From assembly GCA_016882195.1 (NCBI GenBank), contig VGLU01000009.1, positions 1-50,277 on the forward strand: a DNA stretch of 50,277 nt, read 5' to 3'. The translations under genes and the position numbers were made by a program. Positions 1 through 50,277 of the stretch are shown here, piece after piece; positions within the stretch are counted from its first letter, which is position 1; each line of letters starts with the position of its first letter. The stretch is from Thermoproteota archaeon (lineage in GTDB: Archaea > Thermoproteota > Methanomethylicia > Methanomethylicales > Methanomethylicaceae). The notes beneath the pieces were generated by a model. That model made no database searches and was not told where the DNA came from. It worked only from the letters and a program-made list of their open reading frames with translations.

Positions 1-5
1 AAGAT

Positions 6-1676
6 GTGATAGCAAATGAGAGACGAGACGCTTTCATGCTCTGCAACGAGGCAATCGCAAGGGGTGCCTTTGAATCCAACGTCAAGGTCGTTGCCTTTTA
101 CCCGGGCGCCCCGACCTCTGAGGTTCTGGATACCTTCTCGGATGCATTAGGAGCCCTCGACTACCAGATGAAGATCGCGCCCAACTCCTACATACCCATG
201 CTTGAACCGTCCTCTCCGCAGGAGGCGAAGGAAATGGTGAAGAGGGCCTTCGAGATCTCCGAGAGGCACGGGGTTCCGGTGATCATGCGGACGGTGACGA
301 GGGTCAACCACCAGAGCGGGATCGTCAAGCTGGAAGATATCAACATGAAGGAGTTCAAGAGGGTAAAGTGGAAGGATCTGAAGGAAGAGTTCACGACGCT
401 GGGCGAGGTCGCGCGGCAGAAGAAGCTGAGGATGCTCGAGAGGGCAGGGAGACTTGCTGAGGAGTTTGAGGGCTCGGAGTTCAACATCGTAAAGGACGCC
501 ACCTCTGACGTTGGAGTAATAACGTCTTCAGTTTCCTACCTCTACGTCCTAGAGGCGCTGAAGATACTGAACTTGGAATCGAAGGTCAAGGTACTCAAGC
601 TGGGGACCACCTACCCGATGCCCAGGGACCTCGTCGGGAACTTCCTTAAGGGTCTGAGGAAGGCCATCGTCGTGGAGGAGCTCTCACCCTATCTTGAGAG
701 GGAGGTCTGCGCCATCGCGAAGGACGCCAACCCCTCCGTGGCGATCTTCGGGAAGTACTCAAAGACATTCTCGGAAGCCTGGGAGTACAACCCGAGCATC
801 GTCGTCAAGGGCATAGCCTCCGCTCTGGGCCTGAAGTACCCAGATTACGATGCCGTCGTGGAGGAGGCAAGGAGGCTGAAGGGCATGATCCCGGAGAGGA
901 ACCCGACCTTCTGCGCCGGATGCCCCCACAGGGCCACGTTCGTAGCCCTTAACCAGGCCCTCAAGGCTCAGGCGGTCAAGGGCAAGGATCACTTCTTTAC
1001 CAACGACATCGGCTGCTACTCCATGTGGATCTTCCCGCCCATATCACACTCCGACAGCTCTCTATGCATGGGCGCCTCAGTAGGAGTGGCCAATGGTCTT
1101 TCACACGCCATCGAGGAGAGGCCTGTTGCCGTCGTCGGTGACTCCACATTCTACCACGCCACGATACCCGCCATCATAGACGCCGTACACAACGGGAACA
1201 AGTTTACCCTGATCATCCTTGACAACTCTGTGACCGCCATGACCGGGCAGCAGTCAAACCCTTCCACAGAGTTCACCGCTGGCTGGAGGCAGGGGAAGAA
1301 GGTCTCCATAGAGGGCATCTGCAGGGGGATCGGGGTTGGGTTTGTGGAGATAGTCGACTCGTATGACATCAAGAACAACGTCGAAGTCTTCAGGAGGGCG
1401 CTGGAGTTCGACGGGCTCTCCGTGGTGATCTCAAGGAGGGAGTGTGCCCTTTACGGCGACAGGAACAAGAGGAGGAGGGGCGAGCCGATCATCCCGTTCT
1501 ATGTTGATAAGAACATCTGCAAGAGACCGTACATGTGCCTGAGGACGTTCTACTGCCCGGCCTACGAGATAGACGGGGACAGGCAGCCCAGGATCTCGCC
1601 GGATATATGCGACGGGTGTTCGGTCTGCTCCAAACTCTGCCCGTTCTCGGCGATAAAGAGGCCAGGGGCAAGGTGA
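6..1676 (+). CDS. iorA: Indolepyruvate:ferredoxin oxidoreductase alpha subunit, internally shortened
   Basis: Thiamine-pyrophosphate 2-oxoacid oxidoreductase subunit that decarboxylates aryl pyruvates to aryl-acetyl-CoA and reduces ferredoxin. Seen: an N-terminal NEAIARGA and YPGAP region, a PSSPQEAKEM segment, the TPP-domain motifs CAGCPHR and GDSTFYHA with TAMTG, and a C-terminal two-cluster ferredoxin domain. Two oddities. About 80 residues normally lying between the YPGxP region and LEPSSPQEA are missing, and the first ferredoxin motif reads CxxxxxCxxxxxCP, with Pro where the second Cys is expected. At 556 residues it is shorter than the usual 600 or more. The frame is open to base 3, so the GTG at 6 is a plausible but unproven start. 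iorB follows 9 bp after the stop. Family assignment is firm; activity is doubtful. Confidence 0.88.
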   Translation: MIANERRDAFMLCNEAIARGAFESNVKVVAFYPGAPTSEVLDTFSDALGALDYQMKIAPNSYIPMLEPSSPQEAKEMVKRAFEISERHGVPVIMRTVTRVNHQSGIVKLEDINMKEFKRVKWKDLKEEFTTLGEVARQKKLRMLERAGRLAEEFEGSEFNIVKDATSDVGVITSSVSYLYVLEALKILNLESKVKVLKLGTTYPMPRDLVGNFLKGLRKAIVVEELSPYLEREVCAIAKDANPSVAIFGKYSKTFSEAWEYNPSIVVKGIASALGLKYPDYDAVVEEARRLKGMIPERNPTFCAGCPHRATFVALNQALKAQAVKGKDHFFTNDIGCYSMWIFPPISHSDSSLCMGASVGVANGLSHAIEERPVAVVGDSTFYHATIPAIIDAVHNGNKFTLIILDNSVTAMTGQQSNPSTEFTAGWRQGKKVSIEGICRGIGVGFVEIVDSYDIKNNVEVFRRALEFDGLSVVISRRECALYGDRNKRRRGEPIIPFYVDKNICKRPYMCLRTFYCPAYEIDGDRQPRISPDICDGCSVCSKLCPFSAIKRPGAR

Positions 1677-1685
1677 GATGAGACC

Positions 1686-2324
1686 ATGAGCTTCAACATA
1701 TTCATATGCGGGGTCGGCGGGCAGGGGCTTGTCCTGCTGACAAGCGTCATGGGGAACGCATGCGTTAAGAGCGGCAAGAGGGCGATAACCGGGGAGATGT
1801 ACGGGCTCTCGCAGAGGAGCGGGACCGTCTTCGTCCACATGAGAATAGGGAAGGACGCCTTCTCGCCCCTGATACCATACGGGGGGGCTGACATCATAGT
1901 CGCTCTGGAAGCGATTGAGGCACTGCGCTACGTGGAGTACCTGAAGAAGGGCGGTATAGTCCTGATGAACAGCAGGATCATGCGCCCGCCCGTCGAGACC
2001 TCCAAGATCATCCTGGAGAAGGGGTCAAAATACATCACCCTCGAGGAGATCGTTTCGAGGCTGAGGGGGTGGACGCCCAACATAGCGGTGGTCGACGCCC
2101 AAGGGTTGGCTAGGAAGGCTGGAAACGTGAACACAGAGAACACGGTCTTCTTGGGGTGCCTCTCGGCGCTTGAGTCGTTTCCGGTCGAGGAGAGCCACAT
2201 CAGGGAGAGCATATCGGAGACCGTGCCAAAGAAGACCATTGAGCAGAACCTAAAGGCCTTTGAGTTGGGCAAGAAGGGCTCCTACGACTCACTATGTAAA
2301 CTCGTTGCATGCAGGAAGGGCTAA
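1686..2324 (+). CDS. iorB: Indolepyruvate:ferredoxin oxidoreductase beta subunit
   Basis: Gamma-type (pyruvate ferredoxin oxidoreductase gamma domain) partner of IorA. Together they form the aryl-pyruvate oxidoreductase used in archaeal amino-acid fermentation. The N-terminus carries the glycine-rich GVGGQGLVLLTSVMG motif, followed by EMYGLSQRSGTV and ADIIVALEAIEALRY, all typical of IorB. The length of 212 residues is normal. It starts 9 bp after iorA, so the two are almost certainly cotranscribed. Unlike its partner it looks intact, which argues that the pair may still be under selection despite the gap in iorA. Confidence 0.92.
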   Translation: MSFNIFICGVGGQGLVLLTSVMGNACVKSGKRAITGEMYGLSQRSGTVFVHMRIGKDAFSPLIPYGGADIIVALEAIEALRYVEYLKKGGIVLMNSRIMRPPVETSKIILEKGSKYITLEEIVSRLRGWTPNIAVVDAQGLARKAGNVNTENTVFLGCLSALESFPVEESHIRESISETVPKKTIEQNLKAFELGKKGSYDSLCKLVACRKG

Positions 2325-2357
2325 AAGGGGAAAGGATTCCACGCCCTTCCCTTTTCA
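2323..2357 (+). terminator. Stem-loop and T-tract after iorB
   Basis: Just after the iorB stop an A/G-rich arm (AAAAGGGGAAAGG) can pair, with two bulges, with a downstream CCTTCCCTTTT arm across a short loop. The 3' arm ends in a T run. It lies between convergent genes and could end iorAB transcription. Archaeal terminators depend mainly on the T tract, so the stem may be incidental. Confidence 0.4.
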
Positions 2358-2406
2358 CCATAATAAATTAACTAAGAAGATCGTGAGGTTCCTTGTACCG
2401 CTCAAC

Positions 2407-2763
2407 TTATGGGCTCGATGAACCTGCGGACTCCTCGAACAGCTCGATGAGGATGCGTGCCTTTACCTCCCTGTTCATAAATGGTGGCATTCTCTCCCCA
2501 AGGTCAAGCGCCAGGACGACCGGATTGCCCATGGAGTCCGTAAACTTTACCTCCGCCACGTACTTCTTCTTCGGTCCAGAGGCGACGGCCTTCGTCATCG
2601 CCTCGTAGATCCTGCTTATAGCCATCTGGAGCGCCACCGGACTGGTCATGTCCTGGGGGGTCAGGGCCAGCTGCGTGAACCCTGCCAAGATCTCCCCGAC
2701 CTTCGCGGTTCCGTTAAAGATGCCTATGGTCTTTGCTTCCTTATCCTCTGGGACTATTGCCAT
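2407..2763 (-). CDS. Hypothetical protein, 118 aa
   Basis: I do not recognise this protein. It is a small soluble protein without signal peptide or membrane segment. The central part (about residues 15-60) looks helical, followed by a possible beta-hairpin (KKKYVAEVKFTDSMGNPVVLALDLGERMP written in part) and a charged C-terminal helix ending in a Ser-rich tail. The gene lies 62 bp downstream of another unknown gene on the same strand, so they may share a transcript. It is convergent with iorAB. Codon choice resembles the neighbours, which supports a real gene, but no function can be inferred. Confidence 0.6.
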   Translation of the reverse strand: MAIVPEDKEAKTIGIFNGTAKVGEILAGFTQLALTPQDMTSPVALQMAISRIYEAMTKAVASGPKKKYVAEVKFTDSMGNPVVLALDLGERMPPFMNREVKARILIELFEESAGSSSP

Positions 2764-2825
2764 TACCTGTCACCAAGACTAGTGGTCAGCACGAGACTTT
2801 TTTACTTTTTTATCTCTGCGCATGG

Positions 2826-3395
2826 CTAGAACCGCGCCAGATCGAGTTTGGAGTCGCCCTTGGTGATCCCCTTCTCGGATCCGCCCTCCTTCCTCAGCTT
2901 CTCCGTGGCATTTACAACACTCGAGGGTGTGAGTTCTACGTAACCCGCCTCAGTCATTTCCCTGAGCACCACGTTGGCGTCCTTCATTCCGGACCTGCTC
3001 ATATCATCAAAAAGCCTAAGCATTCCAACGCTCCAGTACTCGCGGAAGTACTCCTTCATCCTACCCATGTCCCTCTCCGAGGCGCGCGGTAGCTCCACCA
3101 CCTTGGGTACCGGGGGTTCCAGCTCCTCTCCGCTATCGTAAAATCCCTCGGGGGCCTTCAGTTTACCCGCATCGATAAGCTCGTTGACAACCGTCCTCAG
3201 AGTGTACTTGCCGACCTCCGTAGAGTCCGCCCACTTCTCTATCTCAGAGAACTCCACGCGCCCTCCCTTCTTCTTGAGGGTAGCTAGGATGGCCTTGGCG
3301 ACCTCATTAAAGGGATCGCTGCCTGCACTACTGCAAGCGCCGCCGCTGGTTTCGCCTTCACTGCCTCGAGGTGGGTCGCTCTCCAATCTGTACAC
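2826..3395 (-). CDS. Putative winged-helix DNA-binding protein
   Basis: An unrecognised 189-residue protein whose sequence fits a winged helix. After a low-complexity Ser/Gly-rich N-terminus (residues 1-25), residues 28-85 give a helix-turn-helix pattern: AILATLKKKGGRVEFSEIE, then a helix with YTLRTVVNELIDAGKL and a short wing. A second similar segment occurs near residues 140-175 (VVLREMTEAGYVELTP). No catalytic motif is visible. The start is a GTG preceded by a purine-rich GAAGGGAA stretch. It probably forms a two-gene unit with the 118-residue ORF downstream. A regulatory role is inference from the fold pattern only. Confidence 0.55.
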   Translation of the reverse strand: MYRLESDPPRGSEGETSGGACSSAGSDPFNEVAKAILATLKKKGGRVEFSEIEKWADSTEVGKYTLRTVVNELIDAGKLKAPEGFYDSGEELEPPVPKVVELPRASERDMGRMKEYFREYWSVGMLRLFDDMSRSGMKDANVVLREMTEAGYVELTPSSVVNATEKLRKEGGSEKGITKGDSKLDLARF

Positions 3396-3436
3396 CGTTC
3401 CCTTCCTTGTTCTAACAATCCTTTAACGCTATCCTA

Positions 3437-3766
3437 TCAATCAATTTTGAGCAATATATCGTTGCCCTCGACCTTCACTTCATATGCCGGTTCATCGCCA
3501 GTCTTCACGCGCAGGAAGCCAATCTTCGGTCCTGCGATAGATTTTCCTGTCGTTACGTCGAACTTGGCACCGTGCCTTGGGCACGTCACCATGTTGCCTT
3601 CAAGCCTGCCCCTGGAGAGGTCTCCTCCCATGTGGGTGCACTTATTCCCTATCGCGTAGAACTTTCCGCCTATGTTAACGATCAGGATCTCCTTCTCCCC
3701 GAGCTTGACCATCTTCATGGTGCCCACAGGGATCTCTTGGATCTCAGCAACCTTAACAAATCCCAT
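3437..3766 (-). CDS. Rieske-type [2Fe-2S] ferredoxin
   Basis: Small soluble Rieske protein, likely an electron carrier for an oxygenase- or reductase-type partner. The two cluster motifs are clear: Cys43-Thr-His45 followed by MGGDLSRG, and Cys62-Pro-Arg-His65-Gly. These supply two Cys and two His ligands to one [2Fe-2S] cluster. At 109 residues it matches the stand-alone bacterial/archaeal Rieske ferredoxin (NirD/BphA3-like) length and has no membrane anchor. A GGTGAG ribosome-binding site sits 5 nt before the ATG. It is divergent from the thioesterase gene; no obvious redox partner is adjacent. Confidence 0.9.
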   Translation of the reverse strand: MGFVKVAEIQEIPVGTMKMVKLGEKEILIVNIGGKFYAIGNKCTHMGGDLSRGRLEGNMVTCPRHGAKFDVTTGKSIAGPKIGFLRVKTGDEPAYEVKVEGNDILLKID

Positions 3767-3920
3767 AATTTCTCACCAAATACTGATCGAGTGATCCATT
3801 GTTGTGCTATAATGCTTTTCCCCAAGTGGTTCTCGCTGGCAACAGTCCCCGTTTATGGAAATTCTCATCGAAATCTAAACATTTTTTAAGCTTTTTATCG
3901 ATATTAGAGTTGGTGTTTTT

Positions 3921-4394
3921 ATGGATGTTGCGAAACGGGTAAGCGAGTCTGCTCTTGTCTCTACCAGGTGGATGTTTCCCTCCGATGCGAACCCTGCCGG
4001 AAACGTCTTCGGTGGGGCCATCGTCCGCTACATTGACGAGGTTGCTGCTGCCGTAGCCCAACGCCATGGACGGTGCAACGTGGTCATCGCCTCGATGGAT
4101 CGGATGGACTTTCACAAGCCGGTAAAGATCGGCGACCTCCTCATACTGAGAGCATCCGTCAACTACGTCGGGAACACATCCATGGAGATCGGCGTCCGGG
4201 TCGAAGCAGAAAACCCCAGAACTGGCGTGGTCGCACACGCCGCCTCGGCATACTGTACCATGGTAGCGCTGGACGAGAGCGGGAAACCCACGCGTGTACC
4301 TAGGTTAGTTCCTGAAACCGATGAGGAGAAGAGGCGTTTTCGCGAGGCAGAGCTACGGAAGAAGGCAAGGCTGAAGCAGAAGGAGGGTAAATAA
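3921..4394 (+). CDS. Acyl-CoA thioesterase, hotdog fold (YciA/BACH type)
   Basis: Hydrolyses acyl-CoA to free acid and CoA. Residues 12-45 show the family signature (FPSDANPAGNVFGG, then IDEVAAAVAQRH), where the Asp/Asn and glycine-rich turn build the active site between dimer subunits. A second hotdog-strand block follows (MDRMDFHKPVKIGDLL). The last 25 residues are a highly charged Lys/Arg/Glu helix, as in many YciA-like proteins. A TATA-like stretch near 3885-3897 lies about 25-35 bp upstream of the ATG, suggesting a very short leader. The gene is followed by a T tract. Confidence 0.9.
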   Translation: MDVAKRVSESALVSTRWMFPSDANPAGNVFGGAIVRYIDEVAAAVAQRHGRCNVVIASMDRMDFHKPVKIGDLLILRASVNYVGNTSMEIGVRVEAENPRTGVVAHAASAYCTMVALDESGKPTRVPRLVPETDEEKRRFREAELRKKARLKQKEGK

Positions 4395-4407
4395 CCCTTT
4401 TTTACAA
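4393..4407 (+). terminator. T-tract terminator after the thioesterase gene
   Basis: Immediately after the stop codon, AACCCTTTTTTAC gives a six-T run on the coding strand, the usual archaeal termination signal. The next plus-strand locus is a pseudogene. Confidence 0.45.
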
Positions 4408-4437
4408 GTTCCTACAAAAACAGGAGCAGTCTGATTG

Positions 4438-5283
4438 ATGCGTAGGACGCAACAATTCTGCTGTTCTCCGCCATCTTGGCGGTTGTATCAGTACAGCCCG
4501 TGTTAGCCTTCGACGCCGACACGCACTACTACCTTACCTACTATATCGCCTACTCGGCGGGATTCTCGCCGGAGGAGGCTAGGGTAACAGCGAGCGCTGA
4601 CTACGCCGTCGACTCCGCCGGTACCATCTCTGGTTTCTTCTACCTCATCAACAACCCCAACTGGCATGGTCTTACAACCCACACCACAAACGACCGCAGG
4701 GAGTCATACCTATGACAGAGGGCGTTAGGTGCGCTAAATTCGCCGCAGTGGAGCGGGAACGCGAATGAGAGGCTGATCCCGTTTGGCCAGTTCCTGCACC
4801 TCATCCAAGACAGGTACTCCCACGAGGACCACTTCCTTGCTGAGGTGTGGAGAACCATATCTGTGAGCCACAGATCAGACTGGCTCGCATAACAGAACAC
4901 CATCAGACTCGATGATAAATAAGACGGATGGCTACGTGAGGGCATTTTCTGCCCAATATAAAGGGCTCGCCATCAACAACACCGTCAACTGGGAGGGCCA
5001 CTCACAGCTTCTGGCCGACATGATAGCGGCCAACCCGAACCCGAAGTTTCTGGATCATTCGGACACTTCAGCAGGGCGTGCAGCGGTGGAGCGAAAGATG
5101 GGGCGCACCATACCCGCCCCAATAGAATTCACTTATGATTTGCTTGGCAGGCTGACCTCTCGATCTCAGTATCCGGACAACTTTTTGTTATTATACTTCA
5201 GAGTGCTGTTCGAGCAACTCCAAGGCGCCTCTGATCTGGGGAACAACGACAGTAATATCAGATGCATGCCGTCCCATTGGTGA
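4438..5283 (+). pseudogene. Decayed secreted protein gene (zinc-dependent phospholipase C/DUF6765-like)
   Basis: One ancestral reading frame is now spread over several frames. A start (ATG at 4438, MRRTQ) is out of frame with the signal peptide that follows (TILLFSAILAVVSVQPVLA), then FDADTHYYLTYYIAYSAGF runs to a TGA at 4713. After another shift the frame resumes as PQWSGNANERLIPFGQFLHLIQDRYSHEDHF, hits a stop, and resumes again from about 4912 (YKGLAINNTVNWEGHSQLL). The DADTHYYLTYY and FLHLIQDRYSHEDHF histidine motifs are those of secreted metal-binding hydrolase-like proteins. At least three lesions make translation as one protein implausible. The family name is from memory and moderate in certainty; the pseudogene call is firm. 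Confidence 0.75.
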
Positions 5284-5293
5284 TCGTCAAGAA

Positions 5294-5983
5294 CTATTTC
5301 TTGTACAGTTCGACCCACTTCGGGCAGTCGTACTTCTTCTCGGGGCAGATCTTCCTGCTCACGCAGAACGGTCCGGCGTTCTCGAACATCGTCGGAGCGA
5401 CGCCCTTGACCAGCCTGAGCATCTCCTCCGCAAGCCTCCTTATCTCCCACTGCGCTGATAGGCAGCACCTCAGTTCAAAGAAGTTCATCAGGGACCTGGC
5501 GTTCATGGTGACGGCGATCTTCGTCGGAGAGGCCTGTGGGAGGATGTACCTTGCGTCCTCGGTCGGGATGCCCATCTTCAGCAGGTCGGCGTAGCAGCCC
5601 CTGCACCGCTCCAAAGCTTCCAGGTATTTTATCTTGCTCTCTTCGTTGGCGGCGACGCTATCCGGCAGAACAAACTCCATCTCCTCCAGCCTCACGTACC
5701 TCTGGCTCTGCTGCGAGTATGATGCGATCCTGTGCCTGACCAGCTGGTGGCTGCACGCCCTCGAGATCCCCTCTATGGCAAAGGTGAAGCTTGCGTGCTC
5801 GAGGACCGAGAGGTGGCCGTCGCTTATGCGCCTCCTCAGTTGCCTCTTTATATCCTCGTCCTTCAGTTCACTCAGCGCCTTCGTGGCGCTGTACTTGGAG
5901 TAGCACTGCCTCGCCGCTGCGGCTACAACCCTCTCCGGATCTGGTGTATGCGCGATAAGGGTGACCTTCACGTCAATCGCCAC
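5294..5983 (-). CDS. thyX: Flavin-dependent thymidylate synthase
   Basis: Makes dTMP from dUMP with methylenetetrahydrofolate (or an archaeal analogue), FAD and NAD(P)H. The ThyX motif RHRIASYSQQS lies at residues 83-93, with the upstream SVLEHASFTF helix holding a conserved His and the downstream QRY. The 229-residue length is typical. The start is a GTG about 20-30 bp downstream of a TATA-like GCCTTTAAATTT (6002-6014 on the plus strand), so the mRNA may be leaderless. The gene is convergent with the decayed gene at 4438-5283. Confidence 0.95.
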   Translation of the reverse strand: MAIDVKVTLIAHTPDPERVVAAAARQCYSKYSATKALSELKDEDIKRQLRRRISDGHLSVLEHASFTFAIEGISRACSHQLVRHRIASYSQQSQRYVRLEEMEFVLPDSVAANEESKIKYLEALERCRGCYADLLKMGIPTEDARYILPQASPTKIAVTMNARSLMNFFELRCCLSAQWEIRRLAEEMLRLVKGVAPTMFENAGPFCVSRKICPEKKYDCPKWVELYKK

Positions 5984-6001
5984 AGATGGTTACGCTGTCT
6001 T

Positions 6002-6014
6002 GAAATTTAAAGGC
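6002..6014 (-). promoter_or_regulatory. TATA box of thyX
   Basis: Reads GCCTTTAAATTT on the minus strand, about 25 bp before the GTG start of thyX. This is the spacing expected for a leaderless archaeal transcript. Confidence 0.5.
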
Positions 6015-6676
6015 TATTCTCTGGCTCTCTCTTCCTTCCCGCGCCTGGATGTTCTCCCTATAAGGAGCTTGATGTAAGCCCAGACGCCGTTCTTGTCGAT
6101 GAACTCTGCCGCCTCGATCCAGTTGATCCTGAAGATCATCGCCATCATCAGTAGCATGAAGATGACGGATGCGGCAGTGGTTATAATGGGGTTGCCCCCG
6201 CCCAGAAAGATCTTGGCGATTTCGAAGGAGTAGCTTGCGGTGTAAGCCACAATTAAACCCAGCGTGAGCTTCCCGAGTATGAGCGCCGCAAAGAACCTCT
6301 TGAAGCTGTACTTCATCATCCCGAACGGTATAACAATTATGTCGTCCGGAAGGGGCAACGAGGCAAAGAGGTATACCGCGACCGCCCCGTACTTGCCCAG
6401 GAGGGTGCTGAAGCACTCCAGCTCCCTCTGCCTTTTTTCGCCGAGCATCCTCCACCCTCCCCTCCCGATCAGGTATGATACACACTTCCCAAAGCTCGCG
6501 CCTATGCCCACCGATATGGCGACCCACAAGGGGTTGAGGATTGTTGAGAGGAGGAAGATGGGAACCAGGTAGGGTACCGGCAGGAATGGGACAGCGTTCC
6601 CCAAGAGTCCGATTATGAAGGTCCCTGCGTACCCATAAGATTGCAATGCAGCAAGGATTACGTCTAGCCCGTTCAA
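6014..6676 (-). CDS. VTT/DedA-like (SNARE-associated) membrane protein
   Basis: Polytopic membrane protein of about 220 residues. Hydrophobic segments lie near residues 15-60, 68-90, 125-160 and 160-185. A glycine/proline-rich re-entrant stretch (GLLGNAVPFLPVPYLVPIF) and the later LFASLPLPDDIIVIPFGMMKYSFKRF resemble the VTT domain of DedA/TMEM41-type proteins, which act in lipid scrambling or membrane homeostasis. The start is a TTG; a TATA-like TTTATATGG on the minus strand lies about 60 bp upstream. It is divergent from padR. Family is fairly clear; specific role is unknown. Confidence 0.7.
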   Translation of the reverse strand: MNGLDVILAALQSYGYAGTFIIGLLGNAVPFLPVPYLVPIFLLSTILNPLWVAISVGIGASFGKCVSYLIGRGGWRMLGEKRQRELECFSTLLGKYGAVAVYLFASLPLPDDIIVIPFGMMKYSFKRFFAALILGKLTLGLIVAYTASYSFEIAKIFLGGGNPIITTAASVIFMLLMMAMIFRINWIEAAEFIDKNGVWAYIKLLIGRTSRRGKEERARE

Positions 6677-6800
6677 GTTTTCACTCTTCTGTTTTTGCCA
6701 CCGTAATACATCGTAAAACAGGGTTGACGTCCATATAAATCGTTTTGTATTTTTCGAGTAGCGTGACGTCCGCGCCTCAGCACTCGATCACCTCAGGAAA

Positions 6801-6847
6801 ATATATATAGGCGCAAGGATATCTTATTTGATATCGGTGATGATATC
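6801..6847 (+). promoter_or_regulatory. padR operon promoter with three GATATC repeats
   Basis: A TATA box (ATATATATAG at 6801-6810) is followed by three identical palindromic GATATC hexamers at 6818-6823, 6830-6835 and 6842-6847, each exactly 12 bp from the next. The expected transcription start, about 25 bp after the TATA box, falls within the array. Bound protein would therefore block initiation. The adjacent gene encodes a PadR regulator, so autoregulation is the simplest reading (inference). Confidence 0.55.
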
Positions 6848-7411
6848 GTGTTTGAGTCACCTTTGCCACCCCCTCTTTTCAGGCGTTGGATGACGCATAT
6901 GGCCGCGGTCCCAAAGGGGTTCCTGCGATACCAATTGCTTGAATTGCTATCCGACAAACCAATGTCGGGCTCGGAGGTAATGAACGAGATCGAGAAGAGA
7001 ACGAGTGGGCATTGGAAACCAAGCCCCGGCTCAATCTACCCCCTCCTAGCCTGGCTCCAGGACAACGGCTTTACAAGAGAGCTGCCGATGGAAGAGGACG
7101 GGATGAAACGCTACAAACTGACGGATAAGGGCAAAATGCTTCTCGAAGAACAGAGGAGGATGAAAAAGAGATTCGGAAGGGAGGCCAGGTGGGACCCGCC
7201 TTTTTTGGAGGCGCTGTGGTTCCATATACCGCCAGAGAAGAGCGTCAAATTGCAGGAATCAGTTAAAAGGTTATTTGCGGCGTTTCTTGATCTCAGGAGC
7301 GGTTTGGAGGAGAACCTCTCCGATCAGATAATTGAGGAGCTAAGGAAGATAATCGACGAATCCGCTGAAAGGTTTGAGGATCTGAACAAAAGGCTGGAAA
7401 AGCGAGGGTGA
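6848..7411 (+). CDS. PadR-family transcriptional regulator
   Basis: Dimeric winged-helix repressor. Residues 24-100 form the PadR domain: GFLRYQLLELLSDKPMSGSEV, WKPSPGSIYPLLAWLQDNGF, and the wing RYKLTDKGKMLLEE. The C-terminal half (110-187) is helical and acidic, fitting the PadR dimerisation region. The GTG at 6848 abuts the third GATATC repeat. In-frame ATGs at 6890 and 6899 lie closer to the conserved domain and may be the true start. The stop overlaps the GTG of the ABC ATPase gene, so it heads an operon with an export system it probably controls. Confidence 0.88.
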   Translation: MFESPLPPPLFRRWMTHMAAVPKGFLRYQLLELLSDKPMSGSEVMNEIEKRTSGHWKPSPGSIYPLLAWLQDNGFTRELPMEEDGMKRYKLTDKGKMLLEEQRRMKKRFGREARWDPPFLEALWFHIPPEKSVKLQESVKRLFAAFLDLRSGLEENLSDQIIEELRKIIDESAERFEDLNKRLEKRG

Positions 7412-8127
7412 GTGGTGGGAACATGGCTGCGCAGAACCAAGAAGTCATTGTCACAAATGACCTGTGGAAGATCTACCGATTGGGCAAGATAGACTACCCC
7501 GCCCTTTGTGGCGTCTCATTGAAGGTCAGGAGGGGCGAGTTCATCGCCCTAGTGGGTCCTTCTGGCAGTGGAAAGTCCACGCTCCTCAACCTGTTCGGAG
7601 CCCTTGACAGACCGACGAAGGGTCAGGTCCTGATCGACGGTGTGGACATATCCAGACTCAGCGACGACAAGCTCGCAGAGCTTAGAAACAAGAAGCTCGG
7701 TTTCGTATTCCAGACCTTCAACCTGCTGGCATATATGAGCGCGGCGGACAACGTGGAGGTCCCACTGATAGCATCCGGCAAGCCGAGCCGCGCAAGGAAG
7801 GAGAAGGCATTGGAGGCACTTGCTCTGGTGGGATTGAAGGGGTTCGAGCTGAACAAGCCGAGCGAGCTAAGCGGCGGGCAACAGCAAAGGGTTGCCATAG
7901 CGCGGGCACTGACAAACGACCCGAAGATAATCTTGGCGGACGAGCCCACGGGCAACCTCGACTCCAAGTCGGCAGCGGAGATCATCGGGGTACTCAACAC
8001 GCTCAACAAAAACAATGGGGTTACGGTTATAATGGTCACACACAACCTACAGTTGACCAAGTACTGCCACAGGGTCTGGTGGTTAAAGGACGGTATATTA
8101 GAAAAGGAGGTAGTACAGAATGCCTAA
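7408..8127 (+). CDS. ABC transporter ATP-binding protein (MacB/LolD type)
   Basis: Nucleotide-binding subunit for the FtsX/MacB-type permease encoded two genes downstream. Walker A GPSGSGKS is at residues 50-57, the Q-loop Gln at 102, the signature LSGGQQQRV at 154-162, Walker B IILADEP at 174-180 with the D-loop GNLDS following, and the H-loop His at 212. The order, the 239-residue length and the [15 protein letters not shown] block are characteristic of the MacB/LolD family, whose members power mechanotransmission rather than ordinary import. The start overlaps the padR stop and the stop overlaps the next gene, showing tight translational coupling. Confidence 0.95.
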
Positions 8128-10216
8128 AAGAAATATTCTTCAGAAGGTATTTAACGAATCCAAAGGTTCAAGTTCAAGAGATGATTCAGGGAGGAGAACT
8201 CCCATCAACCTCGGAAAATGGGCGCTTGTTTCGTGCCTCATTCTCGTCTTTTTGATGGCGCCCGTGCTATCGATTCAGCCCGTCGCTGCAGGCACCCCAC
8301 CGAATTTGACGATCACGGCAAGCACCCAGACGCTAATTGCCGGGTCCAACAACCAAGTCACATTCACGATAAGGAACATTGGCGAAGATACAGCGAGCCA
8401 GACATTTGTCGCCCTCTCCCTGCCCTCTTCGGCGACCGGCGGATCCTTGATGATCCTGAATGGAAGCGACGGGAAGTGGTACCTCGACAACCTCGGTTCC
8501 TTTGATTACTATTCCATATCTGCCAACATTTACGTAAGCCCCTCTGCGGCAGGCAGCTCCTATCAGCTGACGTTCACCCTAACCTACAACTACTACGGCG
8601 CAAAGACTGAGACCAGAGCCATCGGTGTCAACGTCCCATCCCTCAACGTCACGGGCGCGTCCATTGCTGCCAGCATCGCTCCATACGAACTCGTCCTTGG
8701 TCAGAACAACGTTCTGACGCTAAAGCTGAAGAATATAGGCGACGCCGACGCAGCTTCCGTTACGGCGTCCTTGGTCATGCCCGGTGCGGCGACCGGCTCC
8801 TCTCCCTTATCATTGATCAACAGCGATGGAAGGTGGACATACAACGCCATAAACAAGAACGATGAGGTCTCAATTCCCCTCACCATATACGCTTCGCCTT
8901 CGTCAGCAGGTCAGACTTACCAAGCCACCCTTTCCCTCACCTACTCCGACTACATAAAAGCTAGAACGGATACAAAGTACCTGACGCTCAGCGTCCCCTT
9001 CAACACGTCGCCAGCGGTAAACTTCGAGATAGGACTTGCACCGCAGGATCTGAAGGCGGGGGAGATGAACACGCTCAACATCACCATCAATAACAAGGGC
9101 GACAGCGATGCGACCTACGTTCAGGCGGTTCTAACCATGCCGCCCTCAACGGCAACTGGACTTCCAATGGTGCTTCAGGACTCTGATGGCAGATGGTTCA
9201 TCGACAGGATCAAGGCTGGGGAGCAGATAACACTGCAGGCGAATGTTTACGTCAACCCGGCGTCTGCGGGAATCGCATATCAGTCCTCAGTCTCTTTAAC
9301 ATACTACGACAGCCTCTCCAGGGCCAAGCAGGACAGCCGCTACTTCGGGCTAAATGTCCCCGCCGTCTACGCCCCAACGGCCGTCATTGATGTTGGGATG
9401 AGTAAGATCGAGCTAAAGTCAGGAGGGGACAACTACCTGAACCTGATCGTGAAGAATGATGGTGACGGCATCGCCGACTCCCTTATGGTTTATTTATCGC
9501 TTCCCGCCGTCCAGGGCGCGGCAGCCCCTCTTGCGCTGATCGGGAGCGACGGCAGCTGGTTTCTAGGTAGCCTTGCGCCTGGAGAGGAGCGGACGATCCC
9601 GTTGAATATCTTTGCAACTCCTACAGCCTCGGGATCTGTAATGTCCCTAACGGTTACGGCATCATATACCGACATGAATTACAAGGTCAAGCAGCAGACG
9701 AACTACTTGGGGGTGATCGTCAGGGGCAACGTGGATCTGATAATACTGGGCACGTCGACCTATCCGCCAAAGATCACACCTGGCAAGGCCTTCTCCATTA
9801 CAGTCAATTTTATAAACTTGGGAACCACCACGGCGCAGAGCGTGATTATTACGCCCAACGGCACCGGGGGCGTGCAACCGGTCAGCCTTGACAGGGTCTT
9901 CCTCGGAGATCTCCCGATCAACGTACCGTCGTCCTTCACCTTGACGTACACGGCCACGAACGTGACCAGCGACACCTACGGGGTGAGCTTGGAGTACAGT
10001 TACAAGGACAGCCTGGGCCAGAATCTCATCGGCTATATGGATGTGCCCATGAGGCTCACGATAGACACGAACGCCACGTCTGGATCCAACGAACAGGGAC
10101 AGCAGCCATCGCTATTCGGAGCGATAATGTTCTTCCTGCCTCTTGTCGTCGTCTTAGTTGCAGTGATAGTTGCCGTATACCTTTGTAGAAGGCACAGAAA
10201 AAGTGGGTCTCTCTGA
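8120..10216 (+). CDS. Membrane-anchored surface protein with about five CARDB/COG1361-like repeats
   Basis: Large exported protein between an ABC ATPase gene and its permease gene. After a basic N-terminus (residues 1-33) a hydrophobic segment ([18 protein letters not shown]) acts as signal or anchor. Five repeats of about 110 residues follow, sharing LKAGxxNxLxxxIxNxGDxxA, a GSDGxW turn and AxPxxAGxxYQxxxxLTY strands, starting near residues 62, 178, 295, 415 and 535. A C-terminal membrane helix ([20 protein letters not shown]) ends in a basic tail, so the repeats face outside. Such proteins often sit in MacB-like operons and may be the extracytoplasmic adaptor or cargo-gripping part. It overlaps its neighbours by 8 and 1 bp. 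Confidence 0.8.
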
Positions 10217-11472
10217 TGCGAACATCGGACACTCTTAGGTGGGGAACAAGAGGAATAAGGCAGAGGAGGATGAGGTCCGCCCTCACCATACTCGGCATTA
10301 TGATTGGCACGGCCGCGGTGATCGCGCTTGTATCCCAGACCGAGGGCATCTCGAGCAGCATAACGGACCAGTTCAACAAGCTGGGTCCCAACACCATAAG
10401 TGTCCGCCCCGCCTCTGCCACCGTAGTGCTGACACAGAGCGATGTCAACAGAATCTCGCAGATGCCGGGGGTGGAGCTGGTCGTGCCGGTGATACAGTCC
10501 GTGGTAAAGGTCTACGGCGCCCAGCAGACAAAGATGGTGACACTGGTGGGGATTGACCCCTCATACTTCGACGCGCTGATATCGGGGTACGAGATGAACG
10601 AGGGCAGGCTCTACCAGGGCTTCAGCTACTCGGATCTGGTGGTGGGGTCGAACGTCTACCAGCCCCAGGACATGACCTCGCCCTTCGTCAATGTGGGACA
10701 AACGGTGACCATCGAGTTCGGCGGCATCACCGCCTCCAGGAAGGTGCTGGACGTCGTGGGATCGTTGAAGCCGTACGGCATCACCGCGCTCGTCTCCGTG
10801 GACGACAGCGCCTTCATGTCGATTAAGGGCGTCTCCTCAATGCTGGGCAAGACCAGTTACAGCGCCCTCTTCGTGAAGACGGTCGACCCGGATACCGTGG
10901 ACGCTGTTGTGGATACCCTCAAGGCAACCTACGGGACCAACCTCAACATCCTCACCGTGAAGCAGATCACGCAGGTGGTCACCTCCATCACCGGGATGCT
11001 GACGGTACTCCTGGGTTCCATAGCCGGCATCTCGCTCTTCGTCGCGGGGCTCGGTATTATGAACATCATGTTCGTCTCCGTTATCGAGAGAACCAAGGAG
11101 ATCGGGGTCCTGAAGGCTGTTGGCTTCAAGGGCAGGGACGTCCTCTCCATATTCCTCTCGGAGGCTGCAATGCTCGGGGTGATCGGCGGCATACTTGGGC
11201 TGATCCTGGGCACGGGGATATCCTTCCTCATACCCGTCGTCTTGTCGGCTGGGCTCAGCTCCTCCCCAACCGCCGACATGACTGCTACAGGCAGCCCTTC
11301 GGGATTCGGCGGTGCATCTTCAGCGTCCTCATTCTCGTATGTGCCGATAATAAGGCCCGAGATAGCCGTCCTCGTCTTTTTATTTGCTCTCACAGTGAGT
11401 CTGGTGGCAGGTTTCTACCCGGCAAGAAGGGCATCTAAGATGGATCCCGTTGTCGCACTGCGCCACGAGTGA
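10216..11472 (+). CDS. ABC transporter permease, MacB/FtsX family
   Basis: Permease partner of the ATPase at 7408-8127. An N-terminal membrane helix (SALTILGIMIGTAAVIALV, residues 22-40) follows a basic RGIRQRRMR stretch. A periplasmic-type MacB core domain of about 210 residues follows, then the FtsX domain with three helices near residues 255-285, 310-340 and 385-405 and the coupling motif ERTKEIGVLKAVGFKGRDVLSIF. The C-terminus GFYPARRASKMDPVVALRHE is the family hallmark. The extended loop between the second and third FtsX helices is Ser/Gly-rich. It shares its first base with the last base of the surface-protein gene. Confidence 0.93.
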   Translation: MRTSDTLRWGTRGIRQRRMRSALTILGIMIGTAAVIALVSQTEGISSSITDQFNKLGPNTISVRPASATVVLTQSDVNRISQMPGVELVVPVIQSVVKVYGAQQTKMVTLVGIDPSYFDALISGYEMNEGRLYQGFSYSDLVVGSNVYQPQDMTSPFVNVGQTVTIEFGGITASRKVLDVVGSLKPYGITALVSVDDSAFMSIKGVSSMLGKTSYSALFVKTVDPDTVDAVVDTLKATYGTNLNILTVKQITQVVTSITGMLTVLLGSIAGISLFVAGLGIMNIMFVSVIERTKEIGVLKAVGFKGRDVLSIFLSEAAMLGVIGGILGLILGTGISFLIPVVLSAGLSSSPTADMTATGSPSGFGGASSASSFSYVPIIRPEIAVLVFLFALTVSLVAGFYPARRASKMDPVVALRHE

Positions 11473-11506
11473 TTACAAAGACGACCTGTGTCCTCTTTGC
11501 AGCGAT

Positions 11507-13156
11507 TCACTTTAACACCGCACCGGTGGATGCCGAAGTCACCATTCTGCTGTATCTGTAGAAGGCGCCCCTCGTGTACCTCGGAGGTCTCGTCCTCCAC
11601 TTCGCGAGCCTCTTCCTCAGCTCGGCATCACTGAGCATCAGCTCTAGCGTTCTCTTCTCCAAGTTGATCTTTATCCTATCGCCGTTCCGCACGACCGCTA
11701 TAGGTCCACCTTCGGCAGCCTCCGGCGATACGTGACCCACCATCATTCCATGTGTTGCCCCCGAGAACCGACCGTCCGTAATCAGCGCGACCTCCTCGCC
11801 GAGCCCCATGCCCAAAAGGATGGAGGTGAGCGAGAGCATCTCCCTCATGCCAGGTCCGCCCTTCGGACCCTCGTACCTTATCACGACGGCGTTACCCTTC
11901 TTGATCTTTCCCTTCGAGGCGGCATCAATCCCATCCTCCTCACAATTGAAGACCAGAGCATCTCCCTCAAAGGACATCCTCTTTAATCCAGCAGTCTTTA
12001 TCACAGCGCCGTCTGGAGCCAAGTTTCCACGGAGTATCGCCAGTGCGCCCGTCGGCTTTACGGGTCTCTCGAGAGGGCGTATGATGTCGCCTCTGATCTC
12101 TGCCTCTTTGATGTTCTCCTTTACAGTTCTAGTGGTCACTGTCATCAGGTCTGTTTTCACCAGCCCCTTCTCCGCAAGGCGCTTCAGTATTCCCTGAACG
12201 CCACCAGCCCTGTCCAGATCCTCCACGGCTACCTCCCCAGCCGGCATCATGTCCACTATCTGCGGCGTCCTCCTGCTGATCTCGTCAAAGGTTTCCAGCT
12301 TGAGATCCACATCAGCCTCGTTCGCCATCGCCATCAGGTGCAACACCGCATTACTGGAGCCGCCCATCGCCACGTCCACAGCTATGGCGTTCCTCAGGGA
12401 ACCCTCGTTCACTATACTCCTCGGCTTGATCTTCTTCTTCAGCAGTTCCATGATCATCATTCCGGTCTTCTTGGCGAGCCTTGTCCTCCTGGCGTCAACC
12501 GCCGGTATCGTGCCGCTCCCGGGTAATGAGAGACCGAGCGCCTCGATTATGCACGCCATCGTATTTGCGGTGTACATCCCGGCACAGGATCCGAAACCCG
12601 GACACGAGTACTCCTCCGCCTCGCTCAGAGCTTTGTCATCTATCTTGCCGGCGAGGTATGCACCCACGCTCTCAAAGATCGAGTCCAGCGTGAGCCTTTT
12701 GTCCCTCCAGAACCCGCAGAGCATCGGTCCGCCCGTTATGAAGATCGACGGCACGTTCACGCGGAGGGCTGCCATGACCATGCCGGGCTCTATCTTGTCG
12801 CAGCTGCAGACGAAGACCATCCCGTCGAAGGCGTGGGCCTTTGCCACCACCTCCACGGAGTCCGCTATTATCTCCCTGCTCACGAGCGGGCTCCGCATCC
12901 CCTCGTGCCCCATGGCTATCCCGTCGCAGATCCCTATGGTGTTGAACTCGAGCGGAGTTCCTCCAGCCATCCTCGCCCCAGCCTTCACGGCGTCCGCCAG
13001 CCTGTTGAGGTGCACGTGACCAGGTATAAGCTCGTTCCAGGAGTTGGCAATCCCTATGATGGGTCTCTCTAACTCCTCGTCTGTAAGACCTGCCGCCTTG
13101 AAGAGTGCCCTGTGAGGAGCCCTCTTGGCGCCCCTTGTAACCGTACTTGATATCAT
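11507..13156 (-). CDS. ilvD: Dihydroxy-acid dehydratase
   Basis: Dehydrates 2,3-dihydroxy-isovalerate and -methylvalerate to 2-oxoacids in valine, leucine and isoleucine synthesis. Cluster ligands are visible in SCDKIEPGM (Cys119) and CPGFGSCAGMYTANTM (Cys191). The first position reads NSWNELIPGHVHL, without the Cys found in the [2Fe-2S] plant-type enzymes. It resembles the E. coli-type enzyme with an oxygen-sensitive [4Fe-4S] cluster (inference from motif). The ATG at 13156 is preferred over the one at 13174 because it gives the usual 12-residue lead to the conserved APHR motif. It is convergent with the ABC operon and stands alone, without other ilv genes here. Confidence 0.95.
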   Translation of the reverse strand: MISSTVTRGAKRAPHRALFKAAGLTDEELERPIIGIANSWNELIPGHVHLNRLADAVKAGARMAGGTPLEFNTIGICDGIAMGHEGMRSPLVSREIIADSVEVVAKAHAFDGMVFVCSCDKIEPGMVMAALRVNVPSIFITGGPMLCGFWRDKRLTLDSIFESVGAYLAGKIDDKALSEAEEYSCPGFGSCAGMYTANTMACIIEALGLSLPGSGTIPAVDARRTRLAKKTGMMIMELLKKKIKPRSIVNEGSLRNAIAVDVAMGGSSNAVLHLMAMANEADVDLKLETFDEISRRTPQIVDMMPAGEVAVEDLDRAGGVQGILKRLAEKGLVKTDLMTVTTRTVKENIKEAEIRGDIIRPLERPVKPTGALAILRGNLAPDGAVIKTAGLKRMSFEGDALVFNCEEDGIDAASKGKIKKGNAVVIRYEGPKGGPGMREMLSLTSILLGMGLGEEVALITDGRFSGATHGMMVGHVSPEAAEGGPIAVVRNGDRIKINLEKRTLELMLSDAELRKRLAKWRTRPPRYTRGAFYRYSRMVTSASTGAVLK

Positions 13157-13245
13157 AGCAATCACAGAACGCATATTACCGTAGGATATACAAAAAAATA
13201 TCTATTCGAAGACGTTAATTGCAGGCATAGCGTACCATAAAGGGA

Positions 13246-14085
13246 TTGATAATGGATCCTCTTATAATAACCGCCATACTGGCCTTCGGCGCCTTTGCAG
13301 GGCTCATTGGCGTCATGCTCGGGCTGGGGGGAGGGGTATTCATGATCATCTTCTTCATCCTGGCCCTCAACATCCCTGCCCACCAAGCAGTGGCCCTCAG
13401 CCTCCTCGCTGTTATTGCCAGCTCAAGCATGGGGGGCAGCGTGTACGTCCGTGACAAGATGACCAACGTGAAGTTGGCCATGGTGCTCGAGACCTGCACG
13501 GTGACGGGCGCCGTGCTGGGGGTCTTCTTGGCCCTCGCCATGCCGGCGAGCTACGTGCAGTTCATTCTAGGAGTTGTTCTATTTTACACCTCCTTCATGA
13601 TGCTACGAGGAAGAAGGGCAGTTGAGACCCCGGTTGTGATAAAGGACAGGCTTACCGTCAGCGGGGAGTTCTACGATGACAATAGGAGGCAGACGGTCAA
13701 GTACTCCGCCATACGCATGAAGATCGGTCTATTCTTCAGCCTGATAGCCGGGGCGATCTCCGGCATAATCGGCATCGGCGGCGGGGTGATAATGGTCCCA
13801 ATAATGAACCTGCTGATGAAGATACCGATGAAGGCCTCGGCGGCCACCAGCAACTTCATGGTTGGCGTCACAGCGGCTGCCAGTGCCTTCCTCTATTTAA
13901 ACAGGGGATTCGTGGACCTTTACATGGCCGTTCCGTCTGTGCTTGGCATCATGATAGGAGCTTACATAGGAACACGCCTTATGGTAAGGGCGGAATCTGC
14001 CATCCTCAGAAGGATGTTGAGCGTGGTCCTCGTCTTCTTTGGTATTGTCCTCTTGCTGAATGCTGGGGGGATCCTGGTATGGTAG
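13246..14085 (+). CDS. TSUP (TauE/SafE) family anion exporter
   Basis: Integral membrane protein of about eight helices. The two halves each begin with the TSUP glycine motif: GLIGVMLGLGGGVFMIIFF (residues 19-37) and GAISGIIGIGGGVIMVPIM (about 171-189). Both are followed by an A-T/S-N or AxSLL-type helix that in this family lines the substrate path. Members move sulfite, sulfoacetate or other organosulfur anions; the substrate here is unknown. The DUF1634 membrane protein gene overlaps its end, a pairing repeatedly seen in archaea and bacteria. It is divergent from ilvD with about 90 bp between the start codons. Confidence 0.88.
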   Translation: MIMDPLIITAILAFGAFAGLIGVMLGLGGGVFMIIFFILALNIPAHQAVALSLLAVIASSSMGGSVYVRDKMTNVKLAMVLETCTVTGAVLGVFLALAMPASYVQFILGVVLFYTSFMMLRGRRAVETPVVIKDRLTVSGEFYDDNRRQTVKYSAIRMKIGLFFSLIAGAISGIIGIGGGVIMVPIMNLLMKIPMKASAATSNFMVGVTAAASAFLYLNRGFVDLYMAVPSVLGIMIGAYIGTRLMVRAESAILRRMLSVVLVFFGIVLLLNAGGILVW

Positions 14086-14330
14086 ACACAGAGATCATCC
14101 TGTCATGGGTTCTGAGGATAGGCGTGTTTGCAAGTGCCATAATCATGACTGTAGGGCTCTTCGTGGGTGCAAATGTGATCCTGCTTGGCGTGTTCGTCCT
14201 TGCACTAACGCCGTTCGTAAGGGTACTCATGGCAAGCCTCTGTTTTCTCTCGCAGCGAAACCTTGTGTATTTCATTATAGGTCTTTATGTGATATCTGTG
14301 CTTGTGATAGGAACCTTGCTGAGCTTATGA
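14079..14330 (+). CDS. DUF1634 small membrane protein
   Basis: Three predicted membrane helices in 83 residues (about 8-28, 30-48 and 60-80). The ILSWVLRIGVFASAIIMTVG start and ALTPFVRVLMASLCFLSQRNLVYFIIG core match DUF1634, a family usually encoded beside TSUP exporters. It is shorter than the roughly 115 residues I associate with the family; the hydrophilic linker between the first two helices is missing. The ATG lies 7 bp inside the exporter gene, so the two are coupled. Likely an accessory subunit of the exporter (inference). Confidence 0.72.
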   Translation: MVDTEIILSWVLRIGVFASAIIMTVGLFVGANVILLGVFVLALTPFVRVLMASLCFLSQRNLVYFIIGLYVISVLVIGTLLSL

Positions 14331-14529
14331 TGGTCACATTACCTCCGAAACGGCATCAAAGGGTCGTTGATAAGCCCGTTTAATGGCAGTAAGAACCAAT
14401 AAAATCACAATCACGCCCCCCAATTGTTATCACAACAGGGTCATATCACGGCATCGCTTAGGATTTATCATCATATCATCTGCAATAGATTTTAATAAGA
14501 TAAAACGGATAGTGTCTGCAGTGATATCT

Positions 14530-15627
14530 ATGGTTAAGACTACCCTTAGCGTCATAAAAGCCGATGTCGGCTCTCTCGCAGGGCACCACGTGGTTCACCC
14601 CGAGCTGCTCAAGGTCGCGGAGGAGAGCCTTCAGAAGGCAAAGAAGTCTGGTCTACTCCACGACTACCATGTGACCAACTGCGGAGACGATCTCGAACTG
14701 ATAATGACTCATAGAAAGGGGGAGGAGAGCGCCGAGATCCATAAGCTCGCCTGGGATACCTTCAGCAAGGCGGCCCGGGTGGCGAAGGACTTGGGACTCT
14801 ACGCGGCAGGGCAGGATCTGCTGAGCGATGCCTTCTCAGGGAACCTCAAGGGCATGGGCCCGGGGTTCACCGAGATAGAGTTCGAGGAACGGGCGAGCGA
14901 GCCCGTCGTCGTATTCATGGCTGACAAGACGGAGCCGGGTGCATTCAACCTACCGCTCTACAGGATCTTCGCGGATCCGTTCTCATCGGCGGGTCTGATA
15001 ATCGACCCCAAGATGCACGAGGGGTTCGTCTCCCAGGTCCTGGACGTCATAGAGGGTCACTCCTTTGAGCTCAGCACACCCGAGGAGTCCTACGACCTGC
15101 TGGCACTCATCGGTACTACGGGAAGGTACATCCTGAAGAGGATAATGAGGAAGAGCGACAGGCTTGTGGCGGCTTCGGTAAGCATCACAAAGCTCTCGCT
15201 GATAGCCGGCAAGTACGTGGGCAAGGACGATCCAGTGGCAATCGTGAGGGCGCAGCACGGCCTGCCCGCTGTAGGCGAGGTCTTGGAGCCGTTCAGCTTC
15301 CCCCACCTCGTGGCGGGGTGGATGAGGGGCTCGCACTACGGACCTATGATGCCGGTGGCGCAGAGGAACGCTAGGTGCACTCGTTTCGACGGCCCCCCGA
15401 GGTTCGTTGCCTTGGGCTTCCAGATAAAGGATTCTAAGCTCGTCGGTCCCGCGGACCTCTTCGATGATCCGGCATTTGACTGGACGAGGAACAAGGCACT
15501 GGAGGTCGCGGACTACATGCGGAGGCACGGTCCCTTCATGCCCGAGCGGCTCGGTCCGGAGGAGATGGAGTACACAACCCTCCCGCAGGTACTGGAGAAG
15601 CTAAAGGGTCGGATCAAGAAGGAGTAG
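14530..15627 (+). CDS. fbp: Fructose-1,6-bisphosphate aldolase/phosphatase (archaeal class V)
   Basis: Bifunctional gluconeogenic enzyme that condenses dihydroxyacetone phosphate with glyceraldehyde 3-phosphate and dephosphorylates the product to fructose 6-phosphate. The N-terminus TTLSVIKADVGSLAGHHVVHPELL holds the metal-binding Asp and His residues. VTNCGDDLELIMTH and DAFSGNLKGMGPG are further family blocks, as are the C-terminal YADYMRRHGPF-like sequence and MEYTTLP. Reading frame extends further upstream, but the ATG at 14530 gives the normal N-terminus and 366-residue length. A TATA-like TTTTAATAAGATAAAA lies about 30 bp before it. Strong marker of an archaeal, gluconeogenic lifestyle. 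Confidence 0.95.
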   Translation: MVKTTLSVIKADVGSLAGHHVVHPELLKVAEESLQKAKKSGLLHDYHVTNCGDDLELIMTHRKGEESAEIHKLAWDTFSKAARVAKDLGLYAAGQDLLSDAFSGNLKGMGPGFTEIEFEERASEPVVVFMADKTEPGAFNLPLYRIFADPFSSAGLIIDPKMHEGFVSQVLDVIEGHSFELSTPEESYDLLALIGTTGRYILKRIMRKSDRLVAASVSITKLSLIAGKYVGKDDPVAIVRAQHGLPAVGEVLEPFSFPHLVAGWMRGSHYGPMMPVAQRNARCTRFDGPPRFVALGFQIKDSKLVGPADLFDDPAFDWTRNKALEVADYMRRHGPFMPERLGPEEMEYTTLPQVLEKLKGRIKKE

Positions 15628-15674
15628 GGGCTTAACGCTAGGTTAATTAAGCCTCCCAATTTTTTATTATAGCG

Positions 15675-15962
15675 GTGTACTGCTTGAAGGTTAGAGTGGC
15701 CTACCTTTCGATCCTTAGGGACGCCACGGGCACGAAGGAGGAGTATCTGGAGATCCCTGAGAAGGCCACAGTGAAGGGTCTGATATCCATACTCATGAAG
15801 AAGTACGGCGAAAAACTGAAGCCCTTCTTGGACCCGGACTCGGAGATGGGGCAGGGGATAATACTCACCCTCAACGGCGAGCTCCTCTCAGCCTCGGACA
15901 TGGACAGGGTCGTCCCTGACGAAGCGGAGTTTCTGGTGGGCCTGCCCCCGTTCGGCGGATAA
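15675..15962 (+). CDS. MoaD/ThiS-like ubiquitin-fold protein (SAMP-like)
   Basis: A 95-residue beta-grasp protein ending in LPPFGG, the diglycine tail that is adenylated and then thiolated by an E1-like enzyme. Such proteins supply sulfur for molybdopterin, thiolated tRNA or other cofactors, or modify proteins as archaeal SAMPs. The core VRVAYLSILRDATGTKEEYLEIPEKATVKGLI and ILTLNGELL fit the MoaD pattern. The start is a GTG; a TTG nine bases later is an alternative. No MoaE, E1 or MoCo gene is adjacent, so its acceptor pathway cannot be told. It stands 50 bp before an FAD-protein gene in the same direction. Confidence 0.87.
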   Translation: MYCLKVRVAYLSILRDATGTKEEYLEIPEKATVKGLISILMKKYGEKLKPFLDPDSEMGQGIILTLNGELLSASDMDRVVPDEAEFLVGLPPFGG

Positions 15963-16012
15963 GCTTTATTCCGAGCCTGCCCATATATCACACAGGTTCA
16001 ATTTCTTAGAAG

Positions 16013-17635
16013 GTGTGTGATTTGGTAACTTATGATGCGGACGTCCTCATTGTGGGCGGCGGGCTTGCGGGGCTCTGCGCAGCGATCTCCTCATCCTCCA
16101 ACCTCTCTAAAACGATGATCGTGACGAAGACGCTGGTCGGCGCGGCCACCACCACGTCCCTGGCGGCCGGTGTCGTCTCTGCGGTCACACCCTACAGGGA
16201 CCCGGACGACAGCATGGAGAGGCACTGCCAGGACACTATGGCAGGGGGCTGCGATATCAACGACAGGGTTCTCGTAAAGACCATGGTGAATGACGTCCCC
16301 AAGTACTTCACGAGGCTCCTGGAGCTCGGCTTGGAGTTCGAGGGCGGCGATGTCCTCACGGCCAAGTTTATTCCAGGCCACTCAAAGCCGAGGTCCTACT
16401 TCATGAAGGGCAAGGGTGTACAACTTCAGGTCCTCCTGAGGAGGGCATGTGAGGCGCTCGGCACCAAGTTTCTGGAGAGAACCACCGTCACAAGCCTCGT
16501 CAAAGAGGGAGAGAGGGTGGTCGGGGCTGTGGGGTACAGAACGGACACGAAGGAGGTCGTGACCATAAGGTCGAAGGCGACGGTACTCGCCACCGGCGGC
16601 CCAGGCGAGCTCTACTCGCGGACTCTGATGCCGATCGGATCCTCAGGTTATGGGACCAGCCTCGGGCTGAAGGCGGGGGCAGAGGTCGTGGACATGGAGT
16701 TCGTCCAGTTCTACCCGACGATGGTATACGAGGAAGGACTACCGAGGATCTTCGTGGACTACTCGCCCCTTCTCAGGTTCGGCGCGGACATAAAGAACGC
16801 CGAGGGAGAGCCTGTCTTCAAGAAGTACAAAGTCGAGGAGCCGTTCAAGCTCAAGAGGGATGCCCTCTCCGTAATGCTGGCAAATGAGATGATAGGCGAG
16901 GGCGGTGAGAGGCCGCTCTACCTCGACTGCACGGCGATAAAGGAGGCAGACATAAAGAGCAACAGCTCCCTTGCCTCAGCCGTGATGGACCTCGAGTCGA
17001 AGCAGGTCCCCGTCAGAAAGAGGAAGTTCGGGGTATCGCCCTACGCCCACTTTTTCATGGGTGGGTTGAAGACGGACGCTAACGGCGCCACAAACGTGCC
17101 TGCCCTCTATGCCGCCGGAGAGGCGGCCGGCGGGATCCACGGCGCGAACAGGTTAGGCGGGAACGCCTTCGCCGCATGCATCGTCTTCGGCTTCAGGTCT
17201 GGGATGGCCGCGTCCCTTTACAGCAGCACGGTTGACACGGCAGGTGAAGGGATCTTCGTGGAGACCTCCTCGCTGCTGACCGAGGCCATAAACTTCAATG
17301 GAACCAGGGATGCCCGCGAGGTAAAGTCCGAGATCCAGAGGGTAATGTGGGAGAAGGTGGGCATACTGAGGGAGAGGAGGGGGCTTGAGGAGGGGCTGAT
17401 GGCTTTAAACTCCCTGAGGGGCGCCCAGCTGACCTCAGAGGATCCAGTTGACAAGCTCCTCGTTCCGCTCATGCTCGACACCGCGGACGTCATTACCCTG
17501 TCGGCAATGCTGAGGGAGGAAAGCAGGGGGGCGCACTACAGGCTAGACTTTCCCGGGCAGAAGGAGGAGTGGCAGAAGAAGACCTCCCTGAAGCTATGTG
17601 AGGGGAAGTGTGAGGTCAAGTACCTCCCTCCCTAA
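16013..17635 (+). CDS. FAD-dependent fumarate reductase/succinate dehydrogenase-like flavoprotein
   Basis: Flavoprotein of the succinate dehydrogenase/fumarate reductase/L-aspartate oxidase family. ADVLIVGGGLAGLCAA near the N-terminus is the FAD dinucleotide fold. ATGGPGELYSRT, HFFMGGL and IHGANRLGGNA are family blocks carrying a substrate His and catalytic or binding Arg residues, and KRDALS preserves another Arg. The usual HPTG motif is replaced by YPTM (EFVQFYPTMVYEEG), so a substrate-binding His is missing and the substrate may differ. The C-terminal helical domain resembles TfrA/aspartate oxidase. No iron-sulfur subunit gene is adjacent. The start may be the GTG at 16013 or a TTG at 16022 behind GAAGGTG. 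Confidence 0.82.
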   Translation: MCDLVTYDADVLIVGGGLAGLCAAISSSSNLSKTMIVTKTLVGAATTTSLAAGVVSAVTPYRDPDDSMERHCQDTMAGGCDINDRVLVKTMVNDVPKYFTRLLELGLEFEGGDVLTAKFIPGHSKPRSYFMKGKGVQLQVLLRRACEALGTKFLERTTVTSLVKEGERVVGAVGYRTDTKEVVTIRSKATVLATGGPGELYSRTLMPIGSSGYGTSLGLKAGAEVVDMEFVQFYPTMVYEEGLPRIFVDYSPLLRFGADIKNAEGEPVFKKYKVEEPFKLKRDALSVMLANEMIGEGGERPLYLDCTAIKEADIKSNSSLASAVMDLESKQVPVRKRKFGVSPYAHFFMGGLKTDANGATNVPALYAAGEAAGGIHGANRLGGNAFAACIVFGFRSGMAASLYSSTVDTAGEGIFVETSSLLTEAINFNGTRDAREVKSEIQRVMWEKVGILRERRGLEEGLMALNSLRGAQLTSEDPVDKLLVPLMLDTADVITLSAMLREESRGAHYRLDFPGQKEEWQKKTSLKLCEGKCEVKYLPP

Positions 17636-17690
17636 TTCGAATCGCTTAAATATGACCTTGATTTCCGTCTCTCTGATGGAGTAGGCTCAT

Positions 17691-19718
17691 TTGGATGTCA
17701 TAATGTTCCTTCCTTTATCGGCAGGGGTAATCGCTCTGCTATACGCTGGTTTCCTTGCGATGAGCGTCATGAAGGTTGACGAAGGCACGGACAAGATGAA
17801 GAGCATCGCACGGGCAATCAGGGAGGGTGCGAAGGCATACCTCAACAGGCAGTATAAGACGGTCTTCGCCTTCGCCATAGTCATCGCGATAATCCTTGTG
17901 TTCGCCATAAACTGGCAGTCCGGCTTGGGCTTCATTGCGGGAGCGGCGCTCTCGGCCGGCGCGGGTTACATCGGCATGAACATGACGGTCCAAGGCAACG
18001 TAAGGACTGCAAATAAGGCAAGGGAGGGGCTGGCATCGGCGCTCTCGCTGGCCTTCAAGGGCGGCGCGGTCTCAGGCTTCTCCATCGTCGGGCTGGCGCT
18101 TCTCGGCCTAACCGTCTTCTACATCCTGTACGGCAATGCCACGCTCATGGTTGGCTTCGCTTTCGGCGCGTGTCTGATAAGCCTCTTCGCACGTGTGGGA
18201 GGAGGGATCTACACAAAGGCGGCGGACGTGGGTGCAGACCTCGTGGGAAAGGTGGAGGTCGGCATACCAGAGGACGACCCGAGGAACCCAGCCGTGATTG
18301 CGGATAACGTGGGCGACGCCGTGGGCGACTGCGCGGGGATGGGTGCAGACCTCTTCGAGACTTACGTTGTGACCGCCCTCGCTGCGATGCTCCTCGGCTC
18401 TTCTCCTACTGTTTACTCAAAGTTCGGAATAAATGGGGTGATCCTGCCGCTGATCATAGGCGGGCTGGCGATATTCGCGACGGTTATCGGTACTCTCTTC
18501 GTGAGGCTCGGCAAGAGCAAGGCAATAATGAACGCGCTCTACAAAGGAGTCATAGCCACGACGGTGATCTCTGCGGCGTTATTTTACGTCGCCAACCTGT
18601 ACATCACAAACGGTAACATGGGCATATTCATCTCGTCTCTGGTAGGGCTTCTTGTGATGGCGCTCATGGTGGCGATAACCGAGTACTTCACCGCATACCG
18701 GTACAAACCAGTCCTCACAGTGTCGGAGGCCGCCAAGACCGGCGCCGGCACAAACGTCATAGCAGGGCTCGGGATGGGCTTGAGAAGCACGTTCCCGCCA
18801 GTGATCGTGATAGTCGCCGGAATCCTCGTATCGTACTATGCCTCAGGTGGTGCGACCTCGCCCGAGATGGGCGTCTACGGCATATCCATAGCGGCGGCCG
18901 CCATGCTCTCCGCAACCGGGATAATCGTCGCTGTGGACTCGTACGGTCCCATAACCGACAACGCCGGCGGTATCGCCGAGATGGCGGATCTGCCGAAGGA
19001 GGTAAAAGACGTGACCGACCCTCTTGATGCCGTGGGAAACACGACTAAGGCGGTGACTAAGGGATACGCCATCGGATCTGCGGCCCTTGCGGCTTTATCT
19101 CTATTCGCGGCTTACAAGGACGAGATCGTCGTGAGGGGATTGCCGTTCAACCTGACCATCGACGACCCAATCGTGCTGGTGGGCTTGATGCTCGGGGCTG
19201 CCGTTCCTTTTCTGTTTACGTCGTTCCTTACAATGGCGGTCGGCAGGGCAGCATTTAAAGTCGTCGAGGAGGTCAGAAGGCAGTTCAGGGAGACAAAAGG
19301 GATACTTGAGGGTACTGCAAAACCCGATTACGGCAGGGCAGTAGACATCGTCACCAGGGCGGCGCTTAAGGAGATGGCGGTTCCCGCGATAATCGCAATA
19401 GGATCCCCGCTACTGGTCGGTTTCACACTCGGCTATAGGGCGCTCGGCGGCATGCTCATAGGTGTGATACTATCTGGCTTGTTGCTGGCGCTGCTGATGA
19501 CGACCGGCGGTGCTGCCTGGGACAACGCCAAGAAGTACATCGAGCTGGGGAACTTCGGAGGAAAGAGGAGCCCGGCACACGCGGCAGCAGTGGTCGGCGA
19601 CACGGTGGGGGACGCGTTCAAGGATACGGCGGGACCCGCGATCAACCCGCTGATAAAGGTCATGAATACGCTCTCGATACTCTTCCTCGCCCTAATCCTT
19701 ATGTACGCCCTCCTCTAA
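17691..19718 (+). CDS. hppA: Membrane-bound proton-translocating pyrophosphatase, K+-independent type
   Basis: Pumps protons outward with the energy of pyrophosphate hydrolysis, saving energy from biosynthetic PPi. About 16 membrane helices in 675 residues, normal for the family. Active-site signatures: [49 protein letters not shown] (catalytic Asp cluster), and near the C-terminus [11 protein letters not shown] plus [23 protein letters not shown]. The sequence GNTTKA at 449-454 has Lys453 where K+-dependent enzymes have Ala, the known marker of K+-independent H+-PPases. The start may be TTG 17691 or the in-frame ATG at 17703. A TATA-like GCTTAAATATG lies about 45 bp upstream. Confidence 0.96.
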
Positions 19719-19738
19719 CTTTTTATCCGGTGTATTTT

Positions 19739-19906
19739 TTGAGCGAGCGCACCTTTCTCATCAGGGTCAAAGAGGATACCTACATCAAGATGCTGGAGCT
19801 CCAGAAGGTGCTCAGGTTTCAGGACCAGCAGGACCGAAGAAGGAAGACCATGGACTATGTGATAAGGTACCTGATAAAGAGCTACGAGGAAGGAAAGAAG
19901 CGCTGA
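19739..19906 (+). CDS. Small basic protein, 55 aa, unknown
   Basis: A short open frame follows hppA by 20 bp, with a T-rich spacer between. It starts at TTG 19739 (GTG at 19730 is an alternative) and ends TGA at 19906. It encodes SERTFLIRVKEDTYIKMLEL, a Gln/Arg-rich middle (QDQQDRRRKTMDYV) and a final IRYLIKSYEEGKKR helix. The beta-strand followed by two helices resembles a ribbon-helix-helix layout, but that is only a guess from pattern. Third-position composition and regular codon use suggest it is translated. It could ride on hppA read-through. Confidence 0.5.
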   Translation: MSERTFLIRVKEDTYIKMLELQKVLRFQDQQDRRRKTMDYVIRYLIKSYEEGKKR

Positions 19907-20029
19907 GGTTAAGAAAATGAAGGGACAGTTTTTGCCTCAGATACCCTAGGGGCCCTCATCTTTGCATCGGTTTGCATGACTATCGTCATCGGCATAAAAC
20001 ATAATATTAATGAGAGGTATCAACCTTTC

Positions 20030-20040
20030 GATATATATAA
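20030..20040 (+). promoter_or_regulatory. TATA box of the DUF2099 gene
   Basis: GATATATATAA lies 26 bp before the ATG at 20066. This spacing predicts a leaderless transcript and supports that ATG over the longer reading frame beginning at 19976. Confidence 0.65.
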
Positions 20041-20065
20041 ACCCGAAATAAAAGGTGCAACTTCG

Positions 20066-20926
20066 ATGCGACGTGATGACGTGCATATCGTGGAGGCGTT
20101 AGGCAAAACAAGGGTCGTAATCCGGAGTGGGACCGTTGTAGAGGTCGGTCAGCCCCTGATTAAGGAGTGCCCGCTGGCAAAGAGGTTCAACCAGCCAGTA
20201 TTGGTGATCTGTCCCGAGACCGTCAAGGCAAATATCGAGTACAGGATAAGCTCATTTGGGATGTGCACGAAGGATCGCGCCGTGATCTTGGAGGAGGAGG
20301 ACTTCGTTCTATTCGGGGCTTCTGAGCTGATAAGTTGTGGTATGAGGAAGGGTCTTTTGGACTGCGCGGTCGTGGTGTGTGACGGCGCGGGCACAATGAT
20401 AGCGACAACCCCTAAGCTCGTCCAAGGGACTGGCGGGAGGATGTCCGGGCTCGTAAAAACCGCCCCCATACCAGAGGTCATTAGGAGGATAACTGCCAAT
20501 GGTGGAAAGGTCCTTGATCCGTCTAGGGCAACAATAGACCAAGTTAAGGGTGTTGCAATGGCACGCGAGCTTGGCTTCAAGAGGATAGCAGCAACAGTGA
20601 CAGAACCTAGGGATGCCGAGGCTATAAGGTCACAATACCCGGACACCCTTATATTCGGGGTCCACCTCACAGGCGTCTCAAAGAAGGATGCGGAGCGTTT
20701 GGTCACTGTTTGTGATTTGGTGACGGGGTGTGCCTCAAAGTGGGTCAGGGAGGTTGCTGGCAAGGTGGCGCTCCTTCAGGCGGGGTCCTCAGTCCCCATC
20801 TTCGTACTGACCAGGAGAGGCAAGGACCTCGTGTCGGAGAAGGTCAAGGAGACGCCACTGCGCCTGCTCATTAAGGTAGAGAGGCTGCCCTACTCCAGCG
20901 ACAAGTGCCCCGATCCGCTGGTGTGA
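20066..20926 (+). CDS. DUF2099 protein (methanogenesis marker protein 8 family)
   Basis: Uncharacterised archaeal protein family first listed as a methanogenesis marker. The N-terminus VHIVEALGKTRVVIRSGTVVEVGQPLIKECPLA, the FGMCTKDRAVILEEEDFVLFGASE block, the AVVVCDGAGTMIATTPKLVQGTGGRMSGLV block and later FGVHLTGV fit what I recall of the family. It has conserved Cys in CPLA, GMCT and VCDGAGT. The ATG at 20066 is set by the TATA box 26 bp upstream. The family also occurs in non-methanogenic archaea, so this is not by itself evidence of methanogenesis. Biochemical role unknown. Confidence 0.82.
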   Translation: MRRDDVHIVEALGKTRVVIRSGTVVEVGQPLIKECPLAKRFNQPVLVICPETVKANIEYRISSFGMCTKDRAVILEEEDFVLFGASELISCGMRKGLLDCAVVVCDGAGTMIATTPKLVQGTGGRMSGLVKTAPIPEVIRRITANGGKVLDPSRATIDQVKGVAMARELGFKRIAATVTEPRDAEAIRSQYPDTLIFGVHLTGVSKKDAERLVTVCDLVTGCASKWVREVAGKVALLQAGSSVPIFVLTRRGKDLVSEKVKETPLRLLIKVERLPYSSDKCPDPLV

Positions 20927-21742
20927 TTATTGGATTAGAAATTCGCAGTAAGGATCCCCTTTGTTGATGCACTTCGTCTCCACGCCGCGGCATGCCTTAT
21001 TGAAGAGGGTGCAGGTGAGACCCACCAGGAAGCCCCTCAGGAAGCTGTTCTGATAACCCTTTAGGTCCTTGGTCAGCATGTCCTCGAAGTTGTCCTGTAC
21101 CCTGATTACTACCCTCTTGCCGCGGTCGTCGCACTCCACGAGCTCGAACTTGCCCCAACCGAAGCTCTGAAGCCTTGCCAGGGCTATCTTTATCCTCTCT
21201 GCGTTGGTGAGTTTCCCCTTTAGGTTCAAGAGGACCTTGGCTTTGCCCTCGCCAGCATCGTTCCCCATGAACCACATTATCACCATTCCCCCGGAGCCGA
21301 ACCTCTTCGTCAGCCCCTCGAAGAGTGTTTTCCATGCAGAGGTGCTCAGGGCAGCCATCGGCAGGTAGGCATTGGAGAAGTTGAAGACGAGGGGGAAGCC
21401 CTTCATATTGTAGATAAAGCCCGGGATGCCCGTATCCGTGCACTCGAAGAGGAGGAGCCTCTTGCCAAACCGCTCCTTTATCTCTTTTTCCAGCTCCTTC
21501 TTCAGGTGCTTCTTTCCTGTGAGGTCAACTATGACGAAGTCGTACGCCACAAGATCCTTCTGGTGGGATGTGATGGTGATTAAGACTATACCCTTCTTGT
21601 CAAAGATCTTCAGGAGTTCTGTGGTGGGGCCGAACTCTGGGAGCTCGATCTTTGCCACGACGTAGAGTCCGCAGTAGTCCCTCTCCGGGTCGTAGTAATG
21701 ATCGGACAGGTGCACCGGCATCCACATGGCAACCACCAGCAT
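20927..21742 (-). CDS. V4R-domain protein
   Basis: The C-terminal part (about residues 180-271) matches the V4R (4-vinyl-reductase-like) small-molecule-binding domain: a SFGWGKFELVE strand, SFLRGFLVGLTCTLFNKA helix, and the signature VETKCINKGDPYCEFLI with its paired Cys. The first 130 residues are an alpha/beta domain (VVAKIELPEFGPTTELLKIF, LVAYDFVIVDLTGKK) that resembles an ACT-like ligand domain, though weakly. Probably a cytosolic sensor. A TATA-like GCGTTATAAAAAT on the minus strand lies just upstream. The ATGs at 21727 or 21721 would give a leaderless start, so the true N-terminus may be a few residues shorter. It is convergent with DUF2099, with no gap. Confidence 0.72.
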   Translation of the reverse strand: MLVVAMWMPVHLSDHYYDPERDYCGLYVVAKIELPEFGPTTELLKIFDKKGIVLITITSHQKDLVAYDFVIVDLTGKKHLKKELEKEIKERFGKRLLLFECTDTGIPGFIYNMKGFPLVFNFSNAYLPMAALSTSAWKTLFEGLTKRFGSGGMVIMWFMGNDAGEGKAKVLLNLKGKLTNAERIKIALARLQSFGWGKFELVECDDRGKRVVIRVQDNFEDMLTKDLKGYQNSFLRGFLVGLTCTLFNKACRGVETKCINKGDPYCEFLIQ

Positions 21743-21841
21743 AGGTATTTTTATAACGCTATGATCTATTTTCTTTAAAAGAGTTTTTACTATTATAGAA
21801 TTTTATTGTTCATATATGGTACGATTCGCAGGAAGCGGTCT

Positions 21842-22663
21842 TCAGGGGGTTAGTCGCTTATCTCCAGCCAAAGCCCACCCGCCCTCTACCTTTTGGATGG
21901 AGCCGCTTTTGGCGAGCCCCCTCAGTACCGAGGTCACGACATGTCTCCTCACACCCAACGAGTTGGCCATCTCTTGGTAGCCCACGGGTCGGTCTTTACC
22001 TTCCAAAAGACGACTGATTGTCTCCGCGAGGTAAGAGATCTTAGAGTGGCCGGAGAGATCTGCCCTTATGGGGTAGACCTTGTCAGGGAGACCGAACACC
22101 CCCTCGCCCCTCCTCGTCCTGCTTAGGACCTTGACCTTGCCCCTCGACTGCAGAGCCCTCAGCTGCGCATAGACCGTCGCGGGATCGAACCTCCACCGCA
22201 GTTGCTCCGCCAGCTCTTCGTAGGTCAGCCACCCCGTCTCCAGGAGCTCCATTATGGCTTCCCTGCATTCCAGGGAGGCGCCTCTGCTCTTTGTCTTCAG
22301 GAGGCGCTCCCGTGATGTCACGTTAACCTCCGTCACGTCCCCGCCCTTGATCGCACTTTTCAGAGAGGTCTGATCCCCGTCTATGACCAGATAGATGCCG
22401 AAGCTCGAGGCGAGCTGCACATCTTCAGAGCCCACAGCTCCCGGAGCGACCACGAGTACCGCCCGAGCGTCTCTGCTCTTCTTCAGGTCAAGGAGCTTCA
22501 GCAACTTCTCAGGAAACTTGCGCTTGTTTCTACGGGAGAGAAACTCCACCGCCAGCGGAGGCGGACCGGGGGAGTAGATGTCCAAGAGCCACCGCCTGCT
22601 GCCCGAGACGACCGCGTTAGGCTTCCCGCGTAGCTCAGAAAGTAGTTTTGAACTCACCCACAT
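21842..22663 (-). CDS. Winged-helix DNA-binding protein with an N-terminal alpha/beta domain
   Basis: About 270 residues. The C-terminal half has two winged-helix units: CREAIMELLETGWLTYEELAEQLRWRFDPATVYAQLRALQSRGKV with a wing, then AETISRLLEGKDRPVGYQEMANSLGVRRHVVTSVLRGLAKSG with wing residues after it. The N-terminal half (PNAVVSGSRRWLLDIYS, AVEFLSRRN, ARAVLVVAPGAV, FGIYLVIDGD) is alpha/beta and looks like a degenerate nuclease-like or sensor fold; I cannot identify it. A TATA-like GTTAAATATAGG (about 22693-22704) favours the ATG at 22663 over the TTG at 22681. Likely a transcription regulator; target unknown. Confidence 0.65.
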   Translation of the reverse strand: MWVSSKLLSELRGKPNAVVSGSRRWLLDIYSPGPPPLAVEFLSRRNKRKFPEKLLKLLDLKKSRDARAVLVVAPGAVGSEDVQLASSFGIYLVIDGDQTSLKSAIKGGDVTEVNVTSRERLLKTKSRGASLECREAIMELLETGWLTYEELAEQLRWRFDPATVYAQLRALQSRGKVKVLSRTRRGEGVFGLPDKVYPIRADLSGHSKISYLAETISRLLEGKDRPVGYQEMANSLGVRRHVVTSVLRGLAKSGSIQKVEGGWALAGDKRLTP

Positions 22664-22681
22664 CCCATAACACTGTGTCAA

Positions 22682-23236
22682 TTGTGGTTTTTCCTATATT
22701 TAACATTATGGTAATTTACAACAAATCTCAAGGTAAGAGCTTCCATCGGTATCAAGAAATACCGCTAGCTTCCACAAAGTATTGTTAATTAGTTTACAAA
22801 TTAACCATAAGGATCGGCTACATAATCTAACAATTTATCCATATGGCTATGCTTTTCTGATTCCGTCGCGTTCTTGCCTGCTCTTACAAAATGCTCCGTC
22901 CAGTTTCCACCGATTGTCTACTCTCGAGTGTACTATTTCCATCAGCCCCCCCTGATGTACCATCGGAACGTTTCCCAATATCATTCCGAATGGGAAATGA
23001 TGGTGTGCGGGGGTGGGGAGAGGGATCGGCAGATCTGCCAGCTTTCTCGCAGAGGCTGGCATAGGCGTGGGGGCTGCGCGGAGGAAAGAACCTCCATAAA
23101 AAATGGGGTATTGCCAGACGCCCGTAATCTGATGGTGCGTGAGATATAGATTAAGCGTTTTTTATGTTTGAAAAAATGTGTATTAAAAAGGAGTTTGGCA
23201 CATTTGGTGCGTGTATTCTAAAACGCCCCGTCCGCC
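22682..23236. other. Gene-poor 550-bp region with several inverted repeats
   Basis: No convincing protein gene. Short open frames on both strands at 22847-23149 lack a recognisable product. The stretch holds CATCAG/CTGATG around a C-rich loop (near 22939-22956), TTTCCCA/TGGGAAA (near 22970-22997), the palindrome GGCAGATCTGCC, TGCCAGC/GCTGGCA (near 23036-23061) and GGAGG/CCTCC (near 23080-23096), then a run of six or more Ts near 23157-23163. It could encode a structured RNA on the plus strand, but I could not match RNase P RNA, SRP RNA or tRNA consensus. Confidence 0.4.
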
Positions 23237-23860
23237 TCATTTCCTTCCAGAGGCCACGAATATACTAATGCTCGCAGACTCGCAACCAGAGCGGGACTTG
23301 GCGCAGCAGTTCTCGCCAGCGCAGTCTACCTTTACATCCTTGAGTCCACTTTTGACCAGCCAGCGTTTTACGTCCGACCTCCTGAAGCCCATCCAGCGGT
23401 CGTTGTGCTCGGTCTTTAGAAACTCAAAGTCGTGCTTGTCAAGATCCGTGATCACGAGGATCCCTCCGGGCTTCAGTATCCTTGCCATCTCCCTGATCGC
23501 CGACTGTGGCCTCTCAACGTGGTGAAGGAACATGTTGGCGAATGCGTAGTCCACGCTGCCATCCTCGATGGGGATCGCCTCCGCCTTACCAATTCGGCAG
23601 TCGATCATGGAAAAGTCCCCAAATTTATTCTTCATTTGATGGATCATTTCCTCGGATTGATCCACGGCAATGATCTTGAGACCTTTATGTAGAAGACCCT
23701 CTGTAACGAACCCCGTCCCGGCGCCGATGTCGGCTGCGAGTCTGCCTGGGAGCACCCCGGCGGTGGACATGGCCTTATCCCTCACAGCCTCCGAGAAGAA
23801 CGACTTTCGCATGGTATCCCATTGTTCAGCGACCTTATCGAAGTACTTCTTGCTCCCCAC
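23237..23860 (-). CDS. Class I SAM-dependent methyltransferase (UbiE/ArsM-like)
   Basis: Rossmann-fold methyltransferase of 207 residues. Motif I LAADIGAGTGFVTEGLL (near 41-57), the acidic AVDQSEEMI after strand 2, EAIPIEDGSVDYAFANMFLHHV (motif II/post I region) and ARILKPGGILVITDLDKH (motif III) are all in order. The C-terminus carries KVDCAGENCCAKSRSG with adjacent Cys, a tail common in archaeal methyltransferases encoded with ArsR regulators. Those have been linked to arsenic or other thiophilic substrates (inference). No ArsR gene is adjacent here. Substrate unknown. Confidence 0.85.
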   Translation of the reverse strand: MGSKKYFDKVAEQWDTMRKSFFSEAVRDKAMSTAGVLPGRLAADIGAGTGFVTEGLLHKGLKIIAVDQSEEMIHQMKNKFGDFSMIDCRIGKAEAIPIEDGSVDYAFANMFLHHVERPQSAIREMARILKPGGILVITDLDKHDFEFLKTEHNDRWMGFRRSDVKRWLVKSGLKDVKVDCAGENCCAKSRSGCESASISIFVASGRK

Positions 23861-24039
23861 CGCGATCCCCTCCTTTCACAATCCTAGCAAATAATGATTA
23901 TTTGACCTTTATTGCGGTGGAGCCAGAGGGTCGCTCCGTGAGATCGCTGTTCACTCTTTTATATCAAGCTTTAAATCCATAGGCTCGATAGACTTAGTTG
24001 AACAATGCAAAAATCAGCAAAAAATGAAGGTGCCTATGG

Positions 24040-24612
24040 TTGTCCGAGAAGCAGAGGCTGAACCTTAAGGACGTGCCCTCATGGAACGAGGTCGAGAAAG
24101 TCGTGACAACGATGCTAAAGAGGCACAAGCAGGGAGAGGTATCACTGAGGGATCTCTGCATAGAGGGGCTCTTGGCAACTACGGGCATCAGAACCTCTGA
24201 ACTCCTCCTACTGAAGGCATCGGATTTTGACTTCGACACAAACCTCATCACAATAACACAGCTCAAGAAAAAGGGGGAGTTTGTGAGGCAGACGGTAATA
24301 AGCCAGGATCTGCTGCCCTACGTCAAGGATTACGTGAAGCTCTTCAAGGACGACGAACTGGTCTTCAGGATGACCAGGAGGCAGGTCCTCAACATAACCC
24401 ACAAGTACACCGGGGAGATCCTAGGGAGAAGGATCAGAAACCACGCCTTCCGCCACGCATACGCCATAAGAATCCTCGAAAAGACCCGGGACATAGAGCT
24501 CTGCAGGAGGCTGATCGGTCATTCGAGGCTAGAGACAGTCAAGATATACCTCGATTTTGCCATAGGCGACAGGGTCAAAGAGGTCTCGGATGCCATCAAA
24601 TTTGGTCGATAA
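24040..24612 (+). CDS. Tyrosine recombinase/integrase, catalytic domain only
   Basis: Site-specific recombinase of the XerD/XerA type. The catalytic set is complete: Arg51 in TTGIRTSELL, Lys near 76-78 in the beta-hairpin QLKKKGE, His135-x-x-Arg138 in NHAFRHAYA, His161 in IGHSRLETV and Tyr170 in KIYLDF. At 190 residues it lacks most of the N-terminal core-binding domain found in XerA (about 280). The only in-frame start is a TTG at 24040 with GAAGGTG 7 nt before it. Upstream, CTTTAAA near 23969 may be the TATA box. No phage or attachment site is visible nearby. It may be a host dimer-resolution or regulatory recombinase, or a remnant integrase. Confidence 0.85.
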   Translation: MSEKQRLNLKDVPSWNEVEKVVTTMLKRHKQGEVSLRDLCIEGLLATTGIRTSELLLLKASDFDFDTNLITITQLKKKGEFVRQTVISQDLLPYVKDYVKLFKDDELVFRMTRRQVLNITHKYTGEILGRRIRNHAFRHAYAIRILEKTRDIELCRRLIGHSRLETVKIYLDFAIGDRVKEVSDAIKFGR

Positions 24613-24666
24613 CGTAATCCTGCAGACGTAAATAATAGATAAAAAATAAAAAAGGAAGGTAGGTTC

Positions 24667-25968
24667 TTACCTTCTCCTCATGAGTAACACTGCCGCGACT
24701 ATGATTCCAACGACCACAACTGCAGCCAAGATGTAGTACAGCGTGTAGTCAGGAGGCAGCGTGACGCTGAACGTCCATGTGGAGGTTGCGGTGTTGCCTG
24801 CCGTGTCCTTTACTGTGAGCTGCACCGTGTGGGCCCCTTCCGCCAGTGTCGCGGAGTACGAGACTCCCGTTGCAGTCACCGTCGTGGGGGTGACGGCAGT
24901 GCCGTCCACTGTCAGAACCACTGAACTGACATTGATAGCAACGTTGTCGGAGTAGGAGGCGCCTATCGTTACAGACGTACTGTCCACGGTTGTACCGTTT
25001 GCCGGTGCCAGCGAGGATATCGTTGGTGCCGTGGTGTCCACAGCGAAGGTCCAGCTGGAGGTGGCTACGTTGTTCGATGTGTCCTTTACTGTGAGGGAGA
25101 CGGTGTGCGTGCCCTCGGTCAGTGTTGCGGAGTAGCTCACAGCAGTTGCTGTGACCGTTGTGGGCGTGACTGCTACCCCGTCCACCGTCAGTACCACTGA
25201 ACTGACATTGATAGCAACGTTGTCGGAGTAGGACGCACCTATGCTCACCGATGTGCTTGCAGAGATGGTTCCGTCTGCTGGCGTTAGACCAGATATTACT
25301 GGTGCCGTTGTATCTATTGTTATTGTAAAGGTCCAGGTCATGTTGGCAGAGTTACCTGCGGTGTCCTTGACCTCGAAGTAGACTGTGTGGCTCCCCTGTG
25401 AGAGATCGGCCGCCGGCGTGTACTGAGTTGCGGTGGCTGTAACCGTAGCGCTGGCGGTCACGTCGGCTCCATCCACGGTAAGCTTCGCACTGGTGGTGTT
25501 TATTGCCACGTTGTCAGAGTAGCTCACGGTTATAGTCGGTCTTGCAGTGGTGACGGTAGAATCTGCTGCCGGAGTCACAGACGATATTACCGGTGCAGTT
25601 GTGTCGGCCGCGGCTTGGAGAGTAAAGGTTGCATTGATGGCCTCGCCTCCCGAGAACGCCCTTACCGTGTAAGTCCCGTATGACCATGCACCCGTAGGGA
25701 TGGTCGACGGTATTGCAAATGACTTAGAGTAAGAGCCGTCCGCACCTGCAGTAAAGTAGTCAATTGCGATCATTGAACCCAATGGGTTATATATCTGGAT
25801 GGTTACGTCCGCAGCGGCGGTCGCCGTTCCAGTAACAGTTATGCTCTCGCCTGGGTTGTAGGTAGGCTTGTTGGTATTAACAGTTAGTGGAGAGGCTGAG
25901 GTGATCGCTATAGTAGCCCCAATCAGAAGGATCAGCATCACTAAGACTGTAGCTTTTTTACAAGACAT
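24667..25968 (-). CDS. Membrane-anchored surface protein with Ig-like (Big) repeats
   Basis: Exported protein of 433 residues. An N-terminal signal peptide (ATVLVMLILLIGATIAITSA) is followed by an MG2/CARDB-like domain (VNTNKPTYNPGESITVTGTA, to about residue 120). Three tandem Ig-like repeats of 90-odd residues come next, each opening DTTAPxISxLxPAxGT and containing SYSDNVAIN, LTVDG and a HTVxxxVKDTxxN-W strand. A C-terminal helix (LYYILAAVVVVGIIVAAVLL) with an RRR stop-transfer anchors it. Repeats two and three share a 41-bp identical DNA block, showing recent duplication or conversion. Likely cell-surface adhesion or envelope protein. TATA at 26002-26013. Confidence 0.85.
   Translation of the reverse strand: MSCKKATVLVMLILLIGATIAITSASPLTVNTNKPTYNPGESITVTGTATAAADVTIQIYNPLGSMIAIDYFTAGADGSYSKSFAIPSTIPTGAWSYGTYTVRAFSGGEAINATFTLQAAADTTAPVISSVTPAADSTVTTARPTITVSYSDNVAINTTSAKLTVDGADVTASATVTATATQYTPAADLSQGSHTVYFEVKDTAGNSANMTWTFTITIDTTAPVISGLTPADGTISASTSVSIGASYSDNVAINVSSVVLTVDGVAVTPTTVTATAVSYSATLTEGTHTVSLTVKDTSNNVATSSWTFAVDTTAPTISSLAPANGTTVDSTSVTIGASYSDNVAINVSSVVLTVDGTAVTPTTVTATGVSYSATLAEGAHTVQLTVKDTAGNTATSTWTFSVTLPPDYTLYYILAAVVVVGIIVAAVLLMRRR
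24917..24957. repeat. 41-bp identical repeat, copy 1 (inside Ig-repeat gene)
   Basis: Exactly identical to 25193-25233, offset 276 bp (92 codons). It encodes the YSDNVAINVSSVV strand of Ig repeats two and three. Identity at synonymous sites implies recent duplication or gene conversion. Confidence 0.85.
25193..25233. repeat. 41-bp identical repeat, copy 2 (inside Ig-repeat gene)
   Basis: Second copy of the block at 24917-24957, in the preceding Ig repeat of the same gene. Confidence 0.85.
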
Positions 25969-26001
25969 TACTTCTTTCTCCTAGATGAACTGGGTAGCTA
26001 T

Positions 26002-26013
26002 TTTTTATAAAAG
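26002..26013 (-). promoter_or_regulatory. TATA box of the Ig-repeat surface gene
   Basis: Reads CCTTTTATAAAA on the minus strand, about 35 bp before the ATG at 25968. AGGAGAAAGAAG precedes the start codon as a ribosome-binding site. Confidence 0.55.
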
Positions 26014-26043
26014 GGTTTCGAATGAGCGCGCCGGAGAGTTTAA

Positions 26044-26089
26044 GTTCTAAAAGTAGAACGATCTAAACTTCAAATTCTAAAAATGGAAT
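26044..26089. promoter_or_regulatory. Two inverted repeats upstream of the surface-protein promoter
   Basis: GTTCTA/TAGAAC with an AAAG loop (26044-26059) and ATTCTA/TGGAAT with an AAAA loop (26074-26089; one G-T pair) are spaced 30 bp apart, 35-85 bp upstream of the TATA box on the minus strand. They share the core TTCTAAAA. They may be operator sites for the surface-protein gene, or structure at the 3' end of the radical SAM transcript. Both readings are inference. Confidence 0.4.
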
Positions 26090-26168
26090 GGACTATGGGC
26101 AGATCTTTTCATTAAAACTTCCAGAGCGCTGTCATTGCGTTAAGCATTCTCGCTACGCCCTCTCGCGT

Positions 26169-27611
26169 TCAGCTTCGTTTCGGCTCCGAGGGTCTTATGG
26201 CTCCAAGGTTATTCCTGACTACGAGCAGTATCCACTTCAACCTGCCCTTCCGTAGCTGCCTCAGAATAAATGAGCCGCGGAGGTAGAACCTTCTGTAGGC
26301 GAGCGAAACCGACACTCGAATATCCTCGGCGCTCAGCTCCTTCGTCCTCATGACGGGCTTCATGGTTGTGAATCTGGACCAGTCGTCTGTGACAATCAGG
26401 CCCTCCCTCTTCGCCATCTCGTATACCTCTGTGCCAGGATATGGCGTCATCGCGGTGAACTGCGCAAAGTCAATCCCCGACTCCCGCGCAAACTCGATGG
26501 TCTTCATCACGTCCTCCTTCGTCTCCCCCGGAGTCCCTATTATGAATGAGCCGAGAACCTCTATCCCTGCCTCCTTTGCCCACTTTATCGCAGTTCTGAC
26601 CTGTTCGAGGGTTATTCCCTTCTTGAGGATCTTCAGAATTCTCTCCGAGCCGGACTCCACGCCGAGATAGAATAGGACACAGCCGGCCTTCTTGAAGAGG
26701 TGGAGGAGATCCCTCGTTATGAGATCCGCTCTTGACCCGCAGGTCCAGTAGATGTCCAGACCCCTCCGAATGATCTCCTCTGCGATCCTCCCAGCCCTGT
26801 TCCTGTCCGCTGTGAAGGTGTCGTCCACGATCTCGATCGACCTTATGCCGTACCTCGTAACCAGCTCCTCCATCTCATCGACCACGTTCTTGGGGCTCCT
26901 GCCCCGGAACCGCCTTCCGTAGAACTGTGAGGAGGGGCAGAAGATGCACTGGAAGGGGCAACCCCTGCTCGTGATTATGTTCCCGAGCGGGGTTCTTTCA
27001 CCAAGCACCGTGTACCTGCCCAGCGGAAGAAGGTGCCTGGCGGGGAAGGGGATTTCGTCGAGGTTCTCGATGAGCCTCCTCGGTCTATTCCTGAAGATCT
27101 CTACGCCCCTCCTGTAGACTATCCCGTCCACCTCGGAGAGGGACTTCTTCTCCCTCACCGCCCTCAGCAGATCCGGCATCGTGGCCTCTCCCTCGCCTAT
27201 GACCCCAACGTCCAGATGGGGGCACGCCATCATAGTCTCCACGGGCGTGAAAGTGATGTGACATCCACCCATGACTGTAACAGAGTCCGGGCAGCTCTCC
27301 TTTGCAATCATCACAGTCTTCATGGCATCATATATGGTAGGGGTCGTTGATGTGACGCCTATCACATCTGGATGGTTTCCATGCAACACTTTCCCCAGCT
27401 CTTGGTGTGACATATCAGAGATCGTGGCATCTATGATGGTCACATCGACGCCTTCTCTCTCCAAGGTCGCGGCGATGTAAGCTAGACCGAGCGGTGGCGC
27501 CTTGAGGCCCAACTTCGATACGGTCTCAAGAGTGGCGGTCGTTGGTGGGTTTACCAAAGCGACCTTCAAGAACATCGCCCCTTGATGACTGGCTTGACGG
27601 TCAGTCGCCAT
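26169..27611 (-). CDS. Cobalamin-binding radical SAM protein
   Basis: B12-binding domain followed by a radical SAM domain. Residues 15-150 form the Rossmann-like cobalamin domain (VALVNPPTTATLETVSKLGLKAPPLGLAYIAA, then a PDVIGVTSTTPT and VMGGCHITFTP series); the DxHxxG base-on motif is absent, as usual for this class. The cluster motif is Cys218-x3-Cys222-x2-Cys225 in SRGCPFQCIFCPSS, then a TIM-barrel with EIVDDTFTADR and GVESGSERILKILKKG. The C-terminal 100 residues are basic. Related enzymes methylate unactivated carbon or build lipids and cofactors; the substrate here is unknown. A TATA-like TTAAAAGC about 27 bp upstream fits a leaderless ATG at 27611, though ATG 27575 has a good ribosome site. 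Confidence 0.9.
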   Translation of the reverse strand: MATDRQASHQGAMFLKVALVNPPTTATLETVSKLGLKAPPLGLAYIAATLEREGVDVTIIDATISDMSHQELGKVLHGNHPDVIGVTSTTPTIYDAMKTVMIAKESCPDSVTVMGGCHITFTPVETMMACPHLDVGVIGEGEATMPDLLRAVREKKSLSEVDGIVYRRGVEIFRNRPRRLIENLDEIPFPARHLLPLGRYTVLGERTPLGNIITSRGCPFQCIFCPSSQFYGRRFRGRSPKNVVDEMEELVTRYGIRSIEIVDDTFTADRNRAGRIAEEIIRRGLDIYWTCGSRADLITRDLLHLFKKAGCVLFYLGVESGSERILKILKKGITLEQVRTAIKWAKEAGIEVLGSFIIGTPGETKEDVMKTIEFARESGIDFAQFTAMTPYPGTEVYEMAKREGLIVTDDWSRFTTMKPVMRTKELSAEDIRVSVSLAYRRFYLRGSFILRQLRKGRLKWILLVVRNNLGAIRPSEPKRS

Positions 27612-27733
27612 GTAATACTACAGGCATGTAGGATATTTGCTTTTAACTTGGGAACGTGTGCCTCGTCCGTTGGGCAAAGAACCTTGTCCAAAAATGATAA
27701 AGGTAAATAGGTAGAGAACATGGCTGAAGAGAC

Positions 27734-29029
27734 ATGAGCACTGGAAATTACAGGATGCCCAAGGCAGAGCTCGTTGAGCTTCAGAACAAGAGGTTGAGGA
27801 CCCTGGTCAGGTACGTCTACGCGGGATCACCCTTCTTCAGGAAGAGGCTCAGCTCTGCGGGCATCACACCTGACGACATAAGATCAAAGGACGACCTCAA
27901 GGGGGTTCCGTTCACCACCAAGACCGACCTTAGGGACAACTACCCACTGGGCTTGATATCGGTCGACAGGTCAAAGCTTGTTCGGATGCACGCATCCTCG
28001 GGCACCACCGGAAACCCCAACGTGGTAGCCTACACCCAGCAGGACATCGAGAACTGGGCCGAGATGAACGCCAGGTGCCTCGAGATCGCCGGAGTGACGT
28101 CACAGGACGTCGTTCAGGTGGCCTACGGCTACGGCCTCTTTACAGGAGGTCTCGGTCTGCACTACGGTGCTGAGAGGCTGGGCACCAAGGTAATCCCGGC
28201 CAGCACAGGAAACACCAAGAGGCAACTCAAGCTGATGAGGGACCTCGGCACGACGGTCATCTGCTGCACCCCCTCGTACGGCCTCTTCTTGGCGGAGAGC
28301 GCCAAGGAGGAGGGACTCGACCCGAAGAAAGATCTTAAGCTGAGGGTGGGCGTATTCGGCGCCGAGCCATGGTCAGAGACCACGAGAAAGCACCTGGAGG
28401 AGAGGTTGGTGGAGTCAGCCCATGACATTTACGGCATGTCCGAGCTCAACGGGCCTGGCGTGGCCATGGAGTGCAAGGTTAAGAACGGCCTCCACGTCTG
28501 GGAGGACCACTACATCGTGGAGGTTATCGATCCCAACACCGGGGAGGTGCTGGAGCCTGGCGAGAAGGGGGAGATGGCGGTCACAACGCTCACAAAGGAG
28601 GGGATGCCGCTCCTCAGGTACAGGACGAGGGACATAACCATTTTAGACGACGAGGTCTGCGAGTGCGGGCTACCCCACGCGAGGATCAATAGGATTCTAG
28701 GTAGGACGGACGACATGCTGAAGATTAGGGGGATCTGCGTCTTTCCGAGCCAGGTGGAGGAGATACTCACAAGCATGGAGGGGGTCTCGCCGCACTACCA
28801 GCTGGTGGTGGACAGGGAGGGATCCATGGACAAACTGATGGTGAGGGTGGAGGTGGCGGAGGACTTCAAAAGCGACAGGCTCACGGACCTCGTGGAGCTG
28901 CAGAGGCGGCTGGAGGAGGAGCTGAAGGATACCCTCAGTATATACGCGGTAGTAGAGCTCGTGGAGCCAAAGAAGATACCCAGAAGTGAAGGAAAGGCTC
29001 AAAGGATCGTGGATATGAGGAAGATGTGA
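27734..29029 (+). CDS. paaK: Phenylacetate-CoA ligase
   Basis: AMP-forming ligase making aryl-acetyl-CoA from aryl acetates and CoA, or in fermenters running in the ATP-yielding direction. The phosphate-loop motif is MHASSGTTGNPNVVAYT (near residues 88-104). Other PaaK blocks are YGYGLFTGGLGLHYGAERLG, DIYGMSELNGPGVAMECK, LLRYRTRDIT and the C-terminal GRTDDMLKIRGICVFPSQVEEIL; the last Lys region ends KIPRSEGKAQRIVD. At 431 residues it is full length. It is followed 10 bp later by an ACT-domain gene, the classic archaeal pair that also associates with indolepyruvate oxidoreductase. Confidence 0.95.
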   Translation: MSTGNYRMPKAELVELQNKRLRTLVRYVYAGSPFFRKRLSSAGITPDDIRSKDDLKGVPFTTKTDLRDNYPLGLISVDRSKLVRMHASSGTTGNPNVVAYTQQDIENWAEMNARCLEIAGVTSQDVVQVAYGYGLFTGGLGLHYGAERLGTKVIPASTGNTKRQLKLMRDLGTTVICCTPSYGLFLAESAKEEGLDPKKDLKLRVGVFGAEPWSETTRKHLEERLVESAHDIYGMSELNGPGVAMECKVKNGLHVWEDHYIVEVIDPNTGEVLEPGEKGEMAVTTLTKEGMPLLRYRTRDITILDDEVCECGLPHARINRILGRTDDMLKIRGICVFPSQVEEILTSMEGVSPHYQLVVDREGSMDKLMVRVEVAEDFKSDRLTDLVELQRRLEEELKDTLSIYAVVELVEPKKIPRSEGKAQRIVDMRKM

Positions 29030-29039
29030 GGGCTGTCAC

Positions 29040-29429
29040 ATGGTAAAACAGTTCAGCATATTTCTGGAGAACAGGCCTGGAAGGCTGGCCAACCTGCTGG
29101 ACATACTCGGCGAGAGCAAGATCAAGGTGCTGGCGATGGAGATAGCCGAGGCAGGGAACTACGGCATAGTGAGGATGATCGTGGACGATGACAAGAAGGC
29201 GTTAAGCGTCCTTAGGAGGGCAAACATGGCGGTCAACCAAGTGGATGTGATAATAATCGACCTGAGCAATATCACAGTGGCGGTAAATGTGCTGGGAGGG
29301 GCAGGGGTCAACATAGACTACGCCTACACCATGGACTGCCGCAAGGTAGTGCTGAAGGTCAATAAAGAGGCGGAGGCCCTCAAGGCGCTCTCCGATTCTG
29401 GTCTAAAGGTGTACCCTGGCAAGGTCTAG
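29040..29429 (+). CDS. Tandem ACT-domain protein
   Basis: Two ACT ligand-binding domains: residues 1-70 (KQFSIFLENRPGRLANLLDILGESKIKVLAMEIAE) and 70-129 (ITVAVNVLGGAGVNIDYAYTMDC). The first contains the PGxLxxLL pattern where amino acids bind at the dimer interface. The gene is immediately downstream of paaK, and the small tandem-ACT protein is a frequent partner of PaaK. It may sense an aromatic amino acid and regulate the pathway (inference). The stop codon TAG shares its CTAG palindrome with the stop of the decayed gene on the other strand. Confidence 0.9.
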   Translation: MVKQFSIFLENRPGRLANLLDILGESKIKVLAMEIAEAGNYGIVRMIVDDDKKALSVLRRANMAVNQVDVIIIDLSNITVAVNVLGGAGVNIDYAYTMDCRKVVLKVNKEAEALKALSDSGLKVYPGKV

Positions 29430-29766
29430 ACACAGCCACTCGAATACGTGATGCACTGCGAGGAGTAGCGCGAGAGCAAGTTCTTTGATACCATGCCGGC
29501 CTCTCTTCACGTGCAGAACGCGACGCCGCAGGGAACGAGGCAGTTTGGATCGATATGCGAGGCTGAGGCCTTCACATAGATCGGATGCTTCAGCATCAGA
29601 TTGTTTATCTCCTTGAGCCTTATCTCTCAGCGTCTCCGCGTACTTCTTTATCCTCGGGCACGTGGACTCCGTCCACCCTTATCCTGGAGCCTACGAGCTC
29701 TGCCGTGATGTTTGTTCTGTGACTGCAGATCGTGGTGACCGAAAAAGTCGTCGGCACAAATCTCAC
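29426..29766 (-). pseudogene. Decayed small Cys-containing protein gene (DUF6951-like)
   Basis: Translation of the minus strand gives one protein spread over three frames. It begins GTG at 29766 (VPTTFSVTTICSHRTNITAE), shifts to ESTCPRIKKYAETLR, then shifts to IRLKEINNLMLKHPIYVKAS and HIDPNCLVPCGVAFCT. There a TGA stands in place of the Trp expected by analogy, and the frame goes on as REAGMVSKNLLSRYSSQC to a TAG at 29426. The pattern (ITAE...STCP...HP.Y..AS...PNCLVPCG) resembles a small conserved family of anaerobes that I recall as DUF6951. Two frameshifts and a stop make it a clear pseudogene. It occupies most of an otherwise empty 530-bp stretch; the remaining 29767-29962 holds the promoter of the next gene. 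Confidence 0.7.
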
Positions 29767-29918
29767 CTCTGAGGCGTATCATGAAAGAACATAATAACTT
29801 TTTTTACCGATCTCCCGATGATTTACCAAACTCATTCTGATGAGGAAGTTTTGTGCAACTTTTGGAACGCTATCTCATTTTTTCCATGAAAATTTGTATG
29901 ATCTTACCATTAGGCAAG

Positions 29919-29928
29919 CCTTTTAAAC
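29919..29928 (+). promoter_or_regulatory. TATA box of the Cren7-like gene
   Basis: CCTTTTAAAC lies about 35-44 bp before the ATG at 29963. GGGAGACAAGGTG near the start offers a ribosome-binding site. The clean promoter suggests strong independent expression. Confidence 0.55.
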
Positions 29929-29962
29929 CCCCTCATAGTGTAAGGGAGACAAGGTGTTGTAA

Positions 29963-30106
29963 ATGGCAAAATGTTCAAAGTGCGGAACAGAAGTAGCAAA
30001 GCCCGAGAAGACCTGGACTCTAGCTCCGAAGGGCAAGAAGCCTGTAACGGTTGGTCTATTCAAGTGCCCGAGCTGCGGAGCCTTCTTCAGGGCATCCACG
30101 AAGTAG
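29963..30106 (+). CDS. Zinc-ribbon protein with Cren7-like core, 47 aa
   Basis: A 47-residue basic protein. Two knuckles, Cys4-x2-Cys7 (KCSKCG) and Cys35-x2-Cys38 (KCPSCG), should bind one zinc. Between and after them lies [21 protein letters not shown]...FFR, which closely parallels the Cren7 chromatin-protein core as I remember it ([28 protein letters not shown]), with the ETG turn replaced by the second Cys pair. Cren7 is an SH3-like crenarchaeal DNA-bending protein. A role in chromatin is therefore inferred from this likeness. It has its own TATA box and a ribosome site. Good candidate for a highly expressed nucleoid protein. Confidence 0.75.
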
Positions 30107-30219
30107 TAGGGAAGTAGAATTAAGAGCCCAATCTCCCTCCTTCTTTTTTATGGCCTACCCGTCTCCCACATCTTTACTCCGTATTTCAGTTTCTGGCAAT
30201 CGTATAGAGGCGTCGTCAC

Positions 30220-31371
30220 CTATCCAAAGAACTCGGCGATCCTCCTCAGACCGTCCGAGACCTCAGCCGCCGGGAGGGCGTAGCAGAGTCTGAAGTGCCC
30301 CCTGTCGTCCCCGAAGTGCTCCCCCGGCACCACGGCAACGCCGGCGCCCTCCAAGAGGGCGGTGGCGAGATCCTCTGTCTTGGCGAAGCGCCCTTTAGTG
30401 ATCCTTGGGTAAGCATAGAATCCTCCCTCTGGCACGGGGCAGCCGATCCCCTTGATGGCGCTGAGGGCCCTCACGACCGCCTTCCTGTTCAAGTCACAGA
30501 GCCTCACCACACTCCTGATGTGACTGGAATACCCCTTCAAGGCAGAGAGGCACCCGTACTGTGCGAAGGTCGCGGGCGCGCTGACGCTGTGCTCCTGCAC
30601 GACATGCATTCTTTTCAACAACTCTTTTGGACCCGCAGCAAAACCGACCCTCCAGCCGGTCATCCCGAAGACCTTGGAGAAGCCGTCCGTAATGATGGTT
30701 CTCTCCCCAAGACCCTTGAAGGAGGCAGGTGAGACGAATTTTTTGCCGTCGTAGACGTATGCCCAGTCTATTTCGTCGGATAGGATCATGAGATCATAAT
30801 CCTCCGCGAGGTCCCTCAGGAACTTGAGATCCCTCCCGTTGAGGAGTCCTCCGGTGGGGTTGTTGGGCGTGTTTATGACCACGGCTCTGGGTCGTTTGCG
30901 CATGGCGGTCTTCATGCCCTCCTGATCCAGGTGGTAGGGATCCTTTGCCCAGACCTCAACGGCGTTTATCCCGAGGATCATCGGTACCGCCTTGAAGCTA
31001 ACCCAGTAGGGCTTGATCAATACTACGAAATCCCCGGGCTTGAAGAGCGCAGAGAAGAAGGCATAGTTCGCGAACTTCCCGCCGGTGGTCACAAGCACCT
31101 CCTCCTCTGAGACGGAAACATTCCTTGTTGCTTTGAGGTAATCACAAATGGCGCCCCTGAGCTCGGGTATGCCCCAGCTTGAGGAGTACTTGTACCTCCC
31201 CTTCATCAGGGCGTCTATGGTGCCTTTGACAGCATTTTCGGGCGGGGGGAATGTAGGCTCGGCAACGTCGAATCGTATGACCTTTAACTTTTTCTCCCGC
31301 TCCACCCCCGCTATCTTCTCAAGAAGTGATACCGGTGAGGGCGCAATGCCCTCGAATCTATTGCCTGACAT
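30220..31371 (-). CDS. PLP-dependent aminotransferase, class I/II
   Basis: Fold-type I aminotransferase of the aspartate/aromatic family. The substrate-site block KYSSSWGIPELRGAI, the NTPNNPTGG loop, SDEIDWAYVYDG (PLP-binding Asp and Tyr) and the Schiff-base Lys in ITDGFSKVFGMTGWRVGF are intact, as is the C-terminal Arg in HFRLCYA. The ATG at 31371 (MSGNRFEGIAPSPV) fits the usual N-terminus better than upstream in-frame starts. Close to paaK and the ACT gene, so it may feed aryl pyruvates into the indolepyruvate oxidoreductase route, but specificity cannot be read from sequence. It is divergent from the MarC gene. Confidence 0.9.
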   Translation of the reverse strand: MSGNRFEGIAPSPVSLLEKIAGVEREKKLKVIRFDVAEPTFPPPENAVKGTIDALMKGRYKYSSSWGIPELRGAICDYLKATRNVSVSEEEVLVTTGGKFANYAFFSALFKPGDFVVLIKPYWVSFKAVPMILGINAVEVWAKDPYHLDQEGMKTAMRKRPRAVVINTPNNPTGGLLNGRDLKFLRDLAEDYDLMILSDEIDWAYVYDGKKFVSPASFKGLGERTIITDGFSKVFGMTGWRVGFAAGPKELLKRMHVVQEHSVSAPATFAQYGCLSALKGYSSHIRSVVRLCDLNRKAVVRALSAIKGIGCPVPEGGFYAYPRITKGRFAKTEDLATALLEGAGVAVVPGEHFGDDRGHFRLCYALPAAEVSDGLRRIAEFFG

Positions 31372-31433
31372 CGGGATCAGCCATCCTAACACAGATATAT
31401 AACTTCACGGACAGACTTTATATCGGTGTCCCT

Positions 31434-32033
31434 ATGGCTTTCGAGTGGCTCAGCCTCTACATACAGGGTTTCGTCACCCTCTTCATAATCTTCGACCCCA
31501 TAGGCAACATACCCCTCTTCCAGTCGTTCACGGCGTCGTTTGACCATGAGAAGAAGAGGCGCATAATAAACCACTCAGTCCTGATAGCCCTCCTCATACT
31601 CGTCTTCTTCGCTGTGGGTGGTTTCTTCATCCTCGACCTCTTTAGGACCTCCATAAACGACTTCAGGATCGCCGGCGGCATCCTCCTCTTCATACTCTCC
31701 ATCGAGGGTCTGCTGGGCAGGGAGGAGGCGAGGTGGATGAACCGCGAGGACGTGGCTGTGGTTCCGCTGGCAACTCCGCTGATGGCTGGTCCCGGCGCCA
31801 TATACACGGTAATTTACCTGATGCAGGCACCGTACGGACCCGCCATCGCCTTCACAGCAATGATAGGGAACGTGGTGGTGCAGTGGCTCCTCCTCTTCTA
31901 CTCCGACAAGGTCCTCAGGCTGATCGGGAGGACCGGCTCCACCATAATCTCGAGGATAATGGCGTTCATCCTCTCAGCTATAGCAATAGGTATGATCAGG
32001 GAGGGCCTACTGGTTATAGTGCAGGGGCTGTGA
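31434..32033 (+). CDS. MarC-family integral membrane protein
   Basis: About 200 residues with six membrane helices. Typical MarC blocks are FVTLFIIFDPIGNIPLFQSFT (residues 13-33), FRIAGGILLFILSIEGLLG and VAVVPLATPLMAGPGAIYTVIYLM. The proline/glycine-rich turns lie in the same places in both halves. The reading frame is open further upstream but the ATG at 31434 gives the family N-terminus and is close to TATA-like sequences at 31393-31424 shared with the divergent aminotransferase. MarC proteins were misnamed as multiple-antibiotic-resistance proteins; their function remains unknown. Confidence 0.88.
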   Translation: MAFEWLSLYIQGFVTLFIIFDPIGNIPLFQSFTASFDHEKKRRIINHSVLIALLILVFFAVGGFFILDLFRTSINDFRIAGGILLFILSIEGLLGREEARWMNREDVAVVPLATPLMAGPGAIYTVIYLMQAPYGPAIAFTAMIGNVVVQWLLLFYSDKVLRLIGRTGSTIISRIMAFILSAIAIGMIREGLLVIVQGL

Positions 32034-32081
32034 GGAGTAAGAAACTCTTTTTAACAACTTGCTTTCACTCTCTTTTTTGTA

Positions 32082-32096
32082 GGAGGATCGTCCTCC
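32082..32096 (+). promoter_or_regulatory. Perfect stem-loop in the PiT leader
   Basis: GGAGGA and TCCTCC pair perfectly around a TCG loop, ten bases before the PiT ATG at 32107. The 5' arm is itself a ribosome-binding-like sequence, and a second GGTGAT lies at 32099-32104. The hairpin could influence translation initiation (inference). Confidence 0.35.
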
Positions 32097-32106
32097 CGGT
32101 GATCTT

Positions 32107-33132
32107 ATGGACGTCCAGTTTATACTACTGATAATCGGGCTGATCCTCGCCTTCATAATGGCGATGAACCTCGGTGGCAACGACGCGGCAAACCCCACGA
32201 GCACAACAGTGGGGACAGGGATACTGAGCCTCAGGAGGGCGCTCCTCTTATTCGCGATATTCGCAACCGCCGGGGCAGCGCTTCAGGGTTTTATGGTTAT
32301 GACGACGATAGGGAGGGGGATAGTTCCAGCGATAGACGTGGCCGGCGCGGTCGCGATCATGCTCGCCGCAAACATATGGATCTTCACGGCCACTCTTAGG
32401 GGCATGGCCATATCCACGACCCACTCCATAATCGGCGCGGTGGTGGGCTACGGGATCTTGAAGTACATGCTCTCCGGGATGAACCTCAGCGTCCTCGGCA
32501 CGGTCGTGTTGAGCTGGATAACATCGCCGCTCTGCAGCCTTGTCCTCGCGTTCTTGGTCTACAAGTGGATTAAGTCGTACGTCTCCAAGTACACGGGTAA
32601 GCCGGAGACCATCGACAGGTTCTTCAAGGTGCTCCTGATAGGCTCCCTCTGCCTTGCAGCATACTCCTTCGGCGCCAATGATGTCGCCAACGCCACCGGC
32701 GTCTATATAACAATAGCGAGCGACCTTGGGCGAATGCCGGATACCACTGCAATGCTCGTGCTCGCACTCTTCGGCGCGGCAGGCATAATCGCGGGCGGCC
32801 TTATGTTCGGACCACGCGTGATAGAGACGCTGGCCTTCAAGGTGACCCACTTGGACCTGAACACCGCCCTCTCGGCCAGCATCAGCAACGCCCTCGTGGT
32901 CTACATCTTCACGACCGTCCCCTACATGCTCTGGGGATACGGGCTACCCGTCTCCACATCCTATGCGGTGGTCGGATCGATAATTGGAGCAGGCTTGGCA
33001 AGGAACGTCCGCTCCGTGAGCAGGGCGGTTTCAGTGAAGCTTGTCTCCTACTGGCTCCTTACGATACCTATCAACATCCTTCTGGCGATGGGAATATACT
33101 ACGCCTTCATGCTCCTGAACTGGACCGCATAG
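32107..33132 (+). CDS. pit: PiT-family inorganic phosphate transporter
   Basis: Phosphate permease driven by H+ or Na+. Two inverted halves each contain the family signature: MNLGGNDAANPTST near residues 20-34 and FGANDVANATGVYIT near 192-206. Ten or so hydrophobic segments over 341 residues. STTHSIIGAVVGYG (first half) and STSYAVVGSIIGAGLA (second half) are the matching TTHxIxGxxxG-type motifs. The convergent downstream gene encodes a DUF47/PhoU-like protein that usually accompanies PiT. It has a hairpin directly before the start and TTTTTAAC as a likely TATA element near 32048. Confidence 0.93.
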   Translation: MDVQFILLIIGLILAFIMAMNLGGNDAANPTSTTVGTGILSLRRALLLFAIFATAGAALQGFMVMTTIGRGIVPAIDVAGAVAIMLAANIWIFTATLRGMAISTTHSIIGAVVGYGILKYMLSGMNLSVLGTVVLSWITSPLCSLVLAFLVYKWIKSYVSKYTGKPETIDRFFKVLLIGSLCLAAYSFGANDVANATGVYITIASDLGRMPDTTAMLVLALFGAAGIIAGGLMFGPRVIETLAFKVTHLDLNTALSASISNALVVYIFTTVPYMLWGYGLPVSTSYAVVGSIIGAGLARNVRSVSRAVSVKLVSYWLLTIPINILLAMGIYYAFMLLNWTA

Positions 33133-33173
33133 AACTTAACGGACCGCCGGTCGGGTGCGGCGATCGGCACGGC

Positions 33174-33857
33174 TCAGGTTCTTCCGCGCAGGATCGCTAT
33201 TGCCCGCAACACATCTGCGGTGTCCTCGATCTTGTCCGACGCCATCTCTATGTTCTCCACCGCCTCCTTCATCATGATCCAGTCGCTCACGTGCTCGGAG
33301 ATATCGCCCCACTTTAGTATCTGGGCGAGGAGATCCACCCTCAGGTCGTCGATGGTCTCTTCCAGCCTCTCGGTCTTCTCCGCCTTCTCCGTGACGCCGT
33401 TCCTGTTCTTTACTAGGGTGTTGATCGTCTCCCTGAGCGCCCCCGACTCATCGACAAGGGTGTTCACAAGCTCCTTAAGCCCCTGCTTGATGTTCGCCGG
33501 TATCTCCTTGGGGTGTGTATAGAGTAGTTTCCTGGTTGTGGACTTGAGTTGGGCGGCTATGTCGTCCGAGGTCAAGACCAGCCGTATTATCTCGTCCTGA
33601 TCCATGGGGTGTAGGGCACTCTTCATCAGGTTGTCCATGATGCCCTCCTTTATGTTGTCGGCTTCCCGCTCGAGGGTGACTATCTCCTTGGCTTTATACT
33701 GCGCCTCCTCCACATCATTATCACAGTAATTGTTCATGAAGATCTGGAACTTGTCGACTATGGCGAAGATCTTCTCCAAGTGCGCCTCACAGGCGCCTAT
33801 AACCTCCTTCTCGGCCTGCCTGCCCAACCATACACCTAAGTTGCCGGAACCGAGCAT
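33174..33857 (-). CDS. DUF47 (PhoU-like) phosphate-transport regulator
   Basis: All-helical cytosolic protein of 227 residues. It has the DUF47 pattern of amphipathic helices: EAQYKAKEIVTLEREADNIKEGIMDNLMKS with acidic metal-binding pairs, then the P-M-D-Q-D-E block HPMDQDEIIRLVLTSDDIAAQL, and a C-terminal MASDKIEDTADVLRAIAILRGRT. PhoU and DUF47 proteins bind Fe or Mn clusters via E/DxxxD motifs and gate PiT or Pst transport. It is tail to tail with the PiT gene, 41 bp apart, which supports this pairing, although they are on opposite strands and so separately transcribed. Confidence 0.88.
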   Translation of the reverse strand: MLGSGNLGVWLGRQAEKEVIGACEAHLEKIFAIVDKFQIFMNNYCDNDVEEAQYKAKEIVTLEREADNIKEGIMDNLMKSALHPMDQDEIIRLVLTSDDIAAQLKSTTRKLLYTHPKEIPANIKQGLKELVNTLVDESGALRETINTLVKNRNGVTEKAEKTERLEETIDDLRVDLLAQILKWGDISEHVSDWIMMKEAVENIEMASDKIEDTADVLRAIAILRGRT

Positions 33858-34001
33858 TGCATTCTACCTTCTGGATAGATTAGGCACTTCCGATATAAGT
33901 ATTTGATCGCCCTATTGAACGCGAGACCCCGTCCTGATGCCTTTTATGGTCGCGCCATGCAGACCTAAAGAGTCCGCTGTGGCTATGGAATGTCCACCAA
34001 G

Positions 34002-34011
34002 CTTTTTATAT
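34002..34011 (+). promoter_or_regulatory. TATA box of the CdvB-like gene
   Basis: CTTTTTATAT lies about 35-44 bp before the ATG at 34045. The spacing supports this start over earlier in-frame codons. Confidence 0.5.
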
Positions 34012-34044
34012 CGTCTAGTGCAAAAGAAATACGATGACCTACCT

Positions 34045-34653
34045 ATGGATTTTCTGAAGAAGTGGGAGCCGAAAAAGAAATTTTCCAAGTTCAAAGGTCC
34101 GCTCCGCCCCCAGCTGGAGGAGGCAATAAGGATCATAAACCTCCAGATGCAGAAGCTCGACTTCAAGGGGGCCAGGATTAGGGAGTACGACCGCGCCCTC
34201 TTTGGGAGGGTTGTCCACTACTACGGCAGCAGGGATATCCGGAGGGCGAAGATCTATGCGAATGAACTCACCGAGGTGAGGAAGCTGGCGAAGGTGATAG
34301 CGACGACGAGGCTAGCCTTGGAGCAGATCACTGTCAGGCTCGGCACCGTGAGGGAGTACGGCGACGTGGCGGCGAACGTTGCCCCCGCGCTGGTGGCGAT
34401 GAAGGGCATCTACCCTGGCATATCGGAGATGGTTCCAGAGGCGGACCAGTCCTTCATGAAGCTCGGCGACCTTCTCGATGGGCTGATGGTGGAGGCTGTC
34501 CAGCACTCTGGCAGAAGCGTGACCCCTGCCTTCGCGACCGAGGAGGGGGAGAACATCCTGAAGCAGGCGGCGACCCTGGCGGAGGTGGACCTCGAGAAGA
34601 CGCTTCCGGACATACCGAACCTCGAGAAGAAGAAGGAAAGACTAGGAGTTTGA
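34045..34653 (+). CDS. CdvB/ESCRT-III (Snf7)-like protein
   Basis: Helical protein of 202 residues resembling archaeal Snf7-domain cell-division proteins. Residues 15-125 form the core: KFKGPLRPQLEEAIRIINLQMQKLDFKGARI, YANELTEVRKLAKVIATTRLALEQITVRLGTVREYGDV. These match the basic alpha1-alpha2 hairpin and the conserved ALEQI-LRLET-type stretch of CdvB. The C-terminal part (150-202) is acidic with a Pro-rich end but I see no clear winged helix or MIM2. ESCRT-III proteins form membrane-remodelling filaments in cytokinesis or vesicle budding. Neither cdvA nor cdvC (Vps4) is adjacent, so this may be one of several paralogues. Confidence 0.82.
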   Translation: MDFLKKWEPKKKFSKFKGPLRPQLEEAIRIINLQMQKLDFKGARIREYDRALFGRVVHYYGSRDIRRAKIYANELTEVRKLAKVIATTRLALEQITVRLGTVREYGDVAANVAPALVAMKGIYPGISEMVPEADQSFMKLGDLLDGLMVEAVQHSGRSVTPAFATEEGENILKQAATLAEVDLEKTLPDIPNLEKKKERLGV

Positions 34654-34704
34654 CAGAATCGGCAGGGAATCCTAGCATCTAACAGATTTCATTTCTTATA
34701 CCCA

Positions 34705-35574
34705 TCAGCTCCTTCGTGCAGTAATCAATACCCCAGCCATAACCGACGCGGCGCCTACCACAAATAGCAGGTCTATCTGCTCCCCCAAGATAAGAGAAGC
34801 CAGCAAAACAGAGACCACCGGGATGAAGAAGAGGTACGTCCCCGCCTCGTATGCCGAGACCTCCTTGAGTGCCTTGTACCATAGAAGGTAGGCAAGCCCA
34901 GAGCAGAAGATACTCAGGATTAAAACCGAAGCCCAGGAAATGGCTGAGCTTGGAAGGGCGAAGCCTTCGGATCCGATCATCAGAGGCACTAGAAACACCG
35001 TTCCGAAAAGGAATGAGAACGCGGTCACCTCAGTGGCATCGCGGTCAGCCAACTTTTTCTTTCCGTAGACCGAGTAGACGGCCCAACACAAAACCGACGC
35101 CAAACAGAGAAGGTCGCCCAAGATAGAGGGTATATTTGATATGAAACCGGTAATTCCGCCCCGAAGTATAATGACTGAAACCCCAATAAATGCGAGGACT
35201 ATTCCCAATACTTTGCCCGGGCTCAATCGTTCCTTCAGGTAGTAATGACCCAATATTGCTATGAAGATAGGGTTGGATGCGATTATTATGCTCGCCTCTG
35301 AGGCGCTGGTAAGGTTCAGCCCGATATTCTGAAATACGTGATAGAAAGTTACCCCGGTCAAGCCTAGTACAAGAAAGCCCTTCCAGTCTTTGATGAGGCC
35401 TCGAAGCCCTTTTACCGAGTATGCCATCAACATCAGAATTGGGGTGGCTATGGCGAAACGAAGGAGGGCAAGCGTTATGGGTTGAATCTCCTCCAGCCCA
35501 ATCTTGATGAGGATGAATGATGCCCCCCAAAGGATAGCGGTCGTTAGAAGCATCAGTGAGCTTCGGAGCTTCAT
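34705..35574 (-). CDS. EamA/DMT-superfamily transporter
   Basis: Ten membrane helices in 289 residues, made of two five-helix EamA repeats. The first opens LLTTAILWGASFILIKIGLEEIQPITLALLRF and the second LLCLASVLCWAVYSVYGKKKL. GLTGVTFYHVFQNIGLNLTSASEASIIIASNPIFIAIL is the classic helix 3-4 region, and YEAGTYLFFIPVVSVLLASLILGEQI the corresponding one in repeat two. Family members export amino acids or other metabolites; the substrate is not inferable. Isolated between the CdvB-like gene and the Fe-S pair. Confidence 0.92.
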   Translation of the reverse strand: MKLRSSLMLLTTAILWGASFILIKIGLEEIQPITLALLRFAIATPILMLMAYSVKGLRGLIKDWKGFLVLGLTGVTFYHVFQNIGLNLTSASEASIIIASNPIFIAILGHYYLKERLSPGKVLGIVLAFIGVSVIILRGGITGFISNIPSILGDLLCLASVLCWAVYSVYGKKKLADRDATEVTAFSFLFGTVFLVPLMIGSEGFALPSSAISWASVLILSIFCSGLAYLLWYKALKEVSAYEAGTYLFFIPVVSVLLASLILGEQIDLLFVVGAASVMAGVLITARRS

Positions 35575-35660
35575 GATTGCCGAATTTCAGCTTTGATTAA
35601 AATAGTTTTTGTTGGCTATGACCTTGAAGGACGAGATATTCAAATAGTCAATATTTAACA

Positions 35661-36923
35661 TCACTGCCCGAAGGGGTGGCCCTTTTTCAGGATACTCTTT
35701 TTGATCTCCTCATGCTTGGGTGCGAGGTACCCCTTCCTGATCAGCCGCTGTTTAAGGTGCTCGACCATCTTCGGGACGTCAATATCGACGGGGCACGTCT
35801 CCTTGCACTTTGCGCACTTCGTGCACGCATCCGCCGCGGCTGCGGCGTTCTCCTCCCCTGCTGTAAAGGCGCTCCATATTATCCCGATCCCGCCGAAGTA
35901 GTTGTGTCCGAAGGACCCACCCAGCACCCGGTAGACCGGGCACTCGTACATGCACCCGCCACACCTCAAACAGTAAAGGGCTTCCCTGAAGACAGGATCC
36001 TTAAACATCTCAGTCCGACCGTTGTCCATGAAGATAACGTGTAATTCTTTTGGACCGTGGGCGCCGTATACAAGGGTCTTCTCAATGTCTGCGGTCCTGC
36101 TTGGGCTGGTTATCATCGAAACGTAGGCGGACATGAGGATGCCGGTGGCGTAGGGCGGCAGGACCTGAACCACCTTGAATGCGTCCGATAGAGTGGGAAC
36201 CACCTTATCGATACCGGTGACGCATATATGAACTGGGGGCGCGTTGCTGACGAACCGCGCGTTCCCCTCGTTCTCTATCACGAATAATGTGCCGGTGTTC
36301 GCCGCCACCACGTTGGCACCGGTTATTCCCACGTCCGCGGTGCAGAACTTGTCCCTCAGGAACTCCCTAGCGACCCCCACTAGCGTAGGGATATCAGCCC
36401 CGACCCTCCTCCCAACGAGCTTAGAGAAGGTCTTCGCCACCTCCTCCTTCGGGACATGCACCGCCGGGTTGAGGAGGTGGGTCGGCTTCTCCTTTCTTAG
36501 TTGAATAATGAACTCGCCGAGGTCGGTCTCGTACACCCTGTTTCCCTGCTCCTCGAGTAGCTCGTTGAGGAGGATCTCATCGCTCACCAACGACTTCGAC
36601 TTCACCACGAGCTTATCTTCACCGACCAGCTTCGAGAATATCCGCCGTGCCCCCTTGGCGTCCTTTGCGAGGTAGGCGTGCCCGTGAACCAACTCTATGT
36701 TCTCCATCGCCCCCTTCACGAGATCCTGCATTGATTCAATTGACCTCTCCTTTATCTTGCGGACCTCCTTGCGGATCTGCTCGAGCTCCGGAAGGGTGGC
36801 AAGCGCGTACTCCCTCGCCGCCCTGTAAGCCGTTATCGCCCTGTCAAGCCCCATCCGCCTGTCCTCGTCCGTCATCCAGCTTTTGAACTCCTTCCTCTTC
36901 GATTTTAACCATGCAGGATCCAT
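35661..36923 (-). CDS. LutB/YkgF-like LUD-domain iron-sulfur protein
   Basis: The N-terminal LUD domain (residues 60-300) is that of lactate-utilisation proteins, with DVGITGANVVAANTGTLFVIENEGNAR as its central block. Two [4Fe-4S] motifs follow: CLRCGGCMYECPVY (near 313-326) and CTKCAKCKETCPVDI (near 370-384). In Bacillus LutABC oxidises L-lactate; archaeal relatives may use other 2-hydroxyacids. It starts directly after the upstream LutA-like stop codon (TAA then ATG), so the two form a tight operon. No LutC homologue is seen. Partner dehydrogenase and electron acceptor unknown. Confidence 0.88.
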   Translation of the reverse strand: MDPAWLKSKRKEFKSWMTDEDRRMGLDRAITAYRAAREYALATLPELEQIRKEVRKIKERSIESMQDLVKGAMENIELVHGHAYLAKDAKGARRIFSKLVGEDKLVVKSKSLVSDEILLNELLEEQGNRVYETDLGEFIIQLRKEKPTHLLNPAVHVPKEEVAKTFSKLVGRRVGADIPTLVGVAREFLRDKFCTADVGITGANVVAANTGTLFVIENEGNARFVSNAPPVHICVTGIDKVVPTLSDAFKVVQVLPPYATGILMSAYVSMITSPSRTADIEKTLVYGAHGPKELHVIFMDNGRTEMFKDPVFREALYCLRCGGCMYECPVYRVLGGSFGHNYFGGIGIIWSAFTAGEENAAAAADACTKCAKCKETCPVDIDVPKMVEHLKQRLIRKGYLAPKHEEIKKSILKKGHPFGQ

Positions 36924-37637
36924 TTAGGACTCCCTCCAAGCCCTGAGGAGAAATTCAGGGAGATCTATTACCTCTACTTTGGAGCCGCCCACCTCCTTAA
37001 AGTTGTAGTTGCAGAATGGGCATGAGGTGATGATGATGTCCACACCCTCGGGGCGGTCGTTTAATACTGTTTTGGCGACCTCCAGCGCGATCTCCGGGAA
37101 GACGGAGTGGACCCCGCCGCCGGAACCGCAACATATCGACTTGCCCCTATTGTACTTGAACTCGACCAGCTCCACGCCTGGCACGAGCTTAACGAGTTCA
37201 CGGGGCTCCTTGTAGACGCCCATGTGCCTGCCGAGGTGGCACGGGTCGTGGTACACTACTTTTACTTTTATGGGCTTCAGGTGCTGCTTTAGCTCCTTAG
37301 AGTGATCGAAAAGGAACTGTGAGATATGTCGAACCCTGAAGGGAACATCACCCACGAGTACATGGTACTCGCTGGACATGGTTCTGAAGCACCCGGGGCA
37401 GCTCGTGACGACCTCGCGGTAGCCCTTTGATTTGATATGATCGGCAGTCCTCTTGGCGACCGTCTTTGCATCCTCCACCTGGCCAGTTCTCAGAAGCACT
37501 GACCCGCAGCACCCCTCGTCGTCAAGGGTCTCGTACTCAATGCCGAGCCGGCGAAGCAACTCCTCGGTGGCGTCTGCAATGCTCTTCGTCCTGAGCCGGG
37601 ACATGCAACCCCGCCAGTAGAGGATCTTGCCGGACAT
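36924..37637 (-). CDS. LutA/HdrB-like CCG-domain iron-sulfur protein
   Basis: Two cysteine-rich CCG domains. The first has WRGCMSR, DEGCCGSVLLRTG and SCPGCFRTM. The second has YHDPCHLGRHMG, SICCGSGGGVHSVF and SCPFCNYNF. Such domains bind noncubane or [4Fe-4S] clusters for electron transfer or disulfide/hydroxyacid chemistry, as in LutA, GlpC, GlcF and HdrB. At 237 residues it matches LutA. The downstream gene is LutB-like. Its promoter and first five codons are duplicated 1.8 kb away on the far side of the restriction-modification island. Confidence 0.9.
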   Translation of the reverse strand: MSGKILYWRGCMSRLRTKSIADATEELLRRLGIEYETLDDEGCCGSVLLRTGQVEDAKTVAKRTADHIKSKGYREVVTSCPGCFRTMSSEYHVLVGDVPFRVRHISQFLFDHSKELKQHLKPIKVKVVYHDPCHLGRHMGVYKEPRELVKLVPGVELVEFKYNRGKSICCGSGGGVHSVFPEIALEVAKTVLNDRPEGVDIIITSCPFCNYNFKEVGGSKVEVIDLPEFLLRAWRES

Positions 37638-37686
37638 AACGATCAGACCTTATTATCTCTGAGAGGGTAGTATTAAAACGTAATTA
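37626..37686. repeat. 61-bp direct repeat, left copy (lutA-like promoter and first codons)
   Basis: Matches 39445-39505 at 54 of 61 positions by my count, in the same orientation 1,819 bp away. This copy covers the first four codons of the LutA-like gene and its upstream promoter. The right-most 23 bp are identical in both copies. It forms the left boundary of the restriction-modification island. Confidence 0.8.
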
Positions 37687-37755
37687 GGAGTTTTTATTGA
37701 GTAGGTATTAAATAGGTTATTTTTACTATAGGATATTATAATTAGAGGAAAATCC

Positions 37756-38421
37756 ATGACCCGGCTTCATGCACTCTTCGAAGATCAGAGGCTTGTTGAG
37801 AAAGTCCAGCGCAAACTCCCTAATCTCTTTCAGATGGCCGAGATTGAGAGCTCAAGGGCCGGGAAAGTTGGTATGGAAGTTGGTTCGTTGAGAGAGCGCA
37901 TCCTCATCGCTCTTCTTATCTATAAGTTTGGTCCCGACGCTGTTGAAACAAAAATCCCCATAACCAAGAGCCAAGTTGATGTTAGGCTTTTTGGCGAGGC
38001 AATCTCAATTAAAACCATAACAGGTCTCTCTGGCGTCAAGGCAGTATGGACCGTGGATGCAGAAAGCGCAAGACTCTTTTCCAAGAAGTATAAACCTGAA
38101 TGCGAGATCCTTCTAATCCAAGTCAAATGGGACTGCAAGAATCCGAGACCTGAAACAATCCCCGGTAATCCAAGACATCCCGGAGGCCTCTTTCTAATCC
38201 CGCTTGATGCGCAGCTAAAGCTATTTGCATCCTTGGGTAGAGAGAATTATCTGAAACTTCCTAAGCCCGGCACAAACCCGCGAGGGGTTGAATTTTCTAG
38301 GGAGACTGTTATGCGACTTATACAGGACCCTAACTCAAGGTGCATTCCAATCCTGTGGAGAAAGACAAAGGTCGACTACGATCCTTATAAAAGATGGGTG
38401 GACTATTGGTCAGCAGATTAA
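37756..38421 (+). CDS. Candidate type II restriction endonuclease (possibly ThaI-like)
   Basis: A 221-residue protein encoded tail to tail with a DNA methyltransferase, 4 bp apart, as expected for a type II system. Residues 45-62 form a helix with Glu47 (SLRERILIALLIYKFG), then ETKIPITKSQVDVRLFGEAISIKTITG gives a possible PD-(D/E)xK-like centre: Asp75, Glu81, Lys86. A C-terminal GGLFLIPLDAQLKLF segment and aromatic-rich tail follow. It recalls the Thermoplasma ThaI (CGCG) family, but I hold that only weakly. Base composition is clearly more AT-rich than neighbouring genes, suggesting acquisition. ATG at 37756 is preceded by GAGGAAAA. Confidence 0.7.
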   Translation: MTRLHALFEDQRLVEKVQRKLPNLFQMAEIESSRAGKVGMEVGSLRERILIALLIYKFGPDAVETKIPITKSQVDVRLFGEAISIKTITGLSGVKAVWTVDAESARLFSKKYKPECEILLIQVKWDCKNPRPETIPGNPRHPGGLFLIPLDAQLKLFASLGRENYLKLPKPGTNPRGVEFSRETVMRLIQDPNSRCIPILWRKTKVDYDPYKRWVDYWSAD

Positions 38422-38425
38422 CTCG

Positions 38426-39322
38426 TCAAATAAAAGACGGTATCTTTGTCTGGTTGATAAGATCTGCTATCCGTTTCTTTGCTTTTTCAACGTAATCTTG
38501 GCTTATATCAACACAGATGAAGTGCCTGCCAGCCTTTATGGCAGCTATCGCCGTGGTGCCAACGCCGCAGAAAGGATCAAGGACAACCTCATCCTTGAAG
38601 GTATAAAGTTGGATGCACCGGTAAGGCAACTCCACCGGGAATGGGGCAGGGTGTCCTACCTTTTTTGCGGATTCTGGCATGAACTTCCAAACGCTCTTAG
38701 TGTACTCCAAAAACTCTTCACTAGTTATAGTGTCGACCTTGTCCTTCTTACTCCTTGAGAACTTCAATTTAGAGAATATTAGAATATACTCGTGAGTATC
38801 CCTTAGCGTCGGGTTTGAGGCAGAAGACCAACTCCCCCATGCAGTTGAAGTCCCTGCACCTGCCTCTTTGCCCCAGATGATCTCCCCGCGCATTATGAAG
38901 CCGACTTCCTGCATACAGTCGATTATGAACTTGTGGTAAGGGATGTAAGGCTTCCTTCCCACATTGGCAATATTTATACAGGCACGACCTCCTGGAATCA
39001 AAACCCGATAAGTTTCTGCAAAAACCTCCTTCAGTAGGTCGAGGTATGCAGGTAGGTCTAGGTCTTCGTCATAGTCCTTTCCAACGTTATAAGGCGGCGA
39101 AGTAACCATAAGATGCACGCTACTATCCGGAATCATCGAGAGGGATCTGCTGTCTGCACAAATGACTTTATCGAGCACCTCTTGAGGTACGGAATTTTCT
39201 ATTTCTTGCGCCGTTTCGTTGATTTTTGTTTTTGAATATAGTGACCTGCTGTAAAATGGTGACGAATCGTGACCTTCTCTTTTTGAGACCCCAAAGCTCT
39301 TCGTTCTTGTCCCATTACGCAT
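38426..39322 (-). CDS. DNA methyltransferase, TSPPY class (probable N4-cytosine)
   Basis: Modification enzyme of the island. The catalytic motif IV TSPPY is at residues 74-78, before motif I (SAM binding), DPFCGVGTT at about 249-257, giving the beta-class order. TSPPY with this order usually means N4-methylcytosine (some are N6-adenine). After motif IV come GRACINIANVGRKPYIPYH and the HEYILIF block; VDISQDYV is the motif II acidic end. A Ser/Thr-rich stretch (GAGTSTAWGSWSSASNPTLRDTHEY) may be part of target recognition. Length 298 is typical. AT-rich minus-strand TATA (ATTATATATC, about 39349-39358) lies upstream. Faces the nuclease gene. Confidence 0.9.
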   Translation of the reverse strand: MRNGTRTKSFGVSKREGHDSSPFYSRSLYSKTKINETAQEIENSVPQEVLDKVICADSRSLSMIPDSSVHLMVTSPPYNVGKDYDEDLDLPAYLDLLKEVFAETYRVLIPGGRACINIANVGRKPYIPYHKFIIDCMQEVGFIMRGEIIWGKEAGAGTSTAWGSWSSASNPTLRDTHEYILIFSKLKFSRSKKDKVDTITSEEFLEYTKSVWKFMPESAKKVGHPAPFPVELPYRCIQLYTFKDEVVLDPFCGVGTTAIAAIKAGRHFICVDISQDYVEKAKKRIADLINQTKIPSFI

Positions 39323-39444
39323 AATTCTCGTTATTAATAGGATCAGATATATAATTAATACTTGTTGGAAATTAGCTCCACGAACTTGCTTTCGTTAGTA
39401 AAGGTTGGAGACGGAAGACCCTGTGCTTTTTCACCTTAACACTC

Positions 39445-39505
39445 CTTGCCAGACATGGTGATCAGACCCTATAATCTCTGAAAGGGTAGTATTAAAACGT
39501 AATTA
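39445..39505. repeat. 61-bp direct repeat, right copy (relic lutA promoter)
   Basis: On the minus strand this copy still begins ATG TCT GGC AAG, the first codons of the LutA-like gene, but runs into TAA after six codons (MSGKEC). The adjoining promoter sequence is nearly the same as the functional copy at 37626-37686. It marks the right boundary of the island and the ancestral junction. Confidence 0.8.
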
Positions 39506-39588
39506 ATAAGCCCAGCATTGATGCAATTTCTGATAACACAATAGAAATATAAATTTTGGAACAACGTACTTGTTTGAGACGGTTTGTC

Positions 39589-39780
39589 ATGACATGCTAT
39601 TTCAGGCATCTACAACAGACCTTCAAGAAGGCAGGAATTGAGGTTACAAAGGAGAACAAACGCAAAATTGACACAATGATTCATAAGATCGTGGGTGTAG
39701 GATACAAGAACTGTCCTGCCGCTTGGAGAGAGGTAAAGAGGAGAATAGTAGAGGACGAGGAAAGTTTTGCTCTAAGCTAA
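39589..39780 (+). CDS. Small conserved-looking archaeal protein, 63 aa
   Basis: Begins MTCYFRHLQQTFKKAGIEVTKENKRKIDTMIHKIVGVGYKNCPAAWREVKRRI and ends with an acidic tail. The even charge pattern and the CYFRH...YKNCPAAW motif, with two Cys and one His, suggest a conserved helical, possibly metal-binding, family that I recall from archaeal genomes but cannot name. The ATG at 39589 fits better than earlier in-frame starts at 39556. It is the first gene right of the island; before the insertion it would have been divergent from the LutA-like gene. Function unknown. Confidence 0.65.
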   Translation: MTCYFRHLQQTFKKAGIEVTKENKRKIDTMIHKIVGVGYKNCPAAWREVKRRIVEDEESFALS

Positions 39781-39833
39781 AAAGAGAATGGGGCAGACAA
39801 GAATGGCTAGAACAGATGGAAAGTGAGACCTAT

Positions 39834-40406
39834 ATGAAAGCGTTGATTTTGAACGGTTCAAGAAAGGGCGACAGGTTTCTTGATGCTGCATCTGATGTCT
39901 TGTCCCATACGCTGAAGGGTGCAGGTTACGAGGTTGACCCTCTCATCCTTCGCGACCTAAAGATCGCAAGCTGCAAGGGCTGCTTCGACTGCTGGGTAAA
40001 GACCCCCGGCGTCTGCTCAACCGACGATGAAGGGCGCCTCGTGCCAATGAAGATGATGCAGAGCGACCTGATGATCTACCTTACACCCATAATCATCGGC
40101 GGGTTCTCGTCTGAGCTCAAGAAGGGCCTCGACAGGATCACCGGCGCCCTCCTTCCCTTCTTGACGAATGTCAACGGTGAAATCCACCACCCCTTTCGCT
40201 ACAAAAAATACCCAAAGATACTGGGCATCGGCATCCTCCCCCAGCCGGACGAGGAGGCAGAGAGGATCTTCAGAACCCTCGTGAACCGCAACGCCCTGAA
40301 CATCCACGACAAAGGTCACTCCACCGTCGTTTACCGCAACGACAGCCACGAAAGGGTAGCCGAGAAGATTAAGGCCCTATTGGCAGAGGCAGGCGCTGCA
40401 AAATGA
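39834..40406 (+). CDS. NADPH-dependent FMN reductase-like flavoprotein (Cys-rich)
   Basis: Flavodoxin-fold protein of 190 residues. KALILNGSRKGDRF is the FMN phosphate loop. CKGCFDCWVKTPGVCSTDDE supplies a four-Cys block like that of iron-sulfur flavoproteins (CxxCxxC...C), which bind a [4Fe-4S] cluster beside FMN. DLMIYLTPIIIGGFSSELKKGLDR follows as in the family. The ATG at 39834 starts the fold properly; the frame is open earlier. It overlaps the next flavoprotein gene by 4 bp (ATGA), so the two are translated together, likely as partners in electron transfer. Confidence 0.87.
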   Translation: MKALILNGSRKGDRFLDAASDVLSHTLKGAGYEVDPLILRDLKIASCKGCFDCWVKTPGVCSTDDEGRLVPMKMMQSDLMIYLTPIIIGGFSSELKKGLDRITGALLPFLTNVNGEIHHPFRYKKYPKILGIGILPQPDEEAERIFRTLVNRNALNIHDKGHSTVVYRNDSHERVAEKIKALLAEAGAAK

Positions 40407-41080
40407 GCTCCCCCAAGAAGGCACTGCTCCTGGTCGGTAGCCCCCGCGGAAGAGACAGCTCCTCGGAGGCTTTGGGAGGGTACCTGCTCAACAGGCTCAA
40501 GGAGCACGGTATGGAGACGGGAAAGGTATACATCCACCCGTCCATGCTTACCGAGAGGGGTCAGGCGGAGATGCTACAAGCCATCGACCGGTCCGACCTA
40601 CTGATACTTGCCTTCCCCCTATACGTGGACAGCCTCCCCGCGCCGGTCATAGCCGCCCTTGAGACCATCGCCGAGCACCGGAGGACCAAGGTGCGTAAGG
40701 AGCAGAAGCTCGTCGCAATAACAAACTCCGGATTCCCCGAGGCTTCCCAGATGGACACAGCCCTTGCGATCTGCCGCAGGTTTGCCTCCGAGACCAAGAT
40801 CGGGTGGGCTGGAGGGCTGGCTATCGGCGGTGGCGAGGCTTTACACGGCAGGTCGCTCGCGGAGGCAGGATGGATGGCGCGGAACCCGAGGAAAGCCCTT
40901 GACATGGCGGCCACGGCGCTGGCAGAGGACAGGCCCGTCCCGAAGGAGACCGTCGATATAGCGGCAAAGCCACTGATCCCGCGGTGGATGTACGTGTTCG
41001 TGGCCAACCGGTGGTTTAAGAACGAAGCGAAGAAGAACGGCGCGCAGGATAAGCTGTACGATCGACCTTACCAAGCATAG
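40403..41080 (+). CDS. Flavodoxin-fold NAD(P)H-dependent reductase
   Basis: Second flavodoxin-like protein of the pair, 225 residues. KKALLLVGSPRGRDSSSEALGGYLL is the FMN-binding loop, and LLILAFPLYVDSLPAPVIAALE the ring-stacking region. It lacks the Cys block of its partner and has a longer C-terminus (about 170-225) with a helix and basic residues (WMYVFVANRWFKNEAKKN), possibly membrane-associated. The start overlaps the preceding stop (ATGA). Substrate unknown. Confidence 0.85.
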   Translation: MSSPKKALLLVGSPRGRDSSSEALGGYLLNRLKEHGMETGKVYIHPSMLTERGQAEMLQAIDRSDLLILAFPLYVDSLPAPVIAALETIAEHRRTKVRKEQKLVAITNSGFPEASQMDTALAICRRFASETKIGWAGGLAIGGGEALHGRSLAEAGWMARNPRKALDMAATALAEDRPVPKETVDIAAKPLIPRWMYVFVANRWFKNEAKKNGAQDKLYDRPYQA

Positions 41081-41113
41081 CCTACAAGGACGGAGTGATT
41101 CGGGGAAAACCCA

Positions 41114-41144
41114 AACTAAGAAATTCTTAAATAACTAAGAAATT
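41114..41144 (+). promoter_or_regulatory. VapBC promoter with palindrome and direct repeat
   Basis: AACTAAGAAATT occurs at 41114-41125 and again at 41133-41144 (19 bp offset). TAAGAAATTCTTA at 41118-41130 is a perfect inverted repeat about a central A. The TATA-like CTTAAATA (41127-41134) overlaps both. This is the layout of a site bound by an AbrB-type antitoxin to repress its own operon (inference). Confidence 0.5.
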
Positions 41145-41174
41145 ATTAGATATGTGGATGAATAGGTGGTAAAG

Positions 41175-41450
41175 ATGGCAGAGACCTACGTCTGCAAGGT
41201 CACCTCTGTTGGCCAGATAACCCTTCCCAAGGAGGTAAGGGAGGAGCTGGAGGTGGGAGAGGAAGACTTCATCGTCCTAGAGAAGGTCGGTCAGACCTAC
41301 TTCCTCAGAAAGGTAGGCGTGGACAAAGCCCTCCTGAAACGGGTCCGCGAGAGGGTGAGGAAGAGTGGGATAACGAAGGAGAGGCTATCCGAGATAGTGG
41401 AAGAGGTATCCGAGGACGCGTGGAGAAAGACGTATGAAGGCGTTCGTTGA
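41175..41450 (+). CDS. vapB: AbrB/SpoVT-type antitoxin (VapB)
   Basis: Residues 4-48 are a swapped-hairpin AbrB DNA-binding domain: YVCKVTSVGQITLPKEVREELEVGEEDFIVLEKVGQTYFL. The C-terminal helix (LLKRVRERVRKSGITKERLSEIVEEVSEDAWRK) would wrap the toxin. The ATG at 41175 has AGGTGG 6 nt before it. The gene overlaps the PIN-domain toxin gene by 17 bp, the usual VapBC arrangement. Likely represses its own operon through the palindrome at 41118-41130. Confidence 0.88.
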   Translation: MAETYVCKVTSVGQITLPKEVREELEVGEEDFIVLEKVGQTYFLRKVGVDKALLKRVRERVRKSGITKERLSEIVEEVSEDAWRKTYEGVR

Positions 41451-41871
41451 TGCCAATACCATCTTGAGCGGGCTTCTCTTCGCCGGAAATGATGCCATCC
41501 TTCTCGAGCTCGGTAGACTGGGGGCCGTTTGTCTGATAACGAACCAGTATGTTCTTGGCGAAGTTAGGAAAGTTCTCAAGAGGAAGGAGTTCCGGCTCGC
41601 CGAGGAGGAACAGCTCCGTTTGATGAGATACGTTATGGAGTGTATCTCGATTGTTGGGGATCCCAAAGCTGAAGAGATAAGGAAACACTACGACCTGCTG
41701 AGAGACAGGAAGGATCTGCCAGTGGTTGTTGGTGTAAAAAAGGAAGGCTGCGATTATCTGATCACGGGCGATAAGGAACTCCTCTCAGAGAAGGTTAAGA
41801 GATTCGCAAATTCGATCACGACATCAGAACTGCTGGGAGCGCTGATCGAGGAAAAATTCCTAAAGCTTTGA
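41434..41871 (+). CDS. vapC: PIN-domain ribonuclease toxin (VapC)
   Basis: PIN ribonuclease of 145 residues. Acidic active-site residues are in place: Asp6 in KAFVDANTILSG, Glu in VLGEVRKVLKR (near 44), Asp near 90 in LRDRKDLPVVVGV and Asp in YLITGDKELL (near 110). The C-terminus matches the PIN_3 subgroup. VapC enzymes cleave tRNA or rRNA and are held inactive by VapB. The ATG sits within the antitoxin gene, 17 bp before its stop. No anomaly seen. Confidence 0.9.
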   Translation: MKAFVDANTILSGLLFAGNDAILLELGRLGAVCLITNQYVLGEVRKVLKRKEFRLAEEEQLRLMRYVMECISIVGDPKAEEIRKHYDLLRDRKDLPVVVGVKKEGCDYLITGDKELLSEKVKRFANSITTSELLGALIEEKFLKL

Positions 41872-41874
41872 GCG

Positions 41875-43005
41875 CTAGAACTTAAAGAACCCGTGCCTAC
41901 TCGCCTTTACGTTCTCGCCGGACTCCTTTGCCAGCTCCTCCAGTAGTGCCCTCTGCTTTGAGGTGAGCTTTGTGGGAACCGCAACATTCACCCGAACCAT
42001 CAAATTCCCTCTGCCGTAGCCCTCGAGCTTCGGCATGCCCTTCCCCTTAAGCCTAAGGATCTGCCCCGGCTGGGTCCCCGGATGAACCGTTACCGTAACG
42101 TCCCCCTCCAGTGTGGGCACGGTTACCTCGGTCCCGAGCGCCGCCTGCGCGAACCCGATTGGGAGGTCGTAATACAGGTCGGCACCGTCCCGCTTGAAGT
42201 GCCGGTGCGGCTCCACGTGTATCTGCACGTAGAGGTCCCCTGGGGGCCCACCGCTCTGCGACGCCTCCCCCTCGCCCCTCAACCTCAACTGGGATCCCTC
42301 GTCCACGCCAGCGGGTATCTTCACCGTGATCCTCCTTCTCCTCCTAACAACGCCGGATCCGCGGCACTCCCTGCATGGCGACTCGATGGTCGTCCCCGCA
42401 CCTCTGCATGTCGGGCACGGTCCAACGGAAACGAACCTTGCGAACCCGCTACTTCGGACTGTTTGGATCTGCCCCGTCCCTCCACACCTGTTGCAGGTCT
42501 TTGGCGATGTTCCTGGGGCGGCACCCGTCCCCCCGCAGACATTGCACCGCTCGGTTCTCGGCACCTCTATCTCCTCCTCCACACCACGGAAGGCCTCCTC
42601 CAGCGTTACCTCCAACTCGTAGCCTAGGTCGTTGCCCCTCATTACCCGCCTTCCGCCGTAGCCGCGCCCTCCTCCAAAGAACATCTCAAAGATGTTGCCG
42701 AGGTCGAACCCGAAACCCAGATCCCTGAATATGGACTCAAAATCGGCGCCCCTGAAGATGTCCTCCTGGGTGTACTGCTGGCCGAAGTCCACCCTGCCAA
42801 GCATGTCGTACTGCTGTCGCTTATCATCGTCCGATAGAACCGCGTAGGCCTCGGATATCTCCTTGAACTTCTCCTCTGCGCCGGGAGACTTGTTACGGTC
42901 TGGATGGTACTGCAGGGCCAGCTTCCTGTAGGCGTCCTTTATCTCGTCCTTATTCGCGGTTTTGGGGACGCCCAGAACCTCGTAGTAGTCCCTCTTGCCG
43001 GCCAT
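41875..43005 (-). CDS. dnaJ: Chaperone DnaJ (Hsp40)
   Basis: Co-chaperone that stimulates DnaK ATPase and delivers clients. The N-terminal J domain has YHPDRNKS with the HPD tripeptide. A Gly/Phe-rich linker near residues 95-115 ([17 protein letters not shown]) follows. The zinc-binding region has four CxxCxGxG-type repeats ([32 protein letters not shown]). The C-terminal substrate domains are complete. 376 residues, normal. Downstream of dnaK with 92 bp between; third gene of grpE-dnaK-dnaJ. This bacterial-type triad is patchily distributed in archaea and is thought to have been acquired from bacteria. Confidence 0.97.
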
Positions 43006-43097
43006 GCACCATCACCGATACTTATCTTTACCCGCCTCTTAGGCGTACGCCGTTCTAAAGCGTTTGCGCTCTTTTTTGCTTTACCGTCTCGCCGCGC

Positions 43098-44993
43098 TCA
43101 CTTGACCTTGTAGTCTGCATCGACGACCTTGTCGCCCTCTCCAGACGGAGGCGGCTGTGACGGTCCTGCTTCCGCGCTTGGTCCTGCACCGGTGGGTCCC
43201 TGCTGTTGCTGCCTCTGCTGCTGTGCCGCCTGCTGCTGGTATACCGCCGTGCCTACCTCTTGGAGCACCTTCGAGAGCTCGTCCGCCTTCGCCTTGATCC
43301 TCTGTAGATCCTTGCCCGGCATTACCTCCCTGAGCCCGGCGATGGCCTTATCCACCCTGTCCTTCTGATCAGCGGTGAGCTTATCTGCCAGGTCCCTCTT
43401 GGTCTTCTCCGCTGTGTAGATGAGCCCATCTGCCATGTTAAGCGTCTCCGCCTCCTCCCGCCTCTTCCTGTCCTGCTCGGAGAACTGCTCCGCCTCCCTG
43501 ATCAGCTTCTCCTTCTCCTCCTTGGAGAGCTTGGTGGATGCAGTTATGGTAATCTTTGCCTCCTTGCTGGTTCCGAGGTCCTTCGCCATGACGTTAAGTA
43601 TGCCGTTGGCGTCGATATCAAACGTTACCTCGATCTGAGGTACACCCCTCGGTGCCGGCGGTATGCCCTCTAAATTGAACATGCCCAGCGAGACGTTGTC
43701 GGCAGCCATCGGCCGCTCTCCCTGGAGCACGCGTATCGTTACCGCCGTCTGCATGTCCGCCGCCGTGGTGAAGACCTGGCTTCTCCTCGTGGGTATTGTC
43801 GTGTTCTTCTCCATGATCCTTGTGAATATGCCGCCCAGCGTCTCAACGCCCAGCGATAGGGGTGTTACATCGAGTAACAGTATGTCCTTCACCTCACCCG
43901 AGAGCACCGCACCCTGTATGGATGCGCCTATGGCGACGCACTCCATGGGGTCCACGCCCCTCTCCACGGTCTTGCCCATCACCCGCTCAACGAACCTCTG
44001 GACGACGGGCATCCTTGTCGTCCCGCCGATGAGGATGATCTTGTCTATCTGGGCTGGCGTGAGCTTGGCGTCCTCAAGCGACCTCATGAGTGTCCGCTCG
44101 GTCCTCCTGACTATCGGGTCTGCGAGCTCCTCGAGCTTTGTCCTCGTCAGCGTTACGTGCAGGTTCTTTGGCCCGGTCGCATCGGAGTATATGAACGGAA
44201 GGTCGATGTCGGTGCTCATCATGGTTGACAATTCGATCTTCGCCCTCTCCGAGGCCTCCTTGAGCCTGGCCATGGCCGTCCTGTCGCCGCGCAGGTCTAT
44301 GCCGGTCTGCCTCCTGAACTCCTCCGTGGCGTAGTCCATCACCGCCTTGTCTATGTCCGCTCCTCCGGTCTCGGTGTCCCCGCTCGTCGACAGCACCTGG
44401 AAGACCCCCTTGCCGAAGTCCATCACCGTCACGTCGTGGGTGCCGCCTCCGAAGCTGAATACAAGGATCTTCATGTCCCTGTCGAGCTTGTCGATGCCAT
44501 AAGCAAGGCATGCGGCGGTGGGCTCGTTTATGATCCTTAGAACCTCGAAGCCTGCTATCTCGCCTGCGTCCTTTGTGGCTTGGCGCTGGTTGTCGTTGAA
44601 GTGCGCCGGCACCGTGATGACCACCTTCCTGACGAGGGTGCCCAGGTATGTCTCGGTGTCCTTCTTTATCTTCTGGAGTATAAACGACGAGATCTGCTGG
44701 GGCGTGCACTCCTTGCCGAAGACGCGCGCCTTGTAGTCTGTTCCCATCCTCCGCTTTATCTCGAATATCGTGCCCTCTGGGTTGGCCGTTGCCTGCCTCT
44801 TGGCCGACTCCCCCACGATGAGCTGACCGTCCCTGGTGAAGGCTACGACCGAGGGAAACATCTTCCCAGCCGCCGTTGCCCCCTCTGCGCTGGGTATCAC
44901 CGTCGCACGCCCGCCCTCGAAGATGGCTGCGGCTGAGTTTGTGGTTCCCAGATCGATTCCTACAATCTTCTCTCCCGGTTGTACTTTACTCAT
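43098..44993 (-). CDS. dnaK: Chaperone DnaK (Hsp70) with unusual ATPase motif
   Basis: Hsp70 ATPase of 631 residues with a Gln-rich C-terminal tail before [12 protein letters not shown]. Asp14 (GIDLGTTNS), Lys80 (FEIKRRMG) and Glu157 (IINEPTAA) are conserved. The second phosphate loop, normally DLGGGTFD, reads Ser180-Phe-Gly-Gly-Gly-Thr-His-Asp: the metal-coordinating Asp is Ser, and Phe is His. The codon is AGC, so this is not an obvious single-base misread of GAC. The linker [19 protein letters not shown] and substrate domain look normal. Its start overlaps the end of grpE by 8 bp. Family is certain; the change could lower ATP turnover. Confidence 0.96.
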
Positions 44994-45612
44994 TGTGTTT
45001 TACCTCCTGATTTTTACCTTGATTTTTATCTTCATTCTCTTTTTTTGATCCTGAGTTCTTCACGGCTACCTTCACTATACTGGGTCTGATCACCTTTTCA
45101 TTCATGGTATATCCCCTTCTTACCTCCTCCAATACCGTGCCCTCCTCCACACCCTCCCTCTCCACAGTGCTTACCGCGGCGTGTACGGAGGGGTCGAAGC
45201 GCTTCCCCACGCATGCTATCGGAGAGACACCCTCCGCCTCTAGGACCTTCCTCAGCTTCTTCAGTGTCATCTCCACGCCCTGTATCAGTGCATCCACCGG
45301 ACCTGCCTCGCTTCCGGTCTTCACCGCCATCTCCAGTTCGTCGAGAACCTCCAAGAGTTCGCAGATGAGGCGTTGGTTTGAGCACCTCTTCACCTCCTCG
45401 AGTTGTTTGTCCATCCTCTTCTGGTAGTTCTCAAAGTCAGCCTGCAGGTACTTGAGGCGGTTGAGGTATTCTTCGGAGCACCTCTTCTCCTCGGCCAGCG
45501 CTAAGATGAGCGCATCGATCTGCTGAGCCGTCTTCGGTTTCAGCGATTGTTGAGGTTGCGATGATGGTTTTCGCTCCGATTCTTGATGTTCCTGCTCCGT
45601 CTCCTTGCTCAT
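44986..45612 (-). CDS. grpE: Nucleotide-exchange factor GrpE
   Basis: Co-chaperone that releases ADP from DnaK. Charged low-complexity N-terminus (1-35), long coiled-coil helix (40-90, with [22 protein letters not shown]), then a four-helix and beta-wing region: [40 protein letters not shown] and [24 protein letters not shown]. All standard. ATG at 45612 gives 209 residues and lies after an AGGAGGG ribosome-binding site. The TATA-like AAACATATATATTT at 45658-45671 lies about 50 bp upstream. First gene of the operon. Confidence 0.95.
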
Positions 45613-45657
45613 CCATGACCCTCCTATAGTGAAGTTGCCAAATAATATATCGCACAC

Positions 45658-45671
45658 AAATATATATGTTT
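45658..45671 (-). promoter_or_regulatory. TATA box of the grpE-dnaK-dnaJ operon
   Basis: AAACATATATATTT on the minus strand, about 46-59 bp before the grpE ATG. A second AT-rich element (CGATATATTATT) lies nearer, at about 45640-45651. No heat-shock regulator motif is identifiable with confidence. Confidence 0.5.
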
Positions 45672-45745
45672 TGATTACTCCAATTTTTTATTTTTAGAAG
45701 CATGCACTGAAGATGGCTTACCATGATTCTGAAGAAGAAATAACA

Positions 45746-46150
45746 TTACAGTCGCTTGAACTTCTCGCTGAGGGAGACCCTCTTCCCGTCCTTTATGTAG
45801 GTGATGGTTGTCTCCAGGTGCACACGCATGCCTAGGTCGTGGAAGAGCGCGAGGAGCTCCTCACCGGGGATCGGCTCGTCAAGTCTCCCTGTTCTGTAGA
45901 GCTTCGCGATGAACTGGACCACCTTCGTGGTTGCCTGTGGGTACTGCGACAGCGCGGCGTCAAGAACCTCGTCGCCACGGTTGACGAGCTTTGACCTCAC
46001 CAAGGTCATGTCGTCGACCTGCTTCTTCGGGTGGGGCTTCTGGGCAGCGGCCATCCTGCGCTGTAGCTCGAGCATCTTCTTCATTTTGATGACCTCGAGT
46101 TCGCTGGCGTCGTCCTTAGACAATAATGATCCCCCGAACAAGTTGTGCAA
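45746..46150 (-). CDS. Basic helical protein, possibly DNA-binding (PDCD5-like?)
   Basis: A 134-residue protein rich in Lys, Arg and Met. The N-terminal helix SELEVIKMKKMLELQRRMAAAQ is like that of archaeal PDCD5/TFAR19 DNA-binding proteins. It is followed by VRSKLVNRGDEVLDAALSQYPQATTKVVQFIAKLYRTGRL, a helical pair reminiscent of that fold, and a two-strand end (LETTITYIKDGKRVSLSEKF). I do not consider the PDCD5 link secure. No neighbours point to a role; it is upstream of the chaperone operon on the same strand but before its promoter. Likely real gene, function unknown. Confidence 0.6.
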   Translation of the reverse strand: MHNLFGGSLLSKDDASELEVIKMKKMLELQRRMAAAQKPHPKKQVDDMTLVRSKLVNRGDEVLDAALSQYPQATTKVVQFIAKLYRTGRLDEPIPGEELLALFHDLGMRVHLETTITYIKDGKRVSLSEKFKRL

Positions 46151-46216
46151 GGAGGGAAATAAGCTTTAACGGCAATTTTTCCTGCGGGCGCCAGAATTTT
46201 CGCCAAGGAAGTGCTC

Positions 46217-47134
46217 TCACGTCAGCATGGGCTTTAAGTTCCTGGGAAAGAGGGTTAAATCCAGCCCCACCCTCTTCAATTTCCCTCCCATCTTGGCTGC
46301 CCTCTCGCCAGAAAATTCTCCCCTCAGCAGGTACTCTGTCTCCTCCTCGTTAAACTCACCCCGATCTTCGGACCAGGCTAGGACGTTTTTGTTGTACGGG
46401 CAGACCCTCTGGCAGATCATGCAACCCACTATGGCGTTGTGCCATAACGGGTCCACCCACCCGGGAAACTGGTGGTCCTGAGGCTTTTCGTTAAGGTAGG
46501 TTAAACAACGCTCGGCCTTTATCAAAAACCGCTCCTCGGTTATCGCACCGGCTGGGCACGCCTTGACGCATATACGGCATTCTTGGCATTTTGGCAACAT
46601 GCGCGGTTCCTGCCACTGATCCTCAGAGCAGGGATAATCTGTGAAGAATGCACTCAAGCGGTGAAAACTGCCGTATTTGGGTATGTAACTAATGTTGTTT
46701 CGCCCATAAAGGGCAAGACCGCTGCGGACGGCAAGGGTTTTGACGGGAAGGATAGCCCTAATGAATTTGTACGATTTCGGCCTCAGGCTCTGCCTCATTA
46801 GGCCTTTGACGTAACGGTCTATTTTGACGTAGTCGATGTAGGTCGGGGGCAGGATAAGAGAAAACACCCTGCCGCGCCAGTGAAATTTTATCTTTATCGT
46901 GGGCTGGGGTACGGCAACGACCGCTATCGACTTGGCGCTGGGCAGTCCGACCGGCTTGCGGTACTTAAAACTCGTTAACACCTCTTGATAAAGGGTCTCG
47001 TCGAACAGGCCCTTCCGATGCCTGGACTCTATCTCCTCCCTGATCTCGTTCAGGTGTTCAACCGAGATGATCCGTCCCATACAGCCGTTCTTTTCCAAAT
47101 CACTAAAGATCTCCAAGAGGATGGCACGACCCAC
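46217..47134 (-). CDS. QueG-like iron-sulfur reductase
   Basis: Double [4Fe-4S] protein of the epoxyqueuosine reductase-like group, 305 residues. The ferredoxin-type motifs are CQECRICVKACPAGAI (near 182-197), with a matching Cys in AERCLTYL, and CMICQRVCPYNKN (near 240-252). Upstream lies the QueG core (KSIAVVAVPQP, YVKGLMRQSLRPKSYKFIRAILPVKTLAVRSGLALYGRNNISYIPKYGS). Those are characteristic, but I do not see the expected cobalamin ligands with certainty, so it may reduce another substrate. Starts one base after the upstream nuclease gene's stop, in a minus-strand run of genes. Confidence 0.8.
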   Translation of the reverse strand: MGRAILLEIFSDLEKNGCMGRIISVEHLNEIREEIESRHRKGLFDETLYQEVLTSFKYRKPVGLPSAKSIAVVAVPQPTIKIKFHWRGRVFSLILPPTYIDYVKIDRYVKGLMRQSLRPKSYKFIRAILPVKTLAVRSGLALYGRNNISYIPKYGSFHRLSAFFTDYPCSEDQWQEPRMLPKCQECRICVKACPAGAITEERFLIKAERCLTYLNEKPQDHQFPGWVDPLWHNAIVGCMICQRVCPYNKNVLAWSEDRGEFNEEETEYLLRGEFSGERAAKMGGKLKRVGLDLTLFPRNLKPMLT

Positions 47135-47623
47135 CTATGCACTTCCCTTAACCTTGAAAGGCGGTTTGTAGTCCGGCAGACCCGGGCATCCCCTCTCGTA
47201 GTGGCATGAAAGGGTCTGACCCTCCAGCTCCTTCCACCTCTCCTCCGGCACGATCTTGAAGTACTCCCTCAGCTCGCGCCTCTCGTAGTCCCCTTTGTCA
47301 CTCTTCCTCTTCTTCGAGAGAAACTTGAAGGCCAGCACGATCCTCCTGTTGGGGTAGCGCTTGAAGCCGTTTAGGAGAAATATGTCCCTTGCGATCTGGT
47401 CCCAGTCCATGTATAGGTGGTCCTTGGCGCCCGCCTTAGCCTCCACCACGTCCAGCTCTCCCTTCTCGTCGTTGGTCGCCATGAGGTCCGGCAGGTAGGC
47501 GCTGCTCCCGCCCGTCCTGTAGGACCACCAGCCCACGTCCCTGTACCGCTTCACGAGCTCCCTCTCGAAGCCCTGACCCCGGCTCTTCCTTATCCTGGCG
47601 ACGTGGACGTAATCGGCTACCAT
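47135..47623 (-). CDS. Hjc-like Holliday junction resolvase/nuclease
   Basis: Archaeal resolvase-type endonuclease. SRGQGFERELVKRYRDVGWWSYRTGGSSAYLPDLMATN holds the conserved Glu20/22 and Asp46 residues, and LDVVEAKAG gives Glu61-x-Lys63 of the nuclease core. QIARDIFLLNGF follows as in Hjc. It is longer (about 162) than Hjc at 120-140, with a charged insertion (FLSKKRKSDKGDYERRELREYF) and a C-terminal tail containing CxxxxxxC. The ATG at 47623 behind AGGTGAG is preferred to the GTG at 47632. It may resolve recombination intermediates; the extra tail makes a more specialised nuclease possible. Linked to the QueG-like gene without a gap. Confidence 0.82.
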   Translation of the reverse strand: MVADYVHVARIRKSRGQGFERELVKRYRDVGWWSYRTGGSSAYLPDLMATNDEKGELDVVEAKAGAKDHLYMDWDQIARDIFLLNGFKRYPNRRIVLAFKFLSKKRKSDKGDYERRELREYFKIVPEERWKELEGQTLSCHYERGCPGLPDYKPPFKVKGSA

Positions 47624-47645
47624 AGCCCTCACCTAATAGTAAGGA

Positions 47646-48185
47646 TTAATAACCTTTAATCCTGTTCCTCACCGCGAACAACCCTATTATCGTCTTGGCG
47701 TCCTCTATCTCGTTCGTTCCGACCATCTTGAGCGCCTTCTCAAAGGGAATCATGTGCGTCTCGATGGACTCGTCCTCCTCTGGCCTCGCCTTCGCTCTCT
47801 TCAGTCCAGTGGCGAGGAAGATCCTTATGACCTCTGTACTGTAGCCCACCGCGTTGTAGAAGTGGATGACCTCCTCCATCTTGTCGGCGGTGTAGCCAGT
47901 CTCCTCCCTCAGCTCCCTATGCGCGCACCTCAGCGGGTCCTCCCCTGCGTCCAGCGTCCCCGCAGGGATCTCCAACATCGCCCTGCCTGCGGTGTGCCTG
48001 TATTGCCGCTCAAGAAGAACCTTGCCATCCTCGACCGCGACGATGGCCACGGCGCCCCTGTGCTCCACGAGCTCCCTCGTGGTCCTCCTGCCGCTGGGTA
48101 GGACCACCTCATCAACCCTGACCTTAATCAGCCTCCCAGAAAAGGGGTAGTGAGAGGAGATCGTCCTCTCGAGGTCCTTGGGCAT
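47646..48185 (-). CDS. NUDIX hydrolase (ADP-ribose pyrophosphatase type)
   Basis: Cleaves nucleoside diphosphate linked compounds such as ADP-ribose. The Nudix box is complete at residues 76-98: Gly76-x5-Glu82-x7-Arg90-Glu-Leu-Arg-Glu-Glu-Thr-Gly97-Tyr98 (GTLDAGEDPLRCAHRELREE part). A VEHRGAVAIVAVEDGKVLLERQYRHTAGRAMLEIPAG lead-in is that of ADPRase-like enzymes. 179 residues. Stop of the upstream AIM24-like gene lies 3 bp before this start region; they are probably cotranscribed. Substrate not proven. Confidence 0.92.
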   Translation of the reverse strand: MPKDLERTISSHYPFSGRLIKVRVDEVVLPSGRRTTRELVEHRGAVAIVAVEDGKVLLERQYRHTAGRAMLEIPAGTLDAGEDPLRCAHRELREETGYTADKMEEVIHFYNAVGYSTEVIRIFLATGLKRAKARPEEDESIETHMIPFEKALKMVGTNEIEDAKTIIGLFAVRNRIKGY

Positions 48186-48188
48186 GGA

Positions 48189-48881
48189 TCATCTGGACCT
48201 TGATCTCAGCATGGGCTCTATAAGGGTGAAGATCCACTTGGCGAACTCGCTGGGGTTCTTGGTCTGCAACAGAACCTCGCCCGGCCCCGTGATCCTGGTC
48301 ACGAGGCCCTCGCCGCTGAAAATGGTCTCCCTGAAACCGCCGAACTTCTCCACCCTATAACCGCATGTGTCGGTGAAGGCGACTATGTGGAAGTTGTCGA
48401 CTATCATGGTCTCGCTGGGGTTCAGAGTGTGCCGGTCGATCGCCCCGAAGGTGTTGATGAAGAGGTCGCCCGTGCCCTTTGCCTTCATCATGAAGAGGCC
48501 CTGACCGAAAAGACCTTTTGTAAACCCTTCCCACTTCACATCCAGATCGATCGCGGGAGAGGAGGCGACGTAGGACTCCCTCCTTATTATGTAGCCCTTG
48601 CCGTCGTTCAGCTCCAGCCGCTCTATGTCGCCTACTGGTGCGGCAACGAAGCCGACCTCGCCCGGACCGCCCGCTGCGAAGTAGTCGTTAACCCAGAAGG
48701 ACTGCCCACCTAGAAACTTGAGGCCGAGGGATCCCAGTACGCCCTCCCTGGTGCGGGTCTTCACAGTTATGTTGGGGCTCATGTAGGTCATGGCGCCGGA
48801 CTCGCCGACGACCTGCTCGCCGTCCTTGAGCCTTATGACGACCATGGAATAGGATGGCTTGAACTTTATCTCGTAGTCCAT
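48189..48881 (-). CDS. AIM24/TIGR00266 family protein
   Basis: Beta-rich protein of 230 residues with the duplicated structure of the AIM24 family. The first block (MVVIRLKDGEQVVGESGAMTYMSPNITVKTR) and the second (ETMIVDNFHIVAFTD) are related, with glycine-rich linkers FLGGQSFWVNDYF and GLFGQGLFMMKAKGTGDLFINTFGAI. In yeast the relative is mitochondrial; prokaryotic function is unknown (Trp-RNA-binding-like fold). Downstream, on the same strand, is the NUDIX hydrolase. No signal peptide. Confidence 0.85.
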   Translation of the reverse strand: MDYEIKFKPSYSMVVIRLKDGEQVVGESGAMTYMSPNITVKTRTREGVLGSLGLKFLGGQSFWVNDYFAAGGPGEVGFVAAPVGDIERLELNDGKGYIIRRESYVASSPAIDLDVKWEGFTKGLFGQGLFMMKAKGTGDLFINTFGAIDRHTLNPSETMIVDNFHIVAFTDTCGYRVEKFGGFRETIFSGEGLVTRITGPGEVLLQTKNPSEFAKWIFTLIEPMLRSRSR

Positions 48882-48952
48882 AATATCACCTGAAAGTTGG
48901 TGTATTGCTGGGGTATTTAAGGGTTGATCCGCGTCCGGAAAAAGGCGTTGAG

Positions 48953-50277
48953 CTAGCCGTTGCCCACCAGCTTCACGCCAGTAATTGTTGCAGAGTCTAG
49001 GTTCAGAGCCCGCAGATCGTCCCTCTCCAAGTTCCTCACGTCTGTCTTGCCGGTTAGCTGGGTGAACATCTCAAGCTCCTCGTTGGTGGCCCTGAGGTAG
49101 TTCTCGATCATGGATGCGGCCTCCCCGACCCTCAGCCTCCTCCTGAGCGCGGGGTCCTGCGTCGCGATTCCACGTGGGCACCTCCCAGTGGCGCAGAGAC
49201 CACACGCCCTGCAGCCCATGGCTATCATAACGCCCGTGGCGATGGCTACCGCGTCGGCGCCCAGCGCGAGCGCCTTGGCAACGTCGGCGCCGCTACGTAT
49301 GCCGCCGGAGATTACCAAGTTGACCTCGTCCCTCACGCCCGCCTCCTTCAGGGCCCTCTCAGCCTCGACCAGAGCGGGGAGTGTTGGAAGACCAGCGTGC
49401 TCGATTATTATGTCCGGAGCCGCCCCAGTACCTCCCTGCTTGCCATCTATGACTATGATGTCTGCACCAGCCTTGGCGGCTATCTTGACATCATCGCCCA
49501 CCCGGCCAGCAGAGTACTTCACCATTATCGGAACCTTCCAGTCGGTGATCTCCCTCAGCTGCTCTATCTTCATCTTGAGGTCCTCAGGACCAACAATGTC
49601 CAGGTGCCTTGCGGGGCTGACGGCATCCGATCCCACGGGTATGCCCCTCACCTTTGCCACCTCCTCCGTGACCTTTTCTCCCATGAGAAGACCGCCCTGA
49701 CCGCCCTTCGCGCCCTGCCCGATCTTTATCTCAACGGCGTTGGCGGACTGCAGATAACTCGCAGAAACCCCGAACCTGCCTGAGGCATACTGAGCTATGA
49801 GGATGGGCGCCAGATCCCTCTCCTCCCTGAGCATGCCACCCTCTCCGGTGTTGACCGCAATCCCAAGCTTGGTGGCGGCCTTGGCAACCGCCAGTTTTGC
49901 CTCCTTGCTGATGGCACCAAAGGACATGGCTCCTATTAATACAGGCATCTTGAGCTTGATGGGTTTGGCCGCGTATCTGCCACCCAATACCACCTCTGTA
50001 TTGCAGGGCTCCCTGTAATGGTCTACGGGGGGCCTCGAGGTCTGTGCACACAAAAACACCAGGTCGTCGAAGTGTGGGAAGTTCCCCCAGGCACCCATGC
50101 CCCTCACGGAGGGGTGCCCCTTCGCCGCCTTCAGCTGTATCTCGTCTATCTCCTGCCTGCTCCACGTCGCCCTGGGCACCTCAGGCACGGGATAGATCCT
50201 AAGCGCCCTCGACTTGCACATCTCCACGCAGACCTCGCACCCTACGCACTTCAGGTCGTTTACCGGCGAAACGTAGT
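48953..50277 (-). CDS. Glutamate synthase-type FMN protein, N-terminus off the right edge
   Basis: Archaeal GltB-like protein holding the FMN (glutamate synthase central) domain. The window's last bases, read on the minus strand, continue the frame with LKCVGCEVCVEMCKSRAL, one 4Fe-4S ferredoxin motif, so the ORF starts beyond 50277. Then come GAMSFGAISKEAKLAVAKAATKLG, NTGEGGM, AKGGQGGLLMGEKVTEEVA, IDGKQGGTGAAPDIIIEHAGLP and MGCRACGLCATGRCPRGIAT, a Cys cluster binding a 3Fe-4S or 4Fe-4S centre. It likely makes glutamate from 2-oxoglutarate and ammonia with separate amidotransferase and reductase subunits that lie outside. 424 residues are visible from the first Met. Confidence 0.93.
   Translation of the reverse strand, partial: YVSPVNDLKCVGCEVCVEMCKSRALRIYPVPEVPRATWSRQEIDEIQLKAAKGHPSVRGMGAWGNFPHFDDLVFLCAQTSRPPVDHYREPCNTEVVLGGRYAAKPIKLKMPVLIGAMSFGAISKEAKLAVAKAATKLGIAVNTGEGGMLREERDLAPILIAQYASGRFGVSASYLQSANAVEIKIGQGAKGGQGGLLMGEKVTEEVAKVRGIPVGSDAVSPARHLDIVGPEDLKMKIEQLREITDWKVPIMVKYSAGRVGDDVKIAAKAGADIIVIDGKQGGTGAAPDIIIEHAGLPTLPALVEAERALKEAGVRDEVNLVISGGIRSGADVAKALALGADAVAIATGVMIAMGCRACGLCATGRCPRGIATQDPALRRRLRVGEAASMIENYLRATNEELEMFTQLTGKTDVRNLERDDLRALNLDSATITGVKLVGNG

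Follow-up and report, generated by a model that had tools for sequence, protein, structure and literature searches.

This locus raises the question of how a restriction-modification gene pair came to lie between two copies of the promoter of the adjacent Fe-S protein gene. A repeat search of the window, i.e. the whole stretch of 50,277 nucleotides that was analysed, returned a direct pair with a length of 61 nt, 54/61 identical positions (89%) and a spacing of 1819 at 37626-37686 and 39445-39505, exactly where an earlier, sequence-only reading of this DNA had placed it. Both ends of the repeat are sharp, with similarity dropping off abruptly at either boundary. A search of the whole genome (1.45 Mb) found the repeat twice, at these two sites alone. 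A simple binomial estimate put the probability of its occurrence by chance at about 1e-23 for one alignment and at about 1e-14 for the whole window, and the observed repeat score was 40 compared to 13 or less in flank-versus-flank nulls. The sole longer direct pair in the whole window is a 270-nt tandem repeat with 73% identity at 24769-25314, which may reflect the duplication of a domain or of part of a gene.

The repeat carries, in sense orientation, a TATA-like box, a start region, the motif TCTGAT, the ATG and the MSGK codons of lutA. This gene (36924-37637, minus strand) codes for a LutA-like cysteine-rich (CCG) Fe-S protein (PF02754, E=1.9e-39) and is followed by a gene for a LutB-like Fe-S/LUD protein (35661-36923, minus strand; PF02589, E=2.4e-54; TIGR00273 below cut-off). 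The left copy (37626-37686, minus strand) consists of the lutA core promoter, the start codon and codons 1-4 (MSGK), with TTTAATA at 37671-37677, TCTGAT at 37642-37647 and ATG at 37635-37637, and is thus the promoter and first codons of lutA, as had been proposed. The right copy (39445-39505, minus strand) contains the same promoter and MSGK codons, with TTTAATA at 39490-39496 and ATG at 39454-39456. It reads ATG-TCT-GGC-AAG-GAG-TGT-TAA, in agreement with the proposed MSGKEC followed by a stop, and the frame closes at 39436. Because the two copies share the minus-strand orientation, the right one is directed inward, toward the methyltransferase gene, and the suggestion that it drives the genes to its right had to be abandoned.

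The inserted segment between the repeats (37687-39444, 1758 bp) contains two genes and no other. One, on the plus strand (37756-38421), codes for an intact ThaI-family type II restriction endonuclease of 221 aa (Pfam PF15514, E=9e-78; PADLOC REase_II, E=3.5e-69) that, in an alignment with 14 homologues, keeps the conserved, catalytic-type E, VDV and IKT positions. The other, on the minus strand (38426-39322), codes for the intact cognate DNA methyltransferase of 298 aa with a TSPPYN motif (Pfam PF01555, E=6.5e-49; PADLOC MTase_II, E=1e-129). An endonuclease of the PF15514 family with these positions conserved and a methyltransferase next to it identify the pair as a ThaI-family type II restriction-modification system and bear out the earlier assignment. 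The two genes are convergent (tail to tail), each behind its own TATA-like, putative promoter. The candidate box of the methyltransferase gene, TATTAATTATATA (39348-39360, minus strand), lies 25 nt before the ATG, and a similar box, TATTAATTTATAC, is found at nearly equal distance from the ATG of the methyltransferase gene in a relative of the same family, G021. The methyltransferase of the window is 82% and 80% identical to those of G015 and G021, respectively, and its nearest homologues are from Bathyarchaeota, Jordarchaeum and Hecatella. Together with the promoter type and a weak match to an Hjc-like resolvase, these homologues suggest that the DNA is archaeal.

With regard to base composition, the AT-rich interior that had been noted was confirmed: the G+C content is 44.7% between the repeats compared to 56.8% in lutBA and 60.7% in dnaJ, and the adjoining 0.3 kb on the right-hand side of the right copy are likewise AT-rich (40.4% G+C). 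The description of the island as lacking a transposase, an integrase and terminal inverted repeats also stood, as no gene for either enzyme is present in 37687-39444 and the island ends, with a score of 8 compared to a null mean of 8, contain no terminal inverted repeats. An Rfam search of 36000-42000 returned no RNA family, and no tRNA genes, sought as an attachment site, were found in the window. Avoidance of CGCG was not distinctive, with an observed/expected ratio of 0.77 in the window and 0.56-0.88 in the other family loci measured, most of which are from genomes without the ThaI-type system. GGCC was strongly under-represented (observed/expected 0.26-0.62) in the window and the loci of relatives L050, L051 and L053-L056, and in most of these sequences its depletion exceeds that of CGCG.

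The state of the locus before the insertion can be deduced from relatives, where the gene order is grpE-dnaK-dnaJ-lutA-lutB. In the window, the ancestral upstream neighbour dnaJ is located at 41875-43005 (minus strand; TIGR02349, E=3e-135). The gap between the dnaJ and lutA ORFs is 42-116 bp in G001, G004, G013 and G021, and it holds an unrelated 1.9-kb insert in G003. The core-promoter pattern occurs in two copies in this genome and in one copy, at lutA, in 12 of 40 relatives, with one extra match, in G006, away from lutA; the relatives with a single copy belong to other genera, the comparison containing no cassette-free genome of the same genus. Since lutA directly follows dnaJ in relatives and has one promoter there, the ancestral locus had one promoter separating dnaJ from lutA. 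These data support the view that the island is an insertion and the repeat a duplicated lutA promoter. The predicted empty junction between lutA and the gene at 39589 was not found; the corresponding junction in relatives is lutA-dnaJ. Ten of the relatives (G001, G004, G007, G009, G012, G014, G017, G018, G019 and G021) share a strongly conserved TATA-to-ATG stretch upstream of lutA that ends with TCTGATNNNNATG, has a fixed spacing and occurs only at lutA, possibly as a specific regulatory or leader signal.

The 2.4 kb between the right copy and dnaJ (39506-41874) form a second lineage-specific block that is absent from the dnaJ-lutA gap of relatives. It contains a small ORF, two flavodoxin/FMN-reductase-like genes and a toxin-antitoxin-like AbrB/PIN pair. 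No counterpart of the flavodoxin-like protein encoded at 40403-41080 was found in 22 relatives; the small ORF (63-74 aa) has weak homologues elsewhere and no better ones. The presence of this block beside the right copy indicates that this junction received insertions more than once and, together with the different 1.9-kb insert in G003, makes the dnaJ-lutA junction look like an insertion hot spot.

The same cassette is found elsewhere. In G021, the same convergent pair, with 66% and 80% identity, is located at another locus beside tRNA-Ala, and the dnaJ-lutA junction of this genome is empty. A tRNA-end repeat was sought on the far side of the G021 cassette and is absent. About 0.5 kb beyond this cassette, a degenerate TnpB/OrfB-like sequence was recognised by eye in the translation (L051, contig C112 of G021, 9180-9600). 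In G015, a methyltransferase gene (L052, contig C66, 5540-6439) codes for the 82% identical protein mentioned above, and no ThaI relative was found in the genome; since the contig ends 216 bp past this gene, its status as an orphan is uncertain. Cassettes homologous to that of the window have a scattered distribution across many phyla of archaea and bacteria, and in more than 20 loci a ThaI homologue is accompanied by a methyltransferase of the same family as here. Flanking direct repeats were sought at about 30 homologous loci (pairs of the ThaI type, related pairs and a single methyltransferase gene for which no ThaI was detected); a few were unusable due to a contig end near the cassette. 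The approximately 27 other cassettes with usable flanks gave short matches, none of which stood out. Thus, the long duplication belongs to this event, and the idea that the duplication mechanism is encoded by the cassette was rejected as unsupported.

Based on the observed repeat, the gene content, the single promoter in relatives and the cassette at another locus in a relative, we consider it likely that a mobile, self-contained ThaI-type cassette inserted into the promoter and start region of lutA downstream of dnaJ and duplicated 61 bp of its target. Entry may have occurred via a staggered or end-repaired break or via template-switch repair, with ends 61 bp apart, and the joining would have taken place without a dedicated transposase in the cassette. 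The duplicated stretch, which includes the TATA box, the start region and the first codons, would have preserved an entire promoter for lutA and would thereby account for the survival of the insertion. Judging from its orientation, the right copy could provide extra transcription toward the methyltransferase gene; since this gene has its own TATA-like promoter, the presence of the right copy is more likely incidental than required. The two copies differ at 7/61 positions and are thus not fresh. This divergence counts against the preferred reading, as do the lack of such repeats around the other ThaI-type cassettes examined and the second block beside the right copy. They share 37/43 core positions with each other compared to at most 34/43 for either copy with any relative, so that the duplication most likely postdates the divergence from the genera sampled. 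A comparison of the seven differences with relatives did not distinguish the older copy.

The divergence of the copies bears on the alternatives. If DNA from a related organism, as a circle or a fragment, had carried a lutA promoter beside the cassette and had recombined once at the lutA promoter of the host, the repeats would be the alleles of donor and recipient and would have been different from the outset. The 11% divergence is consistent with this homologous capture, as is the fact that such a single-crossover joining requires no transposase. At some of the differing sites, moreover, it is the right copy that resembles the wider family, and at two of them (core positions 37 and 39) the left copy has the bases of the nearest relative, G003, and the right copy those of other genera; these agreements would fit two separate origins as well. 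However, homologous capture requires a donor in which the cassette already lay beside a lutA promoter, and no such donor was found; each copy still has its closest match in the other, and a homology that stops abruptly at 61 bp is short for homologous recombination. We therefore regard this course of events as unlikely.

It is rather improbable that the locus arose in two steps, with the cassette entering upstream of lutA without duplication and the lutA promoter being copied upstream of the methyltransferase gene later on. Such a promoter capture would account for a right copy that faces the methyltransferase gene and has retained its TATA box, start region and ATG, but it requires two events and would have supplied a promoter to a gene already having a TATA-like one of its own, and the orientation follows automatically from any direct-repeat target duplication. 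The 3' side of tRNA genes is a classical integration site in archaea, and the position of the G021 cassette 3' of tRNA-Ala, with the degenerate TnpB-like sequence further downstream, is reminiscent of an insertion by an integrase or transposon in which the 61-bp repeats would have served as attachment sites for a recombinase that was lost or acts in trans. This origin is very improbable given that neither enzyme is encoded between the repeats, that terminal inverted repeats are missing at the island ends, and that neither the far side in G021 nor the other cassettes show the corresponding repeats. As for the wider meaning of the preferred insertion with target duplication, we find it doubtful that promoter-duplicating insertion is a recurrent, selected route by which restriction-modification cassettes settle upstream of host genes; if it were, the host gene would be spared, the methyltransferase gene would be given a host promoter, and protection would be helped to come first on arrival.

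Some restriction-modification systems are known to insert with long, variable target duplications on the order of 100 bp (PMC3874152), and such insertions are also mentioned in PMC3031569 and PMC1643837; as cited in these three papers, the observation goes back to Nobusato et al. 2000 on Helicobacter pylori and was also reported by Furuta et al. 2010. The sequence-only reading was supported as regards a restriction-modification insertion with a duplicated lutA promoter and without transposase, whereas its "undescribed way" of settling has been in the literature since 2000 and, like the rightward promoter and the lutA-39589 junction, did not hold. Since the insertion pattern had already been described for such gene pairs from bacteria, our finding is an archaeal case of a known kind and not a new mechanism. 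It widens the range of long-duplication insertions of restriction-modification genes to include an uncultured archaeal lineage; relatives from other genera show the empty junction, and the cassette recurs at a second locus. It further shows how a core promoter can accept an insertion when duplication restores the promoter that was hit.

As far as the insertions of Nobusato et al. 2000 and Furuta et al. 2010 are described in the papers citing them, they resemble the present one in that restriction-modification genes lie between direct repeats of a host target and lack a linked transposase; here, as in that class, the repeats (61 bp, 54/61) flank the ThaI-type endonuclease and methyltransferase genes only. 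On the same descriptions, the present case differs in that the cassette is archaeal and ThaI-type, the target that was duplicated comprises a core promoter plus a start codon, the identity of the copies has fallen to 89%, and the empty site is known from other genera only. Restriction-modification genes also move by IS or composite transposon (PMC3031569); mobility is common to both, but the segment described here contains no IS or transposase and its duplication is 61 bp compared to 4-10 bp. The system itself, known here from sequence alone, resembles the ThaI (CGCG) type II system in its PF15514 endonuclease and adjacent PF01555-type methyltransferase, and it differs from most homologous loci, where the endonuclease gene lies upstream in the same direction, by the convergent gene order that it shares with G021.
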